Source: Mayamaea pseudoterrestris
Taxonomy: Eukaryota; Bacillariophyta; Bacillariophyceae; Sellaphorales; Sellaphoraceae
Direction: 5' to 3'
NCBI GenBank assembly: GCA_027923505.1
Contig: BROI01000022.1
Span: 604,941 to 668,940 of the forward strand
DNA length: 64,000 nucleotides
Position numbers and translations under genes: made by a program. Position 1 is the first letter of the stretch. The number at the start of each line of letters is the position of its first letter. The notes beneath the pieces were generated by a model. That model was not told where the DNA came from. It did not search any database and saw nothing but the letters and a program-made list of their open reading frames with translations. Shown piece by piece: positions 1 through 64,000 of the stretch.

Positions 1-2442
1 TCCACGATTCTGCTTAAATCGCACAGCAATCACCTTCACGAATCGGTGCAGGCGTGGACCAACATTGACTCGCAGGTGCTCCTGTTGACGTTTCTACCAG
101 GACTGTTATTTGCGGATTCGATCGGCTTGAACGTTCATTTGTTTCGCAGCTCGTTCCTACAAAATTTCATCTTTGCGTTTCCCCTCGTGTTGGCCGGCAC
201 GACGCTGACGGCCTGCGTGGCCTACTACATGTTTCCCTACCAGTGGTCGTTCAACTTGTGCATGACGTTTGGAAGCATATTGTCGGCGACGGATCCGGTG
301 GCGGTGGCAGCCTTGTTGAACGAGCTTGGTGCGCCGCCGAGACTCAAGGTGCATATTAGTGGAGAAGCCTTGTTGAACGATGGGTCGGCCATTGTTTACT
401 TTTCAATCTTTTCCATGAAGTATCTTTACGAACTAGGGATTCAAGGTGTTGGAGAAGGTACGATCAACGATGTATAACATCGTTGACTGTCGCGTGTGCA
501 TGCTCAACCATTGCATCTACCCACCTGCAGACGTGGATTGGGCTCTTGGGGTAGCACTTTTCTTTCGGAAGTCACTGGGAGGAGTTGCCATTGGATTATT
601 CTTTGGCTTGTCCATTTGCCTTGCGCTAAAGCTGTTTAATCGTCGATTTACGCGAGAAGAAAACGTGGCCGAGGTCTCATCCATACTTGGGTTGGTGTAC
701 ATTAACTACTTTTGTGCCGACTACGTGTGGGAAACCTCGGGGGTGATTGCTACCGTGTTTGCAGGACTAACGGTAAAGCTGTTTGGAAGCGCCATGTTGA
801 ACGATGGGAAGCTAATGAACGATTTCTGGACCCTTTTGGAGCATGTACTCAACACTGTACTCTTTACGCTCGGTAAGTGAAGCCCATCAGCTACTCGCAC
901 TTGTCCGACAAGATTTGCTGCTCACCACCTATATTTACGACAGGAGGTGTAGTCTACGGGAACATTCTAGTAGAAGACCAGTTCAACGGCAAGGAATGGG
1001 CTTACCTCTTTTTACTCTATGTCATGCTTGGTATAATTCGATCAGTGCTCTTTCTAGTTGCGTACCCAGTGACAAAGAATATCGGGTTGAAGACTTCTTG
1101 GCAAGAACAAGTGTTCCAGGTTCATGCAGGCCTCCGCGGTGCTGTTGGAATTGCTCTGGCGCTTTCTTTGAACAGCCAGGTTAGAATCATCTCCTCAGGC
1201 GGCGACGTCGATCCTCTATACCACGAGCAGACTCAAAGAGTTTTTGGTTTTGTTGGAGGAATTGCACTGCTGACACTTGTCATTAATGCGCCAACATGCA
1301 AACCACTTTTAAAATATCTCAAACTCTCCGAGTCGAGCGAGACCAGAGGAAAGATACTGGATGCTTATCGCACACGTTTTAGGAGACATGCTATACACGA
1401 AATGGTCTGCCTTTTGTCGCAGCCTCGCTTTGGTTACGTCAATTTTGCTATTGTTCAGAGTCACGTCTCATTCGTTTCAGACCTTACGAGATCACAGCTA
1501 CGAGAAGCTGTCGACCGGCACAAGGAAATGACACCCATTGACGAATACAACGCGCCCCAACTCGGTGGAATTATGCCTTTCATTGTCAATGACACGGGTG
1601 AATCTGTTGCAGGAGCAGGGCCAGAATTGTCTAGCGACCAAGTGCTGCTGGAAACTAATGCTCCTGCAGAGACTTCGAGCGATGCTGTTCAGCACGATGC
1701 GCAAGAGTGCAGAACCCTTTTTCTTGACATTCTTAGATCTGCATACGCTATGCAGATAGCGGAAGGTGAGCTAGTTCAGAGGCAGTTTCTCACTGTTGCA
1801 CTCGAACAGTCACTGGATCTTGCGCACGACCAGGTTGCTCAAGGGGCATCACTCGCGGACTGGGATTACGTCAAGCTCCTTGACCCAGCTTTCAGCAGAC
1901 TGGACCGATCGTTAAAGAAGATGCCAGCTGCTCTACATTGTCTTGACTCGGTACGCCCTGGTATGCATGGACGTTGGAAGCAAGCTAGCAAGCGTTTCAC
2001 GACGGAGCGGGCACTGGCATTCATGGCGGCTCATCGTTACGCACAAGAGTTTTTTCGACGCGAATTCGAGAATGCCGAGCATGAGCTATCCAAGGCGGGC
2101 GAGTTAGTCGTCCGAGAAAGCCAGTTGCAATATTTGAAAGCGGAAGCAATATTGAAAAAGCAAGAGCCCAGCGATCTGGAACAAGCCGTCTCTCACAAGT
2201 TCTGCTCCATCCTATTGAACTCGTTGATCATTTATGTTGGGCGATTGGTGGAACAGGGTCTCCTTAAGGACGAAGAAGCAGAACATTGGGTTGCAGAAGT
2301 TGAAGTTGAGCTTGCGGACGTTAACGCTTGCTCTCGATCTCACTCTGTTCGTTCCCGTCAATGCAGCGACAAGGGCCGATTGAAAAGCATTCTTGACGTG
2401 GACGGTATAATCCCCGGCGCTGCTAGAAGTCAGTCGCTTTAA
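1..2442 (+). CDS. Na+/H+ exchanger (CPA1/NHE family), copy A, 5'-truncated by window edge
   Basis: The reading frame is open from base 1 and clearly continues upstream. I read three exons: 1-457, 531-872 and 944-2442 (introns of 73 and 71 nt, GT-AG, both phase 1), giving 765 residues ending at TAA. The visible part is the exchanger membrane domain followed by a long cytoplasmic tail. It contains FGSILSATDPVAVAALLNEL, the GEALLND motif with the acidic ion-binding Asp, and GLRGAVGIALALSL in the late helices, all typical of the NHE branch of CPA1. The family exchanges Na+ (or K+) for H+ across plasma or endomembranes. The gene is a close paralog of the one at 4719-7513: the membrane halves are nearly collinear and the 873-943 intron sits where the paralog has its intron, while the 458-530 intron is missing from the paralog. 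Compartment cannot be judged because the N-terminus is outside the window. Confidence 0.93.
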
Positions 2443-2725
2443 CCTTTTTAGTGCCGTAGAATGCTAGTACAAATAATTAGACAGCAGCGAAAACGATTTA
2501 TTTTAGAGGAAACAATTTCAACTGGTGGCGCTAGCCAGCTTGTGCCGTGTGCGGTCGATCGCCAGGGGATGTTTGGCTTTCCTATAGTTAAAAAGTCTTG
2601 AAGCATCCAAAAGAAAGTCGTCGGCTCGGAGCGCCTGGTAATGTAAGCTGATTATGGATGCTGCACTTGTTCCAATTTCTACCCGGTGCAACGAGGATGT
2701 AGGCTTAGTAACTTTCCAATTTGCA

Positions 2726-4414
2726 TTACAACATTTCAATCCCCTCGCAGTCAAGTTGTAAGATGTCCGTCTTGCAGCCGAGCAGAGTCGACAGGTTTGG
2801 CGCAGTCCTGCCCAGATCGCCATGGCACCACTCCTTCACGTAGGTCCCAGCATCAGTACTAATGTGCAGAATGAAATGGTGGTCATCCGTTCGCTCGATG
2901 CGGCAGGACAAGACATGTCGGACCCGCGTCATGTTGACTCGACGATGTAAGACGCGAATCGGCGTCTTTTGCTGAATTTGTAATGGAAATGTATGCAGTT
3001 GCAGCTGCTCTTGTAAGTTCTCAATGCTAGTAAATGGCTTCTCGCTCCAGCAGTAACATGCATAGTGCTTGATCTTTTCTTCCGTCTCCGCTTGCAAAGA
3101 CGAATACGCCGCAGCGCGCACAAACGATAGATCAGGCGAGACATCCACACCCAGAGGATTGCATCCATACGCCCTTGACGGGTCCTTAATGTTCAAAGTA
3201 GGTATAGTTGTATTGCTTGCAGCGTCACCGTTTATTGCCGTGTGATTAATCGCATTCACAATCTGCACCAAATCTGGCTTCGTTGGCATGCGCAATGCAT
3301 CCGTGACTTCACATACAAAGGGGCGCCCACAAATGCTTTTGTCTGTCGGAACTTGCGTAGGAAGCATCATGCGCACGTCCATATCTTCTCGACCCGACGC
3401 GTGAAACTTGATCATGCCGAATTGGACGCCACTAGTAAGTGGCACATGTTCCTCGTTGAGTGACGAAACGCCACCAACGTGACGCTCCATCACCGCAACG
3501 ATTTGTTCCTCCACCGAAGTTACTCCCAGACGTCGCTTCTTGCTAGGCTCACCGTCGACTACGTCATGACTTGGTACGAAAAAGGGAGTCTGCGAAACAT
3601 CGCGACGCGACTTGGTATACTTGGCACCAAGGTAGAATGGCTTGCGCCAAACAGCCACGTCAATACTTAATTCGCCAGTCATCTTTGACATTAATATATC
3701 ATCATCATGCTTGGATGCATACTGCGACGTTGCCAAGGCCTGGTTGATGGACCATATTCTCGTGTCCAGTGTGCGTTCAATACGTTCCTCGTGATTGACC
3801 CGCGGATCTCCTCCCTGCGAAACGTCCAGTTGCTTGCGCTGCCGCCTCGTCCGGCGACTTTGTTGCTGCGTCAAGGGATTCGCCGGAATGAGGTCCATTG
3901 GTCGAGGCATTTCCGTTGGAAGGGTCAAGAGGACGTGGACGCAAAGGTAGCCCTGCTCCTCGTTGATTATCTCTGCAGGATACTTAGCTTCCATTTCCCA
4001 CAGTGGCATTTGCGAAAGACGTTCAATGCAGTCATCCAGTTGCTTCGTCGCATACTTTTTGAGTCGATCCGCAAACGTACTAATGGGTGTACTACTTTTA
4101 GTCGCGCCGGCTTTCTGCTGGATCGCCAGCTTGTATCGATGCACCAAGTCTCCCGGGAGAACGATTCGTGGAAGATGGTTCATGTTGACAGTACTACTGC
4201 CGTGGACGAAGCGATTGCTACGCGTGCCGCCGTAGAGTTTCGTTGCTTCTTGCACCGCATGCGCCAGGCGCTGCTGGAGCGAGTTTTCGTCGCCGTCTTG
4301 CCAAAAGCCGAGGCAGACAAAGCAACGCTCGTCCTTGTTGATGCATTCTGAATTTGGTGCTTTCTCCGAGTTTCCATGAACATATTGACAGCAATTTTTG
4401 CAAAGGTGAACCAT
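2726..4414 (-). CDS. PUS10: tRNA pseudouridine synthase Pus10
   Basis: Single-exon gene of 562 residues on the minus strand, lying between the two exchanger paralogs and converging with copy A (283 bp between stop codons). The N-terminus has two CxxC pairs (Cys5/Cys8 and Cys31/Cys34), the usual zinc-binding start of Pus10. KPFYLGAKYTKSRRDVSQTP (259-278) and GREDMDVRMM (341-350) are Pus10 signatures; the acidic residues in the latter include the catalytic Asp. The C-terminus has TYVKEW, then HGDLGRTAPNLSTLLGC, as in the family's terminal catalytic region. Pus10 makes pseudouridine 54/55 in the tRNA T-loop of archaea and some eukaryotes, and in animals has nuclear and cytoplasmic roles. The start at 4414 is the first Met before the CxxC pair. 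The spacer with NHE copy B (304 bp) is probably a shared divergent promoter. Confidence 0.93.
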   Translation of the reverse strand: MVHLCKNCCQYVHGNSEKAPNSECINKDERCFVCLGFWQDGDENSLQQRLAHAVQEATKLYGGTRSNRFVHGSSTVNMNHLPRIVLPGDLVHRYKLAIQQKAGATKSSTPISTFADRLKKYATKQLDDCIERLSQMPLWEMEAKYPAEIINEEQGYLCVHVLLTLPTEMPRPMDLIPANPLTQQQSRRTRRQRKQLDVSQGGDPRVNHEERIERTLDTRIWSINQALATSQYASKHDDDILMSKMTGELSIDVAVWRKPFYLGAKYTKSRRDVSQTPFFVPSHDVVDGEPSKKRRLGVTSVEEQIVAVMERHVGGVSSLNEEHVPLTSGVQFGMIKFHASGREDMDVRMMLPTQVPTDKSICGRPFVCEVTDALRMPTKPDLVQIVNAINHTAINGDAASNTTIPTLNIKDPSRAYGCNPLGVDVSPDLSFVRAAAYSSLQAETEEKIKHYACYCWSEKPFTSIENLQEQLQLHTFPLQIQQKTPIRVLHRRVNMTRVRHVLSCRIERTDDHHFILHISTDAGTYVKEWCHGDLGRTAPNLSTLLGCKTDILQLDCEGIEML

Positions 4415-4718
4415 ACTATGTTGCTGTCAGGTTGCGGGATCAGGATGCCAGTCGAATGCGCATTGAAAAAAAAATGCGAAGACGAGTGGTGCAAAAGCAT
4501 GTCGCACCAGTACACATTAGATCGCAGCGGTTTTCGAATCGGAACGTAACGGATCCAAGATCAAAAGATCCACAAGCGATCACAGTCGAGAGCGCTTCTG
4601 TACTACATAATGAACAACACTTCGTTCCATCAAGCTTGCGATATATTATACAGTCTGCTAGCTTCACCGAGTCTTGATAGTTGGTCGTATACGGAAAATG
4701 AATATATGATCCTTCACA
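4415..4718. promoter_or_regulatory. Divergent 5' spacer between PUS10 and NHE copy B
   Basis: This 304-bp stretch separates the start codons of PUS10 (minus) and the second exchanger (plus). Open frames cross it on both strands but match nothing and are poor in initiation context. I infer a bidirectional promoter. No TATA box or other motif could be assigned with confidence. Confidence 0.45.
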
Positions 4719-7513
4719 ATGCATCTGCATGTTACGTTCGTTTTCCTCGCTCTTGCTCTGTTCGCAAATTCCATTGCTGCGCAGCGACATGGACTCACGG
4801 AGGGTATGCGGAATGAAAACAACAAAATTGCTGCATCTAGAAATGTCAAAGCTGGAGGTGACTGCAACGGCATAGAATTTGTGTCTGCTACTGACAACCA
4901 GCTTGTCGAGCGCGCCGTTGTCGAAACGACGAGCGATGAATCCTTGTCCAGCAGCAACAACAACGCCACCGAAACCATACTGGAGAACGAGGCGGAGCAC
5001 GCCGATGCCGTTCTCTTTCCTTCCTTTTGCGTCACCATTGGAGCCGTCGTTTACTTGGCACTGACGCGCGTCAAGTGGCTGACCAACACGTTGCCATACA
5101 CGGCTGTGTGCTTTACCATTGGCGCGTCGATTGGCGCCGCCACGTTGCGGCGTAGCTCTTCCGACAATATACTGCACGATTCGGTGCAAATTTGGACCAG
5201 CATTGACGCGGAAGTCTTGCTGCTCGTCTTTTTGCCTGGCTTAATCTTTCGCGACGCCTACGGATTGAACGTTCACTTGCTGCGCGTCTCGTTGCTTCAA
5301 AACATCATCTTTGCCGTCCCCTTGGTCTTGGCGGGAACCACCTTGACGGCTCTCGTTGGATACTACATGCTGCCGTATGGCTGGTCCTTTAACTTGTGCA
5401 TGACGTTTGGAAGTATATTGTCAGCGACGGATCCAGTCGCCGTGGCAGCCTTGCTCAATGAGCTTGGAGCTCCGCCACGCCTCAAGATTCACATTAGTGG
5501 GGAAGCTTTGCTGAACGATGGATCCGCCATTGTGTTCTTCTCCATCTTTGTGCTACGCTTCCTGTATGAACTGGGAATTGCAGGCGTTGGAGAAGACGTT
5601 GGTGTTGCGCGAGGCGTTGCCTTGTTTTTCCAAAAGTCACTCGGCGGGGTTGCCGTCGGTTTGTTCTTTGGCTTGGCCATGTTGCTCATGCTCAAGCTCC
5701 ACAACCGACGATTCTCACGGGAGGACAGCGTGTCGGAAGTTGCGGCTGTATTGGGACTGGCTTACGTCGGCTACTTTACCTCCGACTACGTTTGGATGAC
5801 GAGCGGCGTCATTGCCACACTCACGGCTGGCGTCACCGTCAAGTATTTGGGACAAGCCTTGGTGAATGACGAAAAGCTCATGGATGACTTTTGGTCGCTG
5901 CTGGAGCATTTGCTCAACACTGTTTTATTTCATTTTGGGTACGTAATGAAAAAGTACTATTTGACTGAAACATGTGTGCGTTCATTTTCAGCACCTTGCT
6001 AACTTTTTTACTTTTGCATGCAGGAGGCTTGGTGTGGAGTGACAGCCTCATAAACGGCGCTTTCGGTCCGAAATTGTGGGCGAACATTGTTCTGCTTTAT
6101 GTAATGTTGACCATTATCAGGGCGGTGCTGTTCTTTGCCGTTTATCCATTGACAAGGCGGATTGGACTTGGAACAAGTATTCAGGAAACTATCTTTCAAA
6201 TTCATGGCGGTTTGCGTGGTGCGGTTGGCATCGCGTTGGCGCTCTCACTCGACAGCGAAGTCAGCCATCTTACCGAAGGCGGACAAGTCGATCCTATATA
6301 TCGCGAGCAGACTCGTCAGGTGTTTGCTTTGGTGGGAGGAATTGCGTTCATGACACTCGTCATTAACGCGCCAACCTGCAAACCACTGCTTCGCTACACG
6401 AAGCTTTCTGAATCAAGTCAATCAAGGAAGAAGATTATTGACAGTTTTCGGGCCGATTTCCAAAGATTGGCTGTTCAAGATATGGTCGGGCTTTTGACAC
6501 AGTCGCGCTTTCGTTTTGTAAACTTTGCCGTGATTAAGTGCCATGTTCCTTTCCTGAGAAATCTGACAAAGTCACAGTTGATGGATGCGATAGAATACCA
6601 CCGGGATACGACTCCAACGAAAGACTACAATGCACCAGAACTTGGCGGCATTATACCTTTTATAGATAATGATATGCAGACACAAGACGTTGCCGCGACA
6701 GATGTGCTTCGCGGCGATGCGCCCATGCACCAAGATCGGCCGAAGCGTACTCGAGAATACACTTCGACTTTGCGAATCATGATGCCGGAAGAGCCGAAAA
6801 ATGTCCTGGAGTGTCGCTTGCTTTTCCTTTCCATGTTACGGTATGCCTATCAAGCTCAGATTGCCAGTGGCGAGTTGGCCGATCGCGAGTTTCTTGCGCT
6901 GGCGCTGGAACAATCACTTGATTTGTCTAATGATCACGTTGCCAAGGGCGAACCACTCAATGACTGGGCGTTTGTGAACCTTGTTGATCCCTCGATTGTC
7001 AAGATTGGACGCAAATGGAAGTTGCAATCGGCGGTTTGCGCATGTCTTGATAGGGTCTACCCGAATGCGCACATGAGGTGGATGCACGCCAGAACGCGCC
7101 TAAACATTGATCGCGCGTTGTCATTCATGGCTGCCCATCAGTTTGCGCAAGAGTACTTTCATGAGGAGTTTAGTGGCGTTGACAATGAGCTAACGGAGGC
7201 TGGTAAAATGGTTATCGTTGAGAGCAAGATGCAGTGTAGCAAGGCCGAAACTGCTTTGAAAAAGGAGGATCCCAGCGTCGTTGAACGGGTCGTCTCGCAC
7301 AAATTTTGTTCGATCCTGTTGAGTTCCTCAATCGCTCACATTAAAGCGCTGGTGGAACAAGGGCTCTTAAAAGATGATGAAGCGGAGCATTGGGTTCAAG
7401 AGGTGGAGAAGGATCTCTCTATTGTGGATGCGTGTACCGAGGCGCATGGTTTGGGCGAAAACGGGAAGAGACCAACTGAAGAGGCTGGTGATTGTGACAT
7501 CCCCGCAGATTAG
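4719..7513 (+). CDS. Na+/H+ exchanger (CPA1/NHE family), copy B, complete
   Basis: Start ATG at 4719 is followed by a signal-peptide-like leader of about 21 residues, then a short Ser/Asn-rich segment and the exchanger domain. With a GT-AG intron at 5939-5991 (53 nt) the exons 4719-5938 and 5992-7513 give 913 residues. Key parts are FGSILSATDPVAVAALLNEL (230-249), ISGEALLND with Asp267, and GGLRGAVGIALA from about 479. The C-terminal 400 residues form a soluble tail shared with copy A. The donor context reads GGG|GTACGT-like with one G more than the paralog's phase predicts. The older acceptor at 6023 would then shift frame, so the acceptor at 5991 is needed and adds ten residues (TLLTFLLLHA) inside a membrane helix. 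NHE proteins exchange Na+/K+ for H+. The leader suggests insertion through the secretory pathway. The family call is secure; the splice choice is not. Confidence 0.9.
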
Positions 7514-7648
7514 CTTTCTATCGTCTGTTGAGAGACCGGTAAGCAGCTCCAGATAAGCAGAGGAGCGCGCACCATCCTCGCAGTCCGATCGAAACAGTTC
7601 TTGTTCGACAAGCAGTAGCTAAAAGAAAGCATAGCCACCGTTCGTGAC

Positions 7649-9147
7649 ATGTGCAACGTCAGCAGCCGCGCCAGCCCGCGCTCCCTTGCCCAGGCTCATC
7701 TTCGGATCTTTGGCAGGTCAACCAGACGACGAGGCTTCGACAATTTGCCTCTTCTTATCGGTACGCTTGTTCAATCTCCTACGAAACTGTATTTTACGAA
7801 GCAATCGACCTGGGCCATGAGATCCATCGTTGTTGGAGTGAGCCGTCGAGCGCCTCATCTCGGCTCACAATCTCGCGTTGGATACCATACTTCATCCATG
7901 CTCAACATGCTCGACCGTCACAAGCAACCAGACTTGACATCGCCATGGGCCGATCCAGCCATGCGTCAATACAAGTTTTGGAATCGAGAGCGCGATGCCA
8001 AGACTGGCGGAAAGTACTCGTACCTCATTGAAATGTCTCCGGAAAGTATAGTCAAGGAAGCTCGCATTCTAAGTTTGAGTGCCGACGTTGATGACGCGAG
8101 TGCAGCAGTGAATCAAGGGCCATTGCCGCTGGGAGCAAGTCTGATGGGAGTTGGAACAGACGTGAAAGACTTTGATGGGTGCCGGAGTGCATCGAGCAAG
8201 CCAAATGTACTCTTTGTCAGTCCCTCTTGCCCAAAGGCCGTTGACGTATTGCCCCAGGTGCTCGATGCCTTTCCTTCGATTGAATGGATCCATTGCCGAT
8301 CAGCTGGTATTGACTTTATTGTCTCTGATGACTTTTCCGAATTGACAAAGAAGCATAATATTCAAGTCACTAATGCAAAGGGTCAGTTTAGCAGCTCCCT
8401 AGCCGAGTATGCCTTGTTTGCGTTTGGCTATTTCGCCAAGGACCTTCCTCGACTGATGCGTCAAAAGAAGGAGCGTAACTGGGAAAACTACGACATTGAG
8501 GAACTCCGGGGCAAGACACTCGGCATTGTCGGATACGGAGACATTGGTCATGCCTGCGCCAAGCTGGCGACGGTCTACGGCATGCGAATCATTGCCTTGC
8601 GGCGCCATCCGTACTTGTCACGCGACGATCCTTACTGCAACGTTGTATACGGCACTGGCAAGGCCAGTCTGAACCAGCTCATGAGCGAATCGGACTATAT
8701 TGTTTGCAGTGCGCCATCTACAGGAGAAACTAGAGGCATGATCAATGCGGATGCATTCAAGGCCGTCAAGCAGGGTGCCGTCTTTTTGAATCTTGGTCGT
8801 GGACCCGTCGTTGACGAAGCGGCACTCATTGAGGCTTTGAAGAGCGGTCGACTGAGAGGGGCAGCCTTGGATGTCTTTGCCGAGGAGCCGCTACCGCAGT
8901 CATCTGAGCTATGGGACCTTCCCAACGTTTTGATCAGTCCTCACAATATGGTACGTTGCTTTGCCTTGAAAAATCGAGAGGCATTCTCACAAGCGTCCAT
9001 TTACAAACTGTCTTCTTTCTATTATTCCAGGATCAAACGACAACATTCATGCACGAGGCTACCGATTTCTTCTTGAACGAAAACCTGCCAAGGTTCCTTT
9101 GCGGCGAAGACCTACTAAATCCTGTCGATCCAGTGCTAGGCTATTAG
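7649..9147 (+). CDS. D-isomer-specific 2-hydroxyacid dehydrogenase, probably organellar
   Basis: Two exons, 7649-8950 and 9031-9147, with an 80-nt GT-AG intron in phase 0, give 472 residues. The nucleotide-binding fold shows GYGDIG (295-300). The catalytic triad of the family is visible as Arg384 in LGRGPVVDE, Glu412/413 in FAEEPLP and His432 in SPHN. The enzyme should reduce a 2-oxoacid such as glyoxylate, hydroxypyruvate or phosphohydroxypyruvate with NAD(P)H; which one cannot be told here. The N-terminal 90 residues are rich in Arg, Ser and His and look like a transit sequence. A second in-frame Met at 7817 starts a more classical mitochondrial-type presequence (MRSIVVGVSRRAPHLGSQSR), so that may be the true start. 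The intron removes 80 nt immediately after the catalytic His region, leaving a 38-residue last exon. Confidence 0.9.
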
Positions 9148-9385
9148 CAAATGTTATAACCTTGTTAGCTATTTTTACCACTGATGCTTACAATGTTATA
9201 CTCGTATGCCCGTATGCTGGCTATTCTTGAATGCACGACCAAGCCGATGGAAAAGGATTGTGAAACCACTGCGACTTCTCACGCGACTGATCAAAGAAAA
9301 CGGACGACGACGATGTGAGATCACCTTTGCAGCTATTACATGCCATCTTTGTCATCAAGTTGTCCAAGTTTGCTATAAAAGCAGC

Positions 9386-10159
9386 ATGGTTAAGCTACTA
9401 TCTGCCTCGTTCCCTGGCATTCTTGAAGCAACGCTCACCATATTACTGACAACGCTCGAAGATTGCGTTTGGCTCGTCCCCTTGGTGGCTCAAGCGACGG
9501 ACGCTAAAATCGCCCTTGCCCATGGCATCATTTTTGTGTCCACATTTGTCGGATTGAGTGTTTCCATCTGCGCACTGGCTATATTGATGGAAGGAGGCTT
9601 GGCTGCCAGTGTAAAAAATGCCGACTTGATACTGGAAGGCGCTGGCGCAATTCTTTGCTGGAGCTTGGCTGGCTACTTTTACTATAAAGCATGGAGCAAG
9701 AAGAGGCGGCGAGCCCAGCAGCGGCGAGAGCAAGAAGACTTGCGGCGTGAGAATGATACAGAATATGGAACAGTCGGTGCTGCTGCAGATGGTTCCGATG
9801 GCGAGGCGCATAGACTTGTCAAGGAAAATGACGCACCAAAAGGTGCAGAACCTTTTCAGTCAACAGAAATGGCCGAGGCCGATACAATACAACCATGGAT
9901 GATTATATCATTGACGGTTGCTGGATCGCTCGACGAAATATCCTACTTTCCTGGCCTCGTGGTTGGACAAATCTTTACTCCGGCCGAACTGTGCATTGGC
10001 ACCTTGCTGGCGTCCCTTTTAATTCTTGGACTAGTGAACTTGCTGGTTCAAAGATGCAAAGGGTGTCTCCGTATACTGGACAAGGTGCCATTGTATGCGG
10101 TGATTGCTTTATTCGCGGTTATATTAACCGTGCAAGTTGCGTGGGAGTTGCTCACATAG
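9386..10159 (+). CDS. Polytopic membrane protein, possible cation transporter with two acidic motifs
   Basis: From the ATG at 9386 the product has 257 residues and about six hydrophobic segments arranged as two groups of three. A charged Arg/Glu/Gln-rich cytoplasmic loop separates the groups (about 110-175). Each half starts with a membrane-embedded acidic motif: TTLEDCVWLVPL near residue 25 and GSLDEISYFPGLVVG near residue 181. This two-fold design with buried acidic residues recalls LysE/CadD/TerC-type and related cation transporters, but I cannot assign a family with certainty. The open frame extends upstream to an ATG at 9206. The extra 60 residues are basic and not membrane-like, so I take 9386 as the start. 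A TATAAAA sequence lies just before this ATG, too close to act as its own TATA box. The gene is convergent with the DnaJ gene (88 bp between stops). Confidence 0.6.
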   Translation: MVKLLSASFPGILEATLTILLTTLEDCVWLVPLVAQATDAKIALAHGIIFVSTFVGLSVSICALAILMEGGLAASVKNADLILEGAGAILCWSLAGYFYYKAWSKKRRRAQQRREQEDLRRENDTEYGTVGAAADGSDGEAHRLVKENDAPKGAEPFQSTEMAEADTIQPWMIISLTVAGSLDEISYFPGLVVGQIFTPAELCIGTLLASLLILGLVNLLVQRCKGCLRILDKVPLYAVIALFAVILTVQVAWELLT

Positions 10160-10247
10160 CTACTGCATGAGCAAAACGCTATCAAGCTGAAACGCTTTAT
10201 TAACAAGTAGAGCTATATATGTACATAGTTTGTTGCTACCAACTGCT

Positions 10248-11834
10248 CTACATTTGTCGACACTGAACGTCATCGCCTTCTTGTTCGAATGGAAACCCAA
10301 ACGGAAACTCTCGACCAGTACTGCTGGACGAAAAGGAGAATCCGCGCCTGGAAAAGGGCCGTCCACCAGTAGACCCATCGTCGTCGTGATGAAGAGGGTC
10401 ATCCTGTTCCTGCGCAAGTGGCGATGGCGTCCCGCTGGCGCGGCCAAAGTCGCTAGCATTAGCTGGCTGTGCGTACTGCACTTTGGCGCCATCATCCTTG
10501 TCCAGAGACGGCTTGACGTCTTGTTTGCCTTCCAGCTTGTTCAGCAGTCGCGTCAACTCGGCGCGCTCTTCTATAGTCAAGGGATGTTTCATACGAGGTA
10601 GTTCCACTTGATATTGTATGTACAAGTCACCGTAGCTCGTTCCAAGCTTGTCCTTTGGCATGCCCTTGCCCTTTAGCACTTGCACGTCTCCATTATGAAT
10701 CAAGACTGGGTCGGCAATGCCATCTTGCTGCTGCTGCTTGCTGCGCGCAGATTGAATCACCAATGTTTCGCCGCTCAAATGTACAATGTTTTGCGTCACG
10801 CCCGACACAGCCTCCTGGAGCGAAATAGTCACGACAATTGCAAGATCGTAACCTTTGCGCGTAAAGACTGCATGTGGTCGTTGCTTCAACAAAAATATCA
10901 AATCGCCAGGCGCTTCCGTCGCGTCAAAGTCAATCTCGCCACTCAATCGCACCGACTGTCCATCCTGGGCGCCTCGGGGTATATCCACATGGACCGTCTT
11001 TCGCAGCGGTGACTGGCCGCCAGCACCAATTTGGATCGAGTGTGACACGCCCTGGTACAAGTCTTCCAACGATATTTCCAGTTGGTAACGAACCGTTCGA
11101 TTCGTGCGCGCTTGCTGCTGCGACGCGCCAAAGAATGATGGTCCGCCGCCGCCAAAGAAGGATTGAAAGAAATCATCGGCGGATGCAAACGGCGACGAGC
11201 CTTGTCCATTGACACCACCATGTTGTTGCGTCAATCCAGCTTTTCCAAACTTGTCGTAGATGGCGCGTTGCGTGGCATCCGACAAGACACTATAGGCTTC
11301 GGCCACCTTGTCAAAGGCGCGTCGGTTTCCGCTCGTCTTGTCGGGGTGCGTCAGTAGCGTGCGGCGCCGATAGGCTTTTTGCACTGCGCGGTCCGAGTGA
11401 CTGCTGTCGCGACTTAGTCCGAGTATTTCGTAGTAGTCGTCTTGCTTTAGTATTTCTTGTATAATACTTGGTAATTCTGGTGATTGTGGAGTTTTGCTCT
11501 TGTCGTCGCTTGCCTTGGCGCTTGACAATGGACTGGGTGGCGAAGACGCTGACGCTTCGTCCGAATGCGATGGCTCCTGCTTGACAGACGTTTTTGATCG
11601 AGTCTTTTTCTTCTTGCTCTTTTGCTTTAGTTTCGCCTCCTCCGATGGTGGTGACTTGTCGTCGCTCAAGCTGCCGCCGCGGCTGTGAATTGCATTGTAC
11701 AAATGGCAAGGCGCTGCAGGAAGAATTTTGTCGCGTGCCACCGAACGCGACACACCAAAACTGGTTGAAGCTGCTGTCGCTATGGAGCAAGTCGCAAGCA
11801 GCAATGCGTGCTTGGCGGATGAGGAGCTGGCCAT
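10248..11834 (-). CDS. Type II (class B) DnaJ co-chaperone with organelle or secretory leader
   Basis: Single-exon, 528 residues. A hydrophobic leader (about 9-24) ends at Thr-Ser-Phe (Phe26), followed by a basic segment; this resembles a signal peptide plus plastid transit junction of secondary-plastid algae. A Lys/Ser-rich linker (55-125) precedes the J domain (132-197) with HPD at 163-165. A Gly/Phe/Ser stretch follows, then the two C-terminal beta domains (from about 240) with SLEDLYQGV. There is no Cys-rich zinc finger, so it is class B. It should recruit and stimulate an Hsp70 and deliver substrates, in the plastid or ER lumen depending on how the leader works. The C-terminus is Ser- and acid-rich without a KDEL-type signal. 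It diverges from the glycosyltransferase gene with 203 bp between starts. Confidence 0.9.
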   Translation of the reverse strand: MASSSSAKHALLLATCSIATAASTSFGVSRSVARDKILPAAPCHLYNAIHSRGGSLSDDKSPPSEEAKLKQKSKKKKTRSKTSVKQEPSHSDEASASSPPSPLSSAKASDDKSKTPQSPELPSIIQEILKQDDYYEILGLSRDSSHSDRAVQKAYRRRTLLTHPDKTSGNRRAFDKVAEAYSVLSDATQRAIYDKFGKAGLTQQHGGVNGQGSSPFASADDFFQSFFGGGGPSFFGASQQQARTNRTVRYQLEISLEDLYQGVSHSIQIGAGGQSPLRKTVHVDIPRGAQDGQSVRLSGEIDFDATEAPGDLIFLLKQRPHAVFTRKGYDLAIVVTISLQEAVSGVTQNIVHLSGETLVIQSARSKQQQQDGIADPVLIHNGDVQVLKGKGMPKDKLGTSYGDLYIQYQVELPRMKHPLTIEERAELTRLLNKLEGKQDVKPSLDKDDGAKVQYAQPANASDFGRASGTPSPLAQEQDDPLHHDDDGSTGGRPFSRRGFSFSSSSTGREFPFGFPFEQEGDDVQCRQM

Positions 11835-12037
11835 GTTGATGGAGATGGAAAATGAATGATTGGACGAAAGAAACGGCGGAGGGCGAAGAAACGTGGCGCG
11901 CCGTCGCGCGCAATCGTTGGAGTCTTACCGGTACTGCAAATTCCGTCGCCTCGTCGACCATGAAGGCAACAAAAATGACACTGGCGAGGCTCCTTTTGAC
12001 GCAGAGAATCAGTCGAAAGCAACAATAAGCAACGACG
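11835..12037. promoter_or_regulatory. Divergent promoter between DnaJ and glycosyltransferase genes, with TACCGGTA
   Basis: The 203-bp spacer holds the perfect 8-bp palindrome TACCGGTA at 11926-11933. The same octamer occurs near several other genes here (19661, 32320, 35276, 43488). I infer a bidirectional promoter; the function of the octamer is unknown. Confidence 0.4.
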
Positions 12038-13804
12038 ATGATTATTACGATACGACGAAGATGTCGCATTCTCGCCATACTGATTCTGGCAACTGCCTTT
12101 GCCTTTTGCTCCATGCTGCTGGCCTTTTTACTAGTCGCTGAATCTCCGACCACAACAATTAGTCCTGTCCAACGATTGCTCTCTCAAGGTTTTTTGCAAC
12201 AAGGAAGAAGGATACGCTCGAAAGGAAACAACAAACGAGTCAATCGCACCGATTGCTTCAGTTTCAATTCACTAGATTGGCTCGGAAAACAGCGACTCGG
12301 AAATGCCAATGACACAATGATGGATGATTCACTCGGTCGACGCATGATTCTTTCATCAATATCATTATCGAGAGCGAGAAGTCTCTTGTCTGGAACCATT
12401 TGCGACTCCAAATCCCCCCTTGTCAGCATGCAGCCACTCCAAGACGCCGAAAGGAGGTTACGATACTGGAAGACGCGCTTGACGTTTCTCGCCGTTCACG
12501 CTCATCAGCATCAACCGGCACTACCAGAGTTGGAAGCACGCCGTCAATCATCTTGTCGGCAGACTGATTTACAACGCCACAATATTGGACCGTTTGATTT
12601 CGAGTGTCCGACGGCCAAGTTTCTCGTCGTGCGACTCTTTGGCAATGGCATTGGCGCCAACATGAGACTGGGCGCCGCTCCTGCCTACATGGCTGGTTTG
12701 TCGACTAATCGCGTCGTTGTGTTTGTCAACAACGCATCGGTTGGTCCCGACTTTTTGCAAAACCAATGGTCGCTCGCGTCATGTTTTCGAGGCGACATGC
12801 AGTGCTTTTACATGCCGAGTTCACCCTGCGTTTTGACGAACAACGAGTTGTCCAATGCACCAGTGTTGCGCAAACATGAAGTGCGAAGAATCTTTCGAAA
12901 CGGTACACTGTCACCGGAGCGGCAGCAGGAGCGCGTTGTCATTATGCGTCTCAACTTTCGACCGCAGCGAGAACCTGACAACTTGAAACGAGCAGTGCAT
13001 CAGCTTGCACTACCCATTGCGCAAAGGCTGGCGCAAGACGCGAGTGACGACGAGCAAAGATACATACTTCAAGCAGCGCAAGACTTGCTGCATCCAGACA
13101 CAGTGCCGATGGGAACGTACAACTACTATGGAGCGAACTCGCCGCTGTTTCATGGGCTATTACTTTATGCGATGCGACCGAATACCCGAGCGGCCAAGTT
13201 ATTGCAATTGGCTGTCCAACGGAGTCTACCAAAGGACTATGCAGTCGAAAATGCGGTTGGCCTTGCCATTCGAGCCTCGGACAAGTGCGACGACGAGAGT
13301 GAGTGCCTTTCGTTTAGTCAATACGTGCGCTCGGTCGGCCATTGGTGGACGAAGCATGACATGAATACAACGGCGACAAGCATATTCGTGACGACCGAGT
13401 CACGCAAAGTTATCGACGACCTACGAAAATTTGTCGCGAGCGAAGATTCACGAGCCACGTTACCATTCCCAGCAAACTTTGTCGTCAACAAGTACGACGT
13501 TTTGCAAGATACAGGATTCTTGCACAATCAACAGCCTGCCAATTATACGCAGGATGACGTGATGTTATCCGCCGTTTCGTCTCTTCAGCTCCAGCTTGCG
13601 ACAAGGCTGACGGTTGGAAACTGCTGCTCCAACTTTCACTTGCTCCTTTCCGATTTCTTGAGCGAGGGCTGTGGTTTGGCGGTAGATAATCAGTTTCACT
13701 GTCTGCAGGACCACCCCGATCCGGAGTTTCGATTGTGTTGTCAGTGGGACAAGTCTGCCGAATGCCTGCTCCGGAAGAATTCAACGGTAGCCATTGCTCG
13801 ATGA
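12038..13804 (+). CDS. Type II membrane glycosyltransferase, alpha-1,6-fucosyltransferase (GT23)-like
   Basis: Intronless, 588 residues. A short basic cytoplasmic tail (ITIRRRCR) is followed by a single membrane anchor (about 11-34) and a lumenal stem, the topology of Golgi glycosyltransferases. The catalytic region starts near 190 (FLVVRLFGNGIGANMRLG). VGLAIRASDKC (407-417) matches the donor-binding 'V-G-x-x-x-R-x-(S/T)-D-K' strand of FUT8-type and related fucosyltransferases, with Arg412, Asp415 and Lys416. A later IFVTTESRKVIDDLRKF corresponds to the Rossmann segment of the same fold. Several N-x-S/T sites and many Cys fit a lumenal domain. Expected role is transfer of fucose from GDP-fucose to a glycan or protein; acceptor and linkage cannot be told. 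It could instead belong to a neighbouring GDP-fucose-dependent family (GT65/GT68/GT11-like). Confidence 0.62.
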   Translation: MIITIRRRCRILAILILATAFAFCSMLLAFLLVAESPTTTISPVQRLLSQGFLQQGRRIRSKGNNKRVNRTDCFSFNSLDWLGKQRLGNANDTMMDDSLGRRMILSSISLSRARSLLSGTICDSKSPLVSMQPLQDAERRLRYWKTRLTFLAVHAHQHQPALPELEARRQSSCRQTDLQRHNIGPFDFECPTAKFLVVRLFGNGIGANMRLGAAPAYMAGLSTNRVVVFVNNASVGPDFLQNQWSLASCFRGDMQCFYMPSSPCVLTNNELSNAPVLRKHEVRRIFRNGTLSPERQQERVVIMRLNFRPQREPDNLKRAVHQLALPIAQRLAQDASDDEQRYILQAAQDLLHPDTVPMGTYNYYGANSPLFHGLLLYAMRPNTRAAKLLQLAVQRSLPKDYAVENAVGLAIRASDKCDDESECLSFSQYVRSVGHWWTKHDMNTTATSIFVTTESRKVIDDLRKFVASEDSRATLPFPANFVVNKYDVLQDTGFLHNQQPANYTQDDVMLSAVSSLQLQLATRLTVGNCCSNFHLLLSDFLSEGCGLAVDNQFHCLQDHPDPEFRLCCQWDKSAECLLRKNSTVAIAR

Positions 13805-14623
13805 TGTGGGCACGCATTCTACAAAATCTTTTGTTTGTCGCGGACAAAGTTGACCAAAACGGTGAACTTTAGATGGTGCGCATAGCTTCCGCGACGCGGC
13901 TTCACTGCATCAGAATTATTGGGTCGTCTATGAGTGCTTTCGCCTGCTTTAAGTGTTTGGAAGAGCATAGGAGTCGAGACGATCTGCCAACGGAGCTGTT
14001 CTTGCTCGGAGAGAGATGTCTATAAAGTTCTTGTTGCTAACTTCGAACGCCTGGAAATGTTGCCTGTTTTCGCACGGTGTCGGCCTTGCACAGCCACCGT
14101 GTCTGCACAGTGTGAGGACTGATCCCTTTTCGTCAGGCATAATTTCCGATTAGCGGTCGATACCAGAAAGCTCGTGTCTATTACCACCTTGTTTCGCCGC
14201 AAAGTTCGGTGATCCGCAAGTTGCGTGCAGTTAACTTCCTAACCTCATTACAGCACTATAGTAAGCTCCGAATCATGATTCTGCTGCCTTTTACATTTGA
14301 CAGCAGCAAAGGCAAAGTCGCTTTTGGCGATTTTGTTCCGCAAGCGTCGCTCCGCGACTCATTGGGACATGACAAAAATGACGGTGCGCACCACACGACT
14401 TCCAGCTACTCTCTCTTCTGCAACAAAAACGCTGCGTTGCAATCGGCAAAGGCTTCATTGGCAACATTTAAGCCAAGATGAGAGTTTTGCTGCTATAGCA
14501 AGCTACAAGTTGTTGCTACGTGCTTTAAGCCGCAGCTTTGCATTTAAGTTCAAGAGCCGACAGCCGACGAACCTCGACCCGATATTTCGTTCCATAGATT
14601 CCAAAACACACATTTTAAAAACA
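13805..14623. other. Intergenic region before the P5A ATPase gene
   Basis: These 819 bp hold no gene I can support. A frame in phase with the ATPase is open upstream of 14624 back to about 14297, but its translation is basic, low in similarity to anything, and not expected in P5A proteins. It is more likely 5' leader and promoter. Confidence 0.4.
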
Positions 14624-17600
14624 ATGGTTTCCAATTCACCTCAGGAATGCGATTCCAAGCGCATTATTGCCGTGAAAGTTTATCAGCCCAAACTTGCTCT
14701 CGTGGGAAAGAGCAAGCATCAGGTGTTGCGATGGTACCACGTGTTATTTTGGGTAGCGCTCTTGATGCAGTCCATGTACATGCTCACGACCATGGGCGAA
14801 CCGTATCATCAATTTCTAGCAAAGGCAGATCGAGAAGGGTTTCAGGGTATGTTTGCACAAAGTGCGGAAGTTGATACATTTTGTTTCAGCAAGCAATTTG
14901 ACTTACAAGTCTCTCACGTTTGATTTCAACAGTCATGCAGGGATCGACGCAACGCCGCGCACAGTTCGAATACGCCTTTAAGGATTTGAATGATCCAAGC
15001 AGACGCACGAAAAAGATTGGTTGGATGGATTGGAAGGACATGGACATTGAGGAACTGGCGGCGGAGAAGAAGCGCGACCGAGAAAAGTCGGTCCTCGATA
15101 GCTTGCCCAAGAATATGCGCGTGCCAAGTCAGTATTCCTGCGCGTTTTGGCCAACCTTTTTCCTGGGAATACTTGGAACCTTGTATGCGCTAGTGATACT
15201 GATGCAGTACTGGAGGGTGGACTTTAACGTTTGGCTTAACTATCGCGAAATGGATCCAACGAGGCAGGAACTGCCAGACGATTTGCTGCAAATTGACGTG
15301 GAGCAGGACTTGGAGGAGCAAGCCAAGCGAAAGCAACAACTCAAGGATGCAACTCAAACGGTTCCGGATCGGAAGATTGCGAATCCGCCATCCATTCTAC
15401 CTACTTGTGCACGCATTACTCCCAAGAAGGGCCCCGAGATTTTGGTGGACCTGGAATATTATCCGACGCTGGGAATGACATTTGAGTATCATCGCCGCCG
15501 CTACGTGTACAAATCGCCGCACGGCTGGACGAAGATTCGCTGTCAAACAAAGATTCCGTTGGATAATTTAAAAGCTTGGAAAGGCTTTCCGTCGCCGCTG
15601 CAGCTGATTGGTGGACAAATTCGATTTGGACCAAACATGTTTACAGTCAAGCAGCCTTCGTTCGTTGATTTATACAAGAAGCAGCTACTGAATCCCTTTT
15701 CCATTTTCCAAATGTTTTGCGTCTTGCTTTGGGCGATTGATGATTACATTTTGTACAGCTTGTTCAATCTGTTCATGGTATTTACGTTTGAGGCGACGGT
15801 TGTGTTTCAACGCATCCAGAGCATGAAGGCGCTCAGAGGCATGGGCAACCCCAGTCGTAACATTTATGTGTACCGAAGCAACCACTGGACAATCTGCGAT
15901 TCGTCCGAACTACTTCCGGGCGATATAATGAGTTTGAAACGAATTGCGCCGCACCGATCAAAGGATGCGACCCAGCCGAGCGCAGCAATTCAAGATGCTG
16001 GAGGCGACATTGTACCGGCGGATCTGCTTTTGCTTCGCGGGTCAACGGTTGTGAATGAGGCAAGCTTGACCGGTGAATCGATACCGCAGATGAAGGAAGG
16101 GTTGGTTGATTTGGAAGCCGGCGATCGTCTCGACATGAAAACAAAGCACAAGATGAATGTTGCATACGCTGGCACGAAGATGCTCCAATGCAAAGGCGCT
16201 GCCGAGATTGAAGCCGACTCGACCGCACCCAAGCTATACAGTCAGATTCCAAATCCTCCTGACGACGGCTGCGTTTGCTTTGTTTTGCGGACCGGATTTG
16301 CTTCGGCTCAAGGAAAGCTAGTTCGAATGATTGAAGGTTCGCACGACAAGGTCAAGGGCCACGAGCGCGAGACTGGGTTGCTCCTTCTGTTTCTTTTTTG
16401 CTTTGCTGTCATGAGCTCGTCGTATGTGCTCTATCACGGCATGCAGAACGAAAAGCGCAGTAAATATGAGCTGCTGCTTCATTGCATCATGATTGTCACC
16501 AACGTTATACGGCCGGAACTTCCGATGCAGATGGCCCTCGCTGTGAACAATGCCTTGATGACGTTGATGAAGATGCACATCTTTTGCACGGAGCCGTACA
16601 GGGTACCCATGGCAGGCCGTTTAAATGTGTGCCTTTTCGATAAGACGGGCACTTTGACTACGGATGAACTTGTTGCAGGTGGAGTTTGCGAGCCTGTGAA
16701 ACTCGACATTTCATCCGGGATGGAGGATGCGGATCCAGAATTCCTCACTCCCATGACCAAGCTAAACGGCGGAGCGGCTCTTGTTCTGGCGGGCTGTCAC
16801 TCTCTTGTTGTTGTAGACGAGGAAATTGCTGGCGATCCTTTGGAAAAGGCATCGTTATCTGCTATGCGATGGCAGCTATCCGTTTCATCCGGTCATGCGA
16901 CACCTGCTCCGGCTACTGATAAACGACCGGCTGGCAATCCCATCTCTGTCGCTGACACTCACTTGACTGATGTTGATGTGCTAACACGACACCACTTTAG
17001 TTCAAAGCTGCAACGTATGAGTTGCGTCATTAAATCGTCAGGCAAAATGTTTTCTGTTGCGAAAGGCTCACCAGAGGCGATTGGACGGCTACTCGCTTCA
17101 AAACCTGCTGCGTATGATGAGAAGGCGGCATACCTGGCGAAACAAGGCTACAGAGTCATCGCTCTTGCGTGGAAGCAACTTGCGTCGGACTCAATTGCTC
17201 ACCAGGCCATGGAAAGTCGTACGACATGCGAAGAAGAGCTATTGTTTGCCGGTTTCATAGCCTTTACGTGCATGGTGCGGAAAGATACTGCTAGCGTATT
17301 AACTCGACTCAAAGAGGGAGGAATGACATGTGCAATGGTGACGGGCGATGCGTTGCTTACAGCTATCCATGTTGCCAGAGAAGTTGAAATTTGTGAACTA
17401 ATTAACAAGAACGAAACAGACGCAGGTGCTGACCTTACAGAAACGAGCGAAGAACTGAAAGCTTTACTATTAGCGAAACGCGGTGTTTCGGACACCAAAC
17501 CAAAACAGAACGAACGGAAGATCTACCGCGATCTCCTGTTTCTCGAAGCGGATGACAAGGGAGGCATGTACTGGGCTCGGTATGAAGATAGCTCTCGTGC

Positions 17601-19479
17601 GCAAGACTTTGTCGCAAGCCAAATTCCTACTTTGGCATCCACGCATGATCTCGCAACAACCGGAGCTAGTCTGTCTCTGGCGTATGAGTATGATCCAGAA
17701 ATTAGCTCAATGCTTGAGCACATTCAAGTTTTTGCACGCATGACGCCGGATGCTAAAGAAAAGGTAATTGAGTGCCTTCACTCCATCGGCAAACTGACGA
17801 TGATGTGCGGCGACGGCGCGAACGACGTTGGGGCTTTAAAAGCAAGCTCCGGTAAGTTTTTTCATGTCTTTCAATGCACTTCCTCATGACATAACCTCTC
17901 ACTTATGTTTGTCGTTCCAGTCGGTGTCGCTTTGCTGTCGGGCTTCGGAAACCTCAATGTGCAGAAGGAAAGTAACGAGAAAATCGAACCGAAACGTGAC
18001 GATGGCGTAAGAGCCATCATGAGCCAAGAACACCTCAACGAGATTCGTGCACTACCTGTCTTCGCGTTAAAGATGAAGATCCGTAGTCTCGGATGCGACC
18101 CGAACAAGTATCCCGAACTAAAGGAAAAGGAAGACCTTGTACAGCTGTACCAGATCAAGTCACGCGAGCTAGCAATCAGCAGGCATGACAAGAAAAACCA
18201 ACTGGATGCTAAGAAAATGACTCCTGCTGAACAGAAGTTAGAACAACGCAGGAAATTGGAAGAGAAACAGCTTGCCATGCAAAGACGAGTACAGGAGTTG
18301 GAGGCACGAGGAGAGACCTGGGCGCAGTTCAAAGTAATGAAAGAGTTCATGGCCAATGAATTTAAAGAGGCGCAACAGAAGAAGAATGAAATGTCTAAGT
18401 TTAGCGGCGTGGAAGGCCAAGCTGCGATGCTGGCATCGAAGCTTGATGACGTAGATGCTGGAGGTGTTCCAATGATAAAGCTTGGAGACGCTAGCGTAGC
18501 CGCCCCATTTACGAGCAAGATGCCGAGTATTCGAAATTGCGTCGACATTGTACGACAAGGACGGTGTACGCTTGTGAACAGCATGCAGATGTATCAAATT
18601 ATGGCTCTCGAATGTCTCATAAGCTCGTACTCCTTGTCGGTGCTATACCTCGACGGCGTCAAGTATGGAGATACGCAAATGACAGCGATGGGAATCCTTG
18701 GATCGGTATCGTTCATGTCAGTGTCTCGGTCGAAGCCGCTCGACAAGCTGAGCAGTGTGCGCCCATTGACTAGCATCTTTCACCCTGCCAAATTCTTAAG
18801 TCTTTTGGGACAATTTGCAATTCATCTTGGAGTAATGCTTTTTGCCGTGTACTCAGCTAAGAAGCATTTGCCTCCCGACTATGAACCCGATCTGGACGGG
18901 ACGTTCCAGCCTGGTATTCTCAACACTTGCGTATTTCTAGTCAGCAGTGTGCAGCAAGTTACAGTATTTGTCGTCAATCTACAAGGACGGCCATTTATGA
19001 CGGGTCTGTCAGAGAACAGACCTTTGTTGTGGTCGCTGTTGGGGACGTTCATTCTCACATTCATGTTTGCCAGCGAAACAGTCCCTGGATTGAACCGATA
19101 TTTCCAGCTTGTTCCCTTCCCCGATGAACGATTCCGTGATTTCCTTCTCATTCTCTTGGTCATGGACCTGGTGGCTACGCTAGCATTTGATCGTCTGATG
19201 CAGTTTTTGTTCAGCCGCGACATTTTGATCGCCAGCGTCAAGGGTACAACATGGAAGGATGTCTTCGGCATTCTTCGTACGTTTGCCGTGATCGCTGTCA
19301 TTATGAGTGTCGTGTTCGGGAACAGCGAGCAGTGGGACGAATTGCTGGAGATGCAGACGAACATGACCAACGAAACCGCAGAGGAGAGCTTGTCAACATC
19401 AGAGACTATAGCTGCGTGTGCTGGCGACCTATGTGACGCCGTCAATGGAACCATTCCGGCACTGCGAGACGAATTTTAA
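14624..19479 (+). CDS. ATP13A1: P5A-type ATPase (Spf1/ATP13A1/CATP-8 class)
   Basis: Three exons (14624-14846, 14933-17851, 17921-19479; introns of 86 and 69 nt, both GT-AG) encode 1566 residues, longer than the roughly 1200 usual for the class. The phosphorylation motif DKTGTLT has its Asp at about 644. TGES lies in the actuator domain and GDGANDVGALK in the P domain (from about 1034). PELPMQMALAVN in the M4 region is the P5A form. The frame rejoins after intron 2 as SSVGVALLSG, then IKLGDASVAAPFTSK before the last membrane helices. P5A ATPases sit in the ER and extract or dislocate mistargeted moderately hydrophobic helices, such as mitochondrial tail anchors. A Lys/Glu-rich coiled segment at about 1070-1185 includes KMKIRSLGCDPNKYPELKEK, which looks like a small SAP/MANF-type helical motif and is unusual. 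The start at 14624 is the first Met before the conserved N-terminal helices. Confidence 0.93.
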
Positions 19480-19879
19480 AGGCTGGATCTAGTAAGCTTC
19501 CTCATTGTTTATAATTTTATTATCGCATATAATAGGATTGCGGAGTATTTTTTCAAAACGATGTTGGTGAGATACTGTCTTCACCATAGGCGAAGAGATA
19601 ATATCATCGCTACTCGTACATCAAAGTGGCAATACTGCAACATAAGCAAGCAGTTGAAACTACCGGTAGGATAATGTTGTGCTTGCGGATGGTTTCTTCT
19701 GTTTCGGGGCTGAGCGCCAAGCTACAAGTGAGTTCGAGATGGATGTGCCAGGACACAGTTTAGCTGCTCACTATGCCATAACAGCGATGTCATGAGTTGA
19801 CGCAACTCAGCTGCATGCTTTAATCTCTCAAGAGCTGTTTTATTATATTACTTGTTAGTTGTTATTAGCAAGCTACTCT
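19480..19879. other. Convergent 3' spacer between P5A ATPase and NDUFB2
   Basis: These 400 bp are AT-rich and carry 3' ends of two converging genes. One TACCGGTA octamer lies at 19661-19668. I see no further gene. Confidence 0.4.
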
Positions 19880-20417
19880 TCACTCTTCATCCTCCTCGTC
19901 GTCGTCATCATCATCATCATCGTTAAAATTCGTCATTTTGGCGACTGCCTTTTCCCAACCAGCCGCAATTTGAGCAGGCGCCGACGCTGCTACAACATGC
20001 CCATGATGCTCGTGTCCATGGTCGTCGCCCGGCGCATGCTCCCAAGGATGGCGCCAGCCCAAAACGACTGGCAAATCGTGACTGGCGCGATGAAAGACCC
20101 AAAGCCAGCAAACGGTGCCAAACACTTCACCGGCGATGCGATGATTCTCCGATACTGTCATGTAGTGCCTGTAAAGTGTACAGAAAGAACATGAGCTTAA
20201 ATTTATGTGTAATTAACATAGAAGCTTGCTTGGCCGATCGTTGAAGAGGTGGAGGAATTCAATCGTCGAGCTGCTTCTACTAATATTCATCCAATTATTT
20301 ATGTTTCACGCACCCTCCGGCCATGCCACGCCGAGCTCCATTTTGCGCGGGAAGCTTCTGCAGGCCCCGCCGGCCGAGTGTTCTTGTGGAACGAGCAGCA
20401 GCGCCGAGCATCGTCAT
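19880..20417 (-). CDS. NDUFB2: NADH:ubiquinone oxidoreductase subunit B2-like (complex I, NDUFB2/AGGG type)
   Basis: I read two exons on the minus strand: 20417-20314 and 20168-19880, with a 145-nt GT-AG intron. The spliced product has 130 residues. Exon 1 encodes a typical mitochondrial presequence (MTMLGAAARSTRTLGRR...). The junction reads RGMAGGHYMTV, then a single membrane helix with WLWVFHRASHD and VVLGWRHPWEH, matching the plant and algal NDUFB2 pattern 'WFWVFYRAKQDGPVVLGWRHPW'. A His/Asp-rich segment and a run of 13 Asp/Glu, encoded by a trinucleotide tract at 19880-19922, end the protein. The subunit is a small accessory component of the membrane arm of respiratory complex I. The start ATG at 20417 has a CCACC context; a second ATG six bases on would also work. 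The splice model is inferred but the frame and homology fit precisely. Confidence 0.85.
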
Positions 20418-20764
20418 GGTGGATTGTGACGGTCGTCGCGGTGCGTTTGTCGCTGGGCGGTAGGTACGACATTACAAAGCGCGAATGAAAACGCCGCTCG
20501 AGGTATCGTCGCCGCGGATCCGCCGTCGCTGCGCGCAGACATGAAAGATCGAAGCAGCACACAAACAAGCTCCTTTGATTAGATCCTCTGCTTCCACTTT
20601 CTGCATACTTGCGAGATTTTGTTGCAGCTGCAGCGATACAGTATTCTGTAATCTGATCAATTGTCCTTCGCGAGCAAGGCGTTTGACACGCAAGGTCGCT
20701 ACACCTCGAATCGTCCAATTAACAAGTGATCATTGCTTGAGCTTCATCCCTCTACTGCAGCAAT
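20418..20764. promoter_or_regulatory. Divergent spacer between NDUFB2 and the LRR-importin gene
   Basis: A 347-bp region between two start codons pointing away from each other. It is presumably a bidirectional promoter with 5' leaders. Open frames across it are unrelated to known proteins. Confidence 0.4.
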
Positions 20765-23700
20765 ATGAATCGAACGTCAAATACAGGCCTCGGAGCGGAA
20801 GATATGGATGCGGAGGAAGGACTGAACGAGTCTACAATGAATAATAACTCGACCGGATCGGAAATGAGAAATGGTACGGAGCCAGAACTTCCATTCGATC
20901 CGCAAACCAATGCCAAAGACAACAGCCAGGCTGCCGTCACGACTTGCATTGAGTGGCGCAGAGGCGAAACGTCCGCAGTTTTTCTAGAGCGACACTCTGC
21001 CCTCCAGAGTTGGAAGCAGAATCGATCGCTCGACGCGCTGCTCATCAATGACGACTTTTTCACCAACTATTTACAACTCTCGGATGTTGAATTGGAAGAA
21101 ATTACCAATATATTGACGAATCACCCTTTCAAGACGCTTCATCTCCAGTCGCTCCCTCGCGCATTCTCTCTATCGGCTTGCCGACGATTGACTCATTTCT
21201 GCGCAATGCTTGGCCGCATGCATTCAATGAAAACTATTGATATCTGCTGCGAGCAAGAGCCAGGTGGTGGAATGAATACGACGCATGTGACTATAATTAG
21301 ATGCATGCCTTTTCTTCAACATTTGAGTATTTGGGAGGGCCACCAGGCAGACGTGGAATGCTGGCGCGATCTGGCGGCGGCGCTATGCAGCCAAAAATCA
21401 TGTCTTGAAACGGTTTGCTTGTGCATTCCGTCGGCTCACTATGCGATTGTTTTGCCGGCCCTGTATTCCATTCAATCATTATCGAAAGTTACCTTGTACG
21501 AGTATTTGCAGATTGACGACGAGGAACTCCAAGACGGGGAAGATGAGTTACCTCCCGATACTATTAATGCCATGGCAGGCTTGCTGCGAATGGGCGAAAG
21601 TAATCCAGACCTTAGAGTCGAACTCAAGCAATGGCAAACCTTTGGACAAGAGACACAGACTACGCTCTGTCGGGCATTGGCCGAGACGACAATCAAGGGA
21701 TTAGAATTGAGCTATATAGATATATATGATCCACAAATGCTGGCTTCTTCTTTGTCGCAATGCCAGCTGAAGGACCTGAAGCTTACGCACCTAGAATTTG
21801 ATATATTCGATTCCAGGGCCGGCTTGGTACTTTCTTCCTTGTCTCAGGTAATTCATGCCATGGAGCAGTTGGAAAAGCTTGAATGTGGATATCCTGCAGG
21901 TGGTCAAATGGCGATGGAAGGCGACTACAAGGACGCTGCCGTATTACAGCTCGTTGAAGCTGTTGCCCAGTGCCATCGACTCGAGTACTTGAAATTCTTT
22001 TTGACATATTTCCCTCATGAGGAGTTGGATAAGGCGTTGGCCGCATGTGTTGATCCTGTAAATGACCATCTTGTTCACGTCCACGTCTGCTGCTACAGTA
22101 CCTATTCAACAGAAACGTGGCGACCGAAGTGCCTTCCGATGATTTCGAAAGCTTTGCAGAAGAACTACACGATTCAACGCATTCGTCTGCAAACGGTACT
22201 TTACCTACTTGAAGATTGTATCCCACAGAACATCCCACCATGGGATCCACTTCTCGAAAAGGGCATTCAAATTTTTCCACAATTAAACAGGGCTGGACGC
22301 CGATTGGCGGAAGAAACGGACGGAATTGGTGGAACGAACGTCCTTGGAGAAGTGAGCAATAACTTGGATTGTATTTTTCACTATTTGCGTGACATCCCTA
22401 CGTTGTGCAACCGCAAGGCTGCGAATGGCAATGCAGCGGGCCGTCAGCCATGGGTTCAGCTTGAGACAACCATGTCTCTCCCGGGTCTACTTCTGGAGGC
22501 ATCTAGAGGGAGTAAGTATCAAATTTTTCACTTGCTCAAGCAGTCCGTGCGTTACTTATCTGCCCTTTACCCTTCCACACTTGCAGGCTTGACAGCGGTG
22601 TCCACCCTTTGCAAATTTCCTATTACTGTTCTCGAGACCGACCAAATTCATTTGGTACTTCAGGAATTAATGTTCAGACTTCAAGAGCAGACCATGCAAT
22701 CGGCGAGCAACGCAGCGACGTCAATTGCCGCTATCGCCAAGGCGTATCGTGCCAGTATATATGATAAAACAAGCGTTTTATCTGAGCTCATGGCGCGTTT
22801 GCTCAATGCCTTGTTTGATGCATTAGAACGAGCGTATGTTTACAAAGGAAACCTATGCATGGAAGCAGCATCGGCTGTGGTGGAACTTGCCGAGTCAAGT
22901 GCTTTGGATTCCGTTCCCATACTCATCGGTTTTACCCATCGCGTCCTTACTGGCATGCGTAACGTGCTCAGAGCCCGATCAGACTTCGCCGAACAAGAGT
23001 GCGCTGCGAATGGTTTCCTTTCGCAATGTTGTGACATTGTAAAGGCAATCTTTTCACGCTTATCCAAGATGGATAGGGACTTCATCGACGAAAAAGTTAT
23101 AGCTGGGGACACCATAGTGGCCGATACAACAGGATTGGTGTACCAGACTATGCAGATCGAGTGTGCTGGATGCGTCAAAAATTCATTTATGGCTGTTTCT
23201 GCTATAGCGCGTTGCGTGCTTAGTGGGTTTAAAGTAAGTTTTGTTGACCAACAGTGGATCACATGTCAGAATATCTCATGATGCTAATCTCAATGCCGTG
23301 GCATACACAATCAGCCTTACTGCGACCAAACGGTGGCAGCGCTTGTGGCAGCTTTCATGAACCCCCGTCTCGCGCGAGATGCCAAACCGGCTGTGATCTC
23401 ATGCATTGGTCACCTTGCAATAAGCGTTGTCTCCATTGCTCCTTTTGTACAGGCTTGTGCCACCGTGCTCGAGTTGGCAGCAGATCTGTGTACGGTAAGC
23501 TCGGACGATGGAGATGATCAAATTTTCGTTGACGATTTGCGAATGGCTATTCTTGAGGCGTATTATGGCATCATCTTCAATCTTGGGGAGCAGGATGACG
23601 CGGATCGTATCAGAGCGCATTTCCCTTCAGCCCTGAGGTTTCTGCTGCATGTTGCATCTCCGCAATCAAACAGGGACAAGCGAGTTTTGATAAAGACTGT

Positions 23701-23884
23701 TGAATTGGTTTATGCATTTCTTAATTTGAATTTGGCGCATTATCATGGACCGATGTTCGTCCACTATCATCAACTAGTCAGACTCATTCACGAAGCCAGC
23801 GTTTCATCCGACGAAGACGCTCGACAGAGTGCGGACGCAACGCATGCCGCAATTCAAAGTCGCTTTTTAAGGACTCGGCCGTAA
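20765..23884 (+). CDS. Leucine-rich N-terminal half joined to importin-beta-like HEAT half
   Basis: Three exons (20765-22511, 22587-23233, 23315-23884) give 987 residues. Residues about 95-500 are leucine-rich with LRR-like strands (FKTLHLQSLPRAFSLSACRR, NYTIQRIRLQ) spaced irregularly. From about 510 on the sequence is alpha-helical, and its end matches the C-terminal HEAT repeats of importin beta: AKPAVISCIGHLAISVVSIA followed by an acidic loop and LRMAILEAYYGIIFNLGE, collinear with the human importin-beta-1 segments. Importin beta normally has about 870 residues of HEAT repeats and binds Ran near its N-terminus, which is absent here. A role in nuclear transport or as a scaffold is an inference. 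The first intron (22512-22586) has perfect GTAAGT and CAG signals yet is 75 nt long and stop-free, so a retained form would add 25 residues. Confidence 0.75.
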
Positions 23885-24953
23885 TGCAACCGGTCCACCT
23901 ACTGGGAGTATCAGGAATTTTGGACATGGCCTAACTACTGGCTGCGTCAAATGATTGGGACAACTAAGTTGCATGTTGGTTTATGATGTCAGTGATGCTG
24001 TCGCATTGGGCATCAACGTACCTTCTATAATGCCACAGCTTGCCTATATATATAGAAAGTCTGCGCGTATTTATGATATTTATAATATGATTTTCTGCCT
24101 ACTGAGTAGTCTATCAAGAGGGAAGCATACAAACGTGGCCTGGACCAATGCGCCAGACATAGAACGGACATCGCCCAGACTCAGGGTTCACAAGTTCTCT
24201 GGTCCCTTCAAACAAGATGATGATGCTGCAATAAGAAGGCTTACGAGTTCCAGTAGTTATTTTGCAGAAGCTCGCGAAGGATTGCAGGATAAATTTCAGC
24301 AACATGAAGTAGGAATCGTAACGCACGAGCGGACTTTGTCTGGTCTTTTCGCAAGGAGAGACGGAGCAGATTAGAAGAAGAAGCCTTTGCTTGTTTACGG
24401 CCACGAGATGCTCATTATGTGCAAGCCACTCTGGATCAAGCGAATCTGGCTCGCGCAACAAACTTACCGCCACCAAGCTTGCTTCCATAGCGCCACAAAC
24501 CGTTCAGAGGGCAACGGAAGGCAGTACATCACAAGCATCAAAATTCTCTTTTTCAACACACAGGCGGTACAACAGAACCACCATCCATAGATAAGACGCA
24601 GCATGCTTCAACACCGTATATTAAGTCAAAAAGGCTGCACTTGAAGAGCGATACATTGCATGCAGCGTTACGTAATTGACGACGAGTCCCGAGGGGCATG
24701 TAGAAGCGCAGGATATTGGAAGTTTGCTGCTGCTGCAGCTGCTATTCGCGCAAGTATGCAAAGTTTCGTTCGATAGAAGAGGCATGATCATGTATATTTT
24801 GTCTGATGGCGATAGTGGGCGGGCGACGAGGCGAGGGCGCTGTGCGCAGTCGCCCGGGATCTTTGGAAAACACCACTGCGACACGAATCTTGGCGACCAT
24901 TCGAATCATGCGAAGCAAAAGATCCATCCATTGTTTTGTCCATCAATCTCACC
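23885..24953. other. Intergenic region with only weak open frames
   Basis: About 1.07 kb. It contains an AT-rich stretch near 24040-24095. Several open frames exist, the longest at 23955-24374 (+) and 24114-24488 (-, beginning MEASLVAVSLL). None has recognisable domains, and the minus-strand one contains a GTAAGT donor right after its seventh codon, so it could be part of an unrecognised spliced gene. Confidence 0.3.
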
Positions 24954-26534
24954 ATGGCATCAACTATTACTACTCGACGGCTAATAAGGTTTTGGCTCAT
25001 ATTATTGTCCATCCATAGCCTTTCGGCCTTTCAGAGCCCTAATGTTTCTTGCAAATGGACGAGTTCGCCTTTAGTGAGAGCTTGCCGTGCCGCTTCCTCC
25101 CATCGACGACATTTACAACGACCCATCACACTTTCGAAAAATGGCGGCTTACAACGAAGACGGACAAGTCGTCAAGGATTATCATCTTCATCCAGTACGT
25201 CACTATCACTGTCACTATCAAGCAGTTTTGCATCCATTCAGTCGCTCCATGCGAATCCTTCCTACTGCTTGACCGCCTTGCTATTGCTCGGCACCTTTGG
25301 CGTCAAGCTCGAGCAACGCACCAAGCTTGGCAAGGCCCTTTCAGCGCCACTGGCAACCATGGCTATTGCCTTGATTGCCGCCAATCTCAAATTGATTCCG
25401 TTTGCCAGTCCCATGTATGACATGGTGAATTCTCACTTGGTGGGACTCGCCGTGCCAATGCTGCTGATGGATTCCAATCAGATTCGAAAACTGTTTCGGA
25501 AAAAGAGCAAGACTAGTAGTACTAGCGATCAGAATCCAAATCTAAAGTCGCTACTTGGAGCATTTGTCGTTGGTACTATTGGAACCTTGGTAGCAACGCT
25601 TATTGTGTATCCGCTCATTCCGCTCCGCGGCTTGTCGGCATCATCATCATCCGTAGCAACCGCAAGCACTCCAGCGTCAGCAAACGTTGGCTGGAAGATT
25701 GCCTGCGCACTCGCCGCTCGTCACATTGGAGGCGCCATCAACTTTGTCGCCGTGGCGGAAACCTTGAGCATTCCGGGAACGGTGGTTTCGGCGGCCATTG
25801 CCGCCGACAATGTTGTGGTCGCCCTGTACTTTGCCGCGCTTTTTGCACTGGCCAAGCCAGCGAGTGCTACAACAACAAGTACAGATGAATTAAAGACAAA
25901 GACATCTACTGCAACTGTTGTCTCAGACAGTGAACTTGAGTTTACCATCATCGATGATGAAGATGCAGACCAAGACCCTGCCAATCAACAAATTACACTT
26001 TCCTCCATTGGTATGGCTCTTTCGACAGCGTCTGGTTTGGTGACTCTTGGCGGCATTATTACAAAGGCGATACTACCAAAAGGCACGTCGGCGCTTCCCT
26101 TAACATCCCTTCTAACGGTGACGGCAGCGACTATGTTTCCAAAATACTTTATGAAGATTCGCTCAGCGGGTTCGGCACTGGGTATACTAGCCATTCAACT
26201 CTTTTTTGCCGCATCCGGAGCGGCTGGATCCATAGCACTAGTGTTGCAGCAAGCGCCAGCGTTGTTTGCCTTTAGTGCCTTGCAGATTGCGGTACACTTT
26301 GGTATTTTAATGGGAGTTGGACGTGGCATTTTTAAATTGCCGCTGCGCGAGTTGTACCTGGCGTCAAACGCCTGCGTCGGAGGTCCCACGACTGCGGCAG
26401 CCATGGCAACAGCAAAGGAATGGAAAGCACTGATTCTGCCGGCTCTGTGGATTGGCATACTAGGATATGCTATTGCTACGGCGTTAGCATTGGCCATGGG
26501 GCCGGTGCTATTACGACTACCGTTATTGCAATGA
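24954..26534 (+). CDS. DUF819-family (YjcL-like) polytopic membrane protein with plastid-type leader
   Basis: Single-exon, 526 residues from an ATG in ACC context. Residues 8-25 form a signal peptide ending LSA, followed by Phe26 (FQSP). This matches the A-F cleavage junction that directs proteins to red-lineage secondary plastids; a basic Ser-rich transit region (35-85) follows. The mature part has about ten membrane helices. It carries the DUF819 signatures ARHIGGAINFVAVAE and AAIAADNVVVALYF, and near the C-terminus GGPTTAAAMATAKEW and LWIGILGYAIATALALAMG. The family is widespread in bacteria and algae and its transported substrate is unknown. A poorly conserved acidic loop (about 300-345) separates the two halves. 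I infer an inner plastid envelope or thylakoid location. Confidence 0.88.
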   Translation: MASTITTRRLIRFWLILLSIHSLSAFQSPNVSCKWTSSPLVRACRAASSHRRHLQRPITLSKNGGLQRRRTSRQGLSSSSSTSLSLSLSSSFASIQSLHANPSYCLTALLLLGTFGVKLEQRTKLGKALSAPLATMAIALIAANLKLIPFASPMYDMVNSHLVGLAVPMLLMDSNQIRKLFRKKSKTSSTSDQNPNLKSLLGAFVVGTIGTLVATLIVYPLIPLRGLSASSSSVATASTPASANVGWKIACALAARHIGGAINFVAVAETLSIPGTVVSAAIAADNVVVALYFAALFALAKPASATTTSTDELKTKTSTATVVSDSELEFTIIDDEDADQDPANQQITLSSIGMALSTASGLVTLGGIITKAILPKGTSALPLTSLLTVTAATMFPKYFMKIRSAGSALGILAIQLFFAASGAAGSIALVLQQAPALFAFSALQIAVHFGILMGVGRGIFKLPLRELYLASNACVGGPTTAAAMATAKEWKALILPALWIGILGYAIATALALAMGPVLLRLPLLQ

Positions 26535-27224
26535 CGATTGTAACTGCTAGTGACAAGTATAGTCTCATAGAGTATACTACAAATGCTTGGCTAGTCAAGT
26601 GATGCTTGATGCCAAAGCTTAAATAAATAAAAGTCACATTGACTCACCGATTCCACTTTCTTCAGCGAGTCGAGTTGATACATGAAGTGTTAACTAATGT
26701 TGACTGCCAATGATGTTCACCAATTTCCACCAATGTTGACCAACAATACTGACTGAATTCAACATTGTTGGCTGGCATTAGACAGGCATAATTTCATGAT
26801 GTGGAAAGTGCAATAATGCATTCATCTCTAGCCCATTGCGTCTCTAAGTTTTGCCACCAGGAATGGCTGAATTTGTGGTCTGTCCATAGTAGCAGGCTGC
26901 CATGTCCCTCTCCACATGCCAATAAAGTATACATTGTTGGCTGGCAGTTGACAGGCATTGTTTCATGATGTAGAAAGTGCAATGCACGCAATGTCGAGCC
27001 ATCATGCTGAGGAAGATTAATGTCATGTCTTAGCGGTTCTTTTCAAGTACCGAACGGACACAACGTGACAGAAAATGCGCCTCGCCTCGTTCTTTCCTCC
27101 GATCTTCCATCCACATCCCGCGACCTTCCATCCTCTTCCATCATGTAATTATTCACGCTGCGCCGAGACGAGCATCAAGCCGACTGCTCTTTCCAAAAGT
27201 TTATTGGTTGTGAGGAAAAGTGTC
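26535..27224. other. Intergenic region with short-period and direct repeats
   Basis: This contains the 3' end of the DUF819 gene, several near-copies of the word AATGTTGACC/CCAATG near 26695-26760, and a pair of about 57-bp direct repeats described separately. No gene is supported up to the start of the next one. Its frame is open from an ATG at 27075, but I prefer 27225. Confidence 0.4.
26762..26985 (+). repeat. Pair of ~57-bp imperfect direct repeats
   Basis: The segment at 26762-26819 recurs at 26931-26985, offset by 169 bp. Both begin ACATTGTTGGCTGGCA, continue with GACAGGCAT and TTTCATGATGT, and end GAAAGTGCAAT. They differ at a few positions. Copies are not part of either flanking gene. 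The 169-bp offset equals the monomer length of the satellite at 44.9-60.8 kb, but I see no sequence relation. Confidence 0.75.
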
Positions 27225-30200
27225 ATGCTAGATATCTTGACTAGTGGCACTTCATCTTCAACGACACTTTTCTTACAAGCATTTGCAGTACTTTTACTCG
27301 GCATTTGCCTTTACTTCTACATTTTCAAACGATCCATGAGTAGCTCTCTGCTAAGTCCGATCATTGCCAAGGCCTTGGCGCAGTTTGTCGTTGTGGATGC
27401 GCATGACGTTCAAACGAGTCTCTTCACCAAAGCTGGAGTTTCCTTGAGCAACTGCGAGCTTCAACCAACCTTTATACAGCTAAATGAAACAACGACTGCT
27501 GTCATTACTGGAACGGTTCAACTTCTGAGTTTCTCGTGGAATTGGGGAAGTCAGCCGAACGGAGGTTCCAACTTTGTCAAGGACGCGCGACTGCTATTGG
27601 AGAAGGTGCAAGTGACGGTCACGCTCTCGTCAAATCATGATGGCAAGGATGCCAGCGCCATGGGAGCAAAGCCGCTAGGCCAAGCCGATGGTGCAGCAAC
27701 AGATGCATCCGAAAAGGACGCGCCGGTTGGTTTCGTGCAGGATCAAGTGAATCGCATACTTGACGCACTTGCCTTTGACGTTTCGGACTTGAGCGTCAAG
27801 ATTGTGATTGCCGGCAAGGATTACAATGTTGCACCGGACGAGCAGTCGTCAAGCCTCGTTTTGGGATTGGCTGGCGTAACGCTCGAATCACAGAAACAAG
27901 GCGGGGATAATGGACTGATCGTTCAAACCATGGCGCTAAATGGCTTGTTTGCCAACGTTTTGGTTCACAATAGTGACGTTGGCACGAGCAGTAACTTTGC
28001 GCTGTTGGAACCAGTTTCGTACGCAACGACCGTCACGCGGCCAAGTGGACTGCGCGACTTGACTGCACTGCTGCAGCATGGACTTGAAACTGTCGGAGCT
28101 TCGACTGACCAAGGCATTGTTGTGCATGCTGGACTGGAACAAGTTGGTCTTTTGCATCGGCTGGGAAATGTTTTGCTGGTGAGCGAGGTAGCGAGCAAGG
28201 ATGAACTAAAGTCAATGGCGGCGGCTCTGGTGAACGACGGCTCCGAGGGCGAAGAAAAGGTTGAAGTTTTTGAGGAGCATGGACTAGAAACCATTACTTC
28301 GACAGACAGCGAGAACGCACCCACCAGCAGCTTGGCGTCGGCGGACCAAGAAGGGTCATTCGTCAAGCTCCCACTGTCGGCAATTTCAATTATATTGCCC
28401 AACGACACGAAAATCTCCATGACTGGTCTGATGTTAGACTACAAGCTTGATGGCAGTAGCATGACTGTAACTGGACGAGAAGGAGTTTCCATCAACGGAT
28501 ATCCTATCATGGCAATGTCCGACTCGTGCGTGTGGGAAGCGAACTTGATCGAGTCGCAGTTCCGCGCCTATTCGTCCAATCCGCAGCAAACGGACGAGGA
28601 ATCAGTGGTCAAAATTTGCGCGCGGCAAAAGGAACTAGATTGTTTGAAGGACGGGGCGCAGCAGCTAATCGGCATTGCGCATGCCCTAGCTACTGCTGAT
28701 TCAGATGCTCACCTGGCCGTGGCGAACACCAAGACTGCCAGTAGTGCCGATGAGGCCGCATCGTCGACTTCGGCCAAGGCATGGTCGGCGGACATTGCGA
28801 GTATGGCATTCATGTTGCGTGATACGAATGATGACTTGACGGTTGAGCTGTTGGTGCGTGATCTAAAGGCTCGCTCGGCGGGCATGACTTTATCGATTGG
28901 TTCAGTCGACAAGTGTTATTTACCCCATACTATTCGACTGGGCCAGCCCTTGCTAAATACGAAACTTCAGTACAATGGCACCCTGCTCACTCTGGATATT
29001 GACGACGTTGTGGCTGTACTAGAGGAACCTGATGTTTCGCAAAAGCCTGTCGATGATGTCGAGGACATCAAGCTGGCAACGATGGAGCAGCCCGCGAGCG
29101 CATTGTCGGCTAGTGACAAGGCGGTGGACGATGGATCAATGATACTTCCATTTGGAATCCATGCCCTTGCCAAGAGCATTAAAGTATACAATACAGACGG
29201 CAGGTCGGTTCACACGACAATCAAAGCCTTGCGGTTTGCCGCGGGTCCTGATCTGTCAGAGGATGGACAGCAGCCGACTGGTGCAATTCGCACACTCGTC
29301 ATGATGGAAGAGTTCAACCATGACATGCTGAGCATGAACTTGGCCAAGTTATCAGCCGTCGTTCACCCTGGAAATTTGAACCGCATTGACAAGCTTGACT
29401 TTGATGCTCGTGTGATTGCGATTGCGAAAGGTTACAGCGTGTTTGCGTGGCGACGTTTTTTCGCGACAGGCGATGAACGACGAGAACCGAAAAAGGCGAA
29501 GACAAAGTCAAAGAAGCAGAACGCACCAATTTACCTTCCTTATGCTCACGTCCATGAAATCAAGCTAAAGATTGCGGTCAAAGCGACTTTGGTGTCGGCA
29601 AAGGACGCAACTTTGCATCTTGGCGAGTTTAGAGGAAATGAATCGACTACGTTGAACGATATGATCATGTGGTATACGCAGCGAGTTCTTTCTAATGCAC
29701 CGGGTGTGATCACGAACGCCAGTCTTCTCGGCTTTAACGTTTCGGATACGGCTGCAAGCTATGGCGGCGCTGTAATGCTAAGCAGTGCTGTCGGTGCGTT
29801 GGGAAGCGCTGCTGCTCCCGTTGCTGGCGTGCTTGGCATGGTCGGCTTTGATGCCGTGAAGAATACGATAAACGCAGGGAAGAGGGAGAGAGGAGCTGAA
29901 GACGATGACAAACGTCAGCTTGGAGATTTCTTTCGAGGCGTTGGTCAGTTGGGGAAAGAGGCAGCGCAAGGAGGGGCGTCTGCGAGAGGAAAAAGTCAGG
30001 GTCAACAGGCTGATGCACTTGATTGGGCACTTGGCGCGACTGGGAACGTAGGGCATTATGCAGACCAGAACAAAGCTAGACTTGGAGGTGCTGGAGTCGG
30101 CGCGGTTGGATTTGGATATGGATTCATGCTCGGTGGTCCAGTTGGGGCGCTGGCTGGTGCCTTGATTGCCAGTCGTGCAACCAGTGGCACAATCAACGTC

Positions 30201-30251
30201 GTGGATCGCAGGTTGAGAGGAAAGAAAGGAGAGATGGCTGTCCGGCAGTAG
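27225..30251 (+). CDS. Large membrane-anchored protein with chorein/VPS13-like N-terminus and Gly-rich C-terminus
   Basis: Intronless, 1008 residues from the ATG at 27225 (an in-frame ATG at 27075 would add 50 residues of Pro/His-rich sequence). One membrane helix lies at about 12-34. The next segment (SPIIAKALAQFVVVDAHDVQ, then GVSLSNCELQPTF) resembles the start of chorein-type proteins, in which a short helix precedes 'L-x-L-x-N-x-x-L' beta strands. The middle is predicted beta-rich with acidic linkers. The C-terminal 200 residues contain hydrophobic, Ala/Gly-rich stretches (SSAVGALGSAAAPVAGVLGM and VGFGYGFMLGGPVGALAGAL) like glycine-zipper membrane segments. Bridge-like lipid-transfer proteins share the first feature, but I cannot prove membership. 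Function is unknown, probably at an endomembrane. Confidence 0.6.
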   Translation: MLDILTSGTSSSTTLFLQAFAVLLLGICLYFYIFKRSMSSSLLSPIIAKALAQFVVVDAHDVQTSLFTKAGVSLSNCELQPTFIQLNETTTAVITGTVQLLSFSWNWGSQPNGGSNFVKDARLLLEKVQVTVTLSSNHDGKDASAMGAKPLGQADGAATDASEKDAPVGFVQDQVNRILDALAFDVSDLSVKIVIAGKDYNVAPDEQSSSLVLGLAGVTLESQKQGGDNGLIVQTMALNGLFANVLVHNSDVGTSSNFALLEPVSYATTVTRPSGLRDLTALLQHGLETVGASTDQGIVVHAGLEQVGLLHRLGNVLLVSEVASKDELKSMAAALVNDGSEGEEKVEVFEEHGLETITSTDSENAPTSSLASADQEGSFVKLPLSAISIILPNDTKISMTGLMLDYKLDGSSMTVTGREGVSINGYPIMAMSDSCVWEANLIESQFRAYSSNPQQTDEESVVKICARQKELDCLKDGAQQLIGIAHALATADSDAHLAVANTKTASSADEAASSTSAKAWSADIASMAFMLRDTNDDLTVELLVRDLKARSAGMTLSIGSVDKCYLPHTIRLGQPLLNTKLQYNGTLLTLDIDDVVAVLEEPDVSQKPVDDVEDIKLATMEQPASALSASDKAVDDGSMILPFGIHALAKSIKVYNTDGRSVHTTIKALRFAAGPDLSEDGQQPTGAIRTLVMMEEFNHDMLSMNLAKLSAVVHPGNLNRIDKLDFDARVIAIAKGYSVFAWRRFFATGDERREPKKAKTKSKKQNAPIYLPYAHVHEIKLKIAVKATLVSAKDATLHLGEFRGNESTTLNDMIMWYTQRVLSNAPGVITNASLLGFNVSDTAASYGGAVMLSSAVGALGSAAAPVAGVLGMVGFDAVKNTINAGKRERGAEDDDKRQLGDFFRGVGQLGKEAAQGGASARGKSQGQQADALDWALGATGNVGHYADQNKARLGGAGVGAVGFGYGFMLGGPVGALAGALIASRATSGTINVVDRRLRGKKGEMAVRQ

Positions 30252-30526
30252 TGGGAGCTATTTGACTAACTTGATTGGTAGATAGACATAACTATAGTTA
30301 CATATGCCTACTCATTTGAGATATCTCTACATACGCTAGAAGCTGCTAGCAAGTATCACAGTGCTCAATCCACTGGCTGTACCGATGTAAAATAACAACT
30401 GCATTGACCCGATTTATATATATGTTGTAGCTTACAATTCGATATGCACAAGGAGCGACTGAATACGAACCACAACAACAACATCAAAATTGCAGACGCA
30501 TTTTGTAAAGTTGTCTCTATGCCTTA

Positions 30527-32101
30527 TTATTTGTCTCGTATAAAGCCGTAAGCTTTTTGCTCACTTTGCTTCATGCGTCGATTAAACGTGGCTCGTCCAA
30601 GAAGCCCCACAGCCCTCTTGCGAGCATACGGGCCAGTCGCGCGAAAGAGGTCAAAGTCTGGATCACCAGACAGAGCGATACCTTCCAACAGTGCCAATCC
30701 TCTCGTGACAAGAGCAAAGAATGGAGGCACCGAAAAGGGATACCGAAAGAATACTTCATTTAGTTCGTTAGAGATTTGCATGAGACTCCGCTTTCGATGA
30801 TTCAAATCACTTCTTGACTGCAAAAGACCAACCGTCAGTATTTTGACAATAAGTGGCTTAATCTCCTCAGTATCAAAATCTTGCGGCAGGAAACCAAGGT
30901 CCTTGGCGTCGTAGTCGACGAGCGTATCGTAGTCCCTCATCAAAATATGAACAATGGCCTTGGTCATGGCATTGCGCGACTTTTCGTCAATCTCTGTACA
31001 CAACCCAAAGTCGATGAGGGCCAGTTCACCTTTTTGCGTCACTAGCAAGTTTCCCGGATGAGGATCGCTGTGAAAATGCCCAATATCAAGCAGTTGCGTC
31101 AAAAATAGCTCAATGCCCACCGGAATGAGCTTGCGAATCTGGTCCTTTGGAGCATCCGCCAGCTTGATCCCTTCAATCCACTCTGATATGAGAACCTTTT
31201 CAGTCGAGTACTTGTCATGCACTTTCGGAATAACGACTCTGACGTTTAACCGATGCAACTCCGTTCGAAACATGCTTTGATTGGCGGCTTCAAGCTGATA
31301 ATCGAGTTCACCATATGACCCTCGGGCAAAGCTATCATACAATGCTTCATGAAAGGGAGGCTGGTTGGTAAACATGCTTGTGAAAATGTCCACGAGCATT
31401 CCGACTCGCTGCGCCAAGAAAAGATCCAAGCTAAAGCTTTGCCGCATTCCAGGTCGCTGCACCTTGATCGCCACAAGCTCGCCCGTTTCCTTCAATCTAC
31501 CTTGGTAGACTTGTCCCAGGCTCGCCGCAGCAACGAGCTTTAAATCACCGAAAAGGTCTTGCAGATTGGCGCCACTAAATTCATCCCGCATGACACTCAT
31601 GGCCAACTCGTCTGGAATGGGCCGCACGGCATCACATAAATGCTGCAGCTCGGCCAAGACGGTCGGCGGAACGAGATCTGGTCGTATTGAGACTTGCTGT
31701 CCCAACTTGACAAAGGTTGGCCCAAGGTTCGTCAACGCTTCCCTCCACTTGGCGGCGTGTTGGCGCTGCAGATCCTCCAATGACATTTGCGCGTCACTCT
31801 TTGGCGGAAACAAGACAAAATCCTTGACAAAGTACCCTGCCAATGGAACGAGCTCGTACAAAATGTGAACAAACCTTGCGCACGTTGTCATGGGCCGCTG
31901 CATCCAGTAGTCGTGAATGACATTAGCGTCATAGTGTCTTGGCAGACGAATGGCTTTTGCGTCAGTCGTTCGTTCCAATCGGTTGGCGCGATACTCGACC
32001 AAGGCTGCAACTCCGACAATGCTTGTCGACGCGACGAGCGAAACGGAAAGAATGGGTCGCCTGGATATAGTTCGACGAATCATGCCTGCTGTAGTCGACA
32101 T
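30527..32101 (-). CDS. ABC1/ADCK/UbiB-family atypical kinase (COQ8-like)
   Basis: Single-exon, 524 residues. A basic N-terminus with a hydrophobic segment (18-34) fits mitochondrial or plastid import. The ABC1 hallmarks are present: KLGQ (132-135) with the following SIRPDLVP, the Ala-rich loop AAAS (191-194) that replaces a P-loop, the conserved Lys213 in AIKVQRP, HSDPHPGN (344-351) and DFG (364-366). Family members are ATPases/kinases that support ubiquinone or plastoquinone synthesis and prenyl-lipid metabolism. Which organelle this one serves cannot be told from the leader alone. A TACCGGTA octamer lies 219 bp upstream of the start. Confidence 0.93.
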   Translation of the reverse strand: MSTTAGMIRRTISRRPILSVSLVASTSIVGVAALVEYRANRLERTTDAKAIRLPRHYDANVIHDYWMQRPMTTCARFVHILYELVPLAGYFVKDFVLFPPKSDAQMSLEDLQRQHAAKWREALTNLGPTFVKLGQQVSIRPDLVPPTVLAELQHLCDAVRPIPDELAMSVMRDEFSGANLQDLFGDLKLVAAASLGQVYQGRLKETGELVAIKVQRPGMRQSFSLDLFLAQRVGMLVDIFTSMFTNQPPFHEALYDSFARGSYGELDYQLEAANQSMFRTELHRLNVRVVIPKVHDKYSTEKVLISEWIEGIKLADAPKDQIRKLIPVGIELFLTQLLDIGHFHSDPHPGNLLVTQKGELALIDFGLCTEIDEKSRNAMTKAIVHILMRDYDTLVDYDAKDLGFLPQDFDTEEIKPLIVKILTVGLLQSRSDLNHRKRSLMQISNELNEVFFRYPFSVPPFFALVTRGLALLEGIALSGDPDFDLFRATGPYARKRAVGLLGRATFNRRMKQSEQKAYGFIRDK

Positions 32102-32543
32102 GGTTAATCGAGTTTCAGCAAGTTATATAGTATCAACAGCGACCTTTACACTGCATTGTATATTTTCTATTGTAGATTCATACTTTGGAGCACCCTGGAG
32201 TCGAATCAGCAAAGCCTGCTTGCATGCGAAGTGTGACGAGTGTCGAATCGAAGAAACGTGCCGAACGATGCAACAATGAAAAGACGGAAGGACGTTTCTA
32301 GAAAAAAGCCAGCTATCACTACCGGTACCACCGCTTGCCGCTTGGTTTGCCATCAGTTTGTGCCCATACGGGTACTAGAAGAAACCAAGTAAGGATATGT
32401 AAATATAAAGTAGGTTCTAGGGTAGTTTTAACGGACGCTGCCGGCCTGGAGAGTGACCGGCGCATCAAACCTCTAATGCGCATATACATATTATGTAAAT
32501 CGGAACGGAACGCCCGGCAATGCTGATGAAAATTAGCATGTCA
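32102..32543. other. Spacer upstream of the ABC1-kinase gene
   Basis: These 442 bp carry the ABC1-kinase promoter and the 3' end of the next minus-strand gene. TACCGGTA is at 32320-32327. No other gene is seen. Confidence 0.4.
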
Positions 32544-33998
32544 TCAGCTGACGAGGCTCATGAATGGTTCTCCCTGCTCCTCGGCAGACTCAAAGAATTC
32601 GTTCCAATCGGCCGCGTCGAGAGAAGAGTCGTCGTCCACTTCTTCTTCATCATCCTGTATTATGCATGTATTCATTCCGTTCTTCGATGTGAAGAACTCC
32701 TCCAATATCGCACCATCGCCCGGATTGACAATGTGCGCTCGCTTCACGCCGCGCTCCATGGCCCAATTGGTCCATCCCAAGTGCAGCAGCAATTCGACAG
32801 CTCCTGATGAAAGCGCTTGACGAGCCTTTTCAAACGTTGCAAAGCCAGTATTGTGAACCTGAACCTGATGATAGTCGGTGATGCTTTGAGCTGTAGACAT
32901 GGTCAAGTCTTGAATGTTCTTGCCATTCGATTGAAGTACTGTGGCTTCATTGGACATGTATACGAGCTTGTACGCTTCCAACTGCGATGCGACAAAGGCG
33001 CTCAAGTGGTAGCCATTCACATTGACGCACTCGCCGAGTGCACTATGCCCAACCGTCGTTAACAAAACAACATCATTGTTTCGTAAATGCTGTCGTATAT
33101 TCTCAGTCGCCACCTTGGAGGCGAATCCTGTATACTGAAAGTCATTGCCTCGGACCGTTCCAAACTGTTGGGCCGTATAAAAGTTACCGCTGACAACGTT
33201 GCCTTCCAGCGCCGGACTCGATGACGATGACGTACTAGCCACTCCACCATGGACGCGCAACGACTTGTTCAGTCGCCGCTCCACTTCCGTTCTCAAGTAG
33301 CCCGCTTCCTCCTCCGTTCGTCGCAACGTATCCGCATCCGTCACTTTGAGAGAATTGTGACATGTATGAGCGTGCTCAATCTCCTCCACGTCACACGTAT
33401 CGGCGTCGTATCGACAACCCGTCACCAGCACCAGTTTCATGCCGAGTAACCAGGCCAGTGCCATGTCGGAAAACAACTGGTCGGCTTCCTTGCCGTTGGA
33501 AGCGTCCAAAATTTCACCGGGAATGTGAATGACCGCCGTTTGATCCGAGTGAGACGCAATGTACGGCGCACACAAGTGCATCATTTTGGCGAACGGATAG
33601 TTGCTGCTGCTACCTGTCGATGTGTTGTCCGTGTCGAACGACTCCAATTGTCGACTAGATTCTTCCGCCGCCCGCAGCAAGAAGTCTTGCTCGACATTGA
33701 CAAACTCGACTTGCGATGGGTCAAGCGATAGCAGTTTCTGTAGCTTTTCGGTATACTCGGGTGCTTGGCGATTGACCAAAGGTTCACCAATGGCAAAAGG
33801 TTCCGCAACGACGTCCTCGTCGTTTTCGGCTGATCGTGATCCACGATACAAGGAGCTCTTGGTAAAAGTTCGTCGCTCTGCTGCTGCTGTTCGTGTTCCA
33901 AAGGTTGTTGGATGCGACACGACAAAGGATGTCACATAATTCACGTCTGCTGCTAGACTACAAGCCAAGATTGTTACGAGTTGCGTTCTCGGAAGCAT
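32544..33998 (-). CDS. Amino-acid-kinase protein resembling N-acetylglutamate synthase, no GNAT domain
   Basis: Single-exon, 484 residues. The leader reads to VTS then Phe25 (FVVSH), another possible plastid bipartite junction, followed by a Thr/Arg-rich transit. The domain from about 130 to 455 follows the amino-acid-kinase half of N-acetylglutamate synthase: APYIASHSDQTAVIHIPGEI; LGMKLVLVTGCRYD; EAGYLRTEVERRLN; GNDFQYTGFASKVATENIRQ; SALGECVNVNGYHLSAFVAS; and GVKRAHIVNPGDGAILEEFF with an FTSKNGMNTCI end. In bacteria and plants this half binds arginine for feedback control and is followed by a GNAT acetyltransferase. Here it ends in an acidic 40-residue tail with no GNAT. It could be a regulatory subunit, an acetylglutamate kinase variant, or a synthase partner in plastid arginine synthesis. 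It diverges from the UBL5 gene. Confidence 0.75.
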   Translation of the reverse strand: MLPRTQLVTILACSLAADVNYVTSFVVSHPTTFGTRTAAAERRTFTKSSLYRGSRSAENDEDVVAEPFAIGEPLVNRQAPEYTEKLQKLLSLDPSQVEFVNVEQDFLLRAAEESSRQLESFDTDNTSTGSSSNYPFAKMMHLCAPYIASHSDQTAVIHIPGEILDASNGKEADQLFSDMALAWLLGMKLVLVTGCRYDADTCDVEEIEHAHTCHNSLKVTDADTLRRTEEEAGYLRTEVERRLNKSLRVHGGVASTSSSSSPALEGNVVSGNFYTAQQFGTVRGNDFQYTGFASKVATENIRQHLRNNDVVLLTTVGHSALGECVNVNGYHLSAFVASQLEAYKLVYMSNEATVLQSNGKNIQDLTMSTAQSITDYHQVQVHNTGFATFEKARQALSSGAVELLLHLGWTNWAMERGVKRAHIVNPGDGAILEEFFTSKNGMNTCIIQDDEEEVDDDSSLDAADWNEFFESAEEQGEPFMSLVS

Positions 33999-34619
33999 TG
34001 GATGGATCCGTGATCCGTTGTGCGAGTGTGATGGGCGATGGGTTTAGCGAATGGGTTTCGGATTTCGGATTAACCTGGAATGGGAGCAGATGGCCTCTAC
34101 AACAGTGTGAAACCAACAAGAAACGATACAAGTCGCAGACACAAGAATATTGACACCTTGCTCTTGTTCGTTGCCAACCAAATATTCGATATGATCGAGT
34201 CGAAAGTGCACCAAGTGTGACTCCGGAAATGCAGGTGCACAACGCTCGTCGATGGAACAGTTTTGCCGCGACCGGCGCTTCCAGAACCATCGAGAAGGGA
34301 CGTGGCCAAATGAGTCATGTTTGACGTGTCAGATTGAAAGGCAATAGTCGCTAGTGCCTCGTCAGACGCGAAAGTTGTTTGACACGATAATGACCTGTCG
34401 CATCGGTTTTGATATCTTGGCAGCGGCATCTTCTCCAAGGATTCTCCATGGTCGAATTCATTTTGCAAGGATCTAGAAACGGTGCGACGCATCATGCCAT
34501 TAATGCCAGCAATGGCGACTGATATTGGTGCTGCCATCAATCTCTCACATCGTCTCATCGACCATTGCACGAAATAGTCTACATCGACAACGATTGTCGC
34601 TTCACTCTATACGACAGCA
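33999..34619. other. Divergent spacer between the NAGS-like gene and UBL5
   Basis: These 621 bp hold the promoters of two genes. A minus-strand open frame (34097-34570, beginning MQWSMRRCERLM) of 157 codons runs across it. It has a basic amphipathic N-terminus, but I recognise no domain and cannot say whether it is expressed. Confidence 0.35.
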
Positions 34620-35036
34620 ATGATTGAAGTAATTCTAGATGACCGCTTGGGCAAAAAAGTCCGCGTCAAGTGCAACGAGGACGATACCATTGGCGATTTG
34701 AAAAAGCTGGCAGCCGCACAGCTTGGTACAAGCCGGGAGAAGCTGCGCATACAAAAGTGGTATACAATATACAAGGATCACATCACATTGGAAGACTATG
34801 AGATTCATGATGGAATGAGTCTTGAATTGTAAGTGGATCGAATGAGTAATTGAGTGCTAATTTTCAACGATTGAGGAGCTTTCCGCTTAATCAGCCTTGG
34901 ACGCCGATTGGAACTTTGAGTTATCGATTGCTTGTGTGTTTCGTCTGCGCAACTTGGTGAAAGTTTATTCGATGACTGATTCCTGTTGTCTTGCCTCATT
35001 CCCATCACTTCTCCGTCCGACAGATATTACTCGTGA
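34620..35036 (+). CDS. UBL5: Ubiquitin-like protein UBL5/Hub1
   Basis: Exon 1 (34620-34828) encodes 69 codons plus two bases, and a 195-nt GT-AG intron (34829-35023) leads to a tiny second exon (35024-35036). The spliced 73-residue product matches UBL5/Hub1 in length and almost throughout: [42 protein letters not shown] and [10 protein letters not shown]. It ends LELYYS, where other species have LYYQ or similar. Without splicing it would stop after LEL, so the YY end proves the intron. Hub1 lacks the di-glycine tail of ubiquitin. It binds the HIND element of splicing factors (Snu66, Prp38) non-covalently and adjusts splice-site choice in the spliceosome. High conservation makes the call secure. 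Confidence 0.96.
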
Positions 35037-35738
35037 TTCTTGGAGCACTGGCGCCGTGAAACTTTAGTTGCCTGCTTTCTCGATTCCCTCAGAAGTGTAC
35101 TAGGACAAGACTATTGCTGCGCTGCCTAGCAATTGGCTACTTGATCAATGGCAGATAATGTGAATGATTTCGAGCCGCATGGTACTTCAAGCACAACACG
35201 CTGGCTCCCTATGGATTAATAATTACTCAATAGCTATAAATAAATGATCATATATCCGAATAATGATGTTCAAGCTACCGGTAGCTTCGGTATCCCATCA
35301 GTGGAGTTCCAAGTTTGATGATGCACCTATTCCTCAATTTACTGTTAGTAAAACTTTCGGGTAGTATGCGTGTCGCAGAACTAATCAACGAATAATGACG
35401 CCCAACTGAATGAGCGCCCACATTCTATCCCATAGTCAGCGCGCCAGCCTGGCTGTGACGCATGCATTCAACTATTGCCCTTCATCGAAAACGGTTTGCG
35501 AAAAATGCACGAGGAAGAGCCTCCATGGCGCTGCGTTGCTTCTGCTGCTGTCCATCCTTTCTGCATCCAGGCTTGCTGCCAAGATTCTGCGATTACTGCA
35601 AAGACAATCACGTCAACTCGATAAGAGAGGAATAGACTTAAAAGATTGATTGATTGGATCCAATCAGCGTGACAATCGATTGAACACAGGCAAAAATTTC
35701 CATCTTAGTCCTTGGTGCAAGCCCTAATTTCGACAGTT
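35037..35738. other. Intergenic region with TACCGGTA palindrome
   Basis: About 0.7 kb, AT-rich near 35215-35270. The 14-bp palindrome AGCTACCGGTAGCT lies at 35273-35286 and includes the TACCGGTA octamer. A short frame at 35410-35649 has no recognisable feature. Presumably the promoter of the EF-hand gene. Confidence 0.4.
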
Positions 35739-38700
35739 ATGGCAGCTCTAGCGGACAGACCCGCAACAGTCCCTTCCATAACGCTTTCCATCACAAAGCA
35801 AGACGGTGAAAAGTTCCAATTAGCGAGCGAGGCAGTGAGCAAATGTCTTGAGCAATTGGAAAGATCCAAGGGTTGTGCCTCATCCACTACCAATGCTGCA
35901 GCGACAACGACGAATGAATCGGCCGATCAATCCACCAACGACGGAATAATGATTGGAAGAAGTAAAGGGTTGCTTGAGCTTCTGGAGGAAGCCGTCAAAT
36001 TGTGTCAGAATCCATTTCTATCCGCTTTTCTGAGGCACCTTGCTGCTTCCAGACTTTCGCCGGATGAACGCCGACTGAGTCTTTTGCTCTTTGCGAACAT
36101 GACCAAGTCTGCCAAGCTAAAGCTACTTTTTGATACTTTAGAAAGCAAGGACTCCACTGGTCTGGGTCGAGAGCAGCTGGTTTCGTTGTTTCGCATCATT
36201 TTGACATCCATATCATGCTGCGTACCACCGAATCACTGCGGCAGCACCTCAAAACCTCTCGAGAATGGCAGCCCCGAGAGTCACACGCAGGAGCGAAAGC
36301 GGTTCAAGGCTGACCACTGTCAAAGCGACGAAATTCATGCGGAACGATCAAGGGAGGACGAGGAGGCAGACGTTGTTGGAGCATCATCATTCGAATCTGC
36401 AGCGTCGCTCAAGGACGAGGATGATGCGGCCGCTTTGGTGCAAAAGGAAATTCAGGAAGTTGCGGCATATGCGGCTGACTCGCTCAAAAACTATACGTCG
36501 GGTCATTTTGGGGAAGGGAAAAACGTTACCTTTGCGATTTTTGGAGAGTGGTACAGCACCGAGGAAGCTGGCGAAAATGCGTCGTGGGTGGAACTGCTCC
36601 ACAAGTCAAAGTGGTTAACGCCGCAGCCAATACGAAATGCGGATCTTCCAATTTCTCGAGACGAGAGTAAAGCGACGAACTCATCGCAACCTTCTCATCA
36701 AGCCGAAGTTGCTGCACCTTCGGCCTTGGAGCATGAGTCGCCCACTGATAGTCCAACGTTGATTTCGTTTGACTTTTCGGGATCTGGCGCACCCCATCCG
36801 CTCGTCATTCGCATTTCGGAAGAGAACATACAAGCTCTTCGCCACATGGTATATCGTACGGGAATGATATTTTGTCAAGCGGCAGATATGTGCAAAATGC
36901 TCCTTCAACTGGCTAGTCGAACGTCTCCGAGTGCCCGACCAGACAACTTGAACGTCAACCGCGCCGTCTTCCATAGTGCCATTGGAAGGTTCGTCATTCC
37001 GGCTCATGTCATGCATCTTTGTTCTCCGGCTGAGCAAGAGGCGTTTGTTACGGCTCTCATGGATATTTTCACATGCCTGCAAGGCTCACGCCAGGGGCTG
37101 GCACCGGACGAAGCTGACCTTCAAGAGGTTGCCACTGCTATATGCTTCTTTTGCGCTGGTAATAAAAGTACCAAGCTTAGCACCGCCTTTGAGCTTCTTG
37201 ATGATCAACGACTAGGCTACTTGACGCAGGCACAACTTTTGCGCTATCTGCAATCACATCTGTTGGCGTTGACGACTCTGGCGTACCTCCAGCCAGTCTC
37301 GCCGCACATGCAGCGTCGAGCAACGACTCTTGAACGCGCGAGGATTTTGCGAGAGTCTGTCATGAGCGGGGCAAAATGGACTTTGTCGCATTTCTTGGAA
37401 TATCTTGGGACGCCAAATCCAACAGGAACTCAAGACCAATTCTCTTTTGAAAGCTTTGCATCCTGGTATTGCTCGGGCGGGTACAATGTAGCGCCGTGGC
37501 TGGAACTGCTCGATCTGAACAAAGTTCTCTCGTTGCTTAACGACCAACGGCCAGTCAGTCCCTTATCAATGGGGACACATTCCTTTCCGCATTCTGATCG
37601 AGGATTAGTGACCACAGCTCGACGGCCAGTTCTTCGTGATCGCATGTCGTCGCTCCGACGACACCATGCACTTCGAAAAATTTCTTCCGCGCTACCACCA
37701 GACGTTCTCTTTTCCTTTCCAATGGCGGGTGGAAGGTCGCTGATTGTTCTCAGAGATGATGCGATATACGTTCGGGAAATTGTCGACACGCTGTGCTTAC
37801 TAGCTGCAAATCCACATGTCACTTGGAGTGCCTTGTATAATTGCGTTGCCAAACGTCGGACGCATCATATGGAAGAAACCGCTACCTATGTGAACCAAGC
37901 TACTTTTGTCGAGTGCATGAAGGAGGCAATCCCTGCGAACGACAGAAAGCGACGCCTTGAAGATGACGACTCCGCTCCTTCCGTCACCGAGTTACTATCA
38001 AACTTTTACCAGTGCTTTGATATTGACCAAGGAGACAATGTCGCCTTGGACGAACTAATGGGAGGCATGTCTTTGTTGTGTGGAGGGAAGAAGAGTCTTA
38101 AGCTCGCTTTCGCTTTTGGAATATTTGATACCCGGCCAGGCATGAATCGCAAGAAACCTGGTGAAGGTGTTATTCACTCGTTAAGCGGCGAAGACCTGTT
38201 TTTATTTCTACGGTCGGTTCTTATAGTTCTGTTCTCATGCTGCCGGCAAAGTCTAGATTGGTCGGACGAAATAGTTGGACGATGCATATGTGACACGGCA
38301 AATCTAATCTGCAATGATGTTATGCGGCACCAATGGGAGACGAAGCACCTTGACCGATTGAACTTTGACGACTTTGGACAATGGTATAATGATGGTGGAT
38401 TTGAACGCGCTCCATGGCTCGAGCTACTCGATCTGAAGAAGTGGGTACTCATCGACAATCTTGAAGCTCAACCGAAGCAGGAACCCGTGCTTTCAAATCC
38501 CTTGGGCAGCTCACTAGAACTACCTCGGCGTCCTGTCCGCTCAGAGAGTAGATCGCCGAAGCCTGCACCTCGCCCCGAAGCGAGGGAAAAGACTCGCCAT
38601 ATCGTATCCCTGCCCTCTGAAGACGATCTAGACGACTCATTCTTCGACGACAACCAAATTATTGGAATGGGCAGTGTAAGTTTATTCTGGCTCGGGTCCT

Positions 38701-39642
38701 CCACTGCCATGCATTATCTGACAAGCCTTATTTTTTGTTATACAGATGGATGAGATGGATATGTTTCTTTCTGCCGACACTGACCAAACAGATCGAGTTT
38801 TGAAGATGGCTGGATCATTTTCTTTATCGCCCAAGAACGTGCGACGGCCCGAACCGGAAATGTCACGGCCGGCTCCGGAGCCTCCACTCAAGTTCCATCT
38901 CGTCACTGCTGACAGTCATGGAGGATACAACATGATATTTTCTCAGCGTCAAATCAATCATCTGCGGCGAGTCTTACAAGAGAGTGGGCTGCTAGATGTA
39001 ACCATTGAACAAGTCTGTCGTGTTGTACTTGCCAGAGCATCAGGCGCTCGAGATGCTGACCCTCGTATCTCCCAGCAACATTATGATTCAGCCATGATTA
39101 GCATGCTGAAATGGAAATCCAACGCGTCGACCGAAACCAAAAGATCGATGATCGGCATGCTGGAGGAAGTTTTCGCATGCTTTATTGGCGACGGGAACTT
39201 GGACCCCAGTGCAGCTGAAGTTGCTTGCGGCATTACTGTCTTTTGCCAAGGCAAGAAGAGTGACAAGCTTGAGCATGCCTTTGAACTGCTAGACCAGAAA
39301 CGACGTGGAAAGCTTTCCAAAAAGGAACTGGTCAGATATTTCCAATCTTTTCTTACCGTCTTGCTTGGTATATCTGTATGTTCGTGTCTCGATTCCGACC
39401 TGACGACAGATTCGTTGCAAACGCTTCGAGGCGCCAAAGTCGAGCAATCGCCAAGTGCCGTTGCTCGCGCCGCCAAAACTGGCGCCGAGTGGACCGCCAA
39501 TCTCATCTTTCAAGAGCTACAAAAGGCTACCAGTGCTTTACTGTCATTTGACGACTTTGCCTCTTGGTATACAACAAAGGGACATGTCAGCATGCCTTGG
39601 CTGGAGTTGATCGACCTGCGAAAGTGGGTCTTGCAAGTGTAG
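35739..39642 (+). CDS. Four-module EF-hand-like protein with repeated W-Y / WLELLDL boxes
   Basis: Two exons (35739-38675 and 38746-39642; 70-nt phase-0 GT-AG intron) encode 1277 residues. The protein is built of four copies of a module. Each has a helical EF-hand-like part containing 'G-x-K-S-x-K-L-x-x-A-F-x-x-x-D' (at about 36083, 37138, 38064 and 39226) and ends in a box 'F-x-x-W-Y ... P-W-L-E-L-L-D-L-x-K-W' (at about 36540, 37457, 38370 and 39556). Calcium loops are mostly degenerate; DIDQGDNVALDE in module 3 comes nearest to a canonical loop. Acidic and Ser-rich linkers separate modules 1 and 2. The module resembles calcium-sensor fragments repeated within one chain, and a role in calcium or signalling is an inference. 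No membrane segment is seen. I recognise no named family. Confidence 0.75.
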
Positions 39643-40107
39643 GCATTCTACGCTATTGTTTGTTTGCATAACTACAAAACAAATGTGTATTGCGTTAGGT
39701 GGAAAGGTAGTACGCTTTTACACAGAGTTACATAGGCATGGCGGTGCACCGTTTACGTCGTACGACGTAGCAAGGTAGCTACTGAAAACCACTACGATAA
39801 ATGACTGCTGGACGACAGCAAGAACATGTTTGATGCCGTCGACCTCGAACCGCTTCAACGAAGCCCGGCTGTTGCCATATCCATGCCGATAATACTTTAA
39901 TCGCAACATGTCGAACAAAACTGGATGGTAAGAAGTATAGATGAAGTTAATAGTAACTGTGAACGAGTGCGTAGTTGTCAGATTTCGCTCATTCTTGCGA
40001 TGCGAACACAAAACGGAGTGCTGCGGCCACGAAGGCTTTAAACATCTACTGATATTGTAATCGCTTGAATCGTTGTCTAAAACCTTGAACTCTCATTCAA
40101 ATTTAGC
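39643..40107. other. Intergenic region before tetraspan gene 1
   Basis: These 465 bp hold no supported gene. The 3' end of the EF-hand gene and the promoter of the tetraspan gene are assumed here. A CTTTAG-like site directly before the tetraspan ATG leaves room for a leader intron. Confidence 0.35.
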
Positions 40108-40918
40108 ATGTGCTGCGCCTACGGGCCGCTCACTACCTTTCCAGCCATTGTTTCCTTCTTTGCGACCATTTTGACCTACAGCGCCGCCTTTGGATGCTCG
40201 CTCTTCACGTCGGGCAACAACCAGGCATCTGTTGGATCATGGGGATTGTGGACGGTGGAAGGTCGTCAGATCAATTTGGAGCTTGATGCCACTTTGTATG
40301 ACTATGTCTGCTACAGCTACGCGCAAGTCGTTCCATTTGGCGATCCGAGTGCGTTTCTGGATGCTCCAATGAAGGCAGGTCGGGCGTTCTCTGCCATTGC
40401 AGCTACTTTAGCGGGTCCATTGTGGGTGACAATCATGATGCTGTGCTGCGTGAACTTTGGAAACAATAGAGTTATCTTCAAAGTTATCAGTCTTTGGTGT
40501 GTGTTTGTTGGAGTCATGATTTTGCTTGAACTGGTACGTGACGACGCACTGTGATGTATCTGCTTTAAAAATTCAAAGCTGACGACGAAACCTTTTCATT
40601 CTCTAGGCTGGAATGGCATCAAAGTTTTGCAAGGATCAAGTTCAGTGCAAGATTGGATCGGCTGGCATTTTAGCAATCGTGTCGTTCTTCCTTTGGTTAT
40701 TGACAGCCTTGCTCGTTGCGACCATGAACCAGGAGCCTCGAGCGCTAGCAGGCGATGCTTCCTTTGATAACCAGCCAAAAGAGGTGGTGGTGGAAACCAA
40801 GACTCGCAACCCCGATGGAACTGTCACTGTGACGACGCGCAAGACTATCACGCACGCGGACGGAAGCAAGGAAGTGATCGAATCGAGCGACATTGAGGCC
40901 ACGGGTGTAAAAATGTGA
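40108..40918 (+). CDS. Tetraspan membrane protein, paralog 1
   Basis: Exons 40108-40533 and 40607-40918 (73-nt phase-0 GT-AG intron) encode 245 residues. Four hydrophobic helices lie at about 11-34, 91-112, 124-145 and 160-182. The first loop carries conserved Cys residues after FGCSLF and before the second helix; a second short loop has FCKDQVQCKIG. The C-terminal cytoplasmic tail contains NPDGTVTVTTRKTITHADGS, a Thr-rich beta-like repeat. It is 50-60% similar by eye to the gene at 41463-42503, with the second intron in the same place. The layout resembles MARVEL/claudin-type four-helix proteins, but I cannot assign a family or function. ATG 40108 aligns with a Val codon in paralog 2, so an upstream exon as in paralog 2 cannot be excluded. 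Confidence 0.75.
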
Positions 40919-41462
40919 CGATAGTAGCAGACTTGTAGTTTACGCATCCTTGCACTTGCTAAATATATATGAGCTAATTAGCACAGTGTCTCGCGTCGGA
41001 TGGAAACGATGAGGGAAATGCTCTCGTCATCACTGCGTACCGAGGCATATATAATATTTTTTCCTTTCATTGCCAGGCATGCTCGCCAGCTGGCTTCTAC
41101 TGTGCCTCTTCGGATCTTTTGGCCCTTTGATTCCTTTGACGCCGTCTCAACTGACGAATGAGCTGCACGCTGAAGCAGCAACTATGGCATGTAATTCAAT
41201 CTTGTCAAATAGTTCAAGATAGGGAATTGAAACACAGCTGAAGCAAGCAATCAACCATGACGCCAGATCATGATTCTTCAAGGAGATAGGGTCACGTTTC
41301 TTACGTGGCAAGCAACACAACATACATATTGTTGATTTCCATCGTGCGTGCAGGATGCGACACGAACGATTGATGTTGACGCGCTGCCCAAATTGGATAC
41401 GCGCGCTTCGATTCACAGAGTTGGAAGTCATAAGGTCAAAGATCTTTTCGGAGACTGTCGTT
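40919..41462. other. Spacer between the tetraspan paralogs
   Basis: These 544 bp hold no gene I can support. Minus-strand frames at 40978-41181 and 41147-41518 lack any recognisable feature, and the second overlaps the first exon of paralog 2. Confidence 0.35.
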
Positions 41463-42503
41463 ATGGGTTGTTTTAAGGCATGGTAAGAGCTGCTTGCGCC
41501 ATGAAAGATGGGAGCCAATGCTCTGTGTAGGAGTAGTCGCCGTTTGCTTCTCGTGCATGTGGCCCGAGAATACTCGAATATCTTTCATACTTGATACGAC
41601 CTTTGACCTCAATAGGCTGACACTTTCTGTTCTTTAGCGTCTGCTGCGCTTACGGGCCCTGGATAGTGCTTCCAGCCATCCTGGCACTCATTTCTGCCAC
41701 ATTGACCTACACCGCGGTTTTTGGATGCAGCTTGTTTACGAGCACGGACGATGATACCTTTACCACGTCTGGCCTTTGGACAACGCAGGCGGCGACGTAT
41801 GTAACGGATGATATCTTTGTCCTTAGCTGCCTTCCTTACGATCAAGTTTTCTACAATGGAGTTGCGCCTTTTATCATGGATGCATCGCTGAAAGCCGGAA
41901 GGGTGTTTGGCGCCATGGCCGCGACGCTTGCCGGGCCTCTGTGGATCGTTGTCATGTTGCTCTGCTGCATGAACTTTGGCAGAAGCAAGATAATCTTTTG
42001 GGTCATCATGGCACTTTGTGTAGTCCTTGCGGTTCTCATGTTGCTGATGCTGGTGAGTGCATTCGGACTAGACGAGTTTGGCTTGAAATATCCTCTGCAA
42101 AACAGTAAACATTTACATGTACTTCTTCTTTTTTGCGCTTCAGGCCGGTATGGGCACAACGTACTGCCAGGATGCTGCTTCTTGCAAAATCGGAGCCACA
42201 GGTATTCTGGCCATTATTTCATTCTTCCTCTGGCTGTTGACTGCATTCACCGTGGCACTGGTCATGAAGAAGGAACCTAGGACGCGATCGCCCGCCAGTC
42301 GAAGCTTGAAGCAGCAGCCAAGCAATGTAGAGACGACCGAGACGAGCACTACAAACCCCGATGGAACGATTTCAGTGGTGACGCGCACAACAACGATGCA
42401 TCCCGATGGAAGCAAGGAAGTAAAGGAGACGACTTCGATCAAGCCTGGGGCGACCAAGGAAGGTGCCATTGACTCTACAGAGACCAGCAACGGAGAGCCG
42501 TAA
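41463..42503 (+). CDS. Tetraspan membrane protein, paralog 2, with micro-first-exon
   Basis: I read three exons: 41463-41482 (20 nt), 41638-42052 and 42144-42503, joined by GT-AG introns of 155 and 91 nt, giving 264 residues. The main exon has no ATG where paralog 1 starts: the codon is GTC. The short exon MGCFKAC supplies the start and joins in phase to VCCAYGP. Four helices and the loop Cys residues match paralog 1, and the tail has the same Thr-rich signature (NPDGTISVVTRTTTMHPDGS). Gly2-Cys3 could be a myristoylation/palmitoylation site; this is an inference. Function is unknown. Tandem position and a shared intron show that the pair arose by local duplication. Confidence 0.72.
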
Positions 42504-42635
42504 GATGTGCCGAGAGGCGTCTCACTTTATGTTAACTAAGAAATGGAGTACTTGTTAAATTTCACGTAGTTCTGTTTGCAAGCTCATTCTATAGTTTTAT
42601 AGCCAAGCGCCATTAACTTGGGATTGCGTACTTAG

Positions 42636-42950
42636 CTGCCGCGAGAACTTGTGCGACACGCAAAGTGGCATCATTCCGACAATGACCATGACCATGCAGA
42701 TCCGCAACCAAGATCAAACTACGGATCCTTTCAAGCCACTTCTTACACCAACGAGAAGAGAATGTCACAACCCGTCGGAAAGTACACGGAAACAGAGTTC
42801 CCTTCGGGTGATCCAATAGAAAAGATTGAAGAGAAGCGAATTAAGCTTCCAGGCAACAATGGCATTAAAGTGCTGACGCGAACGACTGTTACATATCCAA
42901 GTGGAAAGAAGATTGTGACGGAAAGCAGCAGAGTTGAGCCGCCAAAGTGA
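42636..42950 (+). pseudogene. Tail-only relic or unrecognised exon of the tetraspan family
   Basis: From an acceptor-like CTTAG at 42631-42635 a frame runs to a TGA at 42948-42950. Its end (VLTRTTVTYPSGKKIVTESS) repeats the Thr-rich C-terminal tail of the two tetraspan paralogs, but no membrane helices precede it. There is no in-frame ATG before 42763, from which a 62-residue soluble peptide could be made. The upstream 130 bp provide no obvious exon. It may be a decayed third paralog, an alternative last exon of paralog 2, or a small gene of its own. Confidence 0.45.
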
Positions 42951-43538
42951 AAAAGGGTCAAGGTTTTTGAAAATTGATCTTACTGGATGAAGATATGAAG
43001 CTGCCAAGAGATTTGTCTCGCATTTCGCGTTTCGCCGTCTTTCATCCACTTTAAATGGAAGTGGTTTAGCATCCGTAAGAAGCTTCAACATATATTAACA
43101 ACTTTAATCAAGCATTTAACAAGCTATCCTACTGTATCATGGCTTCAGCGTACACATTGTTACGGACTAAATGGACTAATGGCATGTGTAGCGTCGTAGC
43201 GTCGCCATACCGCAACGGCGAAAAGGATGATGCAATGGCAAAGAGGCAAGTTAACATGATGAGCAACGTGCGAACCATTATGACGAGTAATACAAGCGCA
43301 GTCTGTGCAGCTGATCGTTTTTCGTTGCGCTGGAGATGAAAGATTGGAAAAGCCGATCATGTCAAAACCGCAGCGACACTGTTACAACTCATGACCCAAT
43401 GGTCGCGCCATGGCGTGCGTTTTTCACCATCGACCATTGCGAAATCCATCCAACTTTCATCCTCACTTTATTGATCCCGCCAACCTGTACCGGTAGCTAG
43501 GCGACTGTACAGAGCACTTCGACTTGACTCGTTACAAT
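42951..43538. other. Intergenic region before DNAJC25-like gene
   Basis: About 0.59 kb. A 66-codon frame (43139-43339, starting MASAYTLLRTKW) is unsupported. TACCGGTA lies at 43488-43495, 44 bp upstream of the DNAJC25-like start codon. Confidence 0.4.
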
Positions 43539-44828
43539 ATGCACCGCCATACTCGGTGTCTGTCATGGTGGCTGGTGATCGCATTGACAATTGTCTCTGC
43601 TGTAACGGCAGAAGGAGAAACTGCATCATCGAGCGCATCGCCGCCAGCAGACTCCAGTAGTGAAGGAAACGCAGAGTCGACTCCACCAAAAAAAGCTGCT
43701 CGCACATATGACTTTGACATTGAAAATACAGACTGGGGTACCTATCATGATCCTCAAGGCGTCTTTTGCGGCAAGTATGACTGCTACAAGATTCTAGGAT
43801 TTGACTACGAAAACTTTGGTTCTCCGCAACAAAAGATTATCACGCAACACTATCGATCACTTTCGCGCCACTGGCATCCCGACAAGTCGAAACATCCCGA
43901 AGCCAAGGAACGTTTTGTCAAGATTGCCCGAGCCTACGAAGTCTTGAGCAATAGCGAACTGCGCAAAGACTACGATGATCTGCGATACGACCCGCAAAAG
44001 TACTACATGAAGCATGGTGCAAGCGTCTTGTGGAACTATGCGCCTCAAACCGATACTGCCGTTGTAATTATCATGCTGCTGCTAGTCGCCAACTTGTTTG
44101 CGTGGCTCGCACAAAAGCATCGCTGGCAGCAAGTGGCGGACCGACTCGTCAAGGCGGCGCTCGAAGACTGGACGCCCAGTCAAGGAGGTACGCCGGAGTC
44201 AAAGGAGCTGCGCGAGCATGCCATGCAAGTCTTGGAGGAGCGCGAGCAAGCTGCGGCTGCCAAGGAGGCGAGTGTGACGAATAAGACTGCTTCCGAAGCA
44301 GCAGCCACGCCTTCCAAGTCGACTGCCAGCGCCAAGAAGCAGACGAAGAAAGTGAAAGACAAGCTTTCTGGTAAGGAGAGGAAGCAAAAGGAAATGGATG
44401 CATTGAAATCAATCATTGTCGAGATTGTTAGCGAGATGAGGGACTTTGGAGGTGGCTACCACTTGCCAACCTGGCGTGACTTGCTGATTATATCCTTGCT
44501 CAAGTTTCCTTTTCGAGTCGTCAAGAATATGGCATGGTTGAGCACGTACTATGCTCGGCGGCTGCGGGGCCTGCCATTGAGTCACGACGAAAAGCGAGTC
44601 TTGACGGAGCGAGCAGTCGGACCCATTATCTGGGATACTTCATCCGATGAGCAACGCGAGGTACTTGTCAAGCGCGAGCTTTGGGTTGTTGCGAATCTGT
44701 CAGAGTGGTCCGAGGAACAAGACTATGAAAAGCTTAGTAACGGGGAGAAGAAGTTATTGAAAAAGATGAAAAAGAAAGGAATCAGAAACCCTGAAGGCGA
44801 CATCAATGACTTGCTCAAGGAAGACTGA
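43539..44828 (+). CDS. DNAJC25: DNAJC25-like ER membrane J-domain protein
   Basis: Single-exon, 429 residues. Signal peptide at 1-24 with cleavage near VTA. The lumenal part has FCGKYDCYKILG (77-88), the family's 'YCG..CY..LG' start, and a J domain with HPD at 113-115. A membrane helix follows at 171-190, then a charged, Ala/Lys-rich cytoplasmic coil (about 195-290), and a second hydrophobic stretch at about 309-332 (RDLLIISLLKFPFRVVKNMAWL region). The Lys-rich C-terminus (KKLLKKMKKKG) faces the cytosol in the usual model. The protein should recruit BiP-type Hsp70 at the ER membrane. It is the last unique gene before the satellite locus, with about 100 bp between its stop and the first recognisable repeat. 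Confidence 0.88.
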   Translation: MHRHTRCLSWWLVIALTIVSAVTAEGETASSSASPPADSSSEGNAESTPPKKAARTYDFDIENTDWGTYHDPQGVFCGKYDCYKILGFDYENFGSPQQKIITQHYRSLSRHWHPDKSKHPEAKERFVKIARAYEVLSNSELRKDYDDLRYDPQKYYMKHGASVLWNYAPQTDTAVVIIMLLLVANLFAWLAQKHRWQQVADRLVKAALEDWTPSQGGTPESKELREHAMQVLEEREQAAAAKEASVTNKTASEAAATPSKSTASAKKQTKKVKDKLSGKERKQKEMDALKSIIVEIVSEMRDFGGGYHLPTWRDLLIISLLKFPFRVVKNMAWLSTYYARRLRGLPLSHDEKRVLTERAVGPIIWDTSSDEQREVLVKRELWVVANLSEWSEEQDYEKLSNGEKKLLKKMKKKGIRNPEGDINDLLKED

Positions 44829-44929
44829 TAGTTGTGGGCATTCATTCATAACCACAGGCTTGTGTAGCAGACCCTAAGCAAGATAGAAAAACTACAGTAA
44901 AGCGCATCTATGACTGTGCATCGTGCAAG

Positions 44930-45800
44930 TGTATTCTGTAGAGTATGGACATTTGAAAATTATGGCATCTGCTGGCTGAGACCGGTGAGAACTTCTCACC
45001 AGTCCCATTGCATTCTACCAAGGGACCAGCCAGGCAATCCATCTTGTAGTGCACATGATAAAAGAATGTTAACACCATTCTGGCTTAATTTGGGCCTACA
45101 CATGGCTCAAGGTATGGGCTATTGAATATCACAGCCAGCTGCTGTCCACAGAGACACTAGCTTGTCATCTTGTTTTGTGGCGCATCTGAAATAAGGATGT
45201 ATTGTGACAGCCATGACTCATTAAACCCCGCCACCCCACCCAAGGGAACAAGTATTGAACTAGTTTGCTTCGGGTCCTCAACAGCACTGCTTGATTTGGG
45301 CAGTCCACATGCCTAGAGAGACACTAGCTTGTCATCTTGTTTTGTGGCGCATCTGAAATATGGATGTTAGCACCATTCTGGCTTGATTTGGGCATACACA
45401 TGGCTCAAGGTATGGGCATTTGAAAATTACGGCATCTGCTGGCTGAGACTGATGAGAACTCCTCACCAGTCACATTGCAGTCAACCAAGGGGCAAGCCAG
45501 GCAATCTTCCATGTAGCAGACCTGAAATAAGGATGTTAGCACCATTCTGGCTTGATTTGGGCATACACATGGCTCAAGGTTTGGACATTTGCCAGTCACA
45601 TTGCCGTCCACTGAGGGACCAGCCAAGCAATCCATCTTGTAGCGCACCTGAAATACGGATGTTAGCACCATTCTGGCTTGATTTGGGCATGCACATGGCT
45701 CAAGGTATGAGCGTCTGACAATCATGGCACCTGCTGCTTGAGACTGGTGACAAGTTGTCACCAATCACACTCATTGCAGTCCATAGAGACACTAGCCTGT
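44930..45800 (+). repeat. Diverged 169-bp satellite copies in inverted orientation (block A)
   Basis: This block holds about five degenerate units spaced roughly 169 bp, e.g. GATGTTAGCACCATTCTGGC near 45363 and again near 45532. Read on the minus strand it aligns with the main 169-bp monomer: the accidental peptides TTCHQSQ..., ARMVLTS... and RYKM..LAG appear in both. It is therefore an older, inverted relative of arrays C1 and C2. The inverted repeat at 44984-45000 has arms GGTGAGAA and TTCTCACC. A 43-bp word starting GAGACACTAGCTTGTC occurs at 45151 and 45318. Confidence 0.8.
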
Positions 45801-46862
45801 GTATGTGCGGAGTCTCATGGCAGAGGGATGGGCTTCACACCCAAGGTGACAAGCCTTTGCATATTAATCCCTTAGAAAATGTATTTTCTTTGTATTCCCA
45901 GAATTGGCAGGCCATTCTGGCAGTCTGAAGTGCCACTTGAGGTGCACTGCTAGTAGATCCAACAAGTTGATGGATCTGCCGAGTCTCACCATGACATACA
46001 TGGTGGTGGAGACTGGAATGGGTGGGTGCAACTGACCCAAGCATTGGCCCATCATGACACCAAACATGAATTGAAATGGATTGGGGGGCTCAACAGGCAA
46101 CAATGATGGTTTGTGTAGCCAAAAAGGGTGCACGGCTGGCACATTCAATAAATGGTTGAATGTGCGGAGTCTCATGGCAAAGGGATGGGTTTCACACCCA
46201 AGGTGACAAGCCTTTGCGTATTAATCCCTTAAAAAATGTATATTCTTTGTATTCCTGAACTGGCAGGCCATTCTGGCAGTCTGGAGTGCCACTTGAGGTG
46301 GGCTGCTAGCAGATCCCACAAGGTGTTGGATCTGCTGAGTCTCACCATGACATACATGGTGGTGGAGACTGGAATGGGTGGGTGCAACTGACCCAAGCAT
46401 TGGCCCATCATGACACCAAACATGAATTGAAATGGATTGGGGGGCTCAACAGGCAACAATGATGGTTTGTGTAGCCAAAAAGGGTGCACGGCTGGCACAT
46501 TCAATAAATGGTTGAATGTGCGGAGTCTCATGGCAAAGGGATGGGTTTCACACCCAAGGTGACAAGCCTTTGCGTATTAATCCCTTAAAAAATGTATATT
46601 CTTTGTATTCCTGAACTGGCAGGCCATTCTGGCAGTCTGGAGTGCCACTTGAGGTGGGCTGCTAGCAGATCCCACAAGGTGTTGGATCTGCTGAGTCTTA
46701 CCATGTCATACATGGTGGTGGAGACTGGAATGGGTGGGTGCAACTGACCCAATCATTGGCCCATCATGACACCAAACATGAATGGAAATGGATTGGGGGG
46801 CTCAACAGGCATGAATGATGGTTGGTGTAGCCAAAAAGGGTGCATGGGTGGCACATTCAACA
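45800..46862 (+). repeat. 356-bp dimeric satellite, three units (block B1)
   Basis: CGGAGTCTCATGGC recurs at 45808, 46165 and 46521, a period of 356-357 bp. Each unit contains two AGTCTC boxes, each next to an inverted repeat, so it is a dimer of about 178-bp halves. Its reverse complement aligns along much of its length with the 346-bp unit of block D. Unit 3 runs directly into the 169-bp array. Confidence 0.88.
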
Positions 46863-48493
46863 ATTGGTTAAAGGCACCTACAGCAAGCCCTGTAGGTGCC
46901 CACATTACACCAGAATGGTGCCAACATCATTATTCAGGCTGCGCTACAACATGGTAGGCTTGGCAGGTGTCTCAGGGAATGGCAATGTATTTGGTGAAAA
47001 CTTGCCACCAGTCTCAGCCCACAGATGCCATGACATTCAAACGCCCCTACAGCAAGCCCTGTAGGCGCCCACATTACACCAGAATGGTGCCAGCATCATT
47101 ATACAGGCTGCGCTACAAGATGGTAGGCTTGGCGGGTGTCTCAGGGAATGGCAATGTATTTGGTGACAACTTGTCACCAGTCTCACCCCACAGATGTTGT
47201 GAGATTCAAACGCCCCTACAGCCAGCCCTGTAGGTGCCCCCATTACATAAAAATGGTGCCAACATCATTATACAGGCTGCGCTACAAGATGGTAGGCTTG
47301 GCGGGTGTCTCAGGGAATGGCAATGTATTTGGTGACAACTTGTCACCAGTCTCAGCCCTCAGATGCCGTGACATTCAAACGCCCCTACAGCCAGCCCTGT
47401 AGGTGCCCAAATTACACCGGAATGGTGCCAACCCTCATTATTCAGGCTGCGCTACAAGATGGTAGGCTTGGCGGGTGTCTCAGGGAATGGCAATGTATTT
47501 GGTGACAACTTGTCACCAGTCTCAGCCCCCAGATGCCTTGACATTCAAACTCCCCAACAGCAAGCCCTGTTGGTGCCCCCATTACACCAGAATGGTGCCA
47601 ACATCATTATTCAGGCTGCGCTACAAGATGGTAGGCTTGGTGGGTGTCTCAGGGAATGGCAATGTATTTGGTGACAAATTGTCACCAGTCTCAGCCCGCA
47701 GATGCCGTGACATTCAAACGCCCCTACAGCAAGCCCTGTAGGTGCCCAAATTACACCAGAATGGTGCCAACATCATTATTCAGGCTGCGCTACAAGATGG
47801 TAGGCTTGGCGGGTGTCTCAGGGAATGGCAATGTATTTGGTGACAACTTGTCACCAGTCTCAGCCCGCAGATGCCGTGACATTCAAACGCCCCTACAGCA
47901 AGCCCTGTAGGTGCCCCCATTACACCAGAATGGTGCCAACATCATTATGCAGGCTGCGCTACAAGATGGTAGGCTTGGTGGGTGTTTCAGGGAATGGCAA
48001 TGTATTTGGTGACAACTTGTCACCAGTCTCAGCCCGCAGATGCCGTGACATTCAAACGCCCTTACAGCAAGCACTGTAGGTGCCCAGATTACTCCAGAAT
48101 GGTGCCAACATCATTATTCAGGCTGCGCTACAAGATGGTAGGCTTGGCGGGTGTCTCAGGGAATGGCAATGTATTTGGTGACAACTTGTCACCAGTCTCA
48201 GCCCGCAGATGCCTTGACATTCAAACGCCCCAACAGCAAGTCCTGTAGGTGCCACCATTACACCAGAATGGTGCCAACATCAGTATTCAGGCTGCGCTAC
48301 AAGATGGTAGGCTTGGTGGGTGTCTCAGGGAATGGCAATGTATTTGGTGACAACTTGTCACCAGTCTCAGCCCGCAGATGTTGTGACATTCAAACGCACC
48401 TACAGCAAGCCCTGTAGGTGCCCCCATTACACCAGAATGGTGCCAACATCATTTTTAAGGCTGCGCTACAAGTTGGTACCATTGGTGGGTGTT
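46863..48493 (+). repeat. 169-bp satellite array C1, about 9.6 copies
   Basis: Exact 169-bp spacing is seen for the word TGTCTCAGGGAATGGCAATG from 46967 to 48320. Each monomer carries an inverted repeat with arms GGTGACAA/TTGTCACC around one base, and a second with arms CCTACAG/CTGTAGG around CAAGCC. The first copy extends the second to 11-bp arms (46873-46900). Monomers differ by 2-5%. Because 169 is not a multiple of 3, the accidental frames rotate and end after about 88 codons, so the array is non-coding. Confidence 0.95.
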
Positions 48494-49308
48494 TGGCAGG
48501 CCATTCTGGCAGTCTGAAGTGCCACTTGAGGTGCACTGCTAGTAGATTCAACAAGGTGTTGGATCTGCTGAGTCTCACCATGACATACATGGTGGTGGAG
48601 ACTGGAATGGGTGGGTGCAACTGACCCAAGCATTGGCCCATCATGACACCAAACATGAAGTAAAATGGATTGAGGGGCTCAACAGGCAAAAATGATGGTT
48701 CGTGTGGCCAAAAAGGGTACATGGCTGGCACATTCAACTAATGGTTGAATGTGCTGAGTCTCATGGCAAAGGGATGGGTTTCACACCCAAGGTGACAAGC
48801 CTTTGCGTACTAATCACCTAAAAAACAAATGCTCTTTGTATTTCAGAATTGGCAGGCCATTCTGGCAGTCTGAAGTGCCACTTGAGGTGCACTGCTAGTA
48901 GATTCAACAATTTGTTGAATCTGCCGAGTCTCACCATGACATACATGGTGGTGGAGACTGGAATGGGTGGGTGCAACCAACCCAAGCATTGGCAAATCAT
49001 GACACCAAACATGAATTGAAATGGATTGAGGGGCTCATCAGGCAACAATGAAGGTTCGTGTAGCCAAAAAGGGTGCACGGCTGGCACATTCAACCAATGG
49101 TTGAATGTGCGGAGTCTCATGGCAAATGGATGGGTTTCACACCCAAGGTGACAAGCCTTTGCGCTCTTTTTACTTAAAAAATGTATTTTCTTTGTATTCC
49201 AGAACTGGCAGGCTATTCTGGCAGTCTGAAGTGCTACTTGAGGTGCGCTGCTAGCAGATCCAACAAGGTGTTGGATCTGCCGAGTCTCACCATGACAAAT
49301 TGTTGAAT
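48494..49308 (+). repeat. Further 356-bp-type units (block B2)
   Basis: One partial and one complete copy of the 356-bp class plus a start of another, continuing the orientation of block B1. Units carry inverted repeats such as 49084-49110, whose 13-nt arms (GCACATTCAACCA and its complement) flank a single A. The last copy changes into block D near 49290-49310. Confidence 0.85.
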
Positions 49309-52300
49309 GTGCTAGCAGTGAGCCATGCTTTAACTACAGGATCATCAGCTTTGCCTGCTAAGAAATCCAACCCCTTTCAGTTAATGTTTGTTGACATTTT
49401 GATCCAATGCTGGGGTGACCATCACCCCAATATCCACCAGCCTGGCTGCCATGGTGAGACTCAGCAGATCCAATAACTTGTTGGATCTGCCAGCAGTGCA
49501 CCTCAGCTGGTACACAGACCGCCAGGATGGCCTGCAGACCCAAGAATATCAAAACCAAAATACATATGATACAATTGGACCAATAGCCATGTCAATTGTG
49601 GTGTGGAACGCAGCATTGTGCCATGAGACTGCGCACATTCAACAAGTTGTTGAATGTACTTGCAGTGCACCCTTTTTGGTTATAGGATCATCAGCCTTGC
49701 CTGCTAAGCCATCCAACCCCTTTCCACTGATGTTTGTTAACATTTGATCCAATGCTGGAGTGACTATCACCCCAATATCCACCAGCCTGGCTGCCATGGT
49801 GCGAGTCAGCAGATCCAATAAGTTGTTCGATCTGCCAGTGGTGCACCTCAGCAGGTACACAGACAGCAGAATGGCTTGCAGACCAAAGAATATTAAAACC
49901 ATATTACATATAATACAATTGGACCAATAGTCATGTCAATTGTGGTGTGGAACGCAGCATTGTGCCATGAGACTGCGCACATTCAACAAGTTGTTGAATG
50001 TGCTAGCAGTGCACCCTTTTTGGCTATAGGATCATCAGCCTTGCCTGCTAAGCCATCCAACCCCTTTCCACTAATGTTTGTTGACATTTTGATCCAATGC
50101 TGGGGTGACTATCACCCCAATATCCACCAGCCTGGCTGCCATGGTGAGACCCGGCAGATCCAATAACTTGTTGGATCTGCCAGCAGTGCACCTCAGCTGG
50201 TACACAGACCGCCAGGATGGCCTGCAGACCCAAGAATATCATAACCAAAATACATATGATACAATTGGACCAATAGCCATGTCAATTGTGGTGTGGAACG
50301 CAGCATTGTGCCATGAGACTGCGCACATTCAACAAGTTGTTGAATGTGCTAGCAGTGCACCCTTTTTGGCTATAGGATCATCAGCCTTGCCTGCTAAGCC
50401 ATCCAACCCCTTTCCACTAATGTTTGTTGACATTTTGATCCAATGCTGGGGTGACTATCACCCCAATATCCACCAGCCTGGCTGCCATGGTGAGACTCGG
50501 CAGATCCAATAACTTGTTGGATCTGCCAGTGGTGCACCTCAGCTGGTACACAGACAGCCAGAATGGCCTGCAGACCCAAGAATATCAAAACCAAAATACA
50601 TATGATACAATTGGACCAATAGTCATGTCAATTGTGGTGTGGAACGCAGCATTGTGCCACGAGACTGCGCACATTCAACAAGTTGTTGAATGTGCTAGCA
50701 GTGCACCCTTTTTGGCTATAGGATCATCAGCCTTGCCTGCTAAGCCATCCAACCCCTTTCCACTAATGTTTGTTGACATTTTGATCCAATGCTGGGGTGA
50801 CTATCACCCCAATATCCACCAGCCTGGCTGCCATGGTGAGACTCGGCAGATCCAATAACTTGTTGGATCTGCCAGCAGTGCACCTCAGCTGGTACACAGA
50901 CCACCAGGATGGCCTGCAGACCCAAGAATATCAAAACCAAAATACATATGATACAATTGGACCAATAGTCATGTCAATTGTGGTGTGGAACGCAGCATTG
51001 TGCCATGAGACTGCGCACATTCAACAAGTTGTTGAATGTGCTAGCAGTGAGCCATGCTTTAACTACAGGATCATCAGCCTTGCCTGCTAAGCCATCCAAC
51101 CCCTTTCCACTAATGTTTGTTGACATTTTGAGCCAATGCTGGGGTGACTATCACCCCAATATCCACCAGCCTGGCTGCCATGGTAAGACTCGGCAGATCC
51201 AATAAGTTGTTGCATCTGCCAGCGGTGCACCTCAGCTGGTACACAGACAGCCAGAATGGCCTGCAGACCCAAGAATATCAAAACCAAAATACATATGATA
51301 CAATTGGACCAATAGTCATGTCAATTGTGGTGTGGAACGCAGCATTGTGCCATGAGACTGCGCACATTCAACAAGTTGTTGAATGTGCTAGCAGTGCACC
51401 CTCTTTGGCTATAGGATCATCAGCCTTGCCTGCTAAGCCATCCAACCCCTTTCCACTAATGTTTGTTGACATTTTGATCCAATGCTGGGGTGACTATCAC
51501 CCCAATATCCACCAGCCTGGCTGCCATGGTGAGACCTGGCAGATCCAATAACTTGTTGGATCTGCCAGCAGTGCACCTCAGCTGGTACACAGACAGCCAG
51601 AATGGCCTGCAGACCCAAGAATATCAAAACCAAAATACATATGATACAATTGGACCAATAGTCATGTCAATTGTGGTGTGGAACGCAGCATTGTGCCATG
51701 AGACTGCGCACATTCAACAAGTTGTTGAATGTGCTAGCAGTGCACCCTTTTGGCTATAGGATCATCAGCCTTGCCTGCTAAGCCATCCAACCCCTTTCCA
51801 CTAATGTTTGTTGACATTTTGAGCCAATGCTGGAGTGACTATCACCCCAATATCCACCAGCCTGGCTGCCATGGTGAGACTCGGCAGATCCAATAAGTTG
51901 TTGGATCTGCCAGTGGTGCACCTCAGCTGGTACACAGACAGCCAGAATGGCCTGCAGACCCAAGAATATCAAAACCAAAATACATATGATACAATTGGAC
52001 CAATAGTCATGTCAATTGTGGTGTGGAACGCAGCATTGTGCCATGAGACTGCGCACATTCAACAAGTTGTTGAATGTGCTAGCAGTGCACCCTTTTTGGC
52101 TATAGGATCATCAGCCTTGCCTGCTAAGCCATCCAACCCCTTTCCACTAATGTTTGTTGACATTTTGAGCCAATGCTGGGGTGACTATCACCCCAATATC
52201 CACCAGCCTGGCTGCCATGGTGAGACTCGGCAGATCCAATAAGTTGTTGGATCTGCCAGCGGTGCACCTCAGCTGGTACACAGACTGCCAGGATGGCCTG

Positions 52301-55300
52301 CAGACCCAAGAATATCAAAACCAAAATACATATGATACAATTGGACCAATAGTCATGTCAATTGTGGTGTGGAACGCAGCATTGTGCCATGAGACTGCGC
52401 ACATTCAACAAGTTGTTGAATGTGCTAGCAGTGCACCCTTTTGGCTATAGGATCATCAGCCTTGCCTGCTAAGCCATCCAACCCCTTTCCACTAATGTTT
52501 GTTGACATTTTGATCCAATGCTGGGGTGACTATCACCCCAATATCCACCAGCCTGGCTGCCATGGTGAGACTCGGCAGATCCAATAACTTGTTGGATCTG
52601 CCAGCAGTGCACCTCAGCTGGTACACAGACCGCCAGGATGGCCTGCAGACCCAAGAATATCAAAACCAAAATACATATGATACAATTGGACCAATAGTCA
52701 TGTCAATTGTGGTGTGGAACGCAGCATTGTGCCATGAGACTGCGCACATTCAACAAGTTGTTGAATGTGCTAGCAGTGCACCCTTTTTGGCTATAGGATC
52801 ATCAGCCTTGCCTGCTAAGCCATCCAACCCCTTTCCACTAATGTTTGTTGACATTTTGAGCCAATGCTGGGGTGACTATCACCCCAATATCCACCAGCCT
52901 GGCTGCCATGGTGAGACCTGGCAGATCCAATAACTTGTTGGATCTGCCAGCAGTGCACCTCAGCTGGTACACAGACAGCCAGAATGGCCTGCAGACCCAA
53001 GAATATCAAAACCAAAATACATATGATACAATTGGACCAATAGTCATGTCAATTGTGGTGTGGAACGCAGCATTGTGCCATGAGACTGCGCACATTCAAC
53101 AAGTTGTTGAATGTGCTAGCAGTGAGCCATGCTTTGGGCTATAGGATCATCAGTCTTGCCTGCTAAGCCATCCAACCCCTTTCCACTAATGTTGGTTGAC
53201 ATTTTGAGCCAATGCTGGAGTGACTATCACCCCAATATGCACCAGCCTGGCTGCCATGGTGAGACTCGGCAGATCCAATAAGTTGTTGGATCTGTCAGTG
53301 GTGCACCTCAGCTGGTACACAGACAGCTAGAATGGCCTGCAGACCAAAGAATATCAAAACCAAAATACATATGATACAATTGGACCAAAAGTCACGTCAA
53401 TAGTGGTGCGGAACGCAGCATTATGCCATGAGACTGCGCACATTCAACAAGTTGTTGAATGTGCTAGCAGTGAGCCATGCTTTAACTACAGGATCATCAG
53501 CCTTGCCTGCTAAGCCATCCAACCTGTTTCCACTAATGTTTGTTGACATTTTGAGCCAATGCTGGGGTGACTATCACCCCAATATCCACCAGCCTGGCTG
53601 CCATGGTGAGACCTGGCAGATCCAATAACTTGTTGGATCTGCCAGCAGTGCACCTCAGCTGGTACACAGACCACCAGGATGGCCTGCAGACCCAAGAATA
53701 TCAAAACCAAAATACATATGATACAATTGGACCAATAGTCATGTCAAATTTGGTGTGGAACGCAGCATTGTGCCACGAGACTGCGCACATTCAACAAGTT
53801 GTTGAATGTGCTAGCAGTGCACCCTTTTTGGCTATAGGATCATCAGCCTTGCCTGCTAAGCCATCCAACCCCTTTCCACTAATGTTTGTTGACATTTTGA
53901 GCCAATGCTGGGGTGACTATCACCCCAATATCCACCAGCCTGGCTGCCATGGTGAGACTCGGCAGATCCAATAAGTTGTTGGATCTGCCAGTGGTGCACC
54001 TCAGCTGGTACACAGACAGCCAGAATGGCCTGCAGACCCAAGAATATCAAAACCAAAATACATATGATACAATTGGACCAATAGTCACGTCAATTGTGGC
54101 GTGGAACACAGCATTGTGCCATGAGACTGCGCACATTCAACAAGTTGTCGAATGTGCTAGCAGTGAACCATGCTTTGGGCTACAGGATCATCCGCCTTGC
54201 CTGCTAAGCCATCTAACCCCTTTCCACTAATGTTGGTTAATATTTTGATCCAATGCTGGGGTGACTAACACCCCAATATCCACCAGCCTGTCTGCCATGG
54301 TGAGACGTGCCATGAGACTGCGCACATTCAACAAGTTGTTGAATGTGCTAGCAGTGCACCCTCTTTGGCTATAGGATCATCAGCCTTGCCTGCTAAGCCA
54401 TCCAACCCCTTTCCACTAATGTTTGTTGACATTTTGATCCAATGCTGGGGTGACTATCACCCCAATATCCACCAGCCTGGCTGCCATGGTGAGACCTGGC
54501 AGATCCAATAACTTGTTGGATCTGCCAGCAGTGCACCTCAGCTGGTACACAGACAGCCAGAATGGCCTGCAGACCCAAGAATATCAAAACCAAAATACAT
54601 ATGATACAATTGGACCAATAGTCATGTCAATTGTGGTGTGGAACGCAGCATTGTGCCATGAGACTGCGCACATTCAACAAGTTGTTGAATGTGCTAGCAG
54701 TGCACCCTTTTGGCTATAGGATCATCAGCCTTGCCTGCTAAGCCATCCAACCCCTTTCCACTAATGTTTGTTGACATTTTGAGCCAATGCTGGAGTGACT
54801 ATCACCCCAATATCCACCAGCCTGGCTGCCATGGTGAGACTCGGCAGATCCAATAAGTTGTTGGATCTGCCAGTGGTGCACCTCAGCTGGTACACAGACA
54901 GCCAGAATGGCCTGCAGACCCAAGAATATCAAAACCAAAATACATATGATACAATTGGACCAATAGTCATGTCAATTGTGGTGTGGAACGCAGCATTGTG
55001 CCATGAGACTGCGCACATTCAACAAGTTGTTGAATGTGCTAGCAGTGCACCCTTTTTGGCTATAGGATCATCAGCCTTGCCTGCTAAGCCATCCAACCCC
55101 TTTCCACTAATGTTTGTTGACATTTTGAGCCAATGCTGGGGTGACTATCACCCCAATATCCACCAGCCTGGCTGCCATGGTGAGACTCGGCAGATCCAAT
55201 AAGTTGTTGGATCTGCCAGCGGTGCACCTCAGCTGGTACACAGACTGCCAGGATGGCCTGCAGACCCAAGAATATCAAAACCAAAATACATATGATACAA

Positions 55301-57300
55301 TTGGACCAATAGTCATGTCAATTGTGGTGTGGAACGCAGCATTGTGCCATGAGACTGCGCACATTCAACAAGTTGTTGAATGTGCTAGCAGTGCACCCTT
55401 TTGGCTATAGGATCATCAGCCTTGCCTGCTAAGCCATCCAACCCCTTTCCACTAATGTTTGTTGACATTTTGATCCAATGCTGGGGTGACTATCACCCCA
55501 ATATCCACCAGCCTGGCTGCCATGGTGAGACTCGGCAGATCCAATAACTTGTTGGATCTGCCAGCAGTGCACCTCAGCTGGTACACAGACCGCCAGGATG
55601 GCCTGCAGACCCAAGAATATCAAAACCAAAATACATATGATACAATTGGACCAATAGTCATGTCAATTGTGGTGTGGAACGCAGCATTGTGCCATGAGAC
55701 TGCGCACATTCAACAAGTTGTTGAATGTGCTAGCAGTGCACCCTTTTTGGCTATAGGATCATCAGCCTTGCCTGCTAAGCCATCCAACCCCTTTCCACTA
55801 ATGTTTGTTGACATTTTGAGCCAATGCTGGGGTGACTATCACCCCAATATCCACCAGCCTGGCTGCCATGGTGAGACCTGGCAGATCCAATAACTTGTTG
55901 GATCTGCCAGCAGTGCACCTCAGCTGGTACACAGACAGCCAGAATGGCCTGCAGACCCAAGAATATCAAAACCAAAATACATATGATACAATTGGACCAA
56001 TAGTCATGTCAATTGTGGTGTGGAACGCAGCATTGTGCCATGAGACTGCGCACATTCAACAAGTTGTTGAATGTGCTAGCAGTGAGCCATGCTTTGGGCT
56101 ATAGGATCATCAGTCTTGCCTGCTAAGCCATCCAACCCCTTTCCACTAATGTTGGTTGACATTTTGAGCCAATGCTGGAGTGACTATCACCCCAATATGC
56201 ACCAGCCTGGCTGCCATGGTGAGACTCGGCAGATCCAATAAGTTGTTGGATCTGTCAGTGGTGCACCTCAGCTGGTACACAGACAGCTAGAATGGCCTGC
56301 AGACCAAAGAATATCAAAACCAAAATACATATGATACAATTGGACCAAAAGTCACGTCAATAGTGGTGCGGAACGCAGCATTATGCCATGAGACTGCGCA
56401 CATTCAACAAGTTGTTGAATGTGCTAGCAGTGAGCCATGCTTTAACTACAGGATCATCAGCCTTGCCTGCTAAGCCATCCAACCTGTTTCCACTAATGTT
56501 TGTTGACATTTTGAGCCAATGCTGGGGTGACTATCACCCCAATATCCACCAGCCTGGCTGCCATGGTGAGACCTGGCAGATCCAATAACTTGTTGGATCT
56601 GCCAGCAGTGCACCTCAGCTGGTACACAGACCACCAGGATGGCCTGCAGACCCAAGAATATCAAAACCAAAATACATATGATACAATTGGACCAATAGTC
56701 ATGTCAAATTTGGTGTGGAACGCAGCATTGTGCCACGAGACTGCGCACATTCAACAAGTTGTTGAATGTGCTAGCAGTGCACCCTTTTTGGCTATAGGAT
56801 CATCAGCCTTGCCTGCTAAGCCATCCAACCCCTTTCCACTAATGTTTGTTGACATTTTGAGCCAATGCTGGGGTGACTATCACCCCAATATCCACCAGCC
56901 TGGCTGCCATGGTGAGACTCGGCAGATCCAATAAGTTGTTGGATCTGCCAGTGGTGCACCTCAGCTGGTACACAGACAGCCAGAATGGCCTGCAGACCCA
57001 AGAATATCAAAACCAAAATACATATGATACAATTGGACCAATAGTCACGTCAATTGTGGCGTGGAACACAGCATTGTGCCATGAGACTGCGCACATTCAA
57101 CAAGTTGTCGAATGTGCTAGCAGTGAACCATGCTTTGGGCTACAGGATCATCCGCCTTGCCTGCTAAGCCATCTAACCCCTTTCCACTAATGTTGGTTAA
57201 TATTTTGATCCAATGCTGGGGTGACTAACACCCCAATATCCACCAGCCTGGCTGCCATGGTGAGACCTGGCAGATCCAGATCCAATAAGTTGTTGGATCT
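49309..57300 (+). repeat. 346-bp dimeric satellite array, about 23 units (block D)
   Basis: The period is 345-347 bp, seen for example in CATGGTGAGACTCGGCAGAT. Each unit is a dimer of 172- and 174-bp halves: both halves begin GCCATG, then GAGACT, an inverted repeat and GTGCACC. The first inverted repeat has 13-nt arms GCACATTCAACAA (e.g. 49977-50003). The second has 11-nt arms GGCAGATCCAA around a 7-base loop (e.g. 50153-50181). A third, GGGGTGA/TCACCCC, lies between (e.g. 50102-50118). Many 66- and 135-codon frames are by-products. Several units are shortened or diverged (about 53130-53460 and 54100-54310). Confidence 0.95.
51347..57266 (+). repeat. 2,960-bp tandem duplication inside block D
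   Basis: 51347-54306 and 54307-57266 match at a constant offset of 2,960 bp. Rare unit variants (CTCTTTGGCT, GTTGGTTGAC, the TTATGCCATG unit, the final TGGTTAATATTTTG unit) appear at corresponding places in both. The one difference I found is T at 54291 against G at 57251. The junction reads GAGAC|GTGCCATGAGAC, so a short GAGAC word is shared at the join. Confidence 0.92.
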
Positions 57301-57479
57301 TTTACATGGTGATTCAGACTGGAATGGGTGGGTGCAACTGACCCAAGCATTGGCCCATCATGACACCAAACATGAATTGAAATGGATTGGGGGGCTCAAC
57401 AGGCAACAATGATGGTTTGTGTGGCCAAAAAGGGTGCATGGCTGGCACATTCAACCATTGGTTAAAGGCATTGGTTAAA
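57301..57479 (+). repeat. Fragment of the 356-bp class linking D to C2
   Basis: It starts abruptly after the last 346-bp unit and matches the second part of a 356-bp unit (GGAATGGGTGGGTGCAACTG). It ends at the same TTGGTTAAAGG boundary that precedes array C1, here with a 13-bp word (CATTGGTTAAAGG) duplicated. Confidence 0.85.
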
Positions 57480-60400
57480 GGCACCTACAGCAAGCCCTGT
57501 AGGTGCCCCTATTACACCAGAATGATGCCAACATCATTATTCAGGCTGCGCTACAAGATGGTAGGCTTGGCGGGTGTCTCAGGGAATGGCAATGTATTTG
57601 GTGACAACTTGTCACCAGTCTCAGCCCGCAGATGCCGTGACATTCAAACGCCCCAACAGCAAGCCCTGTAGGTGCCCCCATTACACCAGAATGGTGCCAA
57701 CATCATTATTCAGGCTGCGCTACAAGATGGTAGGCTTGGCGGGTGTCTCAGGGAATGGCAATGTATTTGGTGACAACTTGTCACCAGTCTCAGCCCGCAG
57801 ATGCCGTGACATTCAAACGCCCCTACAGCAAGCCCTGTAGGTGCCCAAATTACACCAGAATGGTGCCAACATCATTATTCAGGCTGCGCTACAAGATGGT
57901 AGGCTTGGCGGGTGTCTCAGGGAATGGCAATGTATTTGGTGACAAGTTGTCACCAGTCTCAGCCCGCAGATGCCGTGACATTCAAACGCACCTACAGCAA
58001 GCCCTGTAGGTGCCCAAATTACACCAGAATGGTGCCAACATCATTATTCAGGCTGCGCTACAAGATGGTAGGCTTGGCGGGTGTAACAGGGCATGGCAAT
58101 GTATTTGGTGACAACTTGTCACCAGTCTCAGCCCGCAGATGCCGTGACATTCAAACGCCCCAACAGCAAGCCCTGTAGGTGCCCCCATTACACCAGAATG
58201 GTGCCAACATCATTATTCAGGCTGCGCTACAAGATGGTAGGCTTGGTGGGTGTCTCAGGGAATGGCAATGTATTTGGTGACAACTTGTCACCAGTCTCAG
58301 CCCGCAGATGCCGTGACATTCAAACGCACCTACAGCAAGCCCTGTAGGTGCCCAGATTACACCAGAATGGTGCCAACATCATTATTCAGGCTGCGCTACA
58401 AGATGGTAGGCTTGGCGGGTGTCTCAGGGAATGGCAATGTATTTGGTGACAACTTGTCACCAGTCTCAGCCCGCAGATGCCGTGACATTCAAACGCCCCA
58501 ACAGCAAGCCCTGTAGGTGCCCCCATTACACCAGAATGGTGCCAACATCATTATTCAGGCTGCGCTACAAGATGGCAGGCTTGGCGGGTGTCTCAGGGAA
58601 TGGCAATGTATTTGGTGACAACTTGTCACCAGTCTCAGCCCGCAGATGCCATGACATTCAAATGCCCCAACAGCAAGCCCTGTAGATGCCCAGATTACTC
58701 CAGAATGGTGCCAACATCATTATTCAGGCTGCGCTACAAGATGGTAGGCTTGGCGGGTGTCTCAGGGAATGGCAATGTATTTGGTGACAACTTGTCACCA
58801 GTCTCAGCCCGCAGATGCCGTGACATTCAAACGCCCCAACAGCAAGCCCTGTAGGTGCCCAAATTACACCAGAATGGTGCCAACATCATTATTCAGGCTG
58901 CGCTACAAGATGGTAGGCTTGGTGGGTGTCTCAGGGAATGGCAATGTATTTGGTGACAACTTGTCACCAGTCTCAGCCCGCAGATGCCGTGACATTCAAA
59001 CGCACCTACAGCAAGCCCTGTAGGTGCCCAAATTACACCAGAATGGTGCCAACATCATTATTCAGGCTGCGCTACAAGATGGTAGGCTTGGCGGGTGTCT
59101 CAGGGAATGGCAATGTATTTGGTGACAACTTGTCACCAGTCTCAGCCCGCAGATGCTGTGACATTCAAACGCCCTAACAGCAAGCCCTGTAGGTGCCCCC
59201 ATTACACCAGAATGGTGCCAACATCATGTCTCAGGGAAAGGCAATGTATTTGGTGACAACTTGTCACCAGTCTCAGCCCGCAGATGCCATGACATTCAAA
59301 CGCACCTACAGCAAGCCCTGTAGGTGACCAAATTACACCAGAATGGTGCCAACATCATTATTCCGGCTGCGCTACAAGATGGTAGGCTTGGCGGGTGTCT
59401 CAGGGAATGGCAATGTATTTGGTGACAACTTGTCACCAGTCTCAGCCCGCAGATGCCGTGACATTCAAACGCCCCAACAGCAAGCCCTGTAGGTGCCCCC
59501 ATTACACCAGAATGGTGCCAACATCATTATTCAGGCTGCGCTACAAGATGGTAGGCTTGGCGGGTGTCTCAGGGAATGGCAATGTATTTGGTGACAACTT
59601 GTCACCAGTCTCAGCCCGCAGATGCCGTGACATTCAAACGCACCTACAGCAAGCCCTGTAGGTGCCCAGATTACTCCAGAATGGTGCCAACATCATTATT
59701 CAGGCTGCGCTACAAGATGGCAGGCTTGGCGGGTGTCTCAGGGAATGGCAATGTATTTGGTGACAACTTGTCACCAGTCTCAGCCCGCAGATGCCGTGAC
59801 ATTCAAATGCCCCAACAGCAAGCCCTGTAGATGCCCAGATTACTCCAGAATGGTGCCAACATCATTATTCAGGCTGCGCTACAAGATGGTAGGCTTGGCG
59901 GGTGTCTCAGGGAATGGCAATGTATTTGGTGACAACTTGTCACCAGTCTCAGCCCGCAGATGCCGTGACATTCAAACGCCCCTACAGCAAGCCCTGTAGG
60001 TGCCCAAATTACACCAGAATGGTGCCAACATCATTATTCAGGCTGCGCTACAAGATGGTAGGCTTGGCGGGTGTCTCAGGGAATGGCAATGTATTTGGTG
60101 ACAACTTGTCACCAGTCTCAGCCCGCAGATGCCGTGACATTCAAACGCCCCAACAGCAAGCCCTGTAGGTGCCCCCATTACACCAGAATGGTGCCAACAT
60201 CATTATTCAGGCTGCGCTACAAGATGGTAGGCTTGGCGGGTGTCTCAGGGAATGGCAATGTATTTGGTGACAACTTGTCACCAGTCTCAGCCCGCAGATG
60301 CCGTGACATTCAAACGCCCCTACAGCAAGCCCTGTAGGTGCCCAAATCACACCAGAAATGGTGCCAATTTCATTATTCAGGCTGCGCTACAAGATGGTAG

Positions 60401-60798
60401 GCTTGGCGGGTGTCTCAGGAAATGGCGATGTATTTGGTGACAACTTGTCACCAGTCTCAGCCCGCAGATGCCGTGACATTCAAACGCCCCAACAGCAAGC
60501 CCTGTAGGTGCCCAGATTACTCCAGAATGGTGCCAACATCATTATTCAGGCTGCGCTACAAGATGGTAGGCTTGGCGGGTGTCTCAGGGAATGGCAATGT
60601 ATTTGGTGACAACTTGTCACCAGTCTCAGCCCGCAGATGCCGTGACATTCAAACGCCCCAACAGCAAGCCCTGTAGGTGCCCCCATTACACCAGAATGGT
60701 GCCAACATCATTATTCAGGCTGCGCTACAAGATGGTAGCAATGGTGGGTGTCTCAGGGAATGGCAATGTATTTGGTGACAAGTTGTCACCAGTCTCAG
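57480..60798 (+). repeat. 169-bp satellite array C2, about 20 copies
   Basis: Same monomer and orientation as C1, with 169-bp spacing from 57574 to 60748. One copy near 59226 lacks about 38 bp and one near 60350 has a single-base insertion. Monomers fall into variants by the words CCCCTACAG, CCCCAACAG or CACCTACAG and by the following CCCAAATTAC, CCCCCATTAC or CCCAGATTAC; these alternate irregularly. The array ends at CAGTCTCAG, followed by unrelated sequence. Confidence 0.95.
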
Positions 60799-61849
60799 TC
60801 GTTGTCGTAGTGCATACGCCTGGCGTTCGTCCAAAGCCGAAGGGCCGAATCACGGGCAGTCTTGTGGAGATTGCTCCTCGAATAGTCTTGCGCTCGTCAC
60901 TCGACCATTGCTATCGTACCAAACTTGTAGTTCTAAATTGTGAGCTGGATCGCCGTCGCTACAGACCGAACCATGGAAGCTAGCAATAGCTCCAGCAGGC
61001 GATGATTGTCGCTGCTGTTTGGCATGACTGTACTCAAGCTGCTCCAGCTGCTACTCCATGATGTAAATGGGTGAACTTGGATGCCTGTATCATTCATTCG
61101 CTCCAAGCCTCGTCTTGAGGATGTTGTTCGCGTAATATCATGCAAATTGCGGTGCGCCGACAAGGGTTCACGCTGCTGCTTGCTGCAATTAATTCTTCCA
61201 GCCATGCTGCTGCCAGTGCTGGTATTCGAGTATATCCACGGTCCCGCAACGAAACATTGCGCCAAAACTCCATAGTAGGACCGTTGCATCAAGCGATGTC
61301 TTAGTAGCAACGTAGCTGACGATAATGAATTAGAATTTGCTGCTTGAAGTGATGCTGTCACGCCGCCGCATGAGGATCTCTTTCGATGAGCGTCAGAATG
61401 GGGTCTGATTGAGACGACTTTTGTAGCCCAATCAGTCCCAAAAAGAAGCATATTAGATGAGGACATGCTGGTTAAACTCAATCAGGCAGTCTGGTGACCC
61501 GCTCAGTCTATGAATGAGCAAGTGATGGAAGGATTCGCTGCTCGTCCATCCTTTTGACGCCGTGCCTCCGCGCCTTGCTGCGCGCACGCGACAGATGGAC
61601 ACTGCAAGCGCGAGTAAAAAGTAAAGCATGTCTGGCGCGAGCGCCGGCCGAGTCGATTTCATCGCCAAATTCATCTTTTCCTCAACGCACACATGAAAAC
61701 TTCCGCGACTCTCCAAAGCTTTGGCAAATGCAGTTCCACAATCCGGCCCTCTACTAGCTTGATACTTGCTACTTGCTACTCCAGACAGACTTAAACCCTC
61801 AATATAGATTGAGTCGCCGATTCTACCTATACATAAATTCGTTGCCACA
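60799..61849. other. Region between the satellite and the TLDc gene
   Basis: About 1.05 kb of unique sequence. A minus-strand frame (60933-61481, 182 codons, Ser/Arg-rich) and a smaller one (61453-61848) exist, but neither has a recognisable domain and the latter lies antisense to the TLDc leader. I cannot support a gene here. Confidence 0.35.
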
Positions 61850-63322
61850 ATGAATCTTCATTTGGGCGTTTGTCACGCGGATGAAACCAAGGACAATGAT
61901 CAACATCCAGAGGACGCAAATTCACATGCGGAGTCGCGTCGCGGCTTGCTGAAAAAGCTCATTGATCACTACTCGTCAACACCCATTGTCGAAGACGTCG
62001 ACTGTGCAGCAACGACAGACAATACAGATACAACATTATATGACAATGAAGTTAAGCCATTCTCCAAGCTATCCTTGCTAACAGCATCGGAACGACAGTT
62101 TTTGGAACACCTGGTCCAGAATGGAGACCTGGAGTCGATTGAGGCTGCCTCCTTGCGTCTAACAGATCTATTTCCACCGGAGGAGCTGGATGAACCTCAC
62201 GATGAGCAGCAGCAAGTGCAAGCAGCAACGTCGAGTGGTGGACTTTCATTGAGCAAGAGCAAACGCGACTCAATGCTGCAGCAGGAACTCTTTCGCCTGC
62301 ACGAGACTCAAAAAATGGCACCGAGTCGAGTGTTGCAGCACATGTCGCTGGTTCATCGCAACTCGATTTTGGATGAGGAGGATGCAACACCCGCTACAAA
62401 TACCGACTTGAGTTCCTTTCTTTCGGCACCAACGGATGAATTTAGTGGCTCCTTGAGTCAAGCATCCATGAGCTCCGATTGGAATACATTCAAAGACATT
62501 TCAACTTGGGTCGATGGAGGTGTTGGCGTTGAAGTGACGAGTGAAAATGGCGTGGTGGCCAAGGCTACTGAAACCAAGGCTCCCTTTAAAATTCTGGGCA
62601 CAACGGCGGACGACGTATCCTGTCACCCACATGTGCTGAGTCCACCACTCATGGAGTCGCTCTTGGCCTTTTTACCGGAAAGCTTGACGGATTTCAACTT
62701 TTTCCTCAAGTACAGCCTGGTGCGAGACGGAGCTGGTCTGTGGACACTCCTTCGCAACATTCGCGCCAGCAGCAATTGCTTTTTGGCGATTGAAACGGTT
62801 GACGGCCACGTCTTTGGAGCCTTTACAAGCCAGACTTGGAAAGTGTCGCAAGGCTGGTATGGCACCAAGGATTCGTTTCTTTTCAAGCTACGACATTCTA
62901 GGTTGGAGAGCGTTCCATCAATATTGGAACAAGTAAAGAATGAATCCGAGATACAAGTCTATCCATATCGTCCTGGCAATGTTTCGCTTCAAAAGTGCTG
63001 CAAAAGCGGAATCATGATGGGCCAAGGTGAATTGCTGCCGGCAATTGCGGAAGGAGACCATTATGGATTCGCCCTGTACTTGGACCCTTCACTGCACAAC
63101 GGCACAACTGGCACTAGTGAAACGTTTGGCAATCCATGTCTTGTTTCGCCGGAAATGCGTGGGTCGACTTTTGAAGTTTCCAACATTGAGGTTTGGACGC
63201 TTACTCCGCACGTTACGGTTCAAGACGCTGAACGAGCCGAACTATCTACCATGTTTTTGACTGGTGAACGACATGAGAAGAATCTGAACTTGATGGACAT
63301 TATCGTCGGAGGATCAATTTAA
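61850..63322 (+). CDS. TLDc-domain protein
   Basis: Single-exon, 490 residues, ATG in CCACA context. The N-terminal 250 residues are acidic, Ser-rich and probably flexible, with a short helical part around KLSLLTASERQFLEHLVQNG. The TLDc domain runs from about 262 to the end: LSPPLMESLLAFLPESL, then LVRDGAGLWTLLRNIR, VDGHVFGAFTSQTWKV, GWYGTKDSFLFKL, and the closing FEVSNIEVWTL. TLDc proteins (OXR1, NCOA7, TBC1D24 and others) protect against oxidative stress, and several bind and disassemble V-ATPase. The presence of a full domain with nothing else recognisable fits an OXR1-type protein. Role here is inferred from the family. Confidence 0.9.
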   Translation: MNLHLGVCHADETKDNDQHPEDANSHAESRRGLLKKLIDHYSSTPIVEDVDCAATTDNTDTTLYDNEVKPFSKLSLLTASERQFLEHLVQNGDLESIEAASLRLTDLFPPEELDEPHDEQQQVQAATSSGGLSLSKSKRDSMLQQELFRLHETQKMAPSRVLQHMSLVHRNSILDEEDATPATNTDLSSFLSAPTDEFSGSLSQASMSSDWNTFKDISTWVDGGVGVEVTSENGVVAKATETKAPFKILGTTADDVSCHPHVLSPPLMESLLAFLPESLTDFNFFLKYSLVRDGAGLWTLLRNIRASSNCFLAIETVDGHVFGAFTSQTWKVSQGWYGTKDSFLFKLRHSRLESVPSILEQVKNESEIQVYPYRPGNVSLQKCCKSGIMMGQGELLPAIAEGDHYGFALYLDPSLHNGTTGTSETFGNPCLVSPEMRGSTFEVSNIEVWTLTPHVTVQDAERAELSTMFLTGERHEKNLNLMDIIVGGSI

Positions 63323-63406
63323 GTTATGAGGGACTGTTTAACATAATTTATAGTAGTACGATATTTGTTTGTCGATAAAATTAGCGACACACGATGTTGA
63401 TGCAAA

Positions 63407-64000
63407 TTAGTTGGGCTTGCAGTTACTATCAGCCGCCAAGACGCAAGCTCCAGCCGTCGGCAGGGTGATGAAGCAATCAATATCCTTGTCATACTTGGCC
63501 TTGAAGGCATCCTTCATGGCCTTGACGACATTATCAACACAGTCTCGCTTAACAAGCGTAACGGTGCATCCACCAAAACCACCACCCGTAATGCGCGAGC
63601 CAAAGACACCTTCCGTCTTTTGCGCAACCTCCACCAACAAGTCAATTTCTTCGCATGAAACTTCAAAGTCCGTCTTTAAACTCTCATGACTCTCATTCAT
63701 CAACTTGCCAACCCGCTCCCAAACTCCCAGCCGCAGAGAAATTTTGCATTCCTTGGTGCGCGTGTTTTCCGTCACGTAGTGCCTGCCCCGCCGAAAGGCG
63801 ACACTATCGCAGCGGTCCTTGGTTTGCTCCACATCCTGCAGCGTTGCGTCGCGCATGCTGCCAACGTGGTAGAGTGGAATCTGCTGCATGGCATCCAAGC
63901 AATCGTTCAGTTCGCGGCGGCGATCGCCATACTCCGAGTCGGCAATCTCGTGTTTCACATGCGAGTTTGTGACTAGAATGGTAGGCTTGTCGTTGACATC
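63407..64000 (-). CDS. GALK1: Galactokinase, C-terminal part, cut by the window edge
   Basis: The minus-strand frame is open from the window end (64000) to its stop at 63407, 197 residues. GSRITGGGFGGCTVTLV is the third GHMP-kinase motif in the galactokinase form. VTNSHVKHEIADSEYGDRRR corresponds to the family's 'NS...H.L..S.YN.RR.EC' segment upstream of it. The enzyme phosphorylates galactose to galactose 1-phosphate using ATP, first step of the Leloir pathway in the cytosol. The N-terminal signature (GRVNLIGEH) is outside the window. The gene converges with the TLDc gene, 84 bp between stops. Confidence 0.93.
   Translation of the reverse strand, partial: DVNDKPTILVTNSHVKHEIADSEYGDRRRELNDCLDAMQQIPLYHVGSMRDATLQDVEQTKDRCDSVAFRRGRHYVTENTRTKECKISLRLGVWERVGKLMNESHESLKTDFEVSCEEIDLLVEVAQKTEGVFGSRITGGGFGGCTVTLVKRDCVDNVVKAMKDAFKAKYDKDIDCFITLPTAGACVLAADSNCKPN

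What the first reader, a model, noticed from the sequence alone, without database searches (positions are those of the whole stretch)
44930..60798. Satellite units keep hairpin symmetry while arm sequence changes
Seen directly: every repeat class has GAGACT (or its complement) beside an inverted repeat centred on a CAAGTTG-like core. Arms differ but stay complementary. Three paired differences: GGTGACAA/TTGTCACC (47162-47178) against GGTGAGAA/TTCTCACC (44984-45000); CCTACAG/CTGTAGG (most C1 copies) against CCAACAG/CTGTTGG (47554-47573); arms GCACATTCAACAA (49977-50003) against GCACATTCAACCA (49084-49110), each with its exact complement. Counter-evidence: many C2 copies have a mismatched CCAACAG/CTGTAGG pair. 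Inference: the dyad itself may matter (cruciform, hairpin RNA, or a protein that binds symmetric sites), or hairpin-templated correction keeps arms alike.
Basis: partly seen in the sequence, partly recalled or inferred. Interest (0 to 1): 0.85.

Follow-up and report, generated by a model that had tools for sequence, protein, structure and literature searches.

The report
Conserved palindrome boxes in algal satellites
Repeated DNA scattered through a diatom genome carries long mirror-image boxes whose letters, rather than merely their ability to pair, stay the same between arrays, which points to a docking site for a two-part protein and away from a hairpin kept by paired mutations.

Summary
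The dyads are real: perfect stems of 9 bp or more occur at 5.3 per kb in the array against 0.045 per kb in the rest of the window. The three quoted paired differences are at the stated coordinates. The proposed covariation fails. Across 21 array groups of the 346/356-bp family, 108 inferred arm changes at dyad A gave no compensated pair; 173 at dyad B gave one double event; pair counts match shuffles. At dyad C compensation exceeds shuffles but sits at one pair, in one divergent subfamily.

What is conserved is sequence. The A arms (GCACATTCAAC/GTTGAATGTGC) are intact in 20 of 21 array consensuses, some only 67% identical to the window unit, while three of the five centre bases vary. Arms of A and C change 2.2 and 3.3 times more slowly than the rest; B is weaker, broken in 13 of 21. 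Recognised neighbours are mostly 169-179 bp apart, at about 42 sites on at least 23 of 41 contigs.

Best reading (inferred, about 0.5): a homodimeric protein's binding site in dispersed nucleosome-length satellites, analogous to the CENP-B box. No protein, chromatin or RNA data were available.

The parts
44930..45802 (.). Degenerate mixed start of the array with E-type (44984-45000) and C-type (45745-45763) dyads; 126-bp repeats at 45466-45706
45803..46869 (-). 356-bp class, 3.0 copies; same family as the 346-bp class read in reverse
   Evidence: TRF; reverse-strand hits at 72%
46870..48492 (-). 169-bp class, 9.6 copies, with dyad C and the weaker dyad D (CCTACAG/CTGTAGG)
48493..49297 (-). 356-bp class, 2.3 copies
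49295..57278 (+). 346-bp class (TRF rows 49295-54306 and 54307-57278); neighbouring A and B dyads are about 177 and 169 bp apart (example: centres 49990, 50167, 50336)
57279..57486 (.). Junction with a piece of B dyad and a fragment of the 356-bp class
57487..60798 (-). 169-bp class, about 19.6 copies, 20 C dyads; the array ends just after a C dyad and AGTCTCAG
49969..49974 (+). GAGACT box beside an A dyad (example)
   Evidence: conservation
49977..50003 (.). Dyad A (example): 11-bp arms, 5-nt centre; arms intact in 20 of 21 array consensuses
50153..50181 (.). Dyad B (example): GCAGATCC...GGATCTGC; inner mismatch here; broken in 13 of 21 array consensuses, 8 of them sharing one inherited mismatch
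47161..47179 (.). Dyad C (example), TGGTGACAACTTGTCACCA
44984..45000 (.). Dyad E, GGTGAGAACTTCTCACC: the compensated variant of dyad C
47554..47573 (.). Doubly changed copy of dyad D, 1 of 265 aligned monomers
51346..57266 (+). Recent tandem duplication of a 2960-bp block inside the 346-bp array (51346-54306 and 54306-57266; 2 mismatches in 2961)

Best explanation
The region is an array of nucleosome-length satellite DNA, one of many dispersed arrays in a diatom genome. Each roughly 170-bp step carries a palindromic box. Shown: the boxes exist, recur mostly at 169-179 bp, and in dyads A and C (less in B) the arm letters are conserved beyond the rest of the unit, in A with a sharp 5' edge and a partly free centre, and without covariation inside types A and B. 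Inferred: the box is the binding site of a homodimeric DNA-binding protein, each subunit reading one half-site (GTTGAATGTGC in A, GTTGGATCTGC in B), so that letters are kept and a change of specificity shows on both arms. The protein would organise satellite chromatin or aid the upkeep of arrays, as CENP-B does on alpha satellite. Which protein and which process are not known.
For: The A and B windows rank 0 and 2 (counting from 0; rank 1 overlaps A) of 319 27-bp windows for agreement among 21 array consensuses; arms 0.957 against 0.809 for the rest. Inferred changes per column: A arms 5.09, rest 11.35, p 4.8e-7; C arms 2.17, rest 7.15, p 8.8e-7; B arms 7.65, p 0.0023. Moving the arm mask around the unit gives a mean as low at 4 of 346 offsets for A and 2 of 169 for C, observed offset included. 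The two columns just 5' of A change 11 and 30 times and A's outermost G 22 times, while the next ten arm columns change 1-9 times; the five centre columns 19, 5, 27, 4, 12. A and B share AGCAGTGCACC at the same offset (4 of 2000 shuffles reach the score), and their 11-bp arms (B as in arrays outside the window's own clade, which has a T at the eleventh base) differ at exactly two positions, both mirrored on the other arm; by my own arithmetic chance gives about 1 in 495. Commonest spacing of recognised neighbours: 169, 170, 179 (B to A), 178, 177, 169 (A to B), 169 in 191 of 240 (C to C).
Against: No protein, binding, chromatin or expression data. Dyad B is only mildly constrained (49 of 346 offsets as low), is broken in 13 of 21 array consensuses and has lost its right arm in arrays C14 and C6d. 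Dyad C shows compensated change at one pair above shuffles (4 against 0.7). Other blocks of the unit are conserved too (windows 143-145, around TTTGGCTATAGGATCATCAGC). GAGACT is not specially conserved in A. Two of A's five centre columns are conserved as well (5 and 4 changes). The 3' edge of A is softer (flank changes 10, 2, 3, 7, then 15, 16), and C's flanks are conserved too (3.38 changes per column). Array consensuses are not independent. The arrays used were those reachable from three window queries, and 20 chosen regions could not be fetched.
Confidence: 0.5

Rival explanations
1. Structure itself is selected: the dyads act as cruciforms or as hairpins in a satellite RNA, so arms may change if they change together.
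For: Perfect stems up to 13 bp at 5.3 per kb. The type differences A/B (two pairs) and C/E (one pair) are compensated, and C's pair 99/105 co-changes above shuffles. Just outside the C arms, pair 92/112 has C-G in 10 and T-A in 8 units, though T-G, a mismatch in DNA, in 261 of 279. Dyad symmetries enriched at some centromeres are reported (abstract and passages of PMC9070824).
Against: No excess covariation inside types A and B; 102 of 108 arm changes in A and 169 of 173 in B broke the pair without a partner change; one-sided changes spread through arrays, e.g. one pair in 19 units of C26 (23 aligned), 12 of C18 (16 aligned), 14 of C6c (24 aligned). No Rfam family reached its gathering score.
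Confidence: 0.12
2. Hairpin-templated (quasipalindrome) correction copies one arm onto the other and keeps dyads alike without selection.
For: It would produce perfect palindromes with changing arms, as the finding suggests; the one compensated pair in C fits it as well as selection does.
Against: Copying should turn a good part of corrected one-arm changes into compensated pairs. Observed: none of 108 in A and one double event in 173 in B; re-pairing was mostly by return to the consensus base (4 against 0 in A, 16 against 3 in B). It also predicts arms that drift between arrays, but A's arms are intact in 20 of 21 consensuses with the same letters.
Confidence: 0.04
3. The arrays are centromeric satellites and the boxes are this diatom's CENP-B-box counterpart at centromeres.
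For: Nucleosome-length units, an A/B dimer, a conserved box, recent higher-order duplication.
Against: Too many places: by my grouping of the rows listed, about 42 sites more than 20 kb apart on 23 of 41 contigs, 14 contigs with two or more. Arrays lie close to ordinary genes (DnaJ ORF ends 44828, TLDc ORF starts 61850; a GDT1 ORF beside both L012 and L026 arrays and an FTO ORF beyond L012's). Passages of PMC7082073 describe Phaeodactylum CENP-A regions as short, simple, AT-rich and non-repetitive.
Confidence: 0.12
4. The boxes are relics of transposable-element ends or binding sites, and arrays grew from element copies; conservation reflects a transposase or its recent activity.
For: Dispersed arrays; RVT_2 (Copia-type) reverse transcriptase ORFs in or beside some arrays (L016, L017, L031).
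Against: No ORF of 200 aa or more lies in the window array. Array edges and breaks do not favour dyads: 19 of 224 against 36.3 expected, though many of these breaks are alignment artefacts. A CTAG end after the palindrome, as Helitrons have (recalled), is present in 102 of 312 A modules only.
Confidence: 0.12
5. Neutral: palindromes arose by chance in founder units and look conserved because arrays are recently related or exchange units.
For: Arrays are homogenised and share ancestry; C and E units mix in the same arrays.
Against: Conservation is concentrated in the arms, with a sharp 5' edge in A, in units often only 66-75% identical to the window unit; exchange tracts would be expected to conserve flanks as well.
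Confidence: 0.1

Closest known systems
[quoted passage not shown]
   Same: Short conserved box inside a fast-evolving nucleosome-length satellite; dimeric unit; box in alternate monomers there, two alternating boxes here.
   Different: The boxes here are long palindromes in four letter versions; arrays are dispersed at many sites per contig; no binding protein is known. The 17-bp box printed in that paper has no window match with up to 3 mismatches, and a recalled core form has none in the 44 loci.
Dyad symmetries / non-B DNA at centromeres (Kasinathan and Henikoff, as described in passages of PMC9070824)
   Same: Strong enrichment of dyads in satellite DNA.
   Different: Those are described as under 10 bp and proposed to act through structure; here stems reach 11-13 bp and letters, not pairing, are conserved. 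Centromere location is not shown.
Tribolium madens satellites with short, repeat-level and macro-dyads (passages of PMC13081366)
   Same: Satellite arrays with dyads at unit level and inverted subarrays; the window also has subarrays in both orientations.
   Different: No conserved macro-dyad rule was found here; orientations of A/B and C subarrays vary among loci.

Membership tests
Nucleosome-length satellite DNA | Head-to-tail arrays of roughly 150-180-bp units or multiples | tested here: met
   Periods 169, 346, 356; box spacing mostly 169-179
Nucleosome-length satellite DNA | Related arrays at several genomic sites | tested here: met
   Listed hits on 23 of 41 contigs
Satellite with a conserved protein-binding box (CENP-B-box-like) | A short box conserved above the rest of the unit between arrays | tested here: met
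   for A and C; weak for B
Satellite with a conserved protein-binding box (CENP-B-box-like) | A protein binds the box | not testable with these tools
   No binding data
CENP-B box proper | The 17-bp motif printed in PMC8122249 | tested here: not met
   0 window matches with up to 3 mismatches; recalled core form 0 of 44 loci, one window match at about 33747, outside the array
Centromeric satellite | Coincides with CENH3 chromatin | not testable with these tools
   No ChIP data
Centromeric satellite | About one major location per chromosome | tested here: not met
   14 contigs carry two or more sites (grouped by hand; lists truncated; contigs may not be whole chromosomes)
Structure-maintained hairpin | Compensatory changes in the stem in excess of chance | tested here: not met
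   for A and B; dyad C has one compensated pair above shuffles
Known structured RNA (ribozyme and others) | Match to an Rfam model above its gathering score | tested here: not met
   10 matches, all below gathering scores, E >= 4.8

The most novel reading that the evidence does not exclude
Two (or four) different palindromic boxes, A and B alternating once per nucleosome and C/E in sister arrays, are read by paralogous homodimeric proteins; the boxes diverge only by symmetric double changes when a protein's specificity changes. This would be a dispersed, multi-letter satellite code in a diatom, analogous to but independent of CENP-B.
Probability: 0.15. Interest if true: 0.7.

Novelty: new member of a known kind. 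Interest (0 to 1): 0.4.

Why it matters
[quoted passage not shown] A long symmetric box kept across many diverged arrays in a stramenopile gives a concrete bait for finding another satellite-binding protein. It also shows that dyads in satellites need not mean selection on cruciforms: in the two best-sampled types here letters are kept and pairing as such is not.

Tried and rejected
Covariation inside dyad types: rejected for A and B. Breakpoints at dyads: window junctions looked that way by eye, but overall 19 of 224 against 36.3 expected; a first version of the script was contaminated by opposite-strand palindrome hits and was discarded. A fixed orientation rule between A/B and C arrays: read off and dropped, since L025 and the window itself break it. 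Ribozyme or other RNA family: none at gathering score. Telomere repeats TTAGGGTTAGGG: none in 44 loci. The A and C patterns in viral contigs: none. Homology of the two half-units beyond the roughly 65-bp module: none outside the masked centre. CENP-B box: none in the array. Literature: among the rows listed (9, 13, 13, 6, 1 and 12 of 69) no title or abstract start deals with this satellite; passages were read in PMC13081366, PMC8122249, PMC7082073 and PMC9070824, no whole paper.

Limits: alignments were seeded from single window units; of 361 hits 49 with under 250 aligned columns were dropped, of 306 C hits 24 with under 130. Some of the 21 array groups and 15 C loci are neighbours on one contig. 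In the A pair test one misaligned row of 72 was left out. Fetched regions were picked from hits; the close 356-bp relatives on C40, C2:2535k, C33, C9, C22:282k, C6:977k and several 169-bp arrays were not obtained. Trees are FastTree with parsimony changes and midpoint roots, no simulation.
Full report
What the region is. The window lies at G000:C22:604941-668940 of a 30.6-Mb, 41-contig genome. Its TLDc protein has diatom relatives among the named hits (Amphora, Epithemia, Nitzschia, Cylindrotheca, Seminavis, Odontella); its best relatives, at 63-64% identity, are unnamed jgi/ena records. From 44930 to 60798 runs a composite satellite: a degenerate start, 356-bp units, 169-bp units, 356-bp units, 346-bp units, and 169-bp units again. 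The 356-bp class is the 346-bp class reversed and diverged (72%). A 2960-bp block inside the 346-bp array is duplicated with 2 mismatches in 2961.

The dyads are real. Perfect stems of at least 9 bp with loops up to 9 occur at 5.29 per kb in the array and 0.045 per kb in 1-44900. They fall into few types: A GCACATTCAAC-5-GTTGAATGTGC, B GCAGATCCAACAACTTGTTGGATCTGC, C TGGTGACAANTTGTCACCA, E GGTGAGAANTTCTCACC, and the weaker D CCTACAG-6-CTGTAGG. Exact forms of A, B, C or E occur in 31 of the 36 loci L009-L044 (three of the other five, L018, L030 and L044, had no unit matched). Neighbouring satellites of 174, 176 and 183 bp lack perfect stems of 9 bp or more in the stretches examined, except one unit of the 174-bp family.

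Where the family lives. Three window queries gave hits on 23 of 41 contigs (each list cut at about 150 rows and only part of the candidate regions scored, so this is a lower bound). Grouping the listed hits by hand at more than 20 kb gives about 42 sites, with two or more on 14 contigs. Some arrays sit between ordinary genes. One block occurs twice: a GDT1 ORF lies beside the arrays of both L012 (C1) and L026 (C29), and the other flank, with an FTO ORF in L012, matches L026 at 97% (GDT1-side flank 92%); there are 13 aligned units on C1 and 3 on C29, so array length differs between the copies.

Covariation test. I aligned 312 units of the 346/356-bp family from 21 array groups (49 shorter hits dropped) and 282 units of the 169-bp family from 15 loci (24 dropped). 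On trees built without the dyad columns, A had 108 arm changes from a paired state: none compensated, 102 broke the pair with no partner change, and 4 re-pairings were by return to consensus. B had 173: one compensated double event (counted from both arms), 169 broke the pair. C had 37, of which 8 were compensated, that is four double events, all at pair 99/105. Same-branch co-changes of true partners against shuffled partners were 3 against 3.4 (sd 1.2) in A, 3 against 1.8 (sd 1.3) in B and 4 against 0.7 (sd 0.7) in C. An independent pair count on distinct sequences gave 0 of 11 pairs with a change on both sides for A (71 sequences; shuffled mean 0.9) and 3 of 13 for B (83 sequences; shuffled mean 3.1). 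The C compensation is the C-G to G-C change that defines E: 8 of 281 monomers, all in the divergent subfamily of the window start, L025 and L036, where E and C units lie side by side. This is the one result in favour of paired change. One-sided changes are common at array level: 13 of 21 B consensuses carry a broken pair (8 share one inherited T-G mismatch), 1 of 21 A consensuses.

Conservation test. The arm letters stay. The A and B windows rank 0 and 2 of 319 for agreement between array consensuses, although units are as little as 66% identical to the query (67% for the lowest with A intact). Arm columns change 5.09 (A), 7.65 (B) and 2.17 (C) times against 11.35, 11.35 and 7.15 for the rest. 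Shifting the arm mask round the unit gives a mean as low at 4 of 346 offsets for A, 49 of 346 for B and 2 of 169 for C, so A and C are convincing and B is weak. A's centre averages 13.4 changes, but two of its five columns change only 5 and 4 times. The 5' edge of A is sharp, the 3' edge softer. Arrays C14 and C6d have lost B's right arm in the 7 of 8 units where the region is aligned.

Between types. A and B share the downstream block AGCAGTGCACC at the same offset (4 of 2000 shuffles reach the score), while the upstream block alone is not significant (139 of 2000). Their 11-bp arms differ at exactly two positions, both mirrored (B taken from arrays outside the window's own clade). By my own arithmetic this has a chance of about 1 in 495 if the right arm took two random changes. 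So symmetry is kept between types although, in A and B, it is not kept through paired changes within a type.

Interpretation. Conserved arm letters, variable centre positions, a sharp 5' edge in A, no covariation within A and B, and symmetric differences between types fit a site read by a homodimer, one half-site each. Spacing of mostly 169-179 bp puts one site per nucleosome length (gaps of 346-349 bp also occur where the box between was not an exact match). This is inference: no protein, binding, chromatin or RNA was examined. [quoted passage not shown] the CENP-B box itself is absent from the array. Centromere function is possible for some arrays but not supported by their number and gene neighbourhood, and Phaeodactylum centromeres are described as non-repetitive (PMC7082073, passages).

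Verdict. The feature is a new satellite family of a known kind with unusually well-kept palindromic boxes.

Noticed in passing
window 26764-26986: Part of a 174-bp satellite family (76-78% identical to stretches of L031 and L033) lies alone upstream of the ORF at 27075-30251.
   Followed up: partly
window 51346-57266: A 2960-bp block of 346-bp units is duplicated in tandem with 2 mismatches in 2961, a very recent higher-order amplification.
   Followed up: yes
L012 (C1:674500-684499) and L026 (C29:203500-208000): A duplicated block around the array (GDT1 ORF on one side in both; the other flank matches at 97%) has 13 aligned units in one place and 3 in the other.
   Followed up: partly
L031:714-1831, L033:1-1520, L021:1-1057, L025:3733-4751, L036:3404-3961: Three further nucleosome-length satellites (174, 176, 183 bp) adjoin these arrays, nearly without perfect dyads.
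   Followed up: partly
window 45912-45920, 47079-47087, 51251-51259: CCAGAATGG (or its complement) appears in the 356-, 169- and 346-bp classes, with CCAGAA also in the 174- and 176-bp consensus units; it may be a second box.
   Followed up: partly
L016, L017, L031: Reverse transcriptase ORFs of the RVT_2 (Copia) type lie within or next to satellite arrays.
   Followed up: no
window 63400-64000: The contig seems to end 3.2 kb beyond the array, in what reads like a gene (a galactokinase by eye, not checked), so this end does not look like a telomere.
   Followed up: no
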